Positions 1 to 64,000 of a stretch of DNA of 64,000 bases are shown here, in pieces (the first letter of the stretch is position 1; every line of letters begins with the position of its first letter). Source of the stretch: Lucinisca nassula (Eukaryota > Mollusca > Bivalvia > Lucinida > Lucinidae); the NCBI GenBank assembly GCA_963580285.1, contig OY757026.1, positions 44,633,431 to 44,697,430 on the forward strand, written 5' to 3'. Under the pieces are notes generated by a model, which saw only the letters and a program-made list of their open reading frames with translations, was not told the origin of the DNA and searched no databases. Both the position numbers and the translations under genes were made by a program.

Positions 1-80
1 CGTGTGCTGGTCAGTTTCAGCTCTGCGTGGAAGCATCATGCAGCCCATCTATTTCTTCGAGCCCCAATGGGCGGGGCGGA
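1..80 (-). mobile_element. SINE family A, head fragment cut by the window edge
   Basis: This is the 5' head of the ~310-bp interspersed element called family A here, read on the minus strand. It carries the conserved TTTCAGCTCTGCGTGG block (as seen on plus) and the GCCCCAATGGGCGGGG end that closes every minus-strand copy. The rest lies outside the window. No target duplication can be tested. Confidence 0.85.
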
Positions 81-655
81 TTTATCAGCTATCGCCAGCT
101 TTAATGCTAAATGTGGACACCACAAAAGCTCCCTGTTGATATACACGAACATCAAAAGCTCTGACAACATTATGCGCAGACCTTTCAAGTACCAACATCT
201 TTCTGGGTCGATTGTTTGTCAATCGACCCAAAGTACTAAGCATAAAAAACGCTCCAGTGCTGAATTTCATGTGACTATCACTGATTTGCATGAAACCCAT
301 ATAACTTATTTATAGAAAAAAGTAGCGCTAATCTGGACTGGAACGATGGGTCGGGCTTGACAAATGTCGTAGACCCAACTCAGACGCTACAGAACGCGAC
401 GTCTTATCAGGATCTGGACTCTTTGCTCGCAGAACAGGAATTAAGGATCAGACGACGCAAAACACAGCGTCTGATCAGGGTCTACACTTTTTGCTTAAAA
501 ACTTGAATTTTAGGGTTATACAAAAAAATTTTAGTCCAGGACTATTTTCCCAGCCTACATTCAGAGACAGTCGACCCACCGGTATTCAATGCTTTTATTT
601 TTCATCAGCTTGTTGATTAAGTACCATTCCGAAAAGTTTTGAGATTAATTTTGTC
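81..655. repeat. Non-coding; contains dispersed family F copy (about 320-590)
   Basis: No convincing gene. A palindrome reading GGGTCGATTG, five bases, CAATCGACCC lies at about 207-231. Positions ~320-590 match three other stretches of the window (19735-19900, 26395-26670, 36340-36725). Shared landmarks are 'AATCTGGACTGG', an imperfect hairpin built on GATCAGACG/CGTCTGATC, and a closing block 'CAGAGACA.TCGACCCACC'. The family is non-coding and of unknown class. Confidence 0.6.
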
Positions 656-668
656 ATACACTGTTGCC

Positions 669-977
669 TGGCCCCCGCCCATCGGGGTTTGAAGAAATAT
701 ATGGGCTGCATGATGCTTCCACGCAGAGCGGAAACCGATCCGTACACTAGTACTGGTAAACCGCTTAGAGGATCTAAGCATGCCCAGGTAAAGTGGTGTG
801 AGTCGGTCCGTCCATGCTTATAAACCCTATTGGTTTCATTGGGCGGCAAGGCTTGAGTTGTCATTTCATCTCAATGTCGGGTAAAAGTCCCACAAAATCG
901 GAAGCAACGTCTCCAAAATGACCTTTTACTGTGTTGACGGGGGCGTTAAACCTCAAATCAAACAAACAAACAAAAAA
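669..977 (+). mobile_element. SINE family A, complete copy with 13-bp target duplication
   Basis: Complete copy: a GCCCCCGCCCATCGGGG head, a conserved body, and a 3' tail of 'GGGGGCGTTAAACCTCAAAT' followed by a CAAA-rich run. It is flanked by the perfect direct repeat ATACACTGTTGCC at 656-668 and 978-990, which shows target-primed insertion. The head is not a clear tRNA. An open frame on the opposite strand recurs in most copies only because the copies are related. Confidence 0.92.
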
Positions 978-1060
978 ATACACTGTTGCCACGCATCTGG
1001 CTGAAAAAGCCGTAAAAACCGAAGTTGAAAATCTTAGCAAGTGTTCTAATGACCCTCTAA

Positions 1061-1062
<2 letters not shown>

Positions 1063-1128
<66 letters not shown>
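1063..1128. repeat. (CT)n microsatellite
   Basis: An uninterrupted CT dinucleotide tract of about 66 bp. It makes a Ser-Leu run in a short open frame that should not be read as coding. Confidence 0.97.
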
Positions 1129-1131
<3 letters not shown>

Positions 1132-1200
1132 CGACCGCTTCGTCACATAGTCTTCTGTCGAGACAAGACAATGAACGAATGAGCACTCTGTGTCTTGCTA

Positions 1201-1374
1201 AAAGAGTGAGTGAGTGTTTGAGTTTAACATCTCACCAACAGCTAAGGTCAAACGGAGACTGGGCCTCGGTTTAAAGACTGATACGAAAGTCTGGAGAAGC
1301 CCGGGATCGAGCCTGTGATCCCTGGTTTACAAGGCGAGTAGTATAACCATTAACCACTGCACCACGGAGGCTTC
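1201..1374 (-). mobile_element. SINE family C (tRNA-Thr-like head), with 10-bp target duplication
   Basis: Read on minus, it begins with a tRNA-like head whose A box is GTGGTGCAGTGGTTAA and whose B box is a decayed GGCTCGATCCC. The anticodon-loop region reads CTTGTAA, which resembles tRNA-Thr(TGT). A short body and a tail related to 'GTTGGTGAGATGTTAAACTC' follow. TGTCTTGCTA occurs at 1191-1200 and 1375-1384 as a target duplication. Other copies lie at 25343-25507 and 30161-30321. Confidence 0.88.
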
Positions 1375-1384
1375 TGTCTTGCTA

Positions 1385-2190
1385 TTAAGAAGAGAGTATG
1401 TATGACGGATAGCATAAGTTGTCTCAGACATCTTTTTTTTCGTTCGACAAATTACTGTCATTACTAGAAGTATGGTGAGCTAGTTCACGCTCACATGCTG
1501 ACCATTTCATGGAAGACGAAGACTAGGCGGCTCTCTTGAATTCCCACATTCTGTTATTGTTAGGAGCAAATATGAGGCAAATTGCTGCCTTGGTTAAATT
1601 GCCTAGTAGTTACACAGTTTCATTGACCATTTCGAGATCATGATATGATAATCTTTATGACCTACGTTTCGTCTTGCAATAACATATCAATCATGATTAT
1701 GCGTTAATAGGTCCTTCAAAAACATGTCGGAACACTTGAAATTCTTACGTTTAGTTCTAATTTACATATAGCGGGAACTACCCTCTAATCTGAATACTGG
1801 TTTCTGAATTTTGTTAACAAATCACAGGCCTAGCTTACATATAGCAGGCGTTTCAATCTCTCCGCCGTACCCATGAGCCCATAATATAAAAGTGTATTTT
1901 GGGCCTCTACACGGGCACAAGAGCGAAATATTTCTTTAAATTACAACTTGCTAGGCATCTGCTATCAGTGATGGCATCTAAAATGGTCCTAGAAGATCTC
2001 GTTGACAATGAGGTCTACACGGAGTTCAGTGAGCACACCCGTTGCTCTTTAATTGAAGCATAAATGGGGAATTTATACAGAATGACGTATACTGAAATTT
2101 GCAACTTATTGCAAGAGGAAGTAACTCGTTTAAGAAAGTTTCAGGTTCTGTGAGTTTCTTTCCTGGATTTGGAAAACGAGTACATAGAAC
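1385..2190. other. No gene or recognised element seen
   Basis: Unique-looking A+T-rich sequence with no long frame, splice-like exon series or repeat that I can match within the window. Confidence 0.5.
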
Positions 2191-2194
2191 GTAA

Positions 2195-2343
2195 CCCAGC
2201 AGGCACTCGTCGCTAGGGCAACGTCAGATCAACGTCGGTGCAACGTCACGACGTTGCACCGACGTTGATGTGACGTTGTATGAACGTCATGACGTTGCAC
2301 CGACGTTGATATGACGTCATAATTACGTCATGTGCCTGCTGGG
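2195..2343. mobile_element. MITE with CCCAGCAGGCAC inverted ends and TAA target duplication (Harbinger-like)
   Basis: A 149-bp element. Its ends are the perfect 12-bp inverted repeat CCCAGCAGGCAC / GTGCCTGCTGGG, flanked by TAA at 2192-2194 and 2344-2346. The interior is a series of ACGTC/GACGT palindromic words and could fold on itself. A 3-bp TWA duplication is typical of PIF/Harbinger DNA transposons, so I infer a non-autonomous member of that group. Confidence 0.8.
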
Positions 2344-2514
2344 TAACTATCACGAATTTATAAGACTAGCAACTAAATCTTGTGGGAGCACCGATTCATT
2401 GAGAATTAATATCATAATAACGGAGGGCACCGCGCCAGCTCCTGCCAAGGTAGGTCTTTCTTTAGTATACTTAAAACCATGTACAAGAGATGCAAAAAGG
2501 AATAATCTCTCTCA

Positions 2515-2702
2515 GGATTATACGTAAGCGGTTAACCAGTGCAGTGCTTTTTTCGCCCAAAAATGACAACTGCTGTTCTTGAATCAGCAGAATGAATGAC
2601 CATAGAAAAGATTCCATGATCCATCTCCACGACACCGGCATGTATCGAACCCGCGTCGACCTGATCGCCAGTCTGACGCGCACCCGAATGAGTTAAGAAG
2701 CC
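2515..2702 (-). mobile_element. SINE family D fragment (tRNA head and body)
   Basis: On minus it reads GCCGGC at the edge, a decayed tRNA-like head with B box GGGTTCGATAC, then a body including TTTTTGGGCGAAA and ACTGGTTAACCGCTTACGTA. It matches the fuller copies at 29099-29362 and 39526-39818. The 3' tail is missing and no target duplication was found. Confidence 0.78.
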
Positions 2703-2864
2703 GGCCGTTAAGTGTTGGCTATTCGATCATGAGTGTAACTTTACCGAATTCAGTGCGACAGATGTGCATTCGTATGTGTTGCTAGACCAAAACATTATGA
2801 AAAGCAAAATAGATGGAAGCCTAAATGAGAACGTGTGAGTTAAAATATCTATATGGACCAAATC

Positions 2865-3106
2865 CCGCTAAAATGCATGTCACACCTCTTGGATATTTTT
2901 GGTCGGCTTTTACGAACCTTTTAAAATCATTTCACATATCGGGGCGGTCCTTCATCAGAGTCGGCGAAAACGGGAGTACTCGGAGAAAAACATCTGACCT
3001 TCCGTTGCAGAATTTGGCGTTTCACATGTGATCGTGGTGGGATTCGAATCACAGCGGAGAGACCCAAAGATTAAGAGTCGACGACCTTACCCATCAAGCC
3101 AGGAAG
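2865..3106 (-). mobile_element. tRNA-headed SINE (family E), minus strand
   Basis: On minus, a tRNA-like head starts near 3106: A box TGGCTTGATGGGTAAG and a near-perfect B box GATTCGAATCCC near 3044-3055. About 150 bp of body follows without an obvious A-rich tail. It is the only copy of this type that I see here. It is not a functional tRNA gene, since the acceptor ends do not pair and the body continues past the head. Confidence 0.6.
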
Positions 3107-3151
3107 GCCCGGTTAAGCACTTGAGCATAGTGTCACTGTTTATATCTGCTA

Positions 3152-3247
3152 TCCATGTCGGGTAAAAGTCCCATAAAATTGGAAGCAACGTCTCCAAAAT
3201 TACCTTAACAGTGTTGACGGGGACGTAAAACCTCCAATCAAACAAAA
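3152..3247 (+). mobile_element. SINE family A, 3' tail fragment
   Basis: Matches only the last ~95 bp of family A, from ATGTCGGGTAAAAGTCCC to the GACGTAAAACC tail and CAAAC run. It adjoins the family E SINE, so the head was lost, or the fragment is a 5'-truncated insertion. Confidence 0.85.
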
Positions 3248-3360
3248 TCAATATCCAGCAAAGTCTGAAGATGTAACTGTTTACCGCAGTCATAATAACA
3301 TACTTTGTCTTTAACTACAGCTCGAAGTTTGCTTGTGTGAAGAAGTTTTTTGACGTACTG

Positions 3361-3657
3361 TTTGTTTGATTTGAGGTTTAACGTCCCCGTCAACACTGTA
3401 AAGGTCATTTTGGAGACGTTGCTTCCAATTTTGTGGGACTTTTACCCGACATTGAGATGAAATTACATCTCAAGCCCTGTCGCCCAATGAAACCAATAGG
3501 GTTTATTAGCATGGACGGTCCGCCTCGCACCGCGGTTCCTGGACAGGCTTAGATCCACTAAGCGGTTCACCAGTACTAATGTGCGGGCCAGATTCAGCTC
3601 TGCGTGGAAGCATCATGCAGCCCATATATTTCTTCAAGCCCCTATGGGCGGGGGCCG
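3361..3657 (-). mobile_element. SINE family A, complete copy with 13-bp target duplication
   Basis: A full-length minus-strand copy, running on plus from the TTTG-rich tail to the GGGCGGGGGCCG head. The direct repeat TTTTGACGTACTG is perfect at 3348-3360 and 3658-3670, which fixes the ends exactly and shows retrotransposition. Confidence 0.95.
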
Positions 3658-3773
3658 TTTTGACGTACTGAAAACAGAATTCTACAGGGTTTAATGTGGA
3701 CGCGAAACCAGGCTTGAACATGCATTCAATTCGTGCTTGCTCCAACATTACAACCATAATCTGTCCGGCTTGG

Positions 3774-3863
3774 AAAAGTCCCACAAAATTGGAAGCCACG
3801 TCTCCAAAATGATCTACACAGTGTTGAAGAGGATGTTAGATCCTAACAAACAAAACAAACGGT
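3774..3863 (+). mobile_element. SINE family A, 3' tail fragment
   Basis: Contains the conserved AAAAGTCCCACAAAATTGGA and ACGTCTCCAAAATGA blocks, and a decayed tail with CAAA repeats. The 5' three-quarters is missing. Confidence 0.8.
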
Positions 3864-4029
3864 GTATAGCACAGTTTGTCTATTCTAACCAGGTCCTCTG
3901 GATTTAAACACATATTTCCATTATTGTCAAATGAATGCACGGCCTCATGAAAAAAAAAATAATCAAAAACCGCATCTGTATTGCTGGCCCCACCCACAAT
4001 ATTTGCGGGGGGAGGGGGGGGGGGCACCG

Positions 4030-4260
4030 GGCTTAATGAAATAGATGGGCTGCATGATGCTTCTACGCATAGCTGAAACCGACCGCATACGAGTTCTGGA
4101 ACAGCTTAGAGGATTTAAGCCTGTCCAGGCAAAGTGATGCGAGCATTTACACCATCTTTGTTTCATTAGGTGGCAGGTATTGAGATGTCATACCATCTCA
4201 ATGTCGGGTAAAAGTCGCACAAAATCGGAAGCAACGTCTCAGAATGACCTACATAGTGTT
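4030..4260 (+). mobile_element. SINE family A, lacking its 3' tail
   Basis: Head and body are present, but the copy stops at TAGTGTTG, just before the GACGTTAAAC tail, where a LINE fragment begins. The junction could be a LINE insertion, a deletion or a template-switch chimera. A perfect 23-nt inverted repeat lies at 3896-3918 and 4261-4283, on either side of this copy. Confidence 0.82.
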
Positions 4261-4945
4261 GAAATATGTGTTTAAATCCAGAGACCCTCCTGACAAACAA
4301 ATTAAGTTTGACTATAAACTACACCAGCAAATCTTGGAGCAGGTTGAATCCGCCAAATATCTTGGTATCACCATCACTGATGATCTTGATTGGGGTCAAC
4401 ACGTTTCAGAAATTACATCAAAAGCAACTAGGACTTTAGGATTTCTTAGACGAAACTTGGCTTTTGCACCTAGGCAGACAAAGGATGTTGCATATAAAAC
4501 ATTGGTTCGCCCTCAGCTAGAATATGCATCACCCATTTGGCATCCCTATGTTAAAACTCAGATTCAGCAGGTGGAGAAGGTGCAGAGGACAGCTGCTCGA
4601 TGGACCTGCCGACGATGGCGCAATAGAAGCAGCGTCGGTGACATGCTTAACGAGCTAGAATGGCCGTCCCTAGAGGCCCGTCGTGAGCAGTCCTCTTTAA
4701 CCTTCTTCTATAAGATACATTCAGGTACAGTGGCCGTTAATAAAGATAAATACTTGACCCCTGTGACAGTTTCAACTCGAACAAGGGCATCAAAAGTAAA
4801 CAACTCACAGTATCACAGGTACCAGTCCTACAGTGATGCCCTGAAAAATTCCTTCTTCCCTAGGACTATTCCCCAGTGGAATAGTCTTCCCTCTTCTGTG
4901 GTGAATGCTAAGACTGCAGAGGAGTTCAAAGCCCATACAGTGTAA
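4244..4945 (+). pseudogene. C-terminal part of a non-LTR retrotransposon reverse transcriptase (Jockey/CR1-type)
   Basis: A 233-residue frame matching the segment just after the catalytic core of LINE reverse transcriptases. It has the landmarks KYLGITITDDLDW (about residues 39-51), a thumb-like helix series, LVRPQLEYASPIWHPY (about 87-102), QRTAARW (about 112-118), SSVGDMLNELEWPSLEARR, and FPRTIPQWNSLPSSVV near the end. The polymerase active-site motifs are absent, so this is a 5'-truncated, dead copy. The first ~6 codons come from the junction with the SINE. The family assignment rests on the C-terminal pattern and is moderately secure. Confidence 0.8.
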
Positions 4946-5134
4946 GATTGAGACTCAGAGGTATGCGTTTTAGTATACCTCTGTTATTCAGATTGTAAAT
5001 AGTTTTAAGGACTCATCCAGTGACTTCTCTTTTTTTTTTTCAGCTAAATTCTAAATTTAGCTACGCACCCAACTGAGGTAATGGCCAAATATGACCGACT
5101 CAGTATAAGAAGATAGATAGATAGACGTGGACGA
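4261..5134 (+). mobile_element. 5'-truncated LINE with GATA-repeat tail
   Basis: Holds the reverse transcriptase remnant, then ~180 bp of 3' untranslated sequence, ending in AAGATAGATAGATAGAC near 5116-5134. A short microsatellite at the 3' end is typical of several LINE clades that lack poly(A). The 5' boundary abuts the SINE copy. Confidence 0.75.
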
Positions 5135-5239
5135 TTAAACTGAAATCAAAACAATATTCTCATATGAAACACCGTGTACTCCAATAAGAAAATTGAGTTT
5201 TCTGCCCGCGGAGAAATTCAAGGGCTAATTCTCCCTTTC

Positions 5240-5600
5240 TCGTACGCCCATCAGGGGCGTAGCCAGACAAATAATGAAGTTGAAGCCCACGCCGAAGGCG
5301 TGGGCCGAGTGCCGAAGGCACGAGTGGGGGGGGGGGGAGAGAGCATGAGAGGGGGTTACCCACTCCGGTTGGTGGGGGTCCGGGGGGTCTCCCCCGGGAA
5401 AATTTTGAAATTTTAATACGATTTGGTGGCCACTGGTGTCATCTGGAGGGGGATTTTTACTTATCTCTTATCCGACTTTTTCGCCAATTTGTTTGAATTT
5501 TTTGGTTACTTGTACGTTTGTATGGAAGTCACACTTTAATAAAGCCAACACTCTGATTAAGGCTTTTTTGTGGTTTTACTTTTGTGGTTTCGTGCATCTG
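5240..5600. repeat. Dispersed repeat with 'GGGGCGTAGCCAG' start and G-rich hairpins
   Basis: Begins near AGGGGCGTAGCCAGAC and continues through the hairpin CCCACGCCGAAGGCGTGGG, a G14 run and GGGGGTCTCCCCCGGGAAAA. A related fragment, reverse complemented, ends with CTGGCTACGCGCCTG at 8386-8400. The G run and hairpins make this a likely site of assembly or replication trouble. Class unknown; it may be a DNA-transposon end. Confidence 0.5.
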
Positions 5601-6040
5601 AGTTGTTGAAGTAGTTGGTTATCGCAATATGATCCCCTGTTACGGGGAAGGAGTTGGTTGTTTGCTGTTAAGTTTTGGGGTTTTGGTGGTTCATTTATGA
5701 AGAAGGGCGCCACGATACGGACCGAACATTTGCTGGTTATCTTCATTTTTTAATTTTAGGTGTTAATTTCGTATTCATTCTTCCTCCTGATACATGAGAT
5801 GAGCTGTGTTCTTTGGCCGTGGCTGTTTCTTGGACTTTCTTATTATCATTGACAGACTGTTTGAGTTTTCCACTCAAGGCTTTGCACACTTTGCAAATAA
5901 ATATTTTTAACTGTATACATGAAGCTCATTTATTTCATTAACATGCTCGTTGAGACGCGATGACACAATGAGCATGTTCATGATATAAATGGACTGTATA
6001 TAAAGCAGACTAAGGACCTGCTGGACTGAGGGCTATTGAC
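5601..6040. other. No gene seen
   Basis: Non-coding. The only structure noted is a partial palindrome, 'ACATGCTCGTTGAG...CAATGAGCATGTTC', at about 5940-5980. Confidence 0.45.
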
Positions 6041-8092
6041 AAACAAGAGGACCATGATGGTCCTATGTGCTCACCTGAGCTAAGAGATTCATATGTGGGT
6101 CCCAGGTCTATGATTTGAACAATCTTGGTAAAGGTATACTAAATGAAGCTTAATATCAAATATCAAAGGCCTGGGCGTTCTGGTTTCAGACAAGAAGATT
6201 TATAAACATTTTCCCTATATAAGTCAATGTATAATCAGTGGGCCCCGGGGTGGGGTGCTTTTTGGTCCCCGGTCTATAAATTGAATAATCATGGTAGAGG
6301 TCCACTGACTCCACTAAATGAAGCTTCATACCAAATATCAAAGACCCTGGCCTTCTGGTTTCAGACAAGAAGATTTTTAAAGGTTTTCCTTATATATGTC
6401 TATGTAAAACCAGTGGGCCCCAGGGTGGGGCCGTTTTTAGCCACAGGGGTATAATTTGAATAATCTTGGTACGGGTCCACTAGAAGAAGCTTCATACCAA
6501 ATATCAAACATCTGAGCCTTCTGGTTTCAGACAAGAAGATCTTTAAAGATTTTCCCTACATATATATCCAATTGGCACCGCCCAGAGGCCAGATTTGGTC
6601 CCAGACCTATAATTTGAACAGTCTTGGTTGAGGTTCAATAGATGAAACTTCATACCAAATATCAAAGACTGGGCTTTCTGGTTTCAGACAAGAAGATTTT
6701 TAAAGGTTTTCCCTATATACCTTTGTTAACCCAGTGGGCCCCGCCCCTGGGCCATTTTTGGCTCCAGGGCTTTAATTTGAACAACCTTGGTAGAGGTCCA
6801 CTAGACGAAGCTTCACACCAAACATCAAAGACCTGGGCCTTCTGGTTTCAGACGAGAAGATTTTTAAAGGGTTTCCCTATATAACCCTATGTAAAAACCA
6901 GTGGGCTCCGCCCCGGGGCCATTTTTTGCCCCAGGGCTATAATTTGAACACTCTTGGTAGAGGTCCACTAGATGAAGCTTCATACCAAATATCGAAGACT
7001 TGGGCCTTCCGGTTTCAGACAAGAATATTTTCAAAGCTTTTCCCTATATACCTCAATGTTATCCTCGTGGGCTCCGCCCCTGGGCCAGTTTTGGCTCTAG
7101 GGCTATGATGTGAACAATCTTGGAAGATGTCCACTAGATGAAGCTTCATACCAAATATCAAAGACCTGGGCCATTGGGTTTCAGACAAGAAGATTTTAAA
7201 GGTTTTCCCCCTTATACCTCTATGTAAGCCCAGTGGGCCCCGTCCCGGGGCCATGTTTGGCTCCAGGGCTATAATTTGAACAATCTAGGTACAGGTCCAC
7301 TAGACGAAGCTTCATACCAAATATCAAAAACCTGGGCCATTTGGTTTCAGAAAAGAAGATTTTCAAAGGTTTTCCTTATGTAACTCTATGTTAACTCAGT
7401 GGGCCCCGCCCCTGGGCCATTTTTGGCTCTGTGGCTATAATTTGAACAATCTTGGTAGAGGTCCACTAGATGAAGCTTCACACCAAATATCAAAGACCTT
7501 GGCCTTTTGGTTTCAGACAAGAAGATTTATAAAGGTTTTCCCTATATAACCCTATATAAAACCAATGGGCCCGCCCCGAGGCCATTTTTGGCCCCAGGGC
7601 TATAATTTGAACAATCTTGATAGAGGTCCACTAAACGAAGCTTCACACCAAATATCAAAGACCTGGGCCTTTTGGTTTCAGACAAGAAGATTTTTAAAGG
7701 TTTTCCCTATATAACCTATGTAAAACCAGTGGGCCCCGCCCCCGGGGGCCATTTTTGGCCCCAGGGATATAATTTGAACAACCTTGGTAGAGGTCCACTA
7801 GAAGAAGCTTCATACCGAATATCAAGGGCCTGGGCCTTCTGGTTTCATACAAGAAGATTTTTAAAGGTTTTCTCCTATTTTTTTCATTTTTGTTGCCATG
7901 GCAACCAGAGTTCTGCATGGAATTGAATTCTTTGAACAACTTGGAGAGAGGACCACCTATGGATTATTTCTGTCAAGTTATGTCCAAATCTGTTCAGTGG
8001 TTTAGGAGGAGATATTGGTTAAAGAAATTGTGAACGGACGGACGACGACGGAGGTGACCGATCACAATAGCACACCCTGAGCCTTACTTTGA
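6041..8092 (+). mobile_element. H1: Helitron/pearl-like non-autonomous element with ~165-bp tandem array
   Basis: The 5' end reads AACAAGAGG, then the palindrome GGACCATGATGGTCC, then GTGCTCACCTGAGCT. The body is about ten copies of a 164-167 bp unit (landmarks ATTTGAACAATCTTGG, AGGTCCACTAGATGAAGCTT, CAAATATCAAAGACCTGGGC, GTTTCAGACAAGAAGA). The right part has TTGCCATGGCAACC, GTGGTTTAGGAGGAGAT and GGACGGACGACGACGG. The normal terminal hairpin is missing after CCTGAGCC, so the 3' end is truncated. There are no coding genes. Central tandem arrays with subterminal inverted repeats recall pearl elements and HINEs; this class is inferred. Confidence 0.72.
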
Positions 8093-8337
8093 GGAATTTA
8101 TTTCATGTGGTTATTCTAAAGGCCATTTCATTAAAATGTTGCTGTAATCATGCAGTGCAGACATATTGTACACTAAAGATTCCCGACACTTCAAGATAAA
8201 CTGCAAACTCGAAACACCTTAGAATCATCTCTGACAATAGCCATTTTCGATTATATACTGGAGTTTATTCAGGTTTCATGATGTAGTCGCAGGTGCCTCT
8301 GAAAATGTGACATATTTTGTTTGTAAATTCTTATGTA
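8093..8337. other. No gene seen
   Basis: Short non-coding spacer between H1 and a repeat fragment. No matches inside the window were recognised. Confidence 0.4.
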
Positions 8338-8405
8338 AAGGCATACTTGGCAAAATATTGTGGAAGCCGGGGCTTCCGGGCTTCCGCCTGGCTACGCGCC
8401 TGCCC
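8338..8405. repeat. Fragment related to the 'GCGTAGCCAG' repeat
   Basis: Contains GGAAGCCGGGGCTTCC, a perfect palindrome, next to CTGGCTACGCGCCTG. The latter is the reverse complement of the start of the repeat at 5240. Confidence 0.45.
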
Positions 8406-8433
8406 ATAATACTTGGTGACAACAAGCGACAGT

Positions 8434-8707
8434 CCGCCCCGCCCATCGGGGCTTGGAGAAAAAAATGGGCTGTAAGGTGCTGCCATGCAGAGCTGAAACT
8501 GACCACACAAGAGTACTGGTGAACCGCTTATAAGGACTAAGCCTGCCGTCCAATGCATCTACAGACTTTGGCTTTATTGGGCGACAGGGCTTGAGTTGTC
8601 ATTTCATCTGAATGTCGGGTAAAAGTCTCAAATAATTGGAAGCAACGTCTCCAAAATGACATAAATAGTGTTGACGGGGACGTTAAAACTCAAATAAATA
8701 AATAAAT
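8434..8707 (+). mobile_element. SINE family A copy with AAAT tail
   Basis: Head CCGCCCCGCCCATCGGGG through the GGGGACGTTAAAACTC tail and an (AAAT)n run. There is a small internal deletion near the AGCCTGCC block. No unambiguous target duplication. Confidence 0.85.
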
Positions 8708-8800
8708 AGTTAGTCTCTATATTATATATAACAATGTTAGTCGTAGATCAAGCAGTTATCTAAATATTTTGTTGAGAAACAAAATATAGAGACTAACTTC
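8708..8800. mobile_element. ~90-bp TIR mini-element
   Basis: AGTTAGTCTCTATATT at its left end is mirrored by ATATAGAGACTAACT at its right end, with 60 bp of A+T-rich sequence between. The size and inverted ends suggest a tiny MITE or foldback remnant. It sits exactly at the SINE tail, so part of one arm may be older flank. Confidence 0.5.
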
Positions 8801-9008
8801 CCATATCACAGGTCCTGATGTATGAATGACATTTGACGATTCTGATTCTGGTTCTGATTTGACAAGGTCCAAGTGGGTTAAAAAATTCGACAAAGAAAAA
8901 AGGATTCATCGATTGTTTTGAGTTTAACGACAGGTCAACCCTAGTGGATCATTTTGTCTTCTCCAAGAGAAAGGGGAAAAGAGATAGAAGAGACAGTAGA
9001 GGAGATGA

Positions 9009-9321
9009 TTTGTTTGTTTGTTTGTTTGTTTGATTTGAGGTTTAACGTCCCCGTCGACACTGTAAAGGCCATTTTGGAGACGTTGCTTCCAATTTGTGGG
9101 ACTTTTACCCGATATTGAGATGAAATGACATCTCAAGCCCTGCCCCCCAATGAAACCAATAGGGTTCATAAGCATTGACGGGCCGACTCGCACCGTTTTG
9201 CCTGGGCAGGCTTAGATCCTCTAAGCAGTTTACCAGTACTCGTGTGCTGGTCGGTTTCAGCTCTGCGTGGAAGCATCATGCAACCCAAATATTTCTTCAA
9301 GCCCCGATGGGCAGGGCCGTT
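9009..9321 (-). mobile_element. SINE family A, full copy with near-perfect 13-bp target duplication
   Basis: The minus-strand copy has a (GTTT)n run (the 3' tail seen on plus) and a GATGGGCAGGGCC head. The flanks GTAGAGGAGATGA (8996-9008) and GTAGAGAAGATGA (9322-9334) differ by one base, consistent with an older insertion than the copies with perfect duplications. Confidence 0.9.
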
Positions 9322-9334
9322 GTAGAGAAGATGA

Positions 9335-9639
9335 AAGTGAGGGACAGAGGAGAAAGAGGAAAATGAATGAAAGTGTAGAAACAGAAGAAATGTCAACACT
9401 CCCTCACTCTACCGTTACCTGCTACAAGGACAGGTGTTGCCCAACTGTAAGTCAATATCAGCTGGACTACCCAGTGACACAAGATACCCATCGCCATTGC
9501 CTCACTCAACTATCCCCTCGAAGAAAATACGGAAGAAAAACGTGCCTGCTAATTTCTTCATGGTCCAGCCATAAATTTCTAAATTAGCTCAGTACATGTC
9601 TGCAAGTAATCTTACAGAGAAGCACACGATGTCTTAAAG
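9335..9639. other. No gene seen
   Basis: Non-coding sequence between SINE copies. Open frames here begin inside SINE sequence and have no recognisable product. Confidence 0.4.
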
Positions 9640-9950
9640 CCCCTGTCACACTATGTCGCGTTTTCACTGCGATGGGACGGCGTTGTTTAATTTTTCAGAA
9701 CGCCGCGAGATCGCAAGAAATATTGGATATTTTTGTGAACATGGACCTGTCATGGCGTCCCTACAGCGACCAAGACGTTGCTACGGAGCTTACATGGCGA
9801 TCTATCGCGATTATGTGGCGTTCTTGATGGCGATTGTATGCGCTCTCACGGCGCTTCCTCTGCGCTTTTACGGCGCTCACAATGCGTGCACTGCGCTTTT
9901 ACGGCGCTCTCAATGCATGCACTGCGCTTTTACGGCGCTCACATGTTGAA
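9640..9950. repeat. GCG-rich repeat with a 31-bp tandem unit
   Basis: Starts at CCCCTGTCACACTATGTCGCG and is rich in GGCG/CGCC words. A 31-bp unit with TGCGCTTTTACGGCGCTC repeats at about 9861, 9892 and 9923. The start motif looks like the edge of a dispersed element, but I cannot define the other end. Confidence 0.55.
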
Positions 9951-9992
9951 GACGTTCTCAAAGTGTAAACAGACATCTTCATCGATCGAACA

Positions 9993-10213
9993 GTTTTGTT
10001 TGTTGTAAGGTTTGACGTCCCATCAACACATTATAGGTCATTTTGGAGACGTTGCTTCTAATTTTGTGGGACTTTTACCCGACATTGGGATGAAATGACA
10101 TCTCAATCTCTGTCATCCAATGAAACTAATATGGTTAATAAGCACGGATGGTCCGACTCGCGCCCCTTTGCCTGGGCAAGCTTAGATCCCCTAAGCGGTT
10201 TACCAGTACTCCT
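9993..10213 (-). mobile_element. SINE family A, head-truncated, abutting the reverse transcriptase frame
   Basis: Minus-strand copy whose plus-strand reading runs from a decayed tail (TTTGTTGTAAGGTTTGACGTCC) through GGACTTTTACCCGACATTGG to CGGTTTACCAGTACT. It stops there, ~85 bp short of the head. The open frame of the neighbouring reverse transcriptase extends backwards through this copy and starts inside it. Confidence 0.85.
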
Positions 10214-12200
10214 ACAGGTGCCGTCGGAAGCAAGTCCACCGCAATCACCGCAACTACATAAAAATAGCATCACACAAAATGAATATTACCAGGATATACA
10301 TAATAATAAATGTAGTGTGCATTATTTCACCTCTCTAAATATTGATGCGAGTCTTAATAAAATATTAAGCAGAGGCCCCAATTTTGTACCAACAGTACTA
10401 GAGAATGAGGGCAACTTTGAAAAATTATATATAGAAGAAATACTGAGTACATTAATGAAATACTCAGATATGGTTAATAGTATAGAACCATATAGACATA
10501 TAAGAGATGTGGCCCTAAAACTGAACCTTAACAACCCCCAGTTATCACAACAAACTAAATCTTACATGTTAGATATACTAGAAAAATCATGTGAGACCTA
10601 TCACAATAACCCTACCAAAACAATAGTAACTAATACTAATATTACATATACTGATAATAATCTTATACAGCAGATTGCTGATAAGCCTGATATAGTTATT
10701 AATACAGCAGACAAAAATCTAGGGTTTTGTATCAATAACTTAAGTTGGTACGTACATGAGTATGATAGGCAACTCAGTGATTCTACAGTTTACCAGAATA
10801 TACCATATACCGAAATACAAGGTATAATAGAGCTAGGTATCAAAAATCTAGAAAATCTCAATCAAAAATATAAAGACTATCAAGATAAGATACAATTAAA
10901 CTTAAAAATATTACTACATAGAAATGCTACAGATGTACAACTACCTACACTAAACATCAGCCCTAAAGTCCATAAGTTCAATGAGGAAGCAAAACCTCAA
11001 TTGGAACCTATGCTGAAAGGTAGACCTATAGTAAATGGTTTTTCTACCTTAAACACGGAACCATCAAAACTTTTAGGGTCTATATTCAGATCCTGTTTAG
11101 AAAAATGCATATATAAAGCAAATATAGAAGGCATAGAATCGCCCATAATCAAAAGCTCCAGAGATGTTGTGGACAAACTTAGCAAATTGTCATTACAAAA
11201 GTGCTGTTTAGACAATATCTACTTTATCACATTTGATTTCTCATCATTATATACATCAATCAGTAAACGCACCCTATTTGACACAATACATTTTATTGGG
11301 GACTTTTTGAAACTTGATAAGATTCTTATCAACTTAATGAAAGATTTATTTAACTACATAAAAGAGAATGCATACTTTACAGTAGGTAATACTAAACTCT
11401 ATGTACAAAAAGAAGGTTTTGCTATGGGATCATATGATTCAGCAGATGGTGCTAACTTAGTACTCTTCAAAGCTGAATATTTTATGGCCAAGCACGGCTG
11501 TGTAAACAGACACATTTTGTGTTTTAACAGATTTATAGATGATGGCAGCATTATTGCACACGTAACATTTGAGACTGTAGAAGAACTCATCAAATGTATA
11601 GCATCCTACTATCCCAAAGAACTTGAAATTGAATTCAACGTTAAGAAATTTCAAACAGATTTCCTAGACCTTACATATGGAATAGGGCATACTACATATG
11701 TAGACAAAAAATGCTACTACCACATATACCAAAAGAAATTTAATACATATACCTACACCCACTTTCAATCAAACCACCCAGAAGGGGTGTTTAAAGGTAT
11801 CATTACCACAGAATGTCACAGATATAGATACCTCAGTAGTACAGAAAATGAATATTTGCATATATGCAACCTATTCAAGCACAGACTTATGAAATGTGGA
11901 TACCCAAAAGAATACATACAAAAACACCTTCTACCATATAACAAGGATACTCAATCAGACAACAACAAATCAAATATGAAAATATTAAAAAACAACTGCA
12001 AAATCAGATGCAGACATATAGTAAACAAAACTAACAATTCCAAAAATTTACTCAAACATATTTTCAAAACCAAAGACAAACAAATACAAAAAATACAGCT
12101 TTGCAATATAACAATGAAAAAGCTTAAGACAATTCTGTTAACAAAAAAGAAACTGCATAAGAAAATACAAAAATATATGGAAACAGATATGAATGGGTAA
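10095..12200 (+). CDS. Divergent Penelope-like reverse transcriptase frame, with SINE-derived N terminus
   Basis: An uninterrupted 701-codon frame. Residues 1-40 are translated SINE. The remainder is a reverse transcriptase: SPKVHK at 289-294, GRPIVNG shortly after, motif A FDFSSLYTS with Asp381, motif B EGFAMGSYDSADGANL around 440-455, motif C FNRFIDDG with Asp482-Asp483, FLDLTYG near 527, and an HPEGVFKG region then a RL-X3-GYP block like Penelope-like elements. The C-terminal ~90 residues are Lys/Asn-rich. No GIY-YIG or other endonuclease domain is visible. The first in-frame Met outside the SINE is far inside the protein, so the true start (or a spliced 5' exon) is unknown. A+T content is clearly above the neighbours'. 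Catalytic residues are intact, but activity is not established. Confidence 0.72.
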   Translation: MTSQSLSSNETNMVNKHGWSDSRPFAWASLDPLSGLPVLLQVPSEASPPQSPQLHKNSITQNEYYQDIHNNKCSVHYFTSLNIDASLNKILSRGPNFVPTVLENEGNFEKLYIEEILSTLMKYSDMVNSIEPYRHIRDVALKLNLNNPQLSQQTKSYMLDILEKSCETYHNNPTKTIVTNTNITYTDNNLIQQIADKPDIVINTADKNLGFCINNLSWYVHEYDRQLSDSTVYQNIPYTEIQGIIELGIKNLENLNQKYKDYQDKIQLNLKILLHRNATDVQLPTLNISPKVHKFNEEAKPQLEPMLKGRPIVNGFSTLNTEPSKLLGSIFRSCLEKCIYKANIEGIESPIIKSSRDVVDKLSKLSLQKCCLDNIYFITFDFSSLYTSISKRTLFDTIHFIGDFLKLDKILINLMKDLFNYIKENAYFTVGNTKLYVQKEGFAMGSYDSADGANLVLFKAEYFMAKHGCVNRHILCFNRFIDDGSIIAHVTFETVEELIKCIASYYPKELEIEFNVKKFQTDFLDLTYGIGHTTYVDKKCYYHIYQKKFNTYTYTHFQSNHPEGVFKGIITTECHRYRYLSSTENEYLHICNLFKHRLMKCGYPKEYIQKHLLPYNKDTQSDNNKSNMKILKNNCKIRCRHIVNKTNNSKNLLKHIFKTKDKQIQKIQLCNITMKKLKTILLTKKKLHKKIQKYMETDMNG

Positions 12201-12275
12201 TTTTAATCTCATTACAGTAAACAAGTTAGAGAAACAACAAGACACATTGCTAATTTTGCAACATCACATATTTAT

Positions 12276-12620
12276 ATGAAGGAGCAACACCCATATGGAT
12301 TAATCTACTTTGACAATATAAAAGAAGGACCAGAAGAGATATCTGTAATGGATGAACTACAAGTCATAGAATTGCATAGGCAAATCACTAATGACACGCG
12401 ATATCACGCGAACATAGGAAAAAGACACTTACAAATTGAGCTTGGAAAATATAAAACCTACATAATGATTGTCATCTGCTCACTGAAGACTGATTCTTTC
12501 CTAATCATTGAGTGTGACCCATGTAGATTAATGGACAGGTTTAAACAAAAGATGTATAACAGCCTAAAGATACTGGTGTATAGAGAACTATATGAACATT
12601 TCTATATGGAAAATGTCTGA
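12276..12620 (+). CDS. Small A+T-rich frame downstream of the reverse transcriptase; function unknown
   Basis: A 114-codon frame in the same reading frame as the preceding reverse transcriptase, separated by about 75 bp. The gap holds two in-frame stops close together (at 12198 and 12204) and is then open. Composition matches the upstream frame. I do not recognise the protein. It is charged, mixed alpha/beta in pattern, with the phrases GLIYFDNIKEG and IIECDPCRLMDR. It could be a decayed C-terminal domain of the same element, a second frame of it, or chance. Confidence 0.35.
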   Translation: MKEQHPYGLIYFDNIKEGPEEISVMDELQVIELHRQITNDTRYHANIGKRHLQIELGKYKTYIMIVICSLKTDSFLIIECDPCRLMDRFKQKMYNSLKILVYRELYEHFYMENV

Positions 12621-13660
12621 ATTATAACCATAATGGTTTTTTATAGGGCAGCATTCTAGCTACAACTGAATTTATTGCCTTAAATATAGTGGCTGCACCA
12701 TGTCCTATGCTCATCTTATACCTTAGTAATTTTATCATACCCCAGCCCTCCGCTCAGCTCCGGGCTGGGTCCTGTTATGGTAATGAAATGTTAATAAAAG
12801 CAAAAAAAGAGTAAATTACAATGATATACAGTTAGTGTCACAAACAAATCACACTTTTATTATTACTAAGTATTACTTCCTGTGTAGTCATTTCTGACAT
12901 ACATACACATTAATACGTATTTGTGAAAATAGCAGGGTTATTAAGATGGCTGCATTGTGGCGACCCGAGGGTTGGCGCCAATAAACCGGTTAAGGGTCAT
13001 TGGTGTGACAGTTGGTGTCAGATTTAGAATGATTACCAAGGGTTTCACCGACACGGTCCCAAGTCCGTGGTCACAATGCGTTCATCCAATGATAACTAAC
13101 ATGTCAACAAAGTTAACAATATACGATACGTTGACATATAAACATATAAAAATATAGTAACAGAACTGTGAAGGTTTGGGTTACCGCATGGTTTTGTTTT
13201 CTAAATAATATAGTATATACCAGGAGGCATTATTTAGCTTTACTTATCAGCCATGGTTGATGCACCGGTGCTATTGTATATTTTTGTATAACCTTAAATG
13301 CATGTATAGTATATGGTAATCTTGAATCAGTGCTGCTGCCATGATGTTGGAAGAAGCTACATAATTCTTCTATTAAAACAACATTTATGGTACATGCCGA
13401 ATGACTTGCCATAATACATTGTGTGTGGCATGCCATTTTGCAAGTGCTAGTATTGCAGAGGCAAAGCATCATGGAGCAGATATATGACTTGTTGCAGACG
13501 TATGGTTGCAGATGACGATTTGTTACTAGAAATTACTGAAATTGTTATGACTATACCAATGTGCTGGTTATATGCTAGCATGCTGGCCTAGTCTATCAGA
13601 AAATCAGACAGACAGTCCAGTATATGGGTAGTATGCTGGTGTCAAAGATAATCTTCGAAC
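12621..13660. other. No gene seen; A+T-rich
   Basis: Probably includes the 3' flank of the reverse transcriptase element, with no defined end. The only compact structure is CAGCCC...GGGCTGGG at about 12743-12770. Short frames have no recognisable product. Confidence 0.45.
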
Positions 13661-13723
13661 AGGTCCCATTTGTATGCCATATACATATTGACCCTTATCT
13701 TGTTGTTTGCGACAACCCGTATC

Positions 13724-13785
13724 AGTGTGGATCCGGATCAGATGGCTTCTGAGGAGGCCGTCTGATCAGGATCTACACTGTTTGG
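13724..13785. repeat. Dispersed hairpin of the GATCAGA-TCTGATC type
   Basis: AGTGTGGATCCGGATCAGA pairs imperfectly with TCTGATCAGGATCTACACT around a short loop. The same hairpin recurs at 35542-35603, 56431-56482, eroded at 38898-38950, and inside family F copies. It is likely the core of a small foldback element. Confidence 0.6.
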
Positions 13786-13789
13786 CATT

Positions 13790-14495
13790 CAGTTAATGAA
13801 TTTGTAGCAATAAACTACATAAAGAAATTAGATTGGTTTGGAGTCAGAAATGGATACGGCTTGTCTGGATGTTCAGCAAGAGGAGGGTTAATTAATAAAA
13901 AAAAAATAAAAAAAATACCTGTACCATTGTGAGAGGGGACAGAGAAATGTCATTCATACCTGTTGTACTAATATATGTGTATTATGGATATTATGTGCAG
14001 ATATATGCATTTGTTGAATGTATGTGCATATAATGTTTTCTTATTGTGGTTACCAGAACTGTTTTGGGTTTTGCATCTTAATACTGACATTAAGTATAAT
14101 TATAATGGTGATGAGTGGTATGCTTTAGTGGCCTTCTCACATGGTATATATATGTTCAACAATGGTTCTGTCATGTTACAAGTACCTAACTACAAAGCAT
14201 TATACTAATGCTATTTAAATACCCATCTTAGTAGGGAATAACTAGGAGAACTGCTCTTACATAGTGTAACAGGGGTTCTGTAAGATATTCCTTCAGCAGA
14301 CTGCTAATTGAAAACAGAAACCTTGTACCATGAAGGGAGCATACATGTGTGAACCTATACATTAACAAAACAAGATGCAAAGTTATGAATGAATATTTGG
14401 TCAAAAAAGAATGAAAATAACACTAATTATATGATTGTACCATGATCTCTGCCTTTTTTGTTATTTAGATACTGTATATACAAAAAACTGCCACT
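13790..14495. other. No gene seen
   Basis: A+T-rich. A 77-codon frame at 13975-14208 has no recognisable features and I do not call it. Confidence 0.45.
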
Positions 14496-14504
14496 AATAT
14501 CGTG

Positions 14505-15065
14505 CTCAGTTACCATGTGCCATATCAGACCAAAAAGCCTCAAAGTGCCATTCCAAACCAATATGCCATATCAGACCAATATACCATTCAGACCAATATG
14601 CCATATCAGACCAATATACCATATAATATCATAGACCTATGTACCTTTCCATATACCTTGCCCAACTATTGTCCAATATGCCATATATATAAGACCAGAG
14701 AATTATCATATGCCATATCAGACCTATATACATTATCATAGGCCATATCATGCCAAAGCAGACCATATGCCTGAGTAGACCATTGTGAAGCAATAAACAT
14801 TGACCAATGTGCCATATCACGCTAATGTACCCTAACAGATCAATGTACCATATCAAACCAATATTCCATATAAGACCAAATCAGACCACTAAGCTACTAT
14901 GTGACATATCCAAATAATGTCATATCAGAACACAGAACAAATATCTGTCGTATTATATCCCAGATAAGTATGCCATACTGGAACAATGTACCTATCAGAC
15001 CATTGAGCTACCTTATGCCATATAAGACCACCAGACTAATCAATTGGCATAATTCATAGAACTGT
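14505..15065. repeat. Degenerate minisatellite based on CCATATCAGACCAATATG
   Basis: About 25-30 variable copies of an ~18-22 bp word: TGCCATATCAGACCAATA and its variants. Copies drift in length and sequence, so this is a decayed tandem array. There are no conserved repeats with unique spacers, so it is not CRISPR-like. Confidence 0.8.
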
Positions 15066-15126
15066 CATATACAATATTGGATCAGGTTGACAGGTTGAAA
15101 CGGTTTACAATATTAGACCATAATTT

Positions 15127-16425
15127 AGGCTTTTATAGGGAAAATCTTTAAAAATCTTCTTCTCTGAAACCACAAGACCCAGGTCTTTTATATTTGGTAT
15201 GAAGCTTCATCTAAAGGACCCCTTACAAGATTATTCAAATTATAGTGCTGAGGCCAAAGAATGTCCCCGCCCCGGGGCCATTTGGTTTTACATAGGCTTA
15301 TTTAGGGAAAATCTTTAAAAATCTTCTTCTCTGAAACTGCAAGGCCCAGGACTTTGATATTTGGTATGAAGCTTCATCTAGTGGACCCCTACCAAGATTG
15401 TTCAAATTATAACCCTTGGGTCAAAAATGCCCCCGCTCCGGGGCCCTTTGGCTTTACATAGACTTATATAGGGAAGATCTTTAAAAATCTTCTTCTCTGA
15501 AACCACAAGGCTTAGGTCTTTTATATTTGGTATGTAGCTTCTTCTAAAGGACCCCTACCAAGATGATTCAAATTATAGTGCACGGGCCAAAAGTGGCCCC
15601 CGCCCCGGGCCCTTTGGTTTTACATAGGCTTATATAGGGATAATCTTTAAAAATCTTCTTCTCTGAAACCACAAGGCCCAGGACTTTGATATTTGGTATG
15701 AAGCTTCATCTAATGGACCTCTACCAAGGTTTTCAAATTATAGCCCTGGGGCCAAAAATGCCTCCGCTCTGGGGTCCTATGGTTTTACATAGACTAATAT
15801 AGGGAAAATCTTTAAAAATCTTCTTCTCTAAAACCACAAGGCCCAGGTCTTTGATATTGGTATGAAGCTGCATCTAGTGGACCTCTATCAAGATTATTCA
15901 AATTATAGCTTTGATACCAAAAATGTCCCCGCTCCGGGGCCATTTGGTTTTACATAGACTTATATAGGGAAATCATTAAAAATCTTCTGAAACTGCAAGG
16001 CCAAGGCCTTTGATATTTAGTATGGAGCTTTATCTACTGGACCTCTACCAAGATTGTTCATATTATAGCCCTGGGGCCACAAATGCCCCCCACCCCGGGG
16101 CCCTTTGGTTTTACATAGATTTATATAGCCCCGGGGCCATTTGGTTTTGCATAGGCTTATGTAGGGAATATCTTTAAAAAATCTTCTTGTCTGAAACCGC
16201 AAGGCCCAGGTCTTTGATATTTGATGTATAGCTTCATCTAGTGGACCTTTGCCAAGATTGTTCAAATTATAGCCTTTGTTAATGTTTGGTATGAAGCTTC
16301 ACCTTTAAGACCTCCCTCAACATTATGCACATTAAAGCCCTGGGGCCAATAATGGCCCTCTCTGGGACCCACTTGTTACACTATGGATCAGGTGAGCGAT
16401 CCAGGGCCATCATGGCCCTCTTGTT
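15127..16425 (-). mobile_element. H2: inverted relative of H1 with ~165-bp tandem array
   Basis: On minus it starts near 16425 with AACAAGAGG, the palindrome GGGCCATGATGGCCC and GATCGCTCACCTGATCC, then runs through about seven units related to H1. Landmarks on plus: GGAAAATCTTTAAAAATCTT, TTTGATATTTGGTATGAAGC, AAGATTGTTCAAATTATAGC. The 3' end is truncated near 15127. The units are closer to those of H3 than to H1 in their TTCAGAGAAGAAGA block. Confidence 0.72.
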
Positions 16426-16735
16426 TTCAAAAACCCGTCCATAATGCCTTTTGGCGTTTTTCTTGTTCAATATCAGCATGCATGTGTCAGTCCATGTAAC
16501 TCTTTTGATGCAAGTATTTGTTGATTTTATAGGCATTGGAGCTACTTTTGCATGCGACGATGTCATATTTTATGTAACTTTGAAAAAAAAAGATGCCTCG
16601 CATCTGGAAAATTATCAAATTGCAAACGACATACAAAGAGGGGTTGCTTAGTTTTTGCAACTTATACTTAATACTTAAATTAAAGTCCTTAAGGCCCATT
16701 CCTGTTTTTACGCTGGTTATTATTAGGGTCCCCAA
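16426..16735. other. No gene seen
   Basis: Non-coding spacer. Frames on both strands lack recognisable features. Confidence 0.4.
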
Positions 16736-17265
16736 AATTTTTGCGGTGCCCTATAGTAATCACTCTGTCTGTCCATATGTCTGCCTGTCCGTCCATCCAC
16801 ATTTTTCATGTTTTCTTAATAACATAAAAACCATCAACCGCAACAACTTCAAACTTTATTTATAAGTTCAGAATACTATTACACAGTTTCATGACAAGTT
16901 ACGTAACTCTAACTATAATATTCTTAGAGTTATGGCCCTTTGAAATACTTAAAAAATCAGTTTTTTAGGCTTTTTTCCATCTTTTTTCAGAACCCTATAG
17001 ATATACAAATGAAACTTCCTGTAGTAATTGACAGTTGCCCTATAGTAATACACTGTCTGTCTGCCCATCCGTCCATCTGTCTGTCTGTCTGTTAACCTTT
17101 TTTAATGTTTTTTTTTCTTCTTAATAACTTACAAACCTTTAAACGCATCAACTTCTATCTTTAAACCTAAGATCACAACATTACACAATTTCATGGCAAG
17201 GTACATAACTCTAGCTACAATACTCAAAAAGCTATGGCCCTTTGAAAAACAAAAGCTCAGGCAAT
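16736..17265. repeat. Tandem pair of ~290-bp units with CTGTC/GTCC-rich segment
   Basis: Two direct copies. Each begins at GCCCTATAGTAAT..ACTCTGTCTG and contains a run of CTGTCCGTCCATC words, ATAACTTA/ATAACATAAAAACC, ACAGTTTCATGACAAGTTACG-like and TTATGGCCCTTTGAAA blocks. The start points are near 16747 and 17038. The GTCCGTCC run is the complement of the GGACGGAC run near the 3' ends of the H elements, so this may be an inverted 3' part of a related transposon. Confidence 0.6.
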
Positions 17266-17468
17266 CTCACCAGGTCTGTTGCTGCATACATAAAGAGAAA
17301 AAATCTTGAGATAGCTTTATGCAATTAGTAACTAAATTGGCTGTGCAGGTCATAAATCGAAAAATGTCAGGAACCTTTTTTTTTTCTTATTCGTATACAA
17401 TGAGAACTTGATGTCCAAATCACTCCACTCAACCACAAGTTATAGTATATGCGGAACCCAGGAAGTAC

Positions 17469-18107
17469 GGAACCCGGGAAGGGACATGATTTTTTTTAAT
17501 ATGTTGTGCGAACAAGATATTAAGTTGTGCGAGCAAGATATTATCTTTTGCGGACAACATAATTTATCTTGCGCGGACAACATATTATCTTGTCCACACA
17601 AGATAATATCTTGTTCGCACAACTTAATATCTTGTGTGCACAAGATATTATCTTGTTCGCAAAACATATTATTTTGTTTGCACAACAAAGATCTTGGGAA
17701 GTTGTGCGAGGAGGATATTATCTTGTGCCGACAAGATATTATCTTGTTCGCACAACATATTATCTTGAGCGCACAAGATATTATTTTGTGTGGACAAGAT
17801 AATATCTTGAGCGCACATGATATTAAGTTGTGCGAACAAGATAATATCTTGTCCGCACAAGATCTATGTTGTGCAGACAAGATATTTTCTTGTGCGGACA
17901 AGATTATATCTTGTTCGCACAACTTAATACCTTATGCGAACAGGATAGTATCTTGTCTGCACAAGATAATATGTTGTCCGCACAAGATAATATCTTGTGC
18001 ACACAAGATAATATGTTGTGCACATAAGATAATATCTTGTGCGCACAAGATATCTTTTGCGCACAACTTATAAAAATAAAAAAGAACATGTCCCTTCCCG
18101 GGTTCCG
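17469..18107. mobile_element. Inverted-end element filled with ~24-bp palindromic units
   Basis: The outer ends are inverted: CGGAACCCGGGAAGGGACATG at 17469-17489 and its complement at 18087-18107. The interior is ~25 units of about 24 bp. Each is nearly self-complementary, e.g. ACAAGATAATATCTTGT joined by GCGCAC/GCGGAC/CAACTT. Long open frames appear on both strands (Cys/Ile/Leu-rich repeats) only because the unit lacks stops. Probably a satellite-carrying MITE; no transposase. Confidence 0.75.
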
Positions 18108-18270
18108 TAGGGAAGGGACATGATATTTTTTATTTTATAAGTTGAGCGCACAAGATAATATGTTGTCCGCACAAGATAAAATGTATGTATTTATCTTGTT
18201 CGCACAACTAATTATCTTGTTCGCACAACATATTAAAAAAAAAAAATTCATGTCCCTTCCCGAGTTTCGC
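18108..18270. mobile_element. Second, shorter copy of the palindromic-unit element
   Basis: Begins directly after the previous element with GTAGGGAAGGGACATGA and ends at CATGTCCCTTCCCGAGTTTCG. It carries only about four palindromic units. The shared central end may reflect nested or tandem insertion. Confidence 0.65.
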
Positions 18271-18409
18271 AAACATGTGCGACGTTTTTTTCTTTCTTTT
18301 TTTTTTCAAACTGATCTTTGCCAGGTCATGGGAAAATACATCACGAAAACATGCCTATATAATTTTGACCCCCCTTGAACCCCACTTTTATATAGTAAAA
18401 CTGGGGTTA

Positions 18410-18530
18410 GCAGGGGTAAACCTTTTTTTTCTTATTTCTGCTCTAAAATATAGGTTTAGGGTACTCGTTAGAACCGCCTCGATGTGGCGGTTCTAACGAG
18501 CATCCACAATATAAGAAAAATATCACAACT
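18410..18530. repeat. Hairpin repeat (GTTAGAACCGCC..GGCGGTTCTAAC)
   Basis: TACTCGTTAGAACCGCC pairs with GGCGGTTCTAACGAG around a short loop, preceded by TTTTTCTTATTTCTGCT and followed by ATAAGAAAAA. A similar sequence forms the left flank of the Gypsy element (20290-20365), and the GTACTCATTAGAATCGCC hairpins at 35910 and 37035 follow the same plan. Confidence 0.6.
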
Positions 18531-18970
18531 GTTCGTCTAAACTTTTCGTTTTTTAGGTGGTAAAATTTACACTGTATTTGAATAGGCGTGTTTTCATAAT
18601 GTAACAAAACATGCTTGTTCAGTAAAGGTTCAGACCAACCTGTGCAGCCAAATATTGATCAAAGCTTTTGGTGTGAGGTAGTAATAATTAATGATTTTAC
18701 TCAAACCCATGTCACAAGTCTTTTAAGTACAGCCTCGTCACAAGAAGACCTGTCTTCGAGATTTGCGACCACAAACTGGCATGTGTTGTGTCTTAAAAGT
18801 GGCCTCGTCTGCATGTACCTCAGTACCCATAATCAAGAGTTAAGGTGCACATGAGATTGCACAAATGCACAGGCTGATCTGCCCCTTTGTTGCTCGCAGA
18901 TCGCAAAGCAGGTTTTCTCATGACCTGGCTTGTTAAACAGTTAGCAAAAGCAGGCATGCACAGCGAAATG
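18531..18970. other. No gene seen
   Basis: Non-coding. An 80-codon frame here shows no recognisable features. Confidence 0.4.
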
Positions 18971-18984
18971 GGAATTACAAGGGT

Positions 18985-19257
18985 ATTTGTTTGATTTGAG
19001 GATTTATGTCCCCGTCAACACTATATAATTTTGTGGGACTTTTACCCGACATGGATATGAAATGACATCTCAAGCCCTGTCGCCAAATTAAACCAAAATG
19101 GTCTATAAGCATGGACGGCCCCACTCGCACCGCTTTACCTGGACAGGCTTAGATCCTCTAAGCGGTTTAGCAGTACTCGTGTGCAGTCGGTTTCTGCTCT
19201 GCATTAAAGCATCATGCAGCCCATCTATTTCTTCAAATCCCGCTGGGCGGGGGAAAT
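18985..19257 (-). mobile_element. SINE family A with 14-bp near-perfect target duplication
   Basis: Minus-strand copy with a short internal deletion in the 'AAGGTCATTTTGGAG' part. The flanks GGAATTACAAGGGT (18971-18984) and GGAATTACATGGGT (19258-19271) differ at one position. Confidence 0.9.
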
Positions 19258-19442
19258 GGAATTACATGGGTCTACACTAATTATGTTTACATCAGCTCAA
19301 AATAGTGTGTGTTGTTCTCGACAAACCCGCTTCAGTCTAACCGGCATCAATACTCGATCATCGCTCTTCTTTCTGGGACGTCGGAAGGCACCATATCAGC
19401 AGGTAGGAATTGAGTCTTAGTGAGTCAGCTGTAAAATCTGAC

Positions 19443-19732
19443 TGTTTGATTTGAGATTTAACGTCCCCATCAACATGTTGGAGACGTTGCTTCCAATTTT
19501 GGAACTTTTACCCGACGTTGAGATGGAATGACACCTCAAGCCCTGTCACCCAATGGAACCAATAGGGTTTATACATGTAAGCATGGACGGTCCGACTTGC
19601 ACCGCTTTGCCCGGGCAGGCTTAGCGGTTTCCCCAGTACTCGCAGCTCAGTACTCGTGTGCGGTCGGTTTCAGCTCTGCGTGAAAGCATCATGCAACCCA
19701 TCTATTTCTTCAAGCCCCGATGGACGGGGGCT
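19443..19732 (-). mobile_element. SINE family A copy
   Basis: On plus it runs from TTTGATTTGAGATTTAACGT to the GATGGACGGGGGC head. It contains a small duplication around GCAGCTCAGTACTCG. Target duplication not recognised. Confidence 0.85.
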
Positions 19733-19734
19733 TT

Positions 19735-19900
19735 GGAATTGTCTGGTGTACTGGGTCATTGGCAAACGGTGTGGACCCAGGTCAGGGTCTAAACTGTTTG
19801 CTGAATGTACAGGAATGTAAGGGTTAAATCAAATAGTCTAAATTCCAGTTCAGGACCATTTTCCCAGCTTACACTCGGGGACAATCGACCCCCCAAAAGA
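19735..19900. repeat. Family F dispersed repeat, partial copy
   Basis: Matches 36340-36725 and 320-590. It includes GGGTCATTGGCAAACGGTGT, GGGTCTAAACTGTTTGCTGA, CAGTTCAGGACCATTTTCCC and GGGGACAATCGACCCCCC. Confidence 0.6.
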
Positions 19901-19966
19901 AGTAGGAAGTCAGAAGTAAGAACCAAGAAGTGAAAAAGTAAGAAGCCCTTTCATACAAACATTGCT

Positions 19967-20210
19967 ATATGGGCCCCGCCACGCGAATTTGTGTCTTCGA
20001 GCATTCCTTCATGACAAATTTTAACTGCGCATGCCCAGCCATTCAGAGGGGCCATGGATATGGCTTTCTGTCTGAAGGTTCCTCTTGATTCACTGCTTGT
20101 ATGAGCGAGCAGCGAAGGTTTTGGCGAGACTGCGCGGATGCGCAGGCTCGCCTAAACCTTCGTTGCTCGCATAGGCGATAAGTGCCAAACTTGATTGACG
20201 GGGCCCATAT
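19967..20210. mobile_element. Foldback element with ATATGGGCCCCG ends
   Basis: The perfect 12-bp inverted ends ATATGGGCCCCG / CGGGGCCCATAT enclose 220 bp. These include a second strong hairpin: GCGAGCAGCGAAGGTTTTGG.. pairing with ..CCTAAACCTTCGTTGCTCGC, at 20106-20170. This nested foldback architecture suggests a non-autonomous DNA element. No clear target duplication; internal composition is G+C-rich. Confidence 0.65.
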
Positions 20211-20365
20211 GTTTGACTAGGAGCCTGGAAATGGACAGTGCCGTAACAGGATAATACTGCTTACTGTCGTGACTATAAAATGACATTTGCGACTTTTTTT
20301 CTTATTTCTGCTTCAAATATGTAGGTGCAAAGTAGAACCTCACTAAGGCGGTTCTATCCAGTACC

Positions 20366-20603
20366 TGTAGTATTCATTACCATGCAGTCAATTATAATAA
20401 TAAGGAACCGCCTCCCTGATAAAGCTGCGCCAATGAAGTATACTTAATGAATGAGTCGTGTGCGAGATATATAATTACTATGTATGTTGCTTGTTGCAGT
20501 TAGATAGTAGCTTTTGTAAATAAAAGAATATAATACTATACCCTAGTGGTTCAGTGACTTAACCATCCTTTTAAGGGTCTCGTACATACACAAACACACT
20601 ACA
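20366..20603 (+). repeat. 5' LTR of Gypsy element
   Basis: 238 bp, starting TGTAG and ending CTACA, preceded by the 5-bp target GTACC (20361-20365) that reappears after the 3' LTR (28534-28538). A likely poly(A) signal region, TAAATAAAAGAATATAATAC, lies at about 20516-20535. The sequence right after it, ATTGGCGACGAGGATGCC, is where the primer-binding site should be; I do not assign the tRNA. Confidence 0.9.
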
Positions 20604-20688
20604 ATTGGCGACGAGGATGCCCATTGTTTCGGGAGAAAATATATGTGTCAGGACATAAAATCGGACTAAACAGAATCGCTCTATAAAG

Positions 20689-21750
20689 ATGGCAGCAGCA
20701 TTACCAGTTTTTCAGAAGTTTGACATTTTTAGTGATGAAAACAGTGTCGGTATACGTTGGAACAAGTACATTTCTAAACTTGAAAATTTGTTTACTGGCT
20801 TGGCGATAGAAGCTAAAAAGAGGAAAAAGGCACTTTTATTGCACTACGCTGGGGACGAAGTTTACGAAATTTATGAGACCTTGAATTTGAGTGCCGACGA
20901 TTCCAACTACGATGCGACAAAGACAGCTCTCAGTAATCATTTTAATCCTAAGAAAAACAAGGAATTTGAACGTTTTGAATTCAGGAACATTAAACAAGCA
21001 CAAAATGAAACAATTGACCAATTTGCCACAAGACTGCGTCAAAAAGCAGAGAACTGTGAATTTACTGTAAAAGAAGATGAAATCAAAAGTCAAATTATTC
21101 AGGGTTGCTATTCACAGAGACTAAGAACAAAATGTTTGGAAGAGGATAAAGAGCTGAAAGATTTATTGACAATGGCTCGTACAATGGAAATTGCAAGTAA
21201 ACAAGCCAAAACTATAGGAAATAAGGATAGCAGTTCCATGGACAATAATGTGGACAAAATAAAAAGCAAGTTTTCGGATAATACGCCGTCAAGACGCCCA
21301 ACGTTCAATCAGCGTAGATCAGGACCACCGAAACCTCAACAAAAATGCAGGAATTGTGGGGGAAATTTTCCCCATGTGACAAAATGTCCAGCTCTCGGTC
21401 TAGAGTGTCACTATTGTCACAAACGAAATCACCTTATTTCGGTGTGTAGGAAAAGGCTTCGGAATAGAAATAATCAGCAACGTTTGAGGGAAATTGCGGA
21501 AAATAGAGGGGATTCTGGAATTGATGCAGAGTTTAATGAACACAGTGACATAAACCTTGATTCCGACCCGGAAATCTCCTTTGGATTAAAAAGCGACAAA
21601 GTGAGTCAAACAGAAAGTAAAGTTCCATGCATGACGTTAAAAATCAATGACGTTGTTACAAAGTCGCTCATCGACACAGGGTCGTCTATAAACATTATTG
21701 ATGAACGTGTCGTGGAGAAAATGTCTCCAAGGCCCCGTTTACAAAAATAA
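20689..21750 (+). CDS. gag: Gag polyprotein with two zinc knuckles and start of aspartic protease
   Basis: A 353-codon frame. The N-terminal ~180 residues form the retrotransposon capsid-type domain, with the FNPKKNKEFERFEFRNIKQ region and QTRLRQKAENCEF-like helix near residues 85-125. Residues 220-233 are a CX2CX5HX3C knuckle and ~240-253 a canonical CX2CX4HX4C knuckle, expected to bind element RNA. Residues ~318-336 hold the protease active site LIDTGSSINII with Asp329. The frame ends in TAA shortly afterwards, while protease-like sequence continues in another frame. The start is the first ATG after the leader, 85 bp past the LTR. The particle would assemble in the cytoplasm. Confidence 0.88.
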   Translation: MAAALPVFQKFDIFSDENSVGIRWNKYISKLENLFTGLAIEAKKRKKALLLHYAGDEVYEIYETLNLSADDSNYDATKTALSNHFNPKKNKEFERFEFRNIKQAQNETIDQFATRLRQKAENCEFTVKEDEIKSQIIQGCYSQRLRTKCLEEDKELKDLLTMARTMEIASKQAKTIGNKDSSSMDNNVDKIKSKFSDNTPSRRPTFNQRRSGPPKPQQKCRNCGGNFPHVTKCPALGLECHYCHKRNHLISVCRKRLRNRNNQQRLREIAENRGDSGIDAEFNEHSDINLDSDPEISFGLKSDKVSQTESKVPCMTLKINDVVTKSLIDTGSSINIIDERVVEKMSPRPRLQK

Positions 21751-21890
21751 AAAAATAAAGGCCTTCGCGTTTGGACAAAATAAACCTTTAGAAATTAAAG
21801 GGAAATACACATGTACAGTGGAAAATTCCATGAAATTCACGACTGCAGAATTTCATGTTGTGCCGAAAATAAAGAGAACAGTATTAGCTA
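21750..21890 (+). pseudogene. Out-of-frame protease-to-polymerase linker
   Basis: Between gag and pol the natural protein sequence continues in a third frame (KIKAFAFGQNKPLEIKG, then KFTTAEFHVVPKIK), before returning to the frame of pol near 21880. At least two compensating indels are needed, so this copy cannot make a continuous Gag-Pol by one ordinary frameshift. Confidence 0.75.
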
Positions 21891-24243
21891 TCAGACAGCT
21901 ATAGCTATTCCAGCCATTCGATCATTAACAGAGGGACACTTCTCGGATTTATGTGACAAGTATAAGAGCGTTTTTGAAGGGCTTGGAAAGTTAAAAGATC
22001 GTGAAATCAAGTTTCATATAGATGAATCAGTCGTTCCGGTAGCACAGAGTCCACGGCGGGTCCCGTTTAACCTACGTGAGAAGGTAGAAAAAGAACTTGA
22101 CCGTCTGGGGAAAATGGACGTTATAGAACCTGTAACTGGAGCTACCCCGTGGGTCTCAAATTTAGTTGTAGCACCAAAAGCAAACGCCCCAAATGAGATA
22201 CGACTTTGTGTGGATATGCGTAAAGCAAATCAAGCAATTAAAAGAGAACGTCACGTTACACCAACAATAGACGACATAATTTTAGAATTAAATGGCTCAA
22301 CAGTGTTTTCAAAAGTTGACCTAAATAAAGGTTTTCACCAGCTGGTCTTCTCCGAGGAAAGCCGAAACATGACTACGTTTGCAACTCACGTCGGTCTCAG
22401 ACGTTACAAACGCTTAAATTTTGGCGTTTCTTGCGCGCCGGAAATTTTTCAAAATGAGATTCGCCAGGCCCTGGAAGGATTAAACGGAACATTAAATATC
22501 AGTGACGATATAATTGTACATGGTAAGACCCGTGAAGAACATGATCAAAACCTAGAAGCGCTGTTGAATAGGTTGCAAGAGAAAAACTTAACTTTGAATA
22601 AAAACAAGTGTGAGTTTGGAAAAACCAAAATAAAATTCTATGGATTTATTTTCTCTGAAAGTGGATTTTCTCCTGACCCGCAGCAGATTGAGGCCATTAA
22701 AAATGTGGAAAGGCCGAAAACAGTGACTGAAATCCGTAGTTTTCAAGGCATGACAAATCACGTTGCACGCTTGATTAACAATTATTCATCAATTACTGAA
22801 CCTCTGCGTCGGTTAACAAAACAGGATTATGCCTTCGAATGGACAGATGACCAAGAACAAGCATTTATTCGTTTAAAGGAGAGCTTGGTAAGTGACCAAG
22901 TTATGACTTATTTCGACCCTAGTTTGCCCTCAGAATTGTGGGTAGACGCGAGTCCAGTTGGTGTGTCCGGTATCCTAATACAGCAAGGGAAAATAGTATC
23001 ATACGGCAGCCGTGCACTGAGTCCAACAGAACAGCGGTACAGTCAAACAGAACGAGAAACGCTAGCTTGTGTTTTTGGCTGCGAACATTTTCATCTGTAT
23101 CTGTTCGGGAAAGCATTCGTATTAATCACTGATCACGCTCCACTGGAAAGCATATTTAATAATGTGAAACAGATACACAATGCTCGTTTGGAGAGATTTA
23201 GACTTAGGTTAAATACCTACAATTTCAAAGTAAAATATCGTAAAGCATCAGAAATGATCTCGGATTATTGCTCTAGGCATCCCTATAAACCCTATACAAA
23301 CACGAACATTGCTGAAGATTATGTCATATTTATGACACGTGCCGCGCAGCCTGCCGCATTATCATTATCAGACATTGCAGAAGCCACAGATGATGACGTT
23401 ATCTTGAAATCTGTTATGGACGCGGTGCAGCGAAATACATGGGAAAAACAAAAGTGTAAAAATGATGAGGTTTTTCAGTGCTATAAGACACTATCTACAG
23501 AACTATCGGTTGTGTTAGTAGAACAAGGTACTGTCTTACTACGAGGTACGAGACTGTGTATACCAGAAACATTGCAAAAACAGGTTGTTGATCTTGCCCA
23601 TGAGGGTCACCAAGGTCGAGTTAAATGTAAGGCATTGCTTCGAGAGACATTGTGGTTCCCATATATGGATAGACTTGTTGATGAGATATGCAGGGACTGT
23701 ATTCCATGTCAGGCATTTTTGAACCAAACAACTCCTGACCCGATCAAACCAACTGAATTACCAAAACAACCGTTTAGTGACCTATCTGTGGATTTTTGTG
23801 GACCGTTTACGTCGGGATATTATTACATGGTAATTTTGGATGACTATAGTCGTTTTCCCGTGGTCGAGAAACTGTGTAATCTTACGGCAAAGACCGTAAT
23901 AGCGCGTCTCGAGAAATTTTTCAGTATCTGGGGTATCTGTAATACATGCAGAACGGACAATGGTCCTCCGTGGAATTCAGAGGCAATGAGAGAATTCGCA
24001 GCACATATGGGATTTGTACATCGGAAGGCTATCCCATATCACCCAATGGGAAATATTCAGGTAGAAAGCTTCATGAAACCGCTTCAAAAGGCAATAAAGA
24101 ATGCAGTGGCAGCTGGCTTAAATTATGAGACAGAAATCACGAAATTTCTCATAAATTTTCGGAACACGCCGAATGGAGCTTTAGGGCTAAGTCCGAGTGA
24201 AATTGTGTTCAAACGAAAGCTAAAAACGAAACTACCCCAATGA
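21811..24243 (+). CDS. pol: Pol: reverse transcriptase, RNase H and integrase core, C-terminally truncated
   Basis: An 810-codon frame; the first ~25 codons are off-frame. Reverse transcriptase: PRRVPFNLREKVEKEL near 85-100, motif A FSKVDLNKGFHQ with Asp170, motif C ISDDIIVHG with Asp232-Asp233. RNase H: WVDASPVGVSG with Asp379, ERETLAC, TDHAPLE with Asp441. Integrase: an HHCC zinc module starting at His597 (HEGHQGR...CRDCIPCQ), then catalytic Asp661 (DFCGP), Asp716 (TDNGPP) and Glu752, giving the D,D(35)E spacing. The frame stops after PSEIVFKRKLKTKLPQ. The missing C-terminal part reappears at 27269, beyond the inserted block. All visible catalytic residues are intact. Confidence 0.92.
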   Translation: MYSGKFHEIHDCRISCCAENKENSISYQTAIAIPAIRSLTEGHFSDLCDKYKSVFEGLGKLKDREIKFHIDESVVPVAQSPRRVPFNLREKVEKELDRLGKMDVIEPVTGATPWVSNLVVAPKANAPNEIRLCVDMRKANQAIKRERHVTPTIDDIILELNGSTVFSKVDLNKGFHQLVFSEESRNMTTFATHVGLRRYKRLNFGVSCAPEIFQNEIRQALEGLNGTLNISDDIIVHGKTREEHDQNLEALLNRLQEKNLTLNKNKCEFGKTKIKFYGFIFSESGFSPDPQQIEAIKNVERPKTVTEIRSFQGMTNHVARLINNYSSITEPLRRLTKQDYAFEWTDDQEQAFIRLKESLVSDQVMTYFDPSLPSELWVDASPVGVSGILIQQGKIVSYGSRALSPTEQRYSQTERETLACVFGCEHFHLYLFGKAFVLITDHAPLESIFNNVKQIHNARLERFRLRLNTYNFKVKYRKASEMISDYCSRHPYKPYTNTNIAEDYVIFMTRAAQPAALSLSDIAEATDDDVILKSVMDAVQRNTWEKQKCKNDEVFQCYKTLSTELSVVLVEQGTVLLRGTRLCIPETLQKQVVDLAHEGHQGRVKCKALLRETLWFPYMDRLVDEICRDCIPCQAFLNQTTPDPIKPTELPKQPFSDLSVDFCGPFTSGYYYMVILDDYSRFPVVEKLCNLTAKTVIARLEKFFSIWGICNTCRTDNGPPWNSEAMREFAAHMGFVHRKAIPYHPMGNIQVESFMKPLQKAIKNAVAAGLNYETEITKFLINFRNTPNGALGLSPSEIVFKRKLKTKLPQ

Positions 24244-24690
24244 CAACTATCTAAGATCAAAGCGCCAAAGGCACTGAAATGACAGATTCTATGAGAAAAT
24301 CAAAACACTGTGAAAACTTACAGACAACCTTTCTAAAAAGATCTTAAAATTTAGAAAAGTAGTTCTGCAAATTCCATTGTATGATATGTTTGCAGATGTC
24401 TATACACCGGTGGTATCATGATATGCCATTCAATGTTTCAAATTTTGGAAAGAAACTATTTATGTTTTCAAAACAAACATTAAAATTCAAGTTTTAACAA
24501 TGCTACTGTCAATTAGTAACATTTTTGTCTGGTCGGTTGTGGATACCTCCCCACAAAAGATACTCTATTTTTCACAAAGAGGTCGGAGGAGAAAGGCTGG
24601 TCAGTCCAGTACATGAATTCCATAGGCTTGAAGACATTTTTGAGTAAGAGCAGCACTATAAACCAACGCGTAATCCTGCTGGATTAGATA

Positions 24691-24897
24691 TCCCGGATTC
24701 TGAGCGTAAACAAATAAATGGAACTACGTGAGGCCGACGCACTTGATTGATGTAACGTCTCGCTGTTTAGTTAACGTCTCAGCCATGATCTTGAATGTTC
24801 TTAATGTCGCTAGCTACATGCGATGGCTCGACATACCATTTCGCTTATTCCATCCGATATGTAATGCTCTATTACGCACGCGTCGCCTCGGCATACC
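24691..24897 (+). repeat. Repeat Y, first copy
   Basis: Matches 59427-59634 in the same orientation, from GATTCTGAG.GTAAACAAAT to CGCGTCGCCTCGGCATACC, with TAACGTCTCGCTGTT and CTCAGCCATGATCTTGAATG between. The right-hand relative of W1 lacks this segment at the corresponding place, so Y looks like an insertion into W1. Confidence 0.7.
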
Positions 24898-25342
24898 TTA
24901 CACCTATATGTCGAAACACCCCGAAACGACAATCGGCGTGATTCACGCTGAAGTGCGATGTGTCACTGAAACGCATATCCCGCGAGTCGCTTAGACGCCA
25001 ATATACATACATGTATTTCATGCACCAGCGTAAGTGTTCCGTACTGTGTCGACGTCTTAATTTTGGTCACGAAAGGGAAGTCTAGCTCTCAAAAGTGCAT
25101 CGCATAAGGGCGACGAACTGCGTCAGTCGGTAGTTGAAACCAGGTACAGTGTAGCAGATACCGGCGGAAATCTGCTTCGCATATGCGTCTGTCGGATGAA
25201 TCGATCTTCCGCTACGTCGACGTCCACTAGCGTCTTCTGTTGATAGTAAGATGTCGCTCCAACAGACAAATAGATCACACACATGTGGCACCAAAAATCA
25301 GAGTCAACGCCATCCGCCCTCCGGCCAGCTTCTAACTGTCCA

Positions 25343-25507
25343 TTAGAAGCCTCCGTGGTGTAGTGGTTATCCTACTCGCCTTGTAAACCAGGGATCGCAG
25401 GATCGATCCCGGACTTCTCCAGACTTTCGGATGTGTCTTTAAACCGAGGTATCGTCTTCGTATGACCTTAGCTGTTGGTGGGACGTAAAACTCAAACACT
25501 CACTCAC
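25343..25507 (+). mobile_element. SINE family C with perfect 12-bp target duplication
   Basis: tRNA-Thr-like head (AGCCTCCGTGGTGTAGTGG, CCTTGTAAACCAGGG, B box GGATCGATCCC), short body, and tail GTTGGTGGGACGTAAAACTC with a CACT run. TCTAACTGTCCA is repeated at 25331-25342 and 25508-25519. The homologous stretch near 61247-61259 reads straight through, giving an empty site. Confidence 0.93.
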
Positions 25508-25681
25508 TCTAACTGTCCAGGGTTTAATGAAAAATGTTGCAATACGTTCTCACTTGATGCTTTTTGAGAACAAAATACAATTTCTTCTTTTCTAGGCACG
25601 ACCTTACATCACACATCAAAAGTTTGATCCTGAACATGTGGTTTCTATCAGTGCTGGTGTGAAGGTGGTACACAGGATCGT

Positions 25682-25983
25682 TGGCTACCGCCCATCGGGG
25701 CTTAAAGAAATAGATGGGCTGCATGAGGCTTCCACGCAGAGCTGAAACCGACCCGCACACGAGTACTGGTAATCTACTTAGAGGATCTAAGCCTGCCCAG
25801 GCAAAGCGGTGCGAGTCGGACCGTCCATGCATAAAAACCCTATTGGTTTCATTGGGCGGCAGGGCTTGAGATGTCATTTCATTTCAGTGTCGGGTAAAAG
25901 TCCCACAAAATTGGAAGCAACGTCTCCAAAATGACCTATAAAATGTTGACGGGGACGTTAAACCTCAATTCAAACAAAACAAA
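25682..25983 (+). mobile_element. SINE family A with perfect 12-bp target duplication
   Basis: Complete copy from the ACCGCCCATCGGGGC head to the GGGGACGTTAAACCTC tail and a CAAAA run. ACACAGGATCGT is repeated at 25670-25681 and 25984-25995. It is inserted in the W1 repeat. Confidence 0.94.
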
Positions 25984-26394
25984 ACACAGGATCGTGGCCG
26001 GACTGGTAACCATACGTCACGGTTGATTGATTTAACCTTTTTAGCTCAAGGGCGTGGTGCCTAAGCGACAGCGTGTTGTAATCATGCAATCATTTGGTTT
26101 CAGAATCAAAGCACCGAAAGTGTTGGTGGGATGTAGGTTGGGGTAAAAGTCCTGGGCTGAGATTAAACTGTATAATTTAACTCTGAAATTCCAAACGAAT
26201 AGTGAAGATTTTGATAAGAAGCGCATTCTGCAGCGTCCGAACTTGGTCTACACTGTATGCCAAGCTCACCCTATGATTCCAGGAAGACCTTCTTCAGTCT
26301 TATGGAATACCCTGATATCACTGCGGGTTTTTTCTGCAAGAAAAAGGTTATTCTGAGAAGTCAGTGATAGTCACGTAGACGTTAGCTCTGAATC

Positions 26395-26670
26395 ACTTTT
26401 TTATTAGTAACTTCGGGTCGAATGCCAAACAATCAACCCAAACATAGTCAGGTCGTTTGTCAGTCTTGGGTACTGTAAAATCTGCACTTGAATAAAATGT
26501 TCGATCTGGCAAACAATGATGGCTAAGACCAAACGCCACAGAACACGGTGCTGATCTTGTTCTACATTTTTTGCATCAGTTACTAACATCTTAAGTTTAA
26601 ACGGATCAGTCCAAGTCCTCGTTCATGACCAGCCTGCATTTAGAGACAATCGGCATGAGTGTTGTCAGTG
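26395..26670. repeat. Family F dispersed repeat
   Basis: Matches the other F copies through GGGTCGAATGCCAAACAATC, an eroded central hairpin (GACCAAACGCCACAGAACAC), and TTTAGAGACAATCGGC at the end. Confidence 0.5.
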
Positions 26671-27268
26671 CTTTGATTTATTCACTGCCTTGAGTTTCTG
26701 GAGTGTACTCTTCCATCACTGAAGTTGGGCTCGTCCATTCTGCTAAATATGGCACCTAGAATTATATCACAGGACCTACACTGTTTGCATAGGTATTTGT
26801 ACCATATTCCAGGGTTGAAAGGGACAACCTTTCTCGCAAAGTCTGATATACACCTAGTTGTAACTGACCTAGACTTGACCTCGAATATCGGAAAACCCAT
26901 TAATATTCTGGTCTGCAGCTGACCGGCTTGTCTTTAAGGATTAAATATTGACAGCACTGTTAGAAAATAGTGTAAAACCTGAGCAGACGTATGAGCAGAC
27001 GCCGCATTGATCTGGGTATACAGTCTCGCTTGATGCATCTGATTCATATGAAATGCTGAATCTATTCTCTGAAACGTAAGATAAAATAGTCAAGTCGTCT
27101 GCTTCAAAAGTTTGTATTGCGGTTATAGGATGTACAATTTTGATAACTGCGCCAAACCGGACTACATTTTTGTGCGGACTCATATTTCTTTGGCGGTGAA
27201 AGCCGGAAGAAAGTCGTAAGAAAGCCGGAACTACTTTACAACACGCAGGATAAGCTAGAAACGACAGA

Positions 27269-27682
27269 TTGAATCTGTCATTAAAAACGAGACAAAAGTA
27301 CAAACTGAAAAACAAACAATACGCTGATCAGAAACGACGTGCAAAGCCATGTACCTTAAAACAAGGGGATTACGTTTTGTTAAAACGTCAGAGTCAGAAC
27401 AAAGAGGAAACCGCGTTTTATCCTACGCCGGCCAAAGTGATCAAAAGGAAGGGTTGCATGATAACCGTTAAGTTCAAAGACAGATACGTTACTCGGGATG
27501 CTTCAAAGTTCAAATTCATCAGATATCCCGGTAACACGACGACAGAACAACAGCGACGTCAACAAAATAAAAAGTCAACGTCGAGTCAGTCGGATTGTCG
27601 GGGGTCAGTACAGCCTCCGAAACCAACGGAATTGCGACGTTCGAGACGGGAAATTCGCCCACCACGTAGATTTAAGGATTAA
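27269..27682 (+). CDS. Gypsy integrase C-terminal domain, displaced remainder of pol
   Basis: A 137-codon frame with the chromatin/DNA-binding tail of Gypsy integrases: a basic helix (RQKYKLKNKQYADQKRRAKP), then the small beta-barrel with GDYVLLKRQ, FYPTPAKVIKRKGCMITVKF and DASKFKFI, then a basic tail. It belongs after residue 810 of the upstream pol frame and is cut off by the nested block. The initiator Met is not natural. Confidence 0.85.
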   Translation: MNLSLKTRQKYKLKNKQYADQKRRAKPCTLKQGDYVLLKRQSQNKEETAFYPTPAKVIKRKGCMITVKFKDRYVTRDASKFKFIRYPGNTTTEQQRRQQNKKSTSSQSDCRGSVQPPKPTELRRSRREIRPPRRFKD

Positions 27683-28297
27683 TATGTGTAATAAGTGTGA
27701 TTGTGTGCGTTTTCGTATTTCAGTTTATGTGCATATGGAATAAGGATTAAAGTGTATTTTCCTGTGACACGCGATGTTTTTTTTTGCATCTGAATAGTAC
27801 AGGCATTAGCTCATAATACCTGTATTATATGAGTAGTGGCATATGAAAATAAAGTTTCAGTCAGTGCGCGTGTTGATTCGAAATCACCTTGGAATAACAA
27901 TTTTTTTTATTATTTTTTTTTCTCTATTGTAAATACATGTAGCAGATTTATTTTTTATGACTCAAGTGTGAAACAATTTTCATGAACATACATCAAAGAT
28001 AGGATTTCGCCTACACAGACATTATCAGAACATTTCAAAGGAAATAGTTCCAGCGGCCTGACAGCGAAATAAAACATGAGAAGAACATTGGCGAACTCTA
28101 TTTCCATGTGTCATTGATGTTAATGCTTGCATTGTTTTATCAAATATATTTTGTGAGAAAACAGACTTTGGGTGTGTGGTATTTTGTAACACTTGACTTT
28201 CTTTCGCATAAACTTTCACGGGGAGGAAGAAAATTAAACTATGCCGAGACTGTGACAGACATTTAATTGCCATATCAGTCATTTTATTTCTTCACGC
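27683..28297. other. Gypsy 3' untranslated region
   Basis: Non-coding sequence between the end of pol and the 3' LTR. There is no clear polypurine tract immediately before the LTR, which is odd for an intact element and may reflect decay. Confidence 0.55.
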
Positions 28298-28533
28298 TGA
28301 TATGTTTTAATTTGATCAATTATAATAATAAGGAACCGCCTCCCTGATAAAGCTGCGCCAATGAAGTATACTGAATGAATGAGTCGTGTGCGAGATATAT
28401 AATTACTATGTATGTTGCTTGTTGCAGTTAAATAGTAGCTTTTGTAAATAAAAGAATATAATACTATACCCTAGTGGTTCAGTGACTTAACCATCCCTTT
28501 AAGGGTCTCGTACATACACACACACACACTACA
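28298..28533 (+). repeat. 3' LTR of Gypsy element
   Basis: Nearly identical to the 5' LTR from TCAATTATAATAATAAGGAA to the terminal CTACA. Differences include an expanded CA run and a few substitutions. The first ~20 bp do not match the 5' LTR start. Followed by GTACC, the second target copy. Confidence 0.88.
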
Positions 28534-28719
28534 GTACCCACAGTCAATTCTTTTGGACAAAAATAAGAAACATATTTTATTTCATTGTTAGTGTCCATTT
28601 TTTGTACTAATATAAACATATTCATCAAAAGGACTTGATAACGTAAAAACTACATACACAGGTGGATTTGACATAAATTAATGGCCATAAGTATTGGAAG
28701 CCATGGATCGAGAAACTTC

Positions 28720-29086
28720 TAACTTCATCAATTCTTAGTTCTTATTTCGGACTTCAACTGCCTACTTCTAACTTCCTACTTCAAACTTCTTACTTCTAAC
28801 TTCCGACTGCTTTTGGCTTTCCGCTTATGATGTTTTCATTAGGGTTTAGTTATTTCATGTTCGTGTTTCTTTCCCTTTGGTGTCTCTGATGGGAGGTGTG
28901 GGGTAGTTCTATCTATTCCTGACCATTGCCCTCACATCTATATTCTAACTTCCCACTTCCAACTACTTACTTCCGACTTCTAACTTCCAACTTCTAACTT
29001 CTTACTTCAAACTTTTAATTTCTGACTTCTTAATTCTAATTCCCAACTGCTTATTTTCAACTTATTACGCCCTGCATTTCACATCC
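28720..29086. repeat. Degenerate ACTTCTAACTT minisatellite, first arm
   Basis: A run of ~10-12 bp words such as ACTTCTAACTTCC and TACTTCAAACTTC. It is interrupted at 28835-28945 by a fragment matching the 3' region of the Penelope-like element (TTTCTTTCCCTTTGGTGTCT). The complementary arm lies at 29460-29765. Confidence 0.7.
28835..28945 (+). mobile_element. Penelope-like element 3' fragment
   Basis: CATGTTCGTGTTTCTTTCCC, TTGGTGTCTCTGATGGGAG and CCTGACCATTGCC match the complement of the 3' ends at 38472, 43317 and 56728. Confidence 0.7.
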
Positions 29087-29098
29087 GTTGTTTACTGA

Positions 29099-29362
29099 TT
29101 TGTTTGTTTGTATTGTTTTTTTACGGCACAGTCAACACTATTAAGGTCATTTTTGAGTCGGTCAGTTTACCTATCCACACTTTTCTGGGTAGGCTTTAAC
29201 GTAAGCGGTTAACCAATACAGTGCACATTCTTTCGCCAGAAACTGACAACTGCCCACCGCAGAAACTATTTCATGATCAATCTCCACGAAAGAATGTTGC
29301 CGACCCCGGCAGGTATCCAACCCGCATTGTCCTGATCACCGACTGAGCTACCGAGGCCGGCT
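29099..29362 (-). mobile_element. SINE family D with perfect 12-bp target duplication
   Basis: Minus-strand copy, tRNA-like head at the right (GCCGGCCTCGGTAGCTCAGT on minus) and a CAAAC-rich tail at the left. GTTGTTTACTGA is repeated at 29087-29098 and 29363-29374. The body matches 39526-39818. Confidence 0.92.
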
Positions 29363-29459
29363 GTTGTTTACTGAATGTGATGGAAACGGGATTTTTAACT
29401 CCGATACTTTTTTTCTTCCTTCTTACTGCCAGCTTGTAACTTCCTACTTATAACTTCCC

Positions 29460-29765
29460 GCTTATTAAATCTAGAAAGATGTGAGGTTAAAAGTAAGAAG
29501 TCGGATGTAAGAGATGGAAGCTAGAAGTCGAAAGTTAGAAGTAAGAACTCGGAAGTAAGAAGTTAGAAGTCGGACGTTAGAAGTCGGAAGTAGGAAGCCA
29601 GAAGTAAGAACAAACATGTGATGAAGATAGAAGTCCCGTCTCCATAACACACAATGTTATTTGGATAAAGACGTTAGAAGGAAATGAGAAGTCGGAAGTT
29701 AGAAATAAGAAGTCCAGCGTTAGAAGTTGGAAGTTAGAAGTAGGTAGCTAGAAGTCGGAACCAGA
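29460..29765. repeat. Degenerate AAGTTAGAAGT minisatellite, mirror arm
   Basis: Words such as GAAGTTAGAAGTCGGA are the reverse complement of the array at 28720-29086, giving a long imperfect inverted pair. A similar short run occurs at 19898-19945. Confidence 0.7.
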
Positions 29766-29984
29766 ACATCCAAATTTGACATTACTCTTGAAAGATTAGT
29801 AAACGACTCGCTGACGGTGCGTACTACGAGTATAATCGAAATGCCTGTATGTGGACAGCTAGAAGAATATGTTAATTGTTAACACATCCATACACAGGTG
29901 GGATTCAAAATCTATCCAAAGAGCTGCTTACAAATACTATTTGGCTTTTTTTTCGAAGAGAGGCCGAGGCAAATATATAAAGAA
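29766..29984. other. No gene seen
   Basis: Non-coding spacer between the mirror arm and the duplicated segment. Confidence 0.35.
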
Positions 29985-30425
29985 TTGTATTATTATTCCT
30001 GAACTGTCAGATATAGTGCGGACCCGGATCAAACTGCTCCTAGAGCTTTTGGATCTGGGCCCACATTGTGTGCAACAATGTACTTCAAAGTTCCAGCAGA
30101 CAACATAAATATATGAAACTGGTCATTGTATTATTCTTGAACTGTCAGATATAGTGCGGAGAAGCCTTCGTGGTGCAGTGGATACGCTACTCGCCTTGTA
30201 AACCAGGGATCTCAGGATCGATCCCGGGCTTCTCCAGACTTTAGGATGTGTCTTAAACCGAGGTCCCGTCTCCGTATGACCTTAGCTGTTGCTGGGACGT
30301 AAAACTAAAACTCGCCCACCCTCAGATATAGTGCGGACCCAGATCAAACTGCTCTTATAGGAGCTTTTGGATCTGGGCCCACATTGTGTGCAACAATGTA
30401 CTTCAAAGTACCAGCAGACAACGAC
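29985..30425. repeat. Tandem duplication of ~135 bp, second copy split by a SINE
   Basis: The segment from TATTATTCCTGAACTGTCAG to TTCAAAG.TCCAGCAGACAAC occurs at about 29989-30107 and again at 30128-30160 plus 30322-30423. Only the second copy carries the SINE, so the duplication came first. The segment includes the family hairpin GGATCAAACTGCTC..GAGC.TTTGGATC. Confidence 0.8.
30161..30321 (+). mobile_element. SINE family C with perfect 16-bp target duplication
   Basis: tRNA-Thr-like head (TTCGTGGTGCAGTGGATACG, CCTTGTAAACCAGGG, GGATCGATCCCGGGC), tail GTTGCTGGGACGTAAAAC. TCAGATATAGTGCGGA is repeated at 30145-30160 and 30322-30337. Confidence 0.93.
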
Positions 30426-30580
30426 TTTTGTTGGGACTGGCATCTTAATGGTTAAAGTTGCGTGCTGTTTGAACCCGCCTGCAAGCCGCAGGAGGTTCAT
30501 CGGCTCGGCAGACTTCGTTTTAGTTTAATCTTGCAAGCGGTCTGACGAATATTCTTCCATCTAATAATTTCGTATACTAG

Positions 30581-31522
30581 GTGGGTGTCTTGATTTATTC
30601 TATTTATTGCAAGTTTTTTCTTTGTCTAAACATACATGCCATACATGATTGGGCTACAAACTGGGGTTTCAAATTATCAACTGAAAAAACAACAGTGGTG
30701 GTTTTCAATAGAAATTTCGCAGACACAAAGGGCATGCCCAGGCTGGCTTATGACGGGCAGGAAATAAAGTACGCCAGTCATGCCAGATTCCTGGGCATGT
30801 ACTTTGATAGCAATCTAACATGGAGACTGCACATTGAAAATCTGGTGTCCAGGTCCCAGCGGGACCTAAATGTGCTCAGGGCGGTCTCGGGGGCAAACTT
30901 TGGAGCCGACAAGAAAACCCTGATCAAAATGTACACGGCACTCATAAGAAGCAAAATTGATTATGGCTGCCAAGCATACGCGTCTGCGGCGCCATCACAC
31001 CTGATAAAACTAGATAGCATACAAGCCGCAGCCCTCAGAATCGCTACTGGGGCATACAGGGGAACGCGGAACCTGGACCTGGAGATTGAATGCAGCGTCA
31101 TGCCCCTGCACCTGCGGAGGGATGAACTGCAGCTCAAGTACTGGGCCCGCTCAAGCAGTCTTAGGGAAAGTCTCCCCATAAACCAAATGATCGCCGACAC
31201 GCCCAATCATGTTAAAAGAGATAGGTTAAGAGGAAAGATCCCCTATATTATCAAAGTCCAGGACCTAATTAAAAACCATGACCTCGAACAGGTCAAAACA
31301 GCAGAAAAAACATATCCGGAAGTTTTTAATTTAAGAAGCCTACGCGCAAAAACAACACTAACGGGTGTCGTAAAGAAAACTGAAACAACACAGAAAAATG
31401 CAATGAGATCGCAGAATCACACATCAATGAAAACTATAAGCAAGCGCTTAAAATTTTCACTGATGGAAGCAAAGATGCTGACAAAAAAGAAACTGGGTGC
31501 GCTTTCACAATACCAGAATTAA
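30581..31522 (+). pseudogene. LINE reverse transcriptase, C-terminal part (RNase H-bearing clade)
   Basis: A 313-codon frame. Recognisable protein starts near residue 20: WATNWGFKLSTEKTTVVVF, then YDGQEIKYASHARFLGMYFD, LTWRLHIENL, KTLIKMYTALIRSKIDYGCQ, and QAAALRIATGAYRGTRN. These correspond to the palm end, thumb and connection of I/R1/Nimb-type LINE proteins. The catalytic YxDD is upstream of the truncation and absent. The frame then drifts out of phase with the RNase H domain. Confidence 0.8.
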
Positions 31523-31787
31523 ATTTCGACCAAAAATTCAAACTTAACCATCACCTCACAGTCTACTCTGCAGAACTTATAGCAATACAGAAAGCTTTGG
31601 AATGGATACAGGAAGAAAAACCCGATAGTGTTGTTATACTAACGGGCTCATTAAGCTCATACAAAGCATAAACTCTGGAAACAGCACTACAAGACCGGAT
31701 ATACTGCAGGACATTCATATCCTAATACACAAAATACTAAAACAAGGCATCACCCTGAACATAGATTGGATCCCCTCCCACTGCAAC

Positions 31788-32300
31788 GTGCAGGGGAATG
31801 AGCGCGCAGACACGCTGGCCAAAGAAGCTCTGACCCGGGGGAAGGAACTTGACTACCTCCCCACCCCACAAGAAGTCTACACAATCATTAAGGCCAGCAT
31901 CAAAAAGGAATGGGCGCGCATATGGCAGGGACAACACGGATTCAGACACTCGATCTGCCAGTCCTTGACCCCGAAAATAGTTCAATACAGCGACAGCCGA
32001 AAGCTCGATCGCATATATACACGACTAAGACTTGGGGTCAACGGACTAAATGCACACAACATCTTCTATTACGCGGCCGATCCATTATGCGGGCACTGTG
32101 GCGGGGTGGAGAGTGTTCAACACTACCTCGCAGAGTGCCCCGCACACGGCCCCGCCAGGAGGGAACTAAAGGGAGAACTGACCGCACTAGGATACCAAGG
32201 GGAGATAAACGCGATTTCTTTGCTCAATCTAATGTCACAGGAAATGAGGGACGCGGTTTTCAATTTCTTTGAGAAAACAAACTACCTGGACAAAATATAG
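31788..32300 (+). pseudogene. LINE RNase H end and CCHC C-terminal domain
   Basis: A 170-codon frame. Upstream in another frame, 31560-31780 encodes YSAELIAIQKALEWIQ and the DWIPSHCNVQGNERAD motif that ends RNase H. This frame continues with NERADTLAKEAL, a variable linker, and the zinc knuckle CGHCGGVESVQHYLAECP near residues 99-116. The RNase H aspartate expected before SLSSYKAIN is lost near 31650, where the sequence reads ILTGSLSS. Confidence 0.78.
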
Positions 32301-32499
32301 GGGAAAGCTAAGGGCGCAGACTAAATTTATTGCACTGTTACGAGAGACACACCCCGTACGAGGTTATACACAAACATGCCTGAAACCAAAACCGTTACAG
32401 ACCCGATTTCAGAAACAATAAATGATTTAACCGCACCTGAGACGCTACCAACCAAAAAGGAGCGTAGTGATCAAAGGGCGGCCGTCTCACGGTGAAAAG

Positions 32500-33010
32500 G
32501 GGAACAAAGTCAACGGTAGGCACTGTGGTTTGCGGCCTCGGTTTTGCACTTAAGACTGCCTAACGGTGACAGCGATCCCTGGATCACTGTGAGAAGACCA
32601 TAACAGAACGGGGCATGGACCCACCACAAGGAAAACCCATAGCCTCGACCCACCCTCCAAAGGGGTGTGGCAAGCGAGAGGTTAAGACGAGGTGTAGCGT
32701 TGTGGTTGCGGTCCACTGGCTTTGCACTTATGAGCGCTGCACCAAAATCCTAGCTGATCGGGAGCCACACTGCCCGAAATAGGATCACACGAGAACACGC
32801 CAGAACTGGGCATGGATCCACCACAAGGAAAATCCATCGCCCGGCCTCTCCGGAGGGGGGAAGGCAAACGGGAAATCAGGACGAGATGTAACGCTGGGGT
32901 TTGCGGTCTTAGGACTTTGGCACTGAGCAGCGTTGCGTCAAAATCCTGGCTGATCGAGAGCCACACAACCCAAAGGAGAACGGCACACCAACACACTAGC
33001 AAACAAAAGG
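32500..33010 (+). repeat. Three imperfect ~180-bp repeats in the LINE 3' region
   Basis: Landmarks repeat three times: GTTTGCGG.C..., GCACT(T)A/GAGC, and between them CATGGA(C/T)CCACCACAAGGA near 32613 and 32814. The repeats are non-coding. Confidence 0.65.
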
Positions 33011-33523
33011 CTCTCCTTCAGGAATGCACATAGATTAGTTGGACAGAAATAAGAAACAATAGGCCTTATCACATCTCTTTGTTTTTCTTTTTTTTTTTCG
33101 CTTTCGAATAAAGGATGTACATTATAAGGTTACCCAAACGGAATGATCTGGGGGCCACAAAAGGACCCTTTTATAAACACCTGACTAGCAGAAAAATCAC
33201 AGGAAGGCTCTCTCTAAGCACACATGGTATTGCTTCTGTCCCTCCCTTGACAAATGAATACGGTCCCTATAATAGTGCCTGTGGAGGCGGCCATCGCTGT
33301 CCCAACGTTGCCTTCGGAAAATATGAAACGCTGTCCCACAAGTCAACATCATAGCTCGCCACGCGCATACCACCATGGCCGAAAAACCGAACCTCGCCTG
33401 GTACATCAAACAGCCCTCGGTACTGCCCTTGTCGTTTAAAATAAGAATCACCAAAAAACAGCAAATCGCGCCATTCAAGACGACCATATGTTTATACAGA
33501 TAAGGGAAATAAACTAACTAACT

Positions 33524-33940
33524 AGGGCATGACTTAGCGCGACCCTGAAGGAGGGCATCAGCACATAACCACCCACGCAAAACTAAAACAACATACATCC
33601 ACCCACGCAATGCTAAAATAGGTAGATAAAGCGATAGTTGTAGAATAGTTGTAGAGTAGGAATCCCGTAGAGAGGATAGTATAGGAAAAGAGAGATCAAA
33701 AACCTGGAGATAGAAGAAGAAGAAGAGTTTATTTCCCAAAAAGCGATTTCAAACATTGTTAACTGTAAATATGACACATAAAAACAAGATCGCACAGGAG
33801 TGCTCGACTGCGCACATGCGCAGACGGACGCTTGTATGCGACCTACATGATAATATGAATTTGTACTAACTGCATTGCTATCGAGATCGGCACACGATAT
33901 CTCGGGCCCTCAAACGACTAGGTAGGAATACAATTCCTCC
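33524..33940. other. No gene; end of a possible opposite-strand LINE
   Basis: GAGTTTATTTCCCAAAAAGC near 33724 is the complement of a 'GGGAAATAAAC' 3' end like that of the LINE just upstream, preceded by a (GAA)n run. It may mark a second LINE 3' end in the opposite direction. No coding sequence was recognised. Confidence 0.3.
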
Positions 33941-33941
33941 T

Positions 33942-34052
33942 ATGGTGCCTTCCTTCACGTAGGATGCGATAATGACATGTAAACATGGCGACTCAGAATG
34001 GCCCACTTACGGTCCCACAGAATATGACATCCTACGTGGAGAAGGGCACCAC
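33942..34052. repeat. Foldback with GGTGCCTTC..GAAGGGCACC arms
   Basis: TGGTGCCTTCCTTCACGTAG followed by GATG pairs with CATC and CTACGTGGAGAAGGGCACCA, with few mismatches, around ~60 bp. Confidence 0.6.
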
Positions 34053-35750
34053 ATTTTCCTAACTTTAACAAAAAAATGCAGAAAAGGGGATTGACCTACT
34101 TCCACATCCTCCGCGATAGAGGTCACCCACAAACTAAAAAAAATACGAACTTGGGCCCGAGACGGCAGAGGCCGTCACACTATACTATATGTTGTATGTA
34201 CAGAATAAACAAAAATCACAAAATATAATCTACAAGCACAACCTTGCAGGTACAAAAAGTGTCCTACGCAGCATAATAGAGCGGGTGGGCTTGCCCCAAA
34301 ACGGACAACACCATCTTTAAAGCACAAGAAAAACAAACACGACAGGTCCGTGGCGGGGCGAGCACATCCGCCCGCATATATACTCAATAAGCTGGGGGCA
34401 CAGACCAAATAATGTAAAAATGTACATGCGTTACAAAAATATGCAAAAATCAAACAAAAAAATAAAAAACCAAAATACCAATATCAAAATTGATACAAAA
34501 AGCGTAGACGACATCCATAGACATGGTGCTGGCGTGAGGGTGTAGATGTTGCTGAAGCTACAAGCTAGAAGAAAGAAATGGATGGACTCTACAATTTTGT
34601 GGTGCAAATAAGCACCACAAAATGGCTTAAAAACTTTGTCTCGAATCCCCTGATTGAATATAAGGTGCATAACACGTAACATGGAAACGTGTATAGCAAT
34701 CTTTAGAAACGTCTTCCAAATCGCAATGAAACTTTCAAACAAAATTAACTGCTAAAGATCCCCTTAATGATAAGTTCAAACTCGGAGCCTACCCTGTTAC
34801 ACAAAACAACCCACACCCCTTTGCGGCAAACCGCAAAAACCCAAGGCACAGCACTGCTATAACTTAAACGCAGTGCAATCGCGTAGCCAAACCTTTAGAA
34901 TGGAGTTCCAAATTACTACAACTAAACTATGTTGCACAAAAACAAAGGCTCACATTGGAACTGTGCAACATATCCGCAGCCCTTGAAATATGAAGCACGC
35001 CTAGCCCAGAAACTCCTACATTTAATGATGCCCTTTAGCGACAGGACACATGCACTCCTGAAGCAAACGGGAAGACAAAATATAAGCCCCACCGAGACCT
35101 GGAAAGGTCACGGCACCGTTTCACAAACCTCTCAGGACGGAGCTCGGCGATTGGCTACAGGGCAAGGGGATGTTCGTGGGCTCGGAGACACCTGAGACGT
35201 GAGACGACAAACATGGACCGACGGGGCTGGAGTCGAGCGATGGTCTCCCTGTTCACCGGCAACGGGGAATAGGGGTGCATGGATTCGTTCCCTGGGACCC
35301 CACCAGCTGACGACCCGCGACACGGGGAAACGGGAAAACAACAACATGTCTAAACAAAGTGAAGCCAGTGATCAGTCGAAGTGTTCTTCACTGCTTGCCA
35401 GCGTCTTATGGACATGCAAGACAATTAATGTTAGTTCTTATCCCGTTGAATAAATTAATTTAGCAACACCCATTACTGACACTCAACCAAGCAGATCACT
35501 TGATTACTGAATCCATTCAAATGCACACATTGAATGACAAATAGTGCAGATCCTGATCAGATGACTTCTTCAGAAGCCAACTGATCTGGATCTACACTGT
35601 CTGCAAAAGAACATCAGAATATGAGTTTAGTGTGGAAAGTGTTATAACTTTTCCAGCAAAGATTGTCTTGCATATGAGCTTAAGCATTATCAATGAAATA
35701 TTGTAACTTCAGAAAGCTGAATCTGCTACGCTGGTCCTTATTGGAATATA
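34053..35750. other. No gene recognised; piggyBac-like MITE relative near 35450-35605
   Basis: Short frames of 70-100 codons on both strands have no recognisable features. At 35450-35605 the sequence resembles the TTAA-flanked element at 38790-38984, with the same CACCCATTACTGA.. / GATCAGATG.CTTCTTC order, and includes the dispersed hairpin at 35542-35603. Confidence 0.4.
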
Positions 35751-35756
35751 CATGTA

Positions 35757-36102
35757 CAGTCGAACTTTAATGGCTCGAACACCTTTGGGACCTCGAAAAT
35801 CTGTTCGAGACAGGGGTAGTTCGAGCCACTGAGGTTTACTGTCAGGAGGCATAACGAGATACTTTTAGACATCTTTTCGGTGTTCTATAAAGACGATGTA
35901 TGCTGTGTGTACTCATTAGAATCGCCTCATCGAGGCGATTCTAATGAGTACACACAGCATAATTTGCAAGATAAAAGACTGAAATCTCCTTAATTATCCC
36001 TCATTATTTCTTTTGTAGAGGATTTCGCTAGGGGCTCAAGAATGGGTTCGACACATCCATGGTAAACGAGCCATCGGTGTTCGAGCCATCGAAGTTCTAC
36101 TG
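35757..36102. mobile_element. TIR element with TA target site and central hairpin, copy 1
   Basis: The ends CAGTCGAACTTTAATGGCTC and GAGCCATCGAAGTTCTACTG are inverted repeats of >25 bp, flanked by TA on both sides, as for Tc1/mariner-type elements. The centre (about 35898-35960) is a strong hairpin, GTACTCATTAGAATCGCC / GGCGATTCTAATGAGTAC. No transposase; 346 bp. Confidence 0.78.
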
Positions 36103-36880
36103 TATATAGAAGGGTATTGAAAAGTCTAACACCAAGAACGTCATATTTTTTCAGACAAAAATGTACTGAATACTTTCCATATAATGAAGCATTTAAACGA
36201 CTACCCACCGTCTACGTTATAGACCAGAGATCTTGCCACCTTCTATTGTCCACGTGACAATCGTTGACCATGTACAAAACCCAGGTATTGGTTATTTATG
36301 GCAGTGTTAGTCTTCTCCCTGTGACGTCAGAACGCTGTGTAGAAGGTAAAATCTGGACTGGGCTAGTGTACGGGGCATTGGCTTATCAATCGACCCAAAG
36401 TAACTAAGTACAGAGGCTTTCCATCTGCTATTGTCCCACTGACTGTCGCTACCATGTACAAAAGTCAACTACATGTTGTTTATAGCTTCGATAGTCGCCT
36501 CCATGTGCCGTCAGAGCGAAATCTGGACTGAGCTTGTACACTGGGGCATGGGCAAATAGTGGATACCTCAGACGCCACGTATGCGGCATCTGATCTGGAG
36601 TATACTGCTTGCTTACAAATACTGGCATTTAATGGTTGAACAAAAGCTCAATTCTCAGTTCAGGACCGTTTGCCCAACCTACACGCAGAGACAATCGACC
36701 CACCAGTACCCTCAGTGTTTTGATTTAGTAGCGGTATGGCCATTATTGGGACAACAACTGTCCTGTTGGCTTTCTACTTGTTATGATTGATATGTTAAAT
36801 GACGTTCGATGGCAGAAAAATTTCCCCGTACTTCATCAAAGTGTAAATTATTCCCTATGGGATAACGGAGTCCGTTTTAG
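36103..36880. repeat. Non-coding, with family F copy at about 36340-36725
   Basis: The F copy includes AAATCTGGACTGGGCTAGTG, AATCGACCCAAAGTA.CTAAG (shared with 222-243), the TCAGACGCC.. hairpin and GAGACAATCGACCCACCAGT. An internal duplication of its left part occurs at 36410-36545. Confidence 0.6.
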
Positions 36881-36882
36881 TA

Positions 36883-37228
36883 CAGTAGAACTTCGATGGC
36901 TCGAACACCGATGGCTCGTTTACCATGGATGTGTCGAACCCATTCTTGAGCCCCTAGCGAAATCCTCTACATAAGAAATAGCGGGGGATAATTAAACAGA
37001 TTTTAGTCTTTTGTCTTGCAAATGTATGCTGTGTGTACTCATTAGAATCGCCTCCATGGGGCGATTCTAATGAGTACACACAGCATACATTTTCATTATA
37101 GAACACAGAAAAGATGTCCAAAAGTATCTTGTTATGCCGCCTGAGAGTAACTCTCAGTGGCTCGAACTACCCCTGTCTCGAACAGATTTTCGAGGTCCCA
37201 AAGGTATTCGAGCCATTGAAGTTCGACT
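36883..37228. mobile_element. TIR element with central hairpin, copy 2, opposite orientation
   Basis: Same family as 35757-36102 but inverted: it starts CAGTAGAACTTCGATGGCTC (after TA) and ends CGAGCCATTGAAGTTCGACT. The central hairpin GTACTCATTAGAATCGCC / GGCGATTCTAATGAGTAC is preserved with an altered loop. The right tip has lost the final bases before TA. Confidence 0.75.
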
Positions 37229-37738
37229 ATATTTCAGTATATATGAAGGGCGAAAGCAGTGATTTATAAATATCTTTACTGCTTTTGAAAAGATTCCCAA
37301 TAAAACTGTAATGCGTACATCCTATCTTAAATGTGTTCTTTGTTTTCAAAGACCATCATACGACTTATAAACGTATTTCACTTTACTTAGCTTGTCTTAA
37401 ATGTCATCTTTTGGCGTAAAACGTCTTCCCGTGCTTCGTAAACAATATTTATATTTTTATTTCTTTCAGATCTTTGTCTCATTTTAGTAGATTCGAACCT
37501 CGAGCTGTGTACACGGTAGAGGGTGCAACCAGTGTTTCAAATTCATTAATGCTTTTGAAGACACTCAATAAAACATAGACTCCAATTTTCTACTTGCAAA
37601 GTGCCTTTATATTAAATAGCTATATTTCACAGTGTCGTACATTGGTCCATTCAGTGTATGCTAGTACAAGTGACAACTGCAAACAAAGTCAAGACAGTTT
37701 CGCTGCTTTAAAACAGTCAACTTACACTAGAAGTCTTA
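37229..37738. other. No gene seen
   Basis: Non-coding. A 61-codon frame at 37594 runs into the next repeat and is not called. Confidence 0.4.
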
Positions 37739-37910
37739 GCCTTGCTTCCAAAGGATATCCCTCTATAGAACATATTTAACGTCACTACAGCCGGTGTCTG
37801 GGAATGTGTGGCGGCCGTAAAAAGTCTCCCTGACCTACATCATAGTGTAGTTTATATTTTCTTGTCCTTTGGAATCAATGATTCCATTGTTGAATTTTGA
37901 AAATATTTGA

Positions 37911-37955
37911 GGGTCACTGATGAGGCTTAATTGCCGAAACTAGCTAGTCTGGCCC
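37911..37955 (+). ncRNA. Hammerhead ribozyme, unit 1 (type I, short stem III)
   Basis: Stem I GGGTCA (37911-37916) pairs with TGGCCC (37950-37955) with one G-U pair. The core CTGATGA is at 37917-37923. Stem II is GGC/GCC around TTAATT. GAAA is at 37936-37939. Stem III is CTA/TAG with a GC loop, followed by the cleavage triplet GTC, with predicted cutting after 37949. All core nucleotides match the consensus. Stem III is too short to be stable alone, so activity may need a dimer, as in Penelope-like and retrozyme hammerheads. Confidence 0.82.
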
Positions 37956-38186
37956 AGAAACTTGTACACTCCATATTTTCCAGCCAGTTGTTTTTTTTTT
38001 TTTTTTTTGTGTATTCCTTGCTTCCAAAAGGTAACCCTCTATAGAACATATTTAACGCCACTACAGCTGGTGTCTGGGAATGTGTGGCGGCCGTAAAACG
38101 TCTCCCTGCCCTACAACATAGTGTAGTTTATATTTTATTGTCGTTTGAGATCATTGGTTCCATTGTTGAATTTTGAAAGTATTTGA

Positions 38187-38232
38187 GGGTCAATGATGAG
38201 GCCTAATTGGCCGAAACTAGCTAGTCTGGCCC
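38187..38232 (+). ncRNA. Hammerhead ribozyme, unit 2, with a core mutation
   Basis: Same fold with a better stem II (GGCC/GGCC around TAATT), GAAA at 38213-38216 and GTC at 38224-38226. However, the first core base is A instead of C (ATGATGA at 38193-38199), which should abolish or cripple cleavage. Confidence 0.78.
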
Positions 38233-38316
38233 AGAAAATATGTACACTCCATATTTCAAGTTCTTTGGTGTATTCCTTGCTTCCAAAGGATAGCCCTCTA
38301 CAAAACATATTTATCA

Positions 38317-38471
38317 GAAGCATTATGTCTTTTTTTACAACAAGATGCACTAGTTTACAACTGCCACTGGAAACAAAATAAGTTTGATAAAGCTACATGT
38401 ATACATAAATTAGGTATCTGGTGTCCAAATGTATGTAAAACGCAGAATATCAGTCTACATATATCTGCCAA
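38317..38471. other. No gene seen
   Basis: Spacer between the retrozyme-like repeat and the Penelope-like 3' fragment. Confidence 0.35.
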
Positions 38472-39262
38472 ATAGAAGTGGAGGAGGCAATGGCCAGGAA
38501 TCGATACAATTAACCCACAGCTCCCATCAAAGACACCAAAGGGAAAGAAACACAAACACGAAACATCCTAATGGAAACATCAATAGCGAAAAGGCAAAAG
38601 GACAGTTACTTTCCCACAAAATGGCCAATAGGCTATCCAAAATAAAATAAACACCCAAAGACAAACCATAACAAAAATAAACCGCGACAGAAGAATCGCC
38701 TAGGAACGGTCAGCGGAAACGAATTCCACTTGGGGCTTAAATCGATTTTACGTGGCCACAATCCTCGCCCTTACTTCCGTCGCGATTAACCCTTGTCCTG
38801 CTGAATATTTTAATCTGCCACACCCACCACCGATTATCAACCAATCAGATTACTTGGTGCAAATTATTGCAACAATTTCCCAATCTGAATGACAAACGAT
38901 GTAGATTCAGATCAGATGGCTTCTTCAAATCTGGATCTTCATTGTTTGAAAGATAAGACATATCCGGGCTCAGCAGGACAAGGATTAAGACAAATACTTT
39001 GTTCAGTCCGCATGAAGACCTCCTAACTCATCAGTGCAAAATCTCCGTGAACACAAAAATCAAACAACCACAGAGATGAAACAATGGTGAGGACTCGACA
39101 GCAAGAAACCACTGAAATGCTGGAGCAAAAGAAAACCAACAGTTAGACTCCGATGGGCCCGACCAGAGACAGAGCATCAGGTACCAACCAACATAAGCCT
39201 TTACGCTGGAACCGTCATAGAATCTGAGGCCTGACCCACCGGCGTGCAATTAAAGAGGGAAA
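38472..39262 (-). mobile_element. Penelope-like element 3' region, interrupted by a TTAA MITE
   Basis: Matches 56728-57340, where it follows the reverse transcriptase. Landmarks on plus: CCCACAGCTCCCATCAAAGA, GGGAAAGAAACACAAACACG, CCTCGCCCTTACTTCCGTCG, and the end GACCCACCGGCGTGCAATTA. Read on minus, it is the untranslated tail, with the element's 3' end to the left. It is split at 38790-38984. Confidence 0.8.
38790..38984. mobile_element. piggyBac-like MITE with TTAA target duplication
   Basis: A 195-bp element with ends CCCTTGTCCTGCTGA and TCAGCAGGACAAGGA (14 of 15 positions inverted), flanked by TTAA at 38786-38789 and 38985-38988. The related Penelope-like tail at 43635 has a single TTAA and no insert, an empty site. 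TTAA duplication is the hallmark of piggyBac elements; the assignment is inferred from this. Confidence 0.85.
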
Positions 39263-39525
39263 CAAAGGGAACAATGAAGCCTCCCTTCGAGTTTTCGACG
39301 GGTTCACATTGTTTCCTCACGTCGACTGTGATTGCAAATAGCAAGTTGTAGAGAGAAGTCTGCACTGGAGCAAAAATGCTTCAAATTTCACATGAAAACT
39401 GTGGAAAGGTCTTTCCAATGAAAAAAAAAAAAAAACGGGTAGTATGGAAAAAGATTGATGACACAAAGCTTGACAATTTTACAGAGTTGACTGAGGATGA
39501 ACTAAGGGACCTGACCATGGGATTA
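39263..39525. other. No gene seen
   Basis: Non-coding spacer with an A-rich run at 39420-39435. Confidence 0.35.
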
Positions 39526-39818
39526 GTTCGGTAGCTCAGTCGGGTGCGCGTCTGACTGGTGATCAGGTGGACGCGGGTTCGATACCTGCCAGGGTCGGCA
39601 ACATTCTTTCGTGGGGATTGATCAATAAATAGGTCATTCTCTCCCTTACGCTGATTCAAGAAGGACAGTTGTCATTTTTTGGCGAAAGAATGTGCACTGT
39701 ATTGGTTAACCGCTTACGTATACGCCTGACCACGAAAAGTGTGTATATGTAAACTGACCCCTCAAAATGACCTAAATAGTGTTGATTTGGCCTTTTAACT
39801 CCAATACAAACAAACAAC
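39526..39818 (+). mobile_element. SINE family D, near-complete
   Basis: tRNA-like head with A box TAGCTCAGTCGGGTGCG and B box GGGTTCGATACC; body with CATTCTTTCGTGGGGATTGA, GGCGAAAGAATGTGCACTGT, GGTTAACCGCTTACGTATAC; tail AGTGTTGATTTGGCCTTTTA and a CAAACAAAC run. The head is decayed and extended, so it is not a working tRNA gene. No clear target duplication. Confidence 0.88.
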
Positions 39819-42052
39819 ACAACTTAAACAGACCAAATCCTACACAGATGAACAGTGACGGAAATGGATAATATGAGATACCGCACACAAAGAAAATGAC
39901 GGTGTTCTCAAAGCACAGATACGTTCTTGTCACGCATCAAATTAAACATATAACTTGTGTGTTGAATATACTTAAGGAGGGTGGGGAGTAATTCATTTGT
40001 CTTTAGATTTTTTTTTATTTGCTTATATTTTGTAGCTTAAAGTCTCTGCTTTCGTTTGCCGGTATAAAAATATAGGCATACCATGCTTCTTTTCTAGCTT
40101 TTAAGCCTTATAGAGGGGTACTGATTTCGAAATTATCAAATGTTTCAAGAATTATCCCGTTCATTGACAAAGTATCGATAGCGAATGTGCAAAACAATAT
40201 TTCCCCGTTTGTTTAAAGAAAACACAATGCAGGATAATGTCATGTTTGCGTACTTAAGTATGAAAGACAATCTCTTTCATAGATTTTAATAGGGCATTTT
40301 CTGCATTTTTTTGCTATTTTGATATGCAATTTTCTCAAAATTGACAAAAGAATGCATTCGTCGTCTTTAGATTTTTCTTATTTTCACATATATAACAATA
40401 ATTGATACGAAATAGGCATGAAATTTCCCCCTGTTACCATGCATCTGGTTGAAGTAATTCAGAATAATGTACCCCACCCCCAATAAAAATGACTGAAAAA
40501 CCACTAAGATATTGTTTAAATGACAATAACAATGACCATATCTTCATTATTGCACATACGTTTGCTTCCTTAATGTGATACGAATCAAACTCTTTCATTT
40601 GAAGTGAAACACACTTTTATTTATAAGATTATTGGTGTAAAATTTGATTTTTGGCCAAAAAATGCATTTTCTTATATTGCAATATTTGCCATTAATTTTG
40701 TTCACGTTTAAAGTATACAAAGCTATTAACATTGTTGCAGATGGTCAAACAGTGCTAGTTATAAGTTATTAATTGACCTTGGAAAGATTATTGGATATTT
40801 TTTTATCTTACTTTGTTGTCAATTTATTAACTTTGTTGTCAATTTATTACCCCACTCCCGAATGAAACGGGTTGAAATAGATAAAAAAAAATGCAATATG
40901 CTGATGCAAAAACTGTCTAATTTTTTTTTTACCGTTTTAGTTCCTGCCAAAGTTATAGGGAAAGTAGAAAACAGCTAGTACAAGTTTGTCTGTGACAAGT
41001 TTGTTTCATGTCATATTGACCTGAAACGTTAGCTCATTCAGAAAAAAAAGTGTAAATTGACCACAAGACAGTCAAAATGTGAAAAAAATAATGGTCGCCG
41101 CGAGCGAGAATGAAATAAATCACTGATGCAGCATCAGAATCGTGTAACTGTGCAGAACAGGGTACCTTATGATTCCAAATCGAAGCAAATTTGAAAAGAG
41201 ATGTCTCTTACCTTCCCAAGCATGTGTCCTTCCCAGGTATTAATTTACCAAATTATATTGAGTTTTAGTGTTTTTCATAAACATGGTGTATTTTTGAGCG
41301 TATAGTCGCAGCAGCTTCCGATTTCAGAACCTGTACGATGGTCAACTGTGATTGCGGATGGCCTCATTCGACAGTTGGTGTCAATCCACAATTCCCATCA
41401 AACCCCTCACCCAGCACCCCCACCCCGAAAAAAAATTAAAAAAATAAAGAAATGAATGAATTAATGGCTTCTTATAAAAGGCACAGTAGCATCAAGGGTA
41501 TCTCGACGTCGACACTACGTCTCTACGCAGCGCCGACGCCGAAGTCCTTTGTTGTCTTAAAACAAAACGAAAAACAATACAATAACCTCACACCTCCCAT
41601 ACAAGAAACCGAATGTGCCAATTACATATGATACAGCGCGCGACAAAAATTACAATGAGCATTGTGTGACCAGCGAAAACTCACATCAGCCTGCGCATCT
41701 GTGCTTGATGATCTCTTCTGCCTGCACTTCCGTCCAGGCTGACCGACTTTTCGGATCGCATGAACCTTTTTGTAGTTGTAACGCAATCAAAAGGGAGAAT
41801 CCTGTGAATATAGGTCTGATTTTGTTTCTGCAAGCGCCGACTCGTATCAATCTGTGCATCACTAAATACTTACGTATACACAGCTATCCACACAGATATA
41901 TGAGTTAAACCCATTGTCTTACATAATGACTTCTACGTTCAAAGTGTTCCTTCTTTTATTTGTAATGTTTTTCAAATAAGTTCAGAGAATCATAAGCAAA
42001 ATACCATAATCGCCACGGTATGCACCATCATAACAGAACTTTGTCAATGCAC
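39819..42052. other. Longest stretch without recognised elements; no gene seen
   Basis: A+T-rich, with poly-T and poly-A runs and a local direct repeat, TTTGTTGTCAATTTATTA, near 40814-40849. The 97-codon frame at 41615-41908 has no recognisable features. I found no exon-like series. Confidence 0.5.
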
Positions 42053-42245
42053 CGGCCCCCGCCCATCGAGACTTGAAGAAATAGATTGGGCTACATCATG
42101 CTTTCACGCAGAGCTGAAGCCGACCGCACATGAGTACTAGTAAACCGCTTACAGGGTCTAAACCTGCCCAGGAAAATGGCCCGAGTCGGACCGTCCATGC
42201 ATATAAACCCTATTGGTTTCGTTGAGCGGCAGAGCTTGATACTGT
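42053..42245 (+). mobile_element. SINE family A, left member of a tail-to-tail pair
   Basis: Head GGCCCCCGCCCATCGAGAC and body up to GCGGCAGAGCTTGATACT, then lost into its inverted neighbour. The 3' tail is missing. Confidence 0.82.
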
Positions 42246-42483
42246 GTCATTTTTAACGTCAATTCTGGAGACGTGACTTCCCAATTTGTGGGACTTTTAC
42301 CCGACGTTGAGTTGAACCCTGTCGGCCAATGAAACCAATCTATATGTTTATAAGGACGGTCCGTCTTGCACCACTTTACCTGGGCAGGGCGACCTACCAG
42401 TACTCATGTTCGATTGGTTTCAACTCTGCGTGGAAGCATCATGCAGCACAATCTTTTTCTTCAAGCCCAGATCGGCGGGGCCG
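42246..42483 (-). mobile_element. SINE family A, right member of a tail-to-tail pair
   Basis: Opposite orientation, running on plus from TTAACGTCAATTCTGGAGAC to the CAGATCGGCGGGGCC head. Together with the previous copy it forms an imperfect inverted repeat of ~190-bp arms. Confidence 0.82.
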
Positions 42484-42587
42484 GCTATCATGTATTGTAC
42501 AGACTAACAATATGAGAAGTTTTTGGACGACGAAGCACACTGATGCAACTTTCCCTCCTCGATTCCAAAGTTCGAGCCTCAATTTTG

Positions 42588-42591
<4 letters not shown>

Positions 42592-42633
<42 letters not shown>

Positions 42634-42652
42634 GCTCTCTCTCTCTCTCTCT
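42592..42652. repeat. (CT)n microsatellite
   Basis: Pure CT tract with one CCCGCT interruption near 42630. Confidence 0.95.
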
Positions 42653-43316
42653 CTAACCACCCCATGCGTACGGACCTGTTGAGTGTAAGATCCTAAATGT
42701 GGTTTCTGGAACAGGCTATTTGTTTGTTCACTGTGGTGGGTTAACAATAATTGAAACTGAGATTAACAGAGTAATCTGCGCTACCAGGTATTACAGTTGT
42801 GTCTGCACTTTTAGATCATACAAATAACTAGGTAGGTAAATATGGCAGTGTTTTTTTTTTTTGTTTTGTTTTTTTCTTCATATATATGACGTCACGCAGG
42901 CTAAAGTAAAGGTCACTATTGATTCATTGTTTTGTTTGTGTTGACAAAGTATGGCCATGAAATATGTGCAGTGGCGGATTCTTCGAGTGGCAATGGCAAA
43001 GACTTGAAATTACGGCAGAGTCAATTATGCGCGACCCTCCTCAAGGGCTGAACATAATCACTGGATAGTATTGCAGGTGCAGAAATGATGCTCACACAGT
43101 GCTTTGGTTTTAAGGATATAACAGCAACGAAACAGAATACAGTGAAGCCAAACCGAGCAAGGTGCACATTGATTATGTAAAAGATGCTGCTGTTGACACA
43201 TGGAGTATGTCTAGCGATTCTGAAGAAGATGAATAATAACCAGCATAAAAAGATTGGGCCATAAAGACTTTATGCATTTAGCAAAAGTTTAATGAGGTTG
43301 CAAAAACTAAGCAAAA
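42653..43316. other. Mostly non-coding; possible decayed coding tail near 43150-43236
   Basis: One short plus-strand frame ends in HIDYVKDAAVDTWSMSSDSE followed by EDE and two stops. An acidic C terminus like this is seen in some transposase or nuclear proteins, but nothing upstream supports a family. Everything else is unrecognised. Confidence 0.25.
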
Positions 43317-43652
43317 TAGAAGTAGAGGCAATGATCAGCAATCGATACAATTAACCCACAGCTCCCATCAGAGACACCAAAGGGAGGGAAACACAAACAT
43401 GAATCAACAGACCCCGACGGAAACACCAACAGCGGAAAGCCAAAAGGGCAGTTACTTTCCCACAAAATGGCCAATAGGCTATCAAAAATAAAATAATATA
43501 AGCGACACAAACACCCAAAGACAAACCATAACAAAAATAAACCGCGACAGAAGAACCGCCTTGAAACGAATTCCACTGTGGGGCTTAAATCGATATATCG
43601 TGGCCACAATCCTCGTCCTTACTTCCGTCGCGATTAAGACAAATAATTTGTC
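43317..43652 (-). mobile_element. Penelope-like element 3' fragment
   Basis: Colinear with 38472-38995 and 56728-57075, but lacking the TTAA MITE. It ends shortly after CGTCGCGATTAAGACAAAT, giving the empty site for that element. Confidence 0.82.
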
Positions 43653-43679
43653 CCATTAACGTGATGTCCCAGCTATGAT

Positions 43680-43682
<3 letters not shown>

Positions 43683-43738
<56 letters not shown>
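43683..43738. repeat. (GT)n microsatellite at a SINE tail
   Basis: TG dinucleotide tract directly joined to the 3' tail of the minus-strand SINE that follows. Confidence 0.95.
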
Positions 43739-43741
<3 letters not shown>

Positions 43742-43993
43742 TGAGGTTTAACGTCCCCGTCAACACTATTAAGGTCATTTTGAAGACATTGCTTCCAATT
43801 TTGTGGGACTTTTACCCGACTTTGAGATAAAACGACATGCCGCCCAATGAAACCAAAAGGCCTTTATGCATTTGGTCGTCTGACTCATATCACTTTGCCT
43901 TTTCTAAGCGGTTTATGTGTGGCCAGTTTCAGCTTTGGGTGGAAGCACCATGCAGCCCAATCTATTTCTTCAAGCCCTGATGGGCGGGGCCGA
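43739..43993 (-). mobile_element. SINE family A with a CA-repeat tail
   Basis: On plus it runs from TGAGGTTTAACGTCCCCGTC to the TGATGGGCGGGGCC head, with internal deletions around CTTTTCTAAGCGGTTTA. The adjoining GT tract is its 3' tail in the other sense. Confidence 0.85.
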
Positions 43994-44344
43994 GATTGTG
44001 TGTGCGTGCGAAATTTTATGGTATCTCGGCAGGTGACCATAACTCACACAAACATAGCAAACACAAAACTCACACCAAAAAGCCAGAACGAGCCAACTTA
44101 TCCGATTATGTAAACCTAGAGATTGGTTAAACCGAGGAACACATGCACGGATAGCTAGAGCTGACACTTACTCAGGTTGCGAGGTTATTTATTTGTTTTT
44201 TTTTTTTTTTGCTTTTACGACCCTTTCAAGATTATTTAACTTATTTCGAGCCGATTGCTAAGCTGAGTTGTGTGAAAACCGTAGTACCACTAGTAAAAAC
44301 ACTGATCCAACAATTACAACCATACCACATGCTCTTCCCCATAC
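43994..44344. other. No gene seen
   Basis: Non-coding spacer with a T run at 44197-44210. Confidence 0.35.
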
Positions 44345-44643
44345 TAGGGTTTTGTTTGGGTTGAGGTTTAAAGTCCCCGCCAACACTATTTAAGTCATTT
44401 TGGAGACGCTGCTTCCAAATTTGCGGGACTTTTACTCGACATTGAGGTGGAAGACATCTCAAGCTCTGTCGCCCAAAGAAACCAATAGGGGTTATAAGCA
44501 TGGGGGTCCAACTCGCGCCGCTTTACCTGGGCAGGCTTAGATCCTCTGAGCGGTTTACCAGTACTCGTATGCGGTCGGTTTCAGCTCTGCATGGAAGCAT
44601 CATGCAGCCCATTTATTTCTTCAAGCCCCAATGGCTGGGGGCC
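44345..44643 (-). mobile_element. SINE family A copy
   Basis: Plus-strand reading runs from GGGTTGAGGTTTAAAGTCCC to GGCTGGGGGCCG. A further partial head and body (44644-44736) follows in the same orientation, suggesting tandem or nested copies. Confidence 0.85.
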
Positions 44644-44736
44644 GTTGGACTCACTCCACTTTGTCCCGGCAGGCTTAGTCCTTCTAAGCGGTTTATCAGT
44701 ACTCATGTGTGGTCAGTTTCAGCTCTGTGTGGAAGC
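44644..44736 (-). mobile_element. SINE family A, partial
   Basis: Contains AGGCTTAGTCCTTCTAAGCG, CAGTACTCATGTGTGGTCAG and CAGCTCTGTGTGGAAGCAT. The head end is missing. Confidence 0.75.
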
Positions 44737-44760
44737 ATACACGCACACATGCGCATCCAC

Positions 44761-45027
44761 GGCCCCCGCCCTTCGGGGCTTGAAGAAATAGATTGGCTGC
44801 ATGATGCTTCCACGCAGGTAAACCGCTTAGAGGATCTAAGCCTGCCCAGGCAAAGCGGTGCGAGTCGGACCGTCCATGCTTATAAACCTTAATGGTTTCA
44901 TTGGGCGACAGGGCTTGAGATGTCATTTCATCTTAACGCCGAGTAAAACTCCCACAAAATTGGAAGGAACGTCTCCAAAATGACCTATACACTGTTGACG
45001 GGGACGTTAAACAACAAATCAAATCAA
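44761..45027 (+). mobile_element. SINE family A with internal deletion
   Basis: Head GGCCCCCGCCCTTCGGGGC, then a deletion from CACGCAG to GTAAACCGC, then a normal body and the tail GGGGACGTTAAACAACAAAT. Confidence 0.85.
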
Positions 45028-45410
45028 AATCACATGCCCTATTCATGCTATCGTGGGGCCCCGATCACGACTGTGATGGTTTTAGTTTCAGTTTTATCTT
45101 CTCACTCGACCAACATGCCTTGCGAATAGTGCCTACTAGGGTGGAATAAGGTCGGTAAGACAAATAGGGCTAGATAAGATTTTCTAAACCCTGTGCAAAT
45201 TTTGGATATTCTCATCTTTTATGCAAAACATTCTTATTTCACCCACCTTATCTCATCAAATAGGTATGATACTCTGATACTCGAGCATTTTCAGGCTCCT
45301 TACCTGTCAGTGATAGGTGGGGTAACTGGGGATCATGGAGCCAACGCACGTTTTCATGTGTTGTACAACGTCGATTCAGGTGGGACAAATTTATTTAATT
45401 ATTTTCTATA
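45028..45410. other. No gene seen
   Basis: Non-coding; a 72-codon frame at 45193 shows nothing recognisable. Confidence 0.35.
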
Positions 45411-45640
45411 AAAGGGTTATCCTTTGGAAGCAAGGAATACACCACAGAACTGAAAAATATGGGATGTATATGTTTTCTGGGCCAAACTAGTTAGTTTCGG
45501 CCAATTAGGCCTCATCAGTGACCCTCAGATAGTTTCAAAATTCCACAATGGAATCAATGATCTCGAAGGACAAGAAAATATAATCTACACTATGATGTAG
45601 GGCAGGGAGACGTTTTACCGCCGCCACACATAACCCTACA
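45411..45640 (-). mobile_element. Retrozyme-like repeat, single minus-strand unit
   Basis: The reverse complement matches most of one 276-bp unit of 37739-38316, from TGTGTGGCGGCGGTAAAACG to GTGTATTCCTTGCTTCCAAA. It begins part-way through the unit. It has an intact hammerhead motif. Confidence 0.8.
45479..45524 (-). ncRNA. Hammerhead ribozyme, third copy, intact core
   Basis: On minus: stem I GGGTCA/TGGCCC, core CTGATGA, stem II GGCC/GGCC around TAATT, GAAA, stem III CTA/TAG with an AC loop, and cleavage triplet GTT. The loop and triplet differ from the other copies while every paired or core position is kept. That is the pattern expected if the fold has mattered. Confidence 0.82.
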
Positions 45641-46746
45641 TTGACAAGCTCGTGGTATGAATACACCTGTCAAACCAACTTATATAGAGAAAAATGGGAT
45701 TACAGGTCACCTTGACTTTACATTGTTTCTTTATTTCTACGAGATTGGTTCTAACTCACATCAACCACGCCTTCTTTTTTTTTTGGTTTGTTTTAGGTAA
45801 AAGAGGATCTCACGGGAGTGTTCATGTATTATTGAATTTATTAAACGAGCAGAGAAACATGTATACAGTGCGAGCAATTTACCCCTCTTCCTCAACGAGT
45901 TTGATAAACTCAACAATACACCAGCACGAATGCAAAGTTCTGTTTATTTAAAACGCATTTTATTCACGATTGTTTTGCAAAAATGTCAATATTACACCAT
46001 TAGTAAACGCGTCGTTAAATAACGATACGGGGCGTATCTAACTTATTTGCATATTTAATCCACTACTGGATTATCGAGTTTATTAGATAGAGATTTTATA
46101 CCACAATCAGGCATTCTAGTAACCTAAAAATGGGTGTCGAATCACTGCACGCTATAATCGTTAGTGACCTATAATACCTTGTACTGACCTATTATACGTT
46201 TAGTGACCATTTATAGACCGGACCCACTTTTCAGGTCCCTAATTTACAAGTATAAACAATAACATGCAATCTTTTATATACGGTAAAACAACGAAACTGC
46301 AGATTAAAATCTTTGCAATATTTTTTCGAACAAATTTTCAGAAATTTCAGCTTAATTATTAGCTTCTCGGCCTTTCCTGGTTTGAATGGCTCGTTGTGAT
46401 AACTGCGCACTGCTACTGCAGTTGCGTCTCAACCTCGAAAATAATTTCTAAAGCTTAAATAAACTATCTATTTGCAAGTTTTCATGCAGAATGTAAAGCG
46501 CTGAGAAACTTTTATTCGAGCGTCCATGTTGTTTCCTACGTCTTTGTGTTGCGGTCACGTCAGAAACTTTGCACTCGTTGACGTTGCGTTAAATTACGTG
46601 TGCGCGCCATGGCACTGAATGTCGTTTAACATGCCACACTGCCTGCTGTCTTTTTTTTTTTTTGCTTAAATTTGCTAAATTATTGCAAAATCCCTTGATT
46701 GTGTTAAATTGCGATATAAACTAAATACATGATTAGTGTCTTTAAT
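45641..46746. other. No gene seen
   Basis: A+T-rich non-coding DNA. Short frames lack recognisable features. A palindromic stretch near 46570-46600 has no further support. Confidence 0.45.
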
Positions 46747-49700
46747 AACAAGAGGGCCATGATGGCCCTGGATCGCTCACCTGACCCATATGATAGAGTA
46801 ACAAGTGGGCCTCGGGGAGGGCCATTATTGACCCCAGGGCTACAATGTGCATAATGTTGAGGGAGGTCTAAAAAGGTGAAGCTTCATACCAAATATCAAC
46901 AAAGCCTATTATTTGAACAATATTGGCAAAGGTCCACTAGATGAAGCTACACACCAAATATCAAAGACCTGGGCCTTGGGGTTTAAGAGAAGATTTTTTA
47001 AAGATATTCCCTACATTAGCCTATGTAAAACCAAATGGCCCCGGGGCGGGGGCATTTTTGGCCTCAGGGCTATAATTTAAACAATCTTGATAGAGGTCCA
47101 CAAGATGAAGCTTCACAACAAATATCAAAGACCTAGGCCTTGCTGTTTCAGAGAAGAAGATTTTCAAAGATTATCCCTATATATAAGTCTATGTAAAACC
47201 AAAGGGCCCCAGGGCAGGGGCTATAATTTGAACAATCTTGGTAGAGGTCCACTAGATGAAGCTCATTACCAAATATCAAAGACCTGGGCCTTGTGGTTTC
47301 AGAGAAGAAGATTTTTAAAGATTTCCCTATATAAGTCTATGCAAAACATAATTTGAACAATCTTGATAGAGGTCCACTAGATGAAATTTCACACCAAATA
47401 TCAAAGACCTAGGCCTTGTGGTTTCACAGAAGAAGATTATTAAAAGATTTTCCCTATATAAGTCTATGTAAAACCAAAGGGCCCCCGCGACAGGCATTTT
47501 TGGTCTCAGGGATATAATTTGAACAATCTTGGTAGAGGTCCGCTAGATGAAGCTTCATACCAAATCTCAAAGACCTAGGCCTTCTGGTTTCAGAGAAAAA
47601 GATTTTTCAAGATTTTCCCTATATATAAGTCTATGTAATACCAAAGGGCCCTGGAGCGGGGGCATTTTTGGCCCCAGGGCTATAATTTGAACAATCTTGG
47701 TAGAGGTCCACAAGATTAAGCTTCATACCAAATATCAAAGACCTAGGCCTTGTGGTTTCAGAGAAGATTTTTAAAGATTTTCCCTATATAAGTCTATGTA
47801 AAACCAAAGGGTCCCGAGGCGGGGGCATTTTTGGTCTCAGGGCTGTAATTGAACAATTTTGGTACAGGTCCACTAGATGAAGCTTCATACCAAATATCAA
47901 AGACCTAGGCCTTGTGAATTCAGAGCAAAAAAGATTTTTCAAGATTTTCCCTATATAAGTCTATGTAAAACCAAAGGGCCCTGGAGCGGGAGCATTTCAG
48001 GCCCCAGCACTATAATATGAACAATCTTGGTAGGGGTCCACTAGGTGAAGCTTCATACCAAATATCAAAGACCTGGGCCTAGCGGTTTCAGAGAAGAAGA
48101 TTTTTAAAGATTTTCCCTATATATGCCCATGTAAAACCAAAACGTCCCGGGGCTGGGGCATTTTTGGCCCCAGCACTAAAATTTGAACAATCTTGGTAGG
48201 GGTCCACTAGATAAAGCTTCATACCAAATACCAAAGACCTGGGCCTTACGGTTTCGGAGAAGAAGGTTTTTAAAGATTTTCCCTATATAAGCCCATGTAA
48301 AACCAAAGGGCCCCGGAGCGGGGGCATTTTTGGCCCCAGCACTATAATTTGAACAATCTTGGTAGGGGTCCACAAGATGAAGCCTCATACCAAATATCAA
48401 AGACCCGGGCTTTGTGGTTTCAGAGAAGAAGATTTTTCAAGATTTTCCATATATAAGCCCATGTAAAACCAAAGGGCCCCGTAGCGGGGGCATTTTTGGC
48501 CCCAGGGCTATAATTTGCACAATCTTGGTAGGGGTCCACTAGATAAAGCTTCATACCAAATATCAAAGACCTAGGCTTTGCAGTTTCAGAGAAGAAGATT
48601 TTTAAAGATTTTTCCCTATATAAGACCATGTAAAACCAAAAGGCCCAGGGCCCGGGGGGGACCTGGGCCTTGTGGGGTGAAGCTTCATACCAAATATCAA
48701 AGACATTGGCCTTACGGTTTCAGAAAAGAAAATTTTTAAAATTTTTCGCTATATAAGCCCATGCAAAACCAAAGGGCCCCGGAGCAGGGGCATATTTGAC
48801 CCAAGCACTATAATTTGAACAATCTTGGTAGGAGTCCACTAGGTGAAGGTTCATACCAAATATCAAAGACCTAGGTCTTGCGGTTTCAGAGAAGAAGATT
48901 TTTAAAGATTTTCCCTATATAAGCCCATGTAAAACCAAAGGGCCCTGGGGCGGGGGCATTTTTGGCCCCAGCACTATAATTTGAACAATCTTGGTAAGGG
49001 TCCCCTAGATGAAGCTTCATACCAACTATCAAAGACCTGGGCCTTACGCTTTCAGAGAAGGAGATTTTTAAAGCTCTTCTCTATATAAGCCCATGTAAAA
49101 CCAAAGGGCCCTGGAGCGGGGGCATTTTTGGCCCCAGCACTATAATTTGAACAATCTTAGTAGGGGTCCACTAGATGAAGCTTCATACCAAATATCAAAG
49201 ACCTGGGCCTTACGGTTTCAGAGAAGAAGACATTTAAAGCTCTTCCCTATATAAGCCCATGTTAAACCAAAGGGCCCTGGAGCGGGGGCATTTTTGGCCC
49301 CAGCACTATAATTTGAACAATCTTGGTAGGGGTCTACTAGATGAAACTTTATACCAAATATCAAAGACCTGGGCCTTGCGGTTTCAGAGAAGAAGATTTT
49401 TAGCTCACCAGAGCCGAAGGCTCCGGGGGAGCTTATAGGATATGCAGTTGTCCGGCGTCTGCGTCGTCTGCGTCTGCGTCGTCTGCGTCTGGTGACGTCA
49501 ACACTTTTAAACGACATCTCCTCTGAAGCCGCTAGGCCGATTGGGCCCATATTTCATCTGTAGCATCCTTGTGTTGGGGGATTGAAAGTTTGTGTTTTTT
49601 ATGAAATTCGGCTCTTTAGTTTGGTTGCTATGGCAACTTAGAGTTTCCATAGACATAAATAATATGGGGAAAATTGAAAAATGGCATTTACTGCCTAGCT

Positions 49701-50891
49701 GCTGCAGATATTTTGACAAAACTTTCATAGAAATATTCCTTAGGCAATCTACTATCTGCCATATGATTTTAGGCCTACTGCTCATTTGTATTGGTTGCCA
49801 TGGAAAACAAATTGAAAAAAAAAAAAAATAGAAAAAAAAAAATACTTAAAAATTCATCTCCTCAGAAACCGTATGCTCCATGAGGCTGTGAGTTTATGAA
49901 AATATTCACCACATTTGCCTTTACAGGTTTTGTGTTTTTTATGAAATTCGGCTCTTTAGTTTGGTTGCTATGGCAACTTAGATTTTCCATAGACTTATAA
50001 TGGGGAAAATTGAAAAACGGCATTTGCTGCCAAGCCGCTGCAGATATTTTGACAAAAGTTTCATAGAAATATTCCTTAGGCAATCTACTATCTGCCATAT
50101 GATTTTAGGCCTACTGCTCATTTGTATTGGTTGCCATGGAAACCAAATTGAAAAAAAAAATACTTAAAAAATCATCTCCTCAGAAACCGTATGGTCTATG
50201 AGGCTGAGAGTTTATGAAAATATTCACCATATTTGCCTTTACAGGTTTTGTGTTTTTTTATGAAAGTCGGCAGTTTAGTTTGGTTGCTATGGCAACTTAG
50301 ATTTTCCATAGACTTATAATGGGGAAAATTGAAAAATGGCATTAACTACAAAGCCTTTGCAGATATTTTGACAAAACTTTCATAGAAATGTTCCTTTAGT
50401 AAACTTCTCACAGCAATATGCTTTTATGTCAACCTGGGGGTCCTGTAGGTTGTGCCGGGGCCATTCCCCGCCCCAGTACTTTATAAAATTCCTTATATCT
50501 GAGAAACCTTACAGATCCCCACCCCTAAACCATATATATTCTTGTTCCTTATGATAAGATGCATTAAATGACACCATACTGGGGATCCTCCCGGACGTGC
50601 CGGGACATGCCCCACCCCCTCCACTTCATAAAATGCCATTTATCTCAGAAACCATTCAGATCCCCACCCGTAAAGCGTATATATTCTTGTCTCTTATGAT
50701 AAGATGCACTCAGTGACACCAACCTGGGGGTCCCCCAGGATGTGCCTGGGTCATGCCCCACCTCTCCATTTCACAACAGGCCCAATATTCCAGAAACCTA
50801 ACAGATCCAAACCCCTAAATGAAATATATTTTTGTTCCTTATGATAAGTTGCATTCAGTGACACCAACCTGGGGGACACCCGGGATGTGCC

Positions 50892-51370
50892 GGGGACATT
50901 CCCAACCCCCTCCACTTCATAAAAGGTTGGCCCCTGCCCATAGGGGCTTGAAGAAATATATGGGCTGCATGATGCTTCCACGCAGAGCTGAATCCGGCCC
51001 GCACACTAGTACTGGTAAAGTAGAAGTAAAACAAAGATCAGGAATTGATACAATTAACTTACTCCATCCATAAAAGACACCAAAGGGAAAGAAATACAAA
51101 CATTAAGCGACCAGACCATAATGGAAACCTAAACAAAAGAAGGCCATCTGGTCGCTTAATGTTTGTATTTCTTTCCCTTTGGTGTCTTTTATGGATGGAG
51201 TAAGTTAATTGTATCAATTCCTGATCTTTGTTTTACTTCTACTTTACCAGTACTAGTGTGCGGGCCGGATTCAGCTCTGCGTGGAAGCATCATGCAGCCC
51301 ATATATTTCTTCAAGCCCCTATGGGCAGGGGCCAACCTTTTATGAAGTGGAGGGGGTTGGGAATGTCCCC
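50892..51370. repeat. Perfect 224-bp inverted repeat with 31-bp spacer
   Basis: Arms 50892-51115 and 51147-51370 are exact reverse complements as far as I can read. Each arm joins a piece of the H4 array, the head of a family A SINE and the 3' tip of a Penelope-like element. A direct third copy of the outer 141 bp follows at 51372-51512 and continues into a full SINE. It is either a very recent foldback duplication or an assembly artefact. Confidence 0.9.
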
Positions 51371-51418
51371 GGGGATGTGCCGGGGACATTCCCAACCCCC
51401 TCCACTTCATAAAAGGTT

Positions 51419-51722
51419 GGCCCCTGCCCATAGGGGCTTGAAGAAATATATGGGCTGCATGATGCTTCCACGCAGAGCTGAATCCGGCCCGCACACTAGT
51501 ACTGGTAAAGTAAACCGCTTAGAGGATCTAAGCCTGTCCAGGAACCGGGGTGCGAAGCGGACTGTCCATGCTAATACACCCTATTGGTTTCATTGGGCGG
51601 CAGGGCTTGAGATATCATTACATCTCAATGTCGGTAAAAGTCCCACAAAATTGGAAGCAACATCGCCAAAATGACCTTTACAGTATTGACTGGGACGTTA
51701 AACCTCAAATCAAACAAATAAA
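51419..51722 (+). mobile_element. SINE family A, full copy in the H4 array
   Basis: GGCCCCTGCCCATAGGGGC head through the GGGACGTTAAACCTCAAATC tail and CAAAC run. ATAAAAGG lies on both sides (51409-51416, and 51718 onward), consistent with insertion into CTTCATAAAAGGCC of an array unit. Confidence 0.85.
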
Positions 51723-53290
51723 AGGCCAAATATTCCAAAACCTTACAGATCCCTTCCCCTAAACCATATATATTCTTGTTCCTTATGATAATTAAGTGAC
51801 ACCAACCTGGGGGTCCCCCCAGATGTGCCAGGGACATGCCCCACCCCCTCCACTTCATAAAATGCCATTTATCTCAGAAACCATTCAGATCTCCACCCCT
51901 AAACCATATATTTTTTTTTCCTTATGATAAGACGCACTCAGCGACACCAAGCTGAGGGTCCCCCGGGATGTGCCAGGGTCATGCCCCACCCCCTCCACTT
52001 CATTAAAGGCCAAATATACCAGAAACCTTACCGATCCCCGCCCCTAAACCATATATTTTCTTGTTCCTTGTGATAAGATACATTTATTAACACCAACATA
52101 GGGTGCCCCCAGGGCTCGCCCGGGCCATGCTCCATTCTTCAACTTCACAAAAAAACCCATATATCTGAGAAACTGTTCAGAGCCCTACCCCTAAGCCATA
52201 TATATTCTTGTTCCTTATGATAAGATGCAATCAGTGACACCAGCATGGGCCCCCTCCCCCTTCATTAAAAGCCATATATCTCAGAAACCGGTCAAATCCC
52301 CACCCCTTAACCATATATATTCTTGTTCCTTATGATAAGACCCCACTTCATAATAGGCCATATATCTCAGAAACTATTCAAATCCCCACCACGTAATCAC
52401 ATATATTCTTGTTCATTGTTATTAGACACATTCAGTCAACCCATCTTGTGGGGTCTGCAGGGGCCATTTCTCTCCCATCCATTTCATAAAAGGGCCTCAT
52501 ATCTCAGAAACTGTTCAGCATTAGGTTGCAACAATCTTGGGCTTTTCTGAAATCCACCATGCCCGAATCCCTCCACTGCTTAAAAGGCCTTACATCTCAG
52601 GAGCCATACATATCCCACCGCTAAACCATATATGTCTCTGTTCTTTTTTATAAGACACATTTAGTGGCACCAACCAGGGCTCCATTGGGTTCATGTCCCA
52701 CCCTCTCTACTATATAAAACACCTAATATTTCAGATACAGTTCACATGAGTGCTCATTTGGGAATTGGGGGACTTTATAATTGGTAGATTAAAATCATAC
52801 CATGTTAAAATACATGTCTGCCATTGGGCAATGCCCATCTGAGCTCCGGTTTAGAAATTTGGCTCTTTGGTTTGTTTGCCATGGCAAGTTAAGAGTTTCC
52901 ATTGACTTATAATGCGGAAAATTGAAAAATAATATTTATACCTTTCAAGATATTTTGTCAAACTTACATAGAAATGTTCCTTTAATAATGTTATTTTAGG
53001 CCTATTGGTTGCCACAGATGGGAAATTGTCAGTTGTCATCTGTTGTCCTGCCACAACACATTCAAGCGACATCAGACCTCTGAAGCCACTAGGCTGATTG
53101 GGTCCAAATTTTATCTGTAGCATCTTTGGGCGCAGGTTAATTAAAATACTTTGCTGCCAGTCGGCAGTGACCCCTGAGCTCTGGTGAGCATAGTGGCCCA
53201 TGGGCCTCTTGTTTAAGTTTTTGGTGAAAAAAATCTATTTTTGGCTCCTATGACCTAGATGTGCAACGGACCGGAACCATTTGAACAGCT

Positions 53291-54203
53291 TTGAAAGGGG
53301 AAATTGGTGGGAAATTGTTCTTTGAATGCAACTTGTCCGAAAAAGAAATAGATAAACTTAATTTTAATAACAGGTTTTTCGAAGAGGTTATGAAAGCATG
53401 GTGTAGTGAAAACTGGAAACCCACGATCTGCAGCTATGGAAATGAAATCTTGTGGAACAATTCGTATATACGAGCAGATAATAAAACAATATTATACACT
53501 GAATGGTGCAATAAAGGGATTAAATATTTTAAAGGTATAATTAACGAAAGAGAAAGAACAGTAGAGACCTTCGCTAGTTTAACAAGAAAATACGACTTAT
53601 CAAGTAACGATTTTTTAAAATACTTAACTTTGTTGCACAGTATCCCCACAGTTTGGAAATCAACTATAAAAAATGAAAATTTAGATATACCCATAAAACC
53701 AACTTTCATAAGTCAAATATTGAATGCAAAACAAGCCAACCGATATATTTATAAACATATTTTGAAAAACCAGACGCCAATAAATAAAGCAGAACAAAAA
53801 TTGAATGATAAATTTGCTAACCAGAATTTAATTTGGAAGAAAATCTACACCAATACACTAGCTGCTACGAGAGACATAAAGCTTCGGAATTTCCAATCCA
53901 AATATTATGCAAATAATCCCAACCAACAAATTTTTATTAAAATGTGGTTTAGGGGAATCGGCTCTTTGCGATTTCTGCAACATGGACATTGAAACAACGG
54001 ATCATCTATTTTGGCAATGCATACACGTACAAGCATTTTGGGTGGAATTTTCCCACTTTCTTGCAAACTTTAATATAAACGTTAATCTCAATTTAGAAAA
54101 CATAACATTTGGACTTACCTTTTCGACCGGAAAGCCAGAATTTCAGCTAAAAACTTTCTCATTCTACTTGGAAAATATTTCATATTCAGGGAAAAATATT
54201 TGA
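53291..54203 (+). pseudogene. L1/Tx1-like LINE reverse transcriptase C terminus, frameshifted
   Basis: Two overlapping frames (53291-53992 and 53907-54203) give a C-terminal L1-type protein. The helical region ends in WKKIYTNTLAATRDIKLRNF, then the zinc module CDFCNMDIETTDHLFWQC followed by VQAFWVEF. A frameshift near 53930-53960 separates them. Polymerase catalytic motifs are absent because of 5' truncation. Confidence 0.8.
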
Positions 54204-55420
54204 AAATCATACCTACCATGGATCATTTTAAATCATTCCTAAAATACAGAATTAAAATAGAAAAAGAAATCTACTTCATGAACGACAAACTTGCCCAATT
54301 CGAAAACAAATGGGAGAAATTTAATACATTCATAGTTTAACAAATTTTAAAATAACATTAAACCGATATTAATGAAGGCAGCATTGTGTATATGATTTTT
54401 TGCCTGAAATCATCTTCAAAATGGTACACCTCTCTTAAATTTGATTTGATCTGTTTTTTTTTTTTTTTGTTCGTTTGTTTGTTTTTTCTCGAAAATATCC
54501 TTTTTCTTTTTTTTCCACTTAATTAAATGTTTCTGGAAGTACATCATATGGACGTATTAAAGATAGAATAGTATTTTGTACAATACAATAAACAAAACTG
54601 CACGTACATCTACATAAACATCTTTATAATAATTGAAACATGTCTATAGATATCTGTTTTATATAGTATACGCTGATATATTGTTTGAATGTAATATGTT
54701 TGTAAAATGTATTTACAGAAATAAATATTAAATAACAAAAAAAAAAAAAAACAATCGGAGTAACTGCATTATGAAAAAAATCCACTCTCAGAAATGAAGG
54801 ATATACAAGAAAGGGAGTCTTACATGAGTGTGAGGGTCACAGTTCGGCATCACGAGGTTTGCCGAGTGATGTCGGACTGTGATCCCGAGGGACGGATATT
54901 CTATTCTCCCCTCACACCCATGTAAGATCCTTTTTCTTGTATACCTTTCGTTTCTGCGTGTGGCTTTTTAATACTGCAGTCGCTCCACTATATTGTGATG
55001 ACAATGTTGTGATTTTAGTGACGTCACGTAACGTGCTGCGACGTCAGCCTTAACGACAGCAAATATGAGGTCGTATTTAAATAGTGCATATCGAACACGT
55101 GAGAATATTCGATTTTTACCCTGTCCCAGGGAAAGAATACCAGGATAACAACAGAATTTCTATCCCAATTAAATTCAATTCAATATTTTATTTTCGTGGC
55201 ACCTTATGTACAAACAAGTTATAAAATATAAATACAACATACATGTTTAAAAAAAGTACACAAGCTACTTTAAAAGAGTTATGAGACACGATTAAGGCAA
55301 TATAAACAGGTTGCTACATGTAGTTTTTTATATAGAAAGCGTCTCCGTCTGTCTAGAATGTCTTTGTAGGTTTTGGCAACAGTTTTTATCGTATTATTTG
55401 TAGTAAATAAGAAAGTAAGT

Positions 55421-55451
<31 letters not shown>
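53302..55451 (+). mobile_element. LINE insertion with 13-bp target duplication and poly(A)
   Basis: CTTTGAAAGGGGA is repeated at 53289-53301 and 55452-55464. The insert holds the L1-like fragment with its own A run near 54738-54752, then a long-TIR foldback (54789-54956), then ~480 bp including TTCAATTCAATATTTTATTT (an inverted LINE-type 3' end) and a 28-bp A run before the right target copy. It may be a LINE with internal inversion, or two stacked insertions. Confidence 0.75.
54789..54956. mobile_element. Foldback element with ~50-bp inverted arms
   Basis: CAGAAATGAAGGATATACAA.. and ..TTGTATACCTTTCGTTTCTG are inverted, with TCTTACATGAGTGTGAGGG / CCCTCACACCCATGTAAGA inside. A second hairpin, GGGTCACAGT..ACTGTGATCCC, lies at the centre. 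168 bp, no coding. Confidence 0.7.
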
Positions 55452-55665
55452 CTTTGAAAGGGGACTACCTAAGGATCATTCCTGTGAAGTTTGGTCAAAA
55501 TCCGATCAGTGGTTTAGGAGGAGATGTCGTTTAAAGAATTGTTTACGGACGCATGGACGCACAGACGCACGGACGCTCGGACGCACTGACGCACTGACAC
55601 ACGACGGACGAAGGACGAAAAGCGATCCCAAAAGCTCACCTCGTCACTACGTGACGGTGAGCTAA

Positions 55666-55950
55666 TAAAATATAATCGGTTCGCCGCGACAATTGTATAG
55701 GGGCTTGCTAAAGCCCGCCCCTATAAAATTGTCTTAGGCAAGGATGTCCTTTTTCTTGAATCGAGGCTAAACCTTGAGCTAATAAATTCATTCCATTGTA
55801 ATTGTCGTTATAACGAGTTTTGCCGTTATAACGAATGTTGTTATAACGCGGGTCCTCTGTAATGCTTAGTAAGCGATACCATTAACGTACACCTCCCATC
55901 CAAAACACAAATAAGAAAGGCGCCACCGCCCATCGGGGCTAACCGGAGCT
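55666..55950. other. Non-coding with GTTATAACGA words and a SINE head scrap
   Basis: GTTATAACGAGTTTTGCCGT-type words repeat at 55807-55850. 55922-55940 resembles the extreme head of a family A SINE (CCGCCCATCGGGGCT) with nothing after it. Confidence 0.45.
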
Positions 55951-56258
55951 TTTGTTTGTTTGATTTGAGGTTTAACGTCCCCGTCAACACTGTAAAGGTC
56001 ATTTTGGAGACGTTGCTTCCAATTTTGTGGGACTTTTACCCGGCATTGAGATGAAATGACATCTCAAGCCCTGCCGCCCGATGAAACCAAAATGGGGTTT
56101 ATAAGCATGGACGGTCCGACTCGTGCGCACCGCTTTGCCTGGACAGGCTTAGATCCTCTAAGCGGTTTACCAGTACTCGTGTGCGGGTCGGATTCAGCTC
56201 TGCGTGGAAGCATCATGCAGCCTATATATTTCTTCAAGCCCCGATAGGCGGGGGCCGA
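55951..56258 (-). mobile_element. SINE family A with perfect 13-bp target duplication
   Basis: A full-length minus copy. GCTAACCGGAGCT is repeated at 55938-55950 and 56259-56271. Confidence 0.95.
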
Positions 56259-56271
56259 GCTAACCGGAGCT

Positions 56272-56628
56272 GATAAGATAATCGATTATCTGTACTGCCA
56301 TTGTGCTCGATAATCGATTAAAAATCACTGTAGAGTTGGTCATAATATTACCTATCTGGCTTTCTGTCTGAGCATGAGTCTTATCACATATGTTTAATTT
56401 TGCGATATGTATTTGAACAGACAGGCCTGAGCAAACAGTGTAGAACCAGATGAGACGCCGTATCAGGGTCTGCACTGTTTGCTACACATCCAGCTGTTTG
56501 AGGCACCAAATTGAGCAGTAAATTGTACTTATCAAATAATAGATTACAAGCAAATCAGTAATGATAATCCTTTTTGTGGAAATTATCGATCGATTATTCG
56601 ATTATCCGATTAATCATGCCAGCCTTAG
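56272..56628. repeat. ATAATCGATTAT-rich sequence and dispersed hairpin
   Basis: ATAATCGATTAT-type palindromic words occur at about 56278-56320 and 56578-56612 as outer arms. CAAACAGTGTAGAACCAGAT..CTGCACTGTTTG at 56431-56482 is the same hairpin seen at 13724. Possibly a ~340-bp MITE, with the SINE inserted at its left edge. Confidence 0.5.
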
Positions 56629-56727
56629 CCACCGCCCATCGGGGCTTGGAGAACTTGGACTGCATGGTGCTTCATCGCAGAACTGAAACCGACCGAACTT
56701 GGGTACAGGTAAACCGCTTGGGACTAA
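56629..56727 (+). mobile_element. SINE family A head fragment
   Basis: CCACCGCCCATCGGGGCTTG to GGTAAACCGCTTGGGAC, then cut by the Penelope-like 3' end. Confidence 0.8.
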
Positions 56728-57275
56728 AGTAGATGTAGAGGCAATGATCAGGAATCGATACAATTAACCCACAGCTCCCATTAGAGACACCAAAAGGAAA
56801 GAAACACAAACATGAAGCTACAGACCCTAACGGAAACACCAGCAGCGGAAAGCCAAAAGGACCTTTACTTTCCCACAAAATGGCCATAAGGATATCAAAA
56901 ATAAAATAATATATGCGACACAAACACCCAAAGACAAACCATAACAAAAATAGACCGCGACAGAAGAACCGCGTTGGAACGGTCAGCGGAAACGAATTCC
57001 ACTTGGGGGCTTAAATCGATTTTACGTGGCCACAATCCTCGCCCTTACTTCCGTCGCGATGAAGACAAATAATTTGTTCAGTCAGCATGAAGGCCTTCTA
57101 ACTCATCAGTGCAACATCTCCGTGAACACAAAAATCAAACAACCACAGAGATGAAACAATGGTGAGGACTCGGCAGCAAGAAACAACAGAAATGCTGAAA
57201 CACAAGAAAACCAACAGTTAGACTCCAATGGGTCCGACCAGAGACAGAGCATCAGGTACCAACCAACATAAGCCT

Positions 57276-57653
57276 TTACGTTGGAACCGTCATAGAATCT
57301 GAGGCCTGACCCACCGGCGTGCAATTAAAGAGGGAAGCAAAGTTGTCAACCGTGATTGGGTTAACTACCACGCATGCAGTCTGTCGTATAACATTTATGT
57401 TGTACCCAATCGTTTTATATCGAAGAATGATTTTACGAAATTGGGTGCTGAAGTCATTGCGGTTATAATTTTTTATAAATTTATATGCTAAGTCACCATA
57501 AAATTCGAGTTCCGATAGACCTTGTTGCAGAAGAGATTTACGTCCAGTATTGAATTTTGAAATTAAATCAGAATGACGTCTATAAAATTTTGAAAAGGCT
57601 TTCCGTAGTTTATGATACCGATAACCCTGATTAAGAAGTTTAGCCGTTAACAA
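57276..57653 (-). pseudogene. Penelope-like protein C-terminal fragment
   Basis: 125 codons: LTAKLLNQGYRYHKLRKAFS, FYRRHSDLISKFN, LLQQGLSELEFYGDLAYKF, a basic helix and the conserved-looking end NCTPVGQASDSMTVPT. The YRYHKLRKAF block corresponds to the GYP-type thumb region after the polymerase. No nuclease domain is seen. Confidence 0.75.
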
Positions 57654-57863
57654 TTTATTACGAGTGTTGAGGTCAGTTACATGACTTCATGCTCTGGCAA
57701 ATCGAATTGTGAAATATAAACGCCATAGGATGGCGCAGGTGGCACATCACCATCCAAAAATGGAAATCGCGTTTATCATAAATTTTGCAAGAAACAAACC
57801 CCTCCTAAATAGATAGATGTAAATCCAAAAACGGGGCCTCGGTATATGAAGAATTTGCTTTAT

Positions 57864-58166
57864 TTAACTGAAGTTTGGGGGCGGGGGAAGGGGGTAAATT
57901 TGACTGATCAAACCATCGAAATAGGTATTATCAATATTTAATAAATCATCCAAATATCTAGAAGTGGAGCTCAAAGCTTCAATGATTTCAGACTGGTTAT
58001 CAGCAGAAAGGGACAACATGAAGACTTTCTCATAACAAAACAAAAGCAGATCAGCCACAAGTGGTGCGTAATTAGTACCCATTGGAATACCCACAACTTG
58101 TCTAAATAACTTTGTACCAAATCTTATGTAAATATTGTCAAGTAGAAAGGTGAGAGTTTCACACAC
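57864..58166 (-). pseudogene. Penelope-like reverse transcriptase, motifs B and C
   Basis: 100 codons with motif B RQVVGIPMGTNYAPLVADLL and motif C STSRYLDDLLNIDN, carrying the two catalytic aspartates. The frame breaks in a C-rich stretch just after, YPLPPPPNFS. Sequence upstream (58170-58460) encodes further reverse transcriptase segments only in fragments. Confidence 0.82.
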
Positions 58167-58468
58167 CTTCTGACATGACCATAAAGTATAGTGTTTATGC
58201 CCTTCAGAAGTGAAAAACGCATTTCTTACATTACATGCAAGATAGAGGGAGTCTTCCCTATGAAATGTCCATTCAATTAATTAAATCATTAAGTTTTTCT
58301 TTTATAAGATTATGAGGAAGTGTAGTGTAAAGGGTGGAAAAATCATAAGTAGACAGACTTGAAGCACGAAAACGTCTGGATTCCAATTTATTTAAAACTT
58401 CATTAGAATTTTTACAGACCAAAACAGATTTCTACCTGATCTTTCGAATACTTTGTCGCAATATTTTA

Positions 58469-58765
58469 TCACATGTTTTTGATGGCAGTAAAACATGAGG
58501 TTAATACTTTGGAGAGTTCAATGATGGTACAAGAGCTTGAATTTGCAATAAAGCGTGCTTTGTATGGTCTTTTCGGCAACCAATATAACGTAGGAAGCTT
58601 GTCTTGGCCTTCTGTAACACAGCCAGCAAACTTAGTGGATGAATGACAAATGTGGTCATCAACTAAAGCCCTCTCTACAGCTAAAGGCTGAAGTTCATAG
58701 GCCTTAGTACCACCAAGTTCTTGCTGAAGAGTGTTAACATAGTGAAGTCGTCCAACAACAATCAT
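58469..58765 (-). pseudogene. Penelope-like reverse transcriptase, N-terminal fragment
   Basis: 98 codons: VGRLHYVNTLQQELGGTKAY upstream region, then LPTLYWLPKRPYKARFIANS (the Penelope-type PK.HK/RPI region) and SSCTIIELSKVLTSC. Ends where a frame change occurs. Confidence 0.78.
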
Positions 58766-59426
58766 ATTGCTAGCGGCCTAATCAACTGGGGCCAAAACAA
58801 ACATCCTATGAAATTCTTGAATACCTAGTTTAAGGTGACGTAAAGATGTCTTAGGTTTAGGAGGTATTAAGGTCGTATTTTGCGAATAAAAAGAAATTTG
58901 CGTTTATATGCTCAACATACTCTCGTTTACACCATCGATTACCAAATTCATTCAAGGCAGCAGCGATTGAAATCAATTTTAGAAGGAAATCGATATTTAG
59001 GTCCTTTAGAAATTATATTACGTATCCCAGAATCAGGAATACTTTTTAAATTGCCAGTGATAATATGACCAGCAGGAAGATAGCAATACACTGAATTTTT
59101 ACAATCACATGTATCAGGAGTGTTAGTGTCAATATCAAGATCAGAAACAAGTTTATTGAAATTAAAAATGATAGATCTAACAGGTTTATTGTATTTATAG
59201 CAAATTATGGGTGTTTCAGTATTTTGAAAATATGCAGGAATGGATGAAATAACCGAACTGTCCCGGAAGATACTAGGTTAATCTATCAAATCCAAACCCT
59301 TATTAATGAAGGATATTTTGATGTAATGAAGTTTGTGATTAATTTCCGAATCGATGAAAGGACGAAGACGTGCTGAGTATAACCTCTAGAGCAGCGTCCT
59401 ATAACTGATTAGAACTATCGTAGAAT

Positions 59427-59634
59427 TTCCCAGATTCTGAGTGTAAACAAATAAATGGAACCATGTGAGGCCGAAGCACTTGACTGATGTAACGTCTCGC
59501 TGTTCAGTTCACGTCTCAGCCATGATCTTGAATGTTCTTAATGACACTAAGCTGCGTTCGCTAACTACATGCAATAGCTCGCCACACAATTCGATATGTC
59601 ATGCTCTATTACGCACGCGTCGCCTCGGCATACC
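59427..59634 (+). repeat. Repeat Y, second copy
   Basis: Colinear with 24691-24897, with a short insertion (ACACTAAGCTGCGTTCG) relative to it. Confidence 0.7.
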
Positions 59635-59639
59635 GCTAG

Positions 59640-60017
<378 letters not shown>

Positions 60018-60099
60018 TCCTGTGCACCACCTTCACACCAGTACAGATAGAAACCATACGTTCAGGATCAAACTTTTGATGTGTAATGTAAGGTCGTGC

Positions 60100-60391
<292 letters not shown>

Positions 60392-60411
60392 TATGCACAG
60401 GATCGACGTGG

Positions 60412-60655
60412 CCGGACTTGTAACCAGACGTCACAGTTGATTGATTTAACCTTTTAAGCTTAAGGACATGGTGCCTAAGCGTGTTGTAATCATGCAATCG
60501 TTTGGTTTCAGAATCAAAGCACTGAGAGTGTGGGGTGCAGGCTGGAGTAATAGTCCTGGGCTGAGATTTAGACTGTTTCATTTAACTCTGAAATTCTAAA
60601 CAAATAGTGAAAATTTTGATAAGAAGACGCGTTCTGCAGCGTCTGATCTTGGTCC
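60412..60655. repeat. W-family segment between inverted SINE heads
   Basis: Matches 25992-26254 in the same direction, whereas the surrounding W2 sequence is inverted relative to W1. That implies a local inversion of this segment. Confidence 0.7.
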
Positions 60656-60675
60656 GGCCACGTCGATCCTGTGCA

Positions 60676-60994
60676 TACCGGCCCCGATAGCTCAGTTGGT
60701 AGAGTGTCCGCTCCGGGGAACGGAAGGTCACGGGTTCGATCCTGGGCCGCGACATACCAAAGTCGTTAAAAAAGGTACTAGCTGCTCCTCGCTTGGCACT
60801 CAGATTTCCGGGGTAGAGCTAGGACTGGTCGACCCTGTGTCAGGATAATGTGACTGGGTGTGGTATCATGTAATGTGTCTGGGACATGATACTTTAGTGA
60901 GGCAACACTATAAAAGTGAGCATTGAGCTCCCTGTTGCAACCAGACACCGTCGTGATATGACTGAAAAATTGTTGAAAGCGACGTTAAACCCGA

Positions 60995-61071
<77 letters not shown>
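60676..61071 (+). mobile_element. SINE family B, complete, with 12-bp target duplication
   Basis: tRNA-like head at ~60679-60752, body (CGACATACCAAAGTCGTTAA, GGTCGACCCTGTGTCAGGAT, CATGTAATGTGTCTGGGACA), tail TTGTTGAAAGCGACGTTAAA and a CA tract. CGATCCTGTGCA is repeated at 60664-60675 and 61072-61083. Confidence 0.9.
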
Positions 61072-61074
<3 letters not shown>

Positions 61075-61471
61075 TCCTGTGCACCACCTTCACACCAGTA
61101 CAGATAGAAACCATACGTTCAGGATCAAACTTTTGATGTGTAATGTAAGGTCGTGCCTAGAAAAGAAGAAACTGAAATTTGTTCTCAAAAAAGCATTAAG
61201 TGAGAGCGTATTGCAACATTTTCATTAAAGGATCGTAAGCGTGTCCCTGGACAGTTAGAAGCTGGTCGGAAAGCGGATGATGTTGACTCTGATTTTGGGT
61301 GCCACATGTGTGTGATCTATCGTCTATTGGAGCGACATCTTATTTTATACAGAAGACGCTAGTTGACGTCGACGTAGCAGAAGACCGACGACAGTACGTC
61401 AAGATCGTTTCAACCGTCAGACGCATATACGAAACAGATTTCCGCCGGCAGCTGCTACACTGTACCTGTAG
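61072..61471. repeat. W2: inverted relative of W1, first part
   Basis: The reverse complement aligns with 25141-25342 and 25520-25681. It lacks the family C SINE of W1 at 25343-25507. It is cut at ~61471 by H5. Confidence 0.75.
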
Positions 61472-63464
61472 ATAAACAAGAGGACCAAGCTAGCTTGGTC
61501 CTGTATCGCTCACCTGAGCTAACAGATTCAAAGTTTAAGGAAGTGCCAACCTTTACTGAAGGCTTTATGGGAGGACATGGTGATGACAGGGTAAGCATTT
61601 TCTGAAAATCAAGTAGAATGTAACTCTATGATAAACAGGCTGACCTCACCGGTTTTCAAACTCATTCAAGCTTTTATTCCTGACTTGCTAAGAAGATCCG
61701 ATCTAAACTGAAGTGGCGATGGTGATGACAAGTTCAAAAACAGGAGTTTTCAAACTCCTCCAAGCTTTCTGCCTGACTTCCTTGTTTGTAAGTTTCATGA
61801 AGATCCGTTTAAAACTAAAGGGGCAGCAGTGATGACAATGTCGAAAATAGACATTTTCAGCAATCAAAGGCACGTCACTCTATGATAAATGTGCCGACTT
61901 GGCCGGTATTCGACCTCACCTGAGGTTTTATTCCCAGCCACCTTACATGTAAGTTTCAGAAAGATCCGATCAGACTTGGCCAGTATTCAAACTCATCCAA
62001 GATTTTATTCCCAGCCACCTCACATATAAGTTTCAGAAAGATCCGATCAAAACTGAAGGGGCTACGGTGATGACAAGGTCAAAATTTGGCATTTTTAGCA
62101 ATCAAAGGGAGAAGTTACTCTAAAATAAATGAGCCGACTTGGCCAGTTTTCGAACTCATCCGAGGTTTCATCCCCAGCCACCTTACATATAAGTTTCAGA
62201 AAAATCCGATCAAAACTGAAGGGGCTACGGTAATGACAAGGTCAAAAATCAACATTTTCAGCCATCAAAGGGACATAACTCTACGATAAATGGGCTGACT
62301 TGGCCTGTTTTCGAACTCATCCAAGATTTTATCCCCAGCCACCTTACATATAAGTTTCAGAAAGATCTGATCAAAACTGAAGGGGCTATGGTGATGACAA
62401 GGTCAAAAATCGGCATTTTCAGCCATCAAAGGGACGTAAATCAATGATAAATGGGCCAACTTGTCCGGTATTCAAACTCATCCTAGGTTTTATCTCCAGT
62501 CACCTTACATATAAGTTTCAAAACGATCCGATCAAAACTGAAGGGGCTACAGTGTTGACAAGGTCAAAAATCAACATTTTCAGCAATCAAAGGGACCTAA
62601 CTCTATGATAAATAGGCCACCTTTGCCGGTATGTGAACTCATCTGAGGCTTTATCCCCAGCAACCTTGCATATAAGTTTCAGAAAGATCCGATCAAAACT
62701 GAAAGGGCTACGGTGATGACAAGGTCAAAAATTGGATTTTCAGCAATTAAAGGGACGTTACTCTGTGATAAATGGACCAACTTGGCAGGTTTTCGAAGTC
62801 ATCCGAGATTTTATCCCCAGCCACTTTACATATAAGTTTCAGAAAGATTCGATCAAAACTGAAAGGGCTACAGTGATGACAAGGTCAAAAATCAGCATTT
62901 TCAGCAATCAAAGGGACGTTACTCTAAGATAAAAGGGTCGACTTGGTCGGTTTTCGAACTCATCCGAGATTTTATCCCCAGCCACAATACATATAAGTTT
63001 TAGAAAGATCCGATCAAAACTGAAGGGGCTACGGTGATGACAAGGTCGAAAATGGGCATTTTCAGCAATCAAAGGGACGTAACTCTATGATAAATGGGCC
63101 GACTTGGCCGGTTTTCGAACTCATCCGAGATTTTATCCACAGCCACCTTACATACAAGTTTCAGAAAGATCCGATCAAAACTGAAGGCGCTACGGTGATG
63201 ACAAGCATTTTCCCATAGTAAGTCTATGGGACCTTGTGGTTGCCATAGGAACCAAAGTTTAAGAGCGATTTCAAAAAAAGTTTATGTCATCAATGCCCCA
63301 CCAGAGGCATGCTACAGATGAGAAATGATTGAGATCAGCCTGCAGGATACAGAGATATAACTGCTCAAAAGTGTGGACGGACGACGGACGGACGACGGAC
63401 GACGGACGACGGAGGACCCACTATACTATAAGCTCCCCTGGAGCCTTCGGCCCAGGTGAGCTAA
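61472..63464 (+). mobile_element. H5: H-type element with ~161-bp tandem array, bounded by an empty site
   Basis: 5' AACAAGAGG, palindrome GGACCAAGCTAGCTTGGTCC, then CGCTCACCTGAGCTAACAG. About nine units of ~161 bp (landmarks TTTTATCCCCAGCCACCTTA, AGAAAGATCCGATCAAAACT, GGTGATGACAAGGTCAAAAA, AATCAAAGGGACGT). The right part has TTGCCATAGGAACC, GGACGGACGACGG repeats and a hairpin ending GGTGAGCTAA. W1 shows uninterrupted sequence at the corresponding point (25126-25146), which defines the insertion. The unit sequence differs from H1-H4 but its length and ends are alike. Confidence 0.78.
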
Positions 63465-64000
63465 CAAGGGGTCTCAACTACCGACTAATAAGCACTGGCA
63501 CTGTTCGTCGCCCTTATGCGATGCACGCTTGAGAGCTAGACGTCCCTGTCGTGACCAAAGTTAACGCGTCGACACAGTACGGAACACTTACGCTAGTGCA
63601 TGACATACGTAAATTGGCGTCTAAGCGACTGACATATGCGTATCCACAACCGACCAGACAAAAACTGCTACTTATGGACAGCAGCATTGTTAAAACTTGA
63701 ATTTTAATGGTTGGTTTTGAAAACGTAAATAGTTTCTTTCAAACATTTGAAACATCGAAAGGAAAGAAAGAAAAGTATAAAAAGTGTTTGCGAAAACCAT
63801 GACTTGCACGCGCAGATGGAGTTGTTTCCCATAGAAGCTACCTGTTTTTTTGGATTTGTTTACATTAGCAACGCTCAATACTGACAACGTCCGCATTTCG
63901 TTATTGAAGCTATTTACGTATCTTTTCGGGATTGCACGACCCGCAGAAAAAGCGACCGACTGAAGTCGGTTTATTTCTAAGAGTGCCCTAAAGTCACCGT
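63465..64000. repeat. W2: inverted relative of W1, second part, to the window end
   Basis: 63466-63630 is the complement of 24965-25140, and 63634-63755 that of 24425-24545. The ~415-bp segment between them in W1 (including repeat Y) is absent here. No genes seen. The final ~240 bp has no match in the window. Confidence 0.65.

What the first reader, a model, noticed from the sequence alone, without database searches (positions are those of the whole stretch)
37739..38316. Tandem hammerhead-ribozyme repeat (retrozyme-like element)
Two ~276-bp direct units each contain a compact fold matching the hammerhead consensus: stem I GGGTCA/TGGCCC, core CTGATGA, stem II, GAAA, a 3-bp stem III with a 2-nt loop, then GTC. 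Type I hammerheads with such short stem III in short non-coding tandem repeats are the published signature of animal retrozymes, which are thought to spread through circular RNA. Unit 1 has an intact core; unit 2 has a C-to-A change at the first core base. The motif is read directly; the retrozyme label is inference.
Basis: partly seen in the sequence, partly recalled or inferred. Interest (0 to 1): 0.85.

Follow-up and report, generated by a model that had tools for sequence, protein, structure and literature searches.

The report
Decayed ribozyme retroelement in mollusc genome
This looks like a worn, double copy of a tiny non-coding mobile element that carries a self-cutting RNA (a hammerhead ribozyme), of a kind already described in mussels and other animals; it is a new sequence of a known kind.

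Summary
Window 37740-38313 is a head-to-tail dimer (units of 276 and 259 bp plus 39 bp of a third). Both full units hold a type I hammerhead (HHR) fold at the same place: intact in unit 1 (37911-37955), C3-to-A in unit 2 (38193). A third, 5'-truncated copy (minus strand, 45395-45631) has an intact core with U at the cleavage position. A descriptor written after seeing the motif finds 2 intact motifs against 1 in 150 shuffled windows; Rfam gives only a sub-threshold hammerhead match. Stem III is a ten-base palindrome, best drawn as 3 bp under an AGCU tetraloop; for unit 1 with itself or with unit 2 the cofold minimum is the dimeric double hammerhead. Both insertions end at nearly the same unit position (39 and 40), 170 nt from the cleavage site. 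Size, GC, tandem form and HHR type match published metazoan non-LTR retrozymes, known from a mussel (PMC7229834). No target-site duplication was found, cleavage and circular RNA are untested, and the genome search did not complete. Verdict: probably an old, decayed member of a known kind in a bivalve-like genome.

The parts
37740..38015 (+). unit 1 of the tandem element (276 bp, GC 38%), with a run of T near its 3' end
38016..38274 (+). unit 2 (259 bp, GC 41%)
38275..38313 (+). first 39 bp of a third unit; homology ends at unit position 39
37911..37955 (+). hammerhead type I motif of unit 1, intact core (C3 37917, C17 37949; predicted cut after 37949)
38187..38232 (+). hammerhead type I motif of unit 2; first core base C3 is A at 38193; C17 at 38226
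45395..45631 (-). third, 5'-truncated solo copy; homology to the unit ends at unit position 40
45479..45524 (-). hammerhead type I motif of the solo copy; intact core (C3 45518), U at the cleavage position 45485

Best explanation
The locus is a decayed genomic copy of a metazoan non-LTR retrozyme, a non-coding, non-autonomous retroelement. Proposed cycle: a transcript with two or more units self-cleaves at the type I hammerheads after C17 and releases a monomer of about 277 nt; a host tRNA ligase closes it into a circle; the reverse transcriptase of an autonomous element, most likely a Penelope-like or LINE element, copies the circle more than once round from a preferred start point; and the tandem cDNA is integrated. 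Shown here: the tandem anatomy, a hammerhead-shaped motif in 3 of 3 units (core intact in 2), and a second insertion with nearly the same 3' end. Inferred from the published system: cleavage, circularisation, reverse transcription and the helper. The dimeric (two-unit) form of the ribozyme is the predicted minimum when two isolated motifs meet. If that form operates, unit 1's core would cut at unit 2's site even though unit 2's own core has lost C3 (inference).
For: Tandem units and a third copy elsewhere in the window. Intact HHR motifs in 2 of 3 units; 1 chance hit in 150 shuffles. The cofold minimum of two unit-1 motifs, and of unit 1 with unit 2, is the double hammerhead with a 10-bp helix III (-37.3 and -40.6 kcal/mol). 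Of 500 rearrangements of the helix III letters, 20 give that fold, all 20 among the 25 that are palindromes. In the free minimum fold of 37701-38330 all ten helix III pairs form between the units (37939-37948 with 38216-38225). The dimer spans 2 units plus 39 bp and the solo copy ends at unit position 40, as expected of reverse transcription from a preferred start on a circular or multimeric RNA. Published metazoan retrozymes: dimers to multimers, about 170-400 nt, GC below 45-50%, type I HHR, known from the mussel Mytilus galloprovincialis (PMC7229834). The window encodes a bivalve-like Gypsy pol (62% to Mya arenaria, 61% to Ruditapes philippinarum) and a frame distantly related to Penelope-like reverse transcriptases.
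Against: No Rfam hammerhead match above threshold. No target-site duplication above chance (shuffle p 0.49 and 0.85). HHR positions are not significantly more conserved than the rest of the unit (Fisher p 0.43, 0.19, 0.23). As a monomer the HHR fold lies 1.9-2.9 kcal/mol above the free ensemble, and the minimum fold of the 277-nt circle does not contain it. In the two-unit transcript the full double hammerhead lies 5.6 kcal/mol and the monomeric unit-1 hammerhead 3.5 kcal/mol above the free minimum. For the solo motif the cofold minimum is not the double hammerhead. No RNA data; no other genome copies could be examined.
Confidence: 0.8

Rival explanations
1. The two units are orphaned pseudo-LTR repeats of a Penelope-like element (PLE) or Terminon, whose minimal type I hammerheads also come in tandem; the coding part has been lost.
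For: PLE pseudo-LTRs carry tandem minimal type I HHRs that may work as dimers (PMC7761336 passages). A frame distantly related to PLE reverse transcriptases lies in the window at 10062-12200. Whether canonical loop-loop contacts exist here could not be judged.
Against: PLE HHRs usually lack the non-conserved helix III bases; here helix III can form 3 bp with a tetraloop. A scan of the whole window that allowed an empty helix III (stem I at least 5, stem II at least 3 bp) found only the two motifs already known, so none near the PLE-like frame. No reading frame of 120 aa or more overlaps the dimer.
Confidence: 0.13
2. An ordinary tandem duplication of a dispersed repeat in which the hammerhead-like fold is a chance or fossil feature without function.
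For: HHR not significantly more conserved than the rest; Rfam below threshold; one of three cores is broken.
Against: About 0.007 chance hits expected per window (1 in 150 shuffles, descriptor set afterwards); the motif sits in repeats of the published size and dimeric form; the palindromic helix III gives the dimeric ribozyme as cofold minimum for unit 1.
Confidence: 0.07

Closest known systems
Metazoan non-LTR retrozymes (Cervera and de la Pena 2020, PMC7229834), in particular the mussel Mytilus galloprovincialis family
   Same: Type I HHR motif, short low-GC tandem units from dimers upward, no large reading frame in the unit, mollusc-like host.
Amphibian (newt, axolotl) HHR satellite or retrozyme repeats
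   Same: Weak helix III; a palindromic tetraloop as in axolotl type 1; tandem units; dimeric cleavage possible.
   Different: Helix III has 2 bp besides A15.1-U16.1, as PMC7229834 describes for axolotl type 2 and invertebrate motifs; units are shorter (axolotl 330 and 350 bp); other host group.
Pseudo-LTRs of Penelope-like elements and Terminons
   Same: Tandem type I HHRs that may act as dimers.
   Different: Those HHRs are minimal, usually without helix III bases (PMC7761336); no reading frame of 120 aa or more is joined to these units.

Membership tests
Metazoan non-LTR retrozyme | type I hammerhead motif with conserved core | tested here: met
   2 of 3 units with an intact CUGANGA...GAA core; 1 of 3 with C3A. 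Sequence criterion only; Rfam score below threshold.
Metazoan non-LTR retrozyme | short tandem units, about 150-450 bp, dimer or more | tested here: met
   276 + 259 + 39 bp
Metazoan non-LTR retrozyme | low GC (below 45-50%) | tested here: met
   38.4% and 40.9%
Metazoan non-LTR retrozyme | no LTR, primer binding site or polypurine tract | not tested
   no formal search was made
Metazoan non-LTR retrozyme | target-site duplication larger than 4 bp, when present | tested here: inconclusive
   best dimer flank match 8 of 10 bases, shuffle p 0.49; solo p 0.85; the published feature is optional
Metazoan non-LTR retrozyme | loop 1 - loop 2 tertiary contacts of canonical type I HHR | tested here: inconclusive
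   with the core enforced, stem I continues beyond a short internal loop in units 1 and 2, not in the solo copy; the contacts cannot be judged from this
Metazoan non-LTR retrozyme | self-cleavage and abundant unit-length circular RNA | not testable with these tools
   needs RNA
Metazoan non-LTR retrozyme | many genomic copies | tested here: inconclusive
   2 insertions in 64 kb; the genome search did not complete
Penelope-like element pseudo-LTR | minimal HHR lacking helix III bases (usual, not invariable) | tested here: not met
   all 3 motifs have ten helix III letters that can form 3 bp plus a tetraloop
Penelope-like element pseudo-LTR | repeats joined to a PLE reverse transcriptase frame | tested here: not met
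   no frame of 120 aa or more overlaps 37740-38313; the PLE-like frame is at 10062-12200. Orphaned repeats would look the same.

The most novel reading that the evidence does not exclude
The shared 3' end of two separate insertions (unit positions 39 and 40, 170 nt from the ribozyme cut) marks a fixed reverse-transcription start on the circular RNA. A palindromic helix III makes the ribozyme act mainly as a dimer, so that a unit with a broken core is still cut by its neighbour and carried along. That would be anatomical evidence for the unproven step of the animal retrozyme cycle, how circles return to DNA.
Probability: 0.25. Interest if true: 0.55.

Novelty: new member of a known kind. Interest (0 to 1): 0.3.

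Why it matters
Animal retrozymes are a recently recognised source of ribozyme-made circular RNA, and how the circles return to the genome is unproven (PMC7229834 treats it as a model). A family with a dimer-forming ribozyme and a repeated insertion end would let one map the priming site from genome copies alone. This single locus, on its own, is an ordinary decayed copy.

Tried and rejected
Rfam at gathering score (whole window) and at E up to 10 (37700-38350) gave no significant hammerhead. Pol III promoter: no B box in the dimer or the solo copy, at up to 2 mismatches for the full and 1 for the relaxed consensus; A-box-like matches at 1 mismatch are frequent (14 in the dimer stretch, 6 in the solo stretch) and uninformative; a tRNA-SINE origin is thus not supported. 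Target-site duplication: none above chance. Selection on the HHR: not significant in 3 of 3 pairs. Minimal PLE-type HHRs elsewhere in the window: none at the settings used. Relatives in viral contigs (3 exact patterns) and prokaryote genome contigs (2 patterns): 0 matches, as expected for an animal repeat. Papers: Cervera and de la Pena 2020 (PMC7229834) read in parts 1-4 of 6; passages only of PMC7761336 and PMC6155905; the others as search listings. PMC5785218 (Lunse 2017) and PMC4209133 (Cervera 2014) are not held and were not seen. The searches with Mytilus, bivalve and mollus listed no paper whose title or shown abstract concerns a retrozyme of another bivalve; one search showed 20 of 31.

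Full report
What is there. Window 37740-38313 is a direct repeat: unit 1 (37740-38015, 276 bp), unit 2 (38016-38274, 259 bp), and the first 39 bp of a third (38275-38313). Aligned in register, 37740-38054 and 38016-38313 are 85.2% identical over 317 columns; unit 1 has a long T run that unit 2 lacks. A third copy lies on the minus strand at 45395-45631, 90.0% identical over 219 columns to 38080-38297. It begins inside the unit, so it is 5'-truncated. There is no reading frame of 120 aa or more over the dimer.

The ribozyme motif. In each of the three units the same place can be drawn as a type I hammerhead: stem I GGGUCA/UGGCCC, core, stem II of 3 bp (unit 1) or 4 bp (unit 2, solo), GAA, stem III, and the cleavage position. 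Unit 1 has an intact core and C17. Unit 2 has A for C3 (38193). The solo copy has an intact core and U17. With a descriptor set after the motif was seen, the window holds 2 intact motifs, and 150 dinucleotide shuffles of the window hold 1 in all. Rfam's hammerhead models do not reach threshold; the best is RAGATH-1-hammerhead at 20.9 bits, E 0.6. So the motif exceeds chance by the descriptor, but it is not a significant covariance-model hit.

Stem III. ACUAGCUAGU is better read as A15.1-U16.1 and 2 bp under an AGCU tetraloop, the shape that PMC7229834 gives for axolotl type 2 and invertebrate HHRs. The ten letters are a palindrome. Two unit-1 motifs, or unit 1 with unit 2, have the dimeric double hammerhead as their cofold minimum (-37.3 and -40.6 kcal/mol). 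Of 500 rearrangements of the eight inner letters of helix III, 20 give that fold: 20 of the 25 that are palindromes and 0 of the 475 that are not. So the palindrome is what permits the dimer. In the free minimum fold of 37701-38330 all ten helix III pairs form between the units, but the whole double hammerhead lies 5.6 kcal/mol above the free minimum and the monomeric unit-1 hammerhead 3.5. The isolated monomer motif lies 1.9-2.9 kcal/mol above its free ensemble, and the circular fold of the 277-nt unit lacks the hammerhead. For the solo motif the cofold minimum is another fold.

Ends. The dimer starts at unit position 1 and ends at position 39; the solo copy ends at position 40. If ends fell evenly over 277 positions, two within 2 nt of one another would be expected about 2% of the time. 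This was noticed after the fact, with two insertions, and the A+T-rich end makes the exact point uncertain. The cleavage position is at unit position 210 of unit 1, so these ends are not ribozyme cuts. No target-site duplication rises above shuffles (p 0.49 and 0.85).

Conservation. HHR columns differ at 3 of 46, 4 of 46 and 3 of 46 in the three pairs, against 12 of 133, 22 of 145 and 16 of 133 outside. The direction is as expected of selection, but Fisher p is 0.43, 0.19 and 0.23.

Host. A Gypsy pol frame (21799-24243) has 1081 relatives at E up to 1e-150, of which the best 120 were listed. The best three (75-85%) are unnamed. The best named ones are Mya arenaria (62%) and Ruditapes philippinarum (61%), followed by proteins in bins named Thiodiazotropha and Sedimenticola (55-56%; recalled as bivalve symbionts, so probably host sequence) and by Pinctada imbricata (54%). 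The host is therefore probably a bivalve (inference). A 712-aa frame at 10062-12200 matches no Pfam model here but has 107 relatives: 46 of them, though none of the closest 33, carry the reverse transcriptase domain PF00078, and 4 of the 107 also GIY-YIG (PF01541), among them one of Argopecten irradians (E 2.8e-6). Reverse transcriptase with GIY-YIG is the Penelope-like combination (established knowledge). No GIY-YIG was found in the frame itself.

Comparison. PMC7229834 describes non-LTR retrozymes in animals: 150-450-bp tandem repeats, dimers to multimers, low GC, type I HHR, expressed as linear and circular RNA of about 170-400 nt, a tRNA ligase the likely closing enzyme, PLEs a strong candidate helper. 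In Mytilus galloprovincialis the units are about 350-390 bp. The window's element meets the sequence criteria that could be tested and fails none that is obligatory. PLE pseudo-LTR HHRs usually lack helix III bases, which is not so here.

Verdict. Most likely an old, decayed copy of a metazoan non-LTR retrozyme, probably of a bivalve: a new member of a known kind. Catalysis, circular RNA and the helper are inferred. The most useful new point is the repeated 3' end together with the dimer-forming helix III, which genome copies could test at once; that search could not be run because the genome tool did not complete.

Noticed in passing
window 10062-12200 (+): Open frame of 712 aa, distantly related to Penelope-like reverse transcriptases, without a detected GIY-YIG domain; no hammerhead motif near it at the settings.
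   Followed up: partly
window 57276-58280 (-): Two frames that look by eye like fragments of another reverse transcriptase; no Pfam hit of note.
   Followed up: no
window 39525-39597 (+): tRNA-Thr (GGT) gene or tRNA-derived repeat, 30.9 bits in Rfam (cut-off 29), also called by ARAGORN, 1.2 kb downstream of the dimer.
   Followed up: no
window 20659-24243 (+): Gypsy-type gag and pol frames; the pol is 85% identical to an unnamed relative and 62% to Mya arenaria, the best clue to a bivalve host.
   Followed up: partly
window 6101-7878, 15126-16128, 46906-49402: Arrays of what looks by eye like one 166-bp satellite-like unit in three places, the middle one in the opposite orientation.
   Followed up: no
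window 17497-18235: About 0.7 kb of a near-palindromic 21-bp repeat (TATCTTGTGCGCACAAGATAT).
   Followed up: no
window 61973-63205: 161-bp tandem array of 7.7 copies, 87% matches.
   Followed up: no
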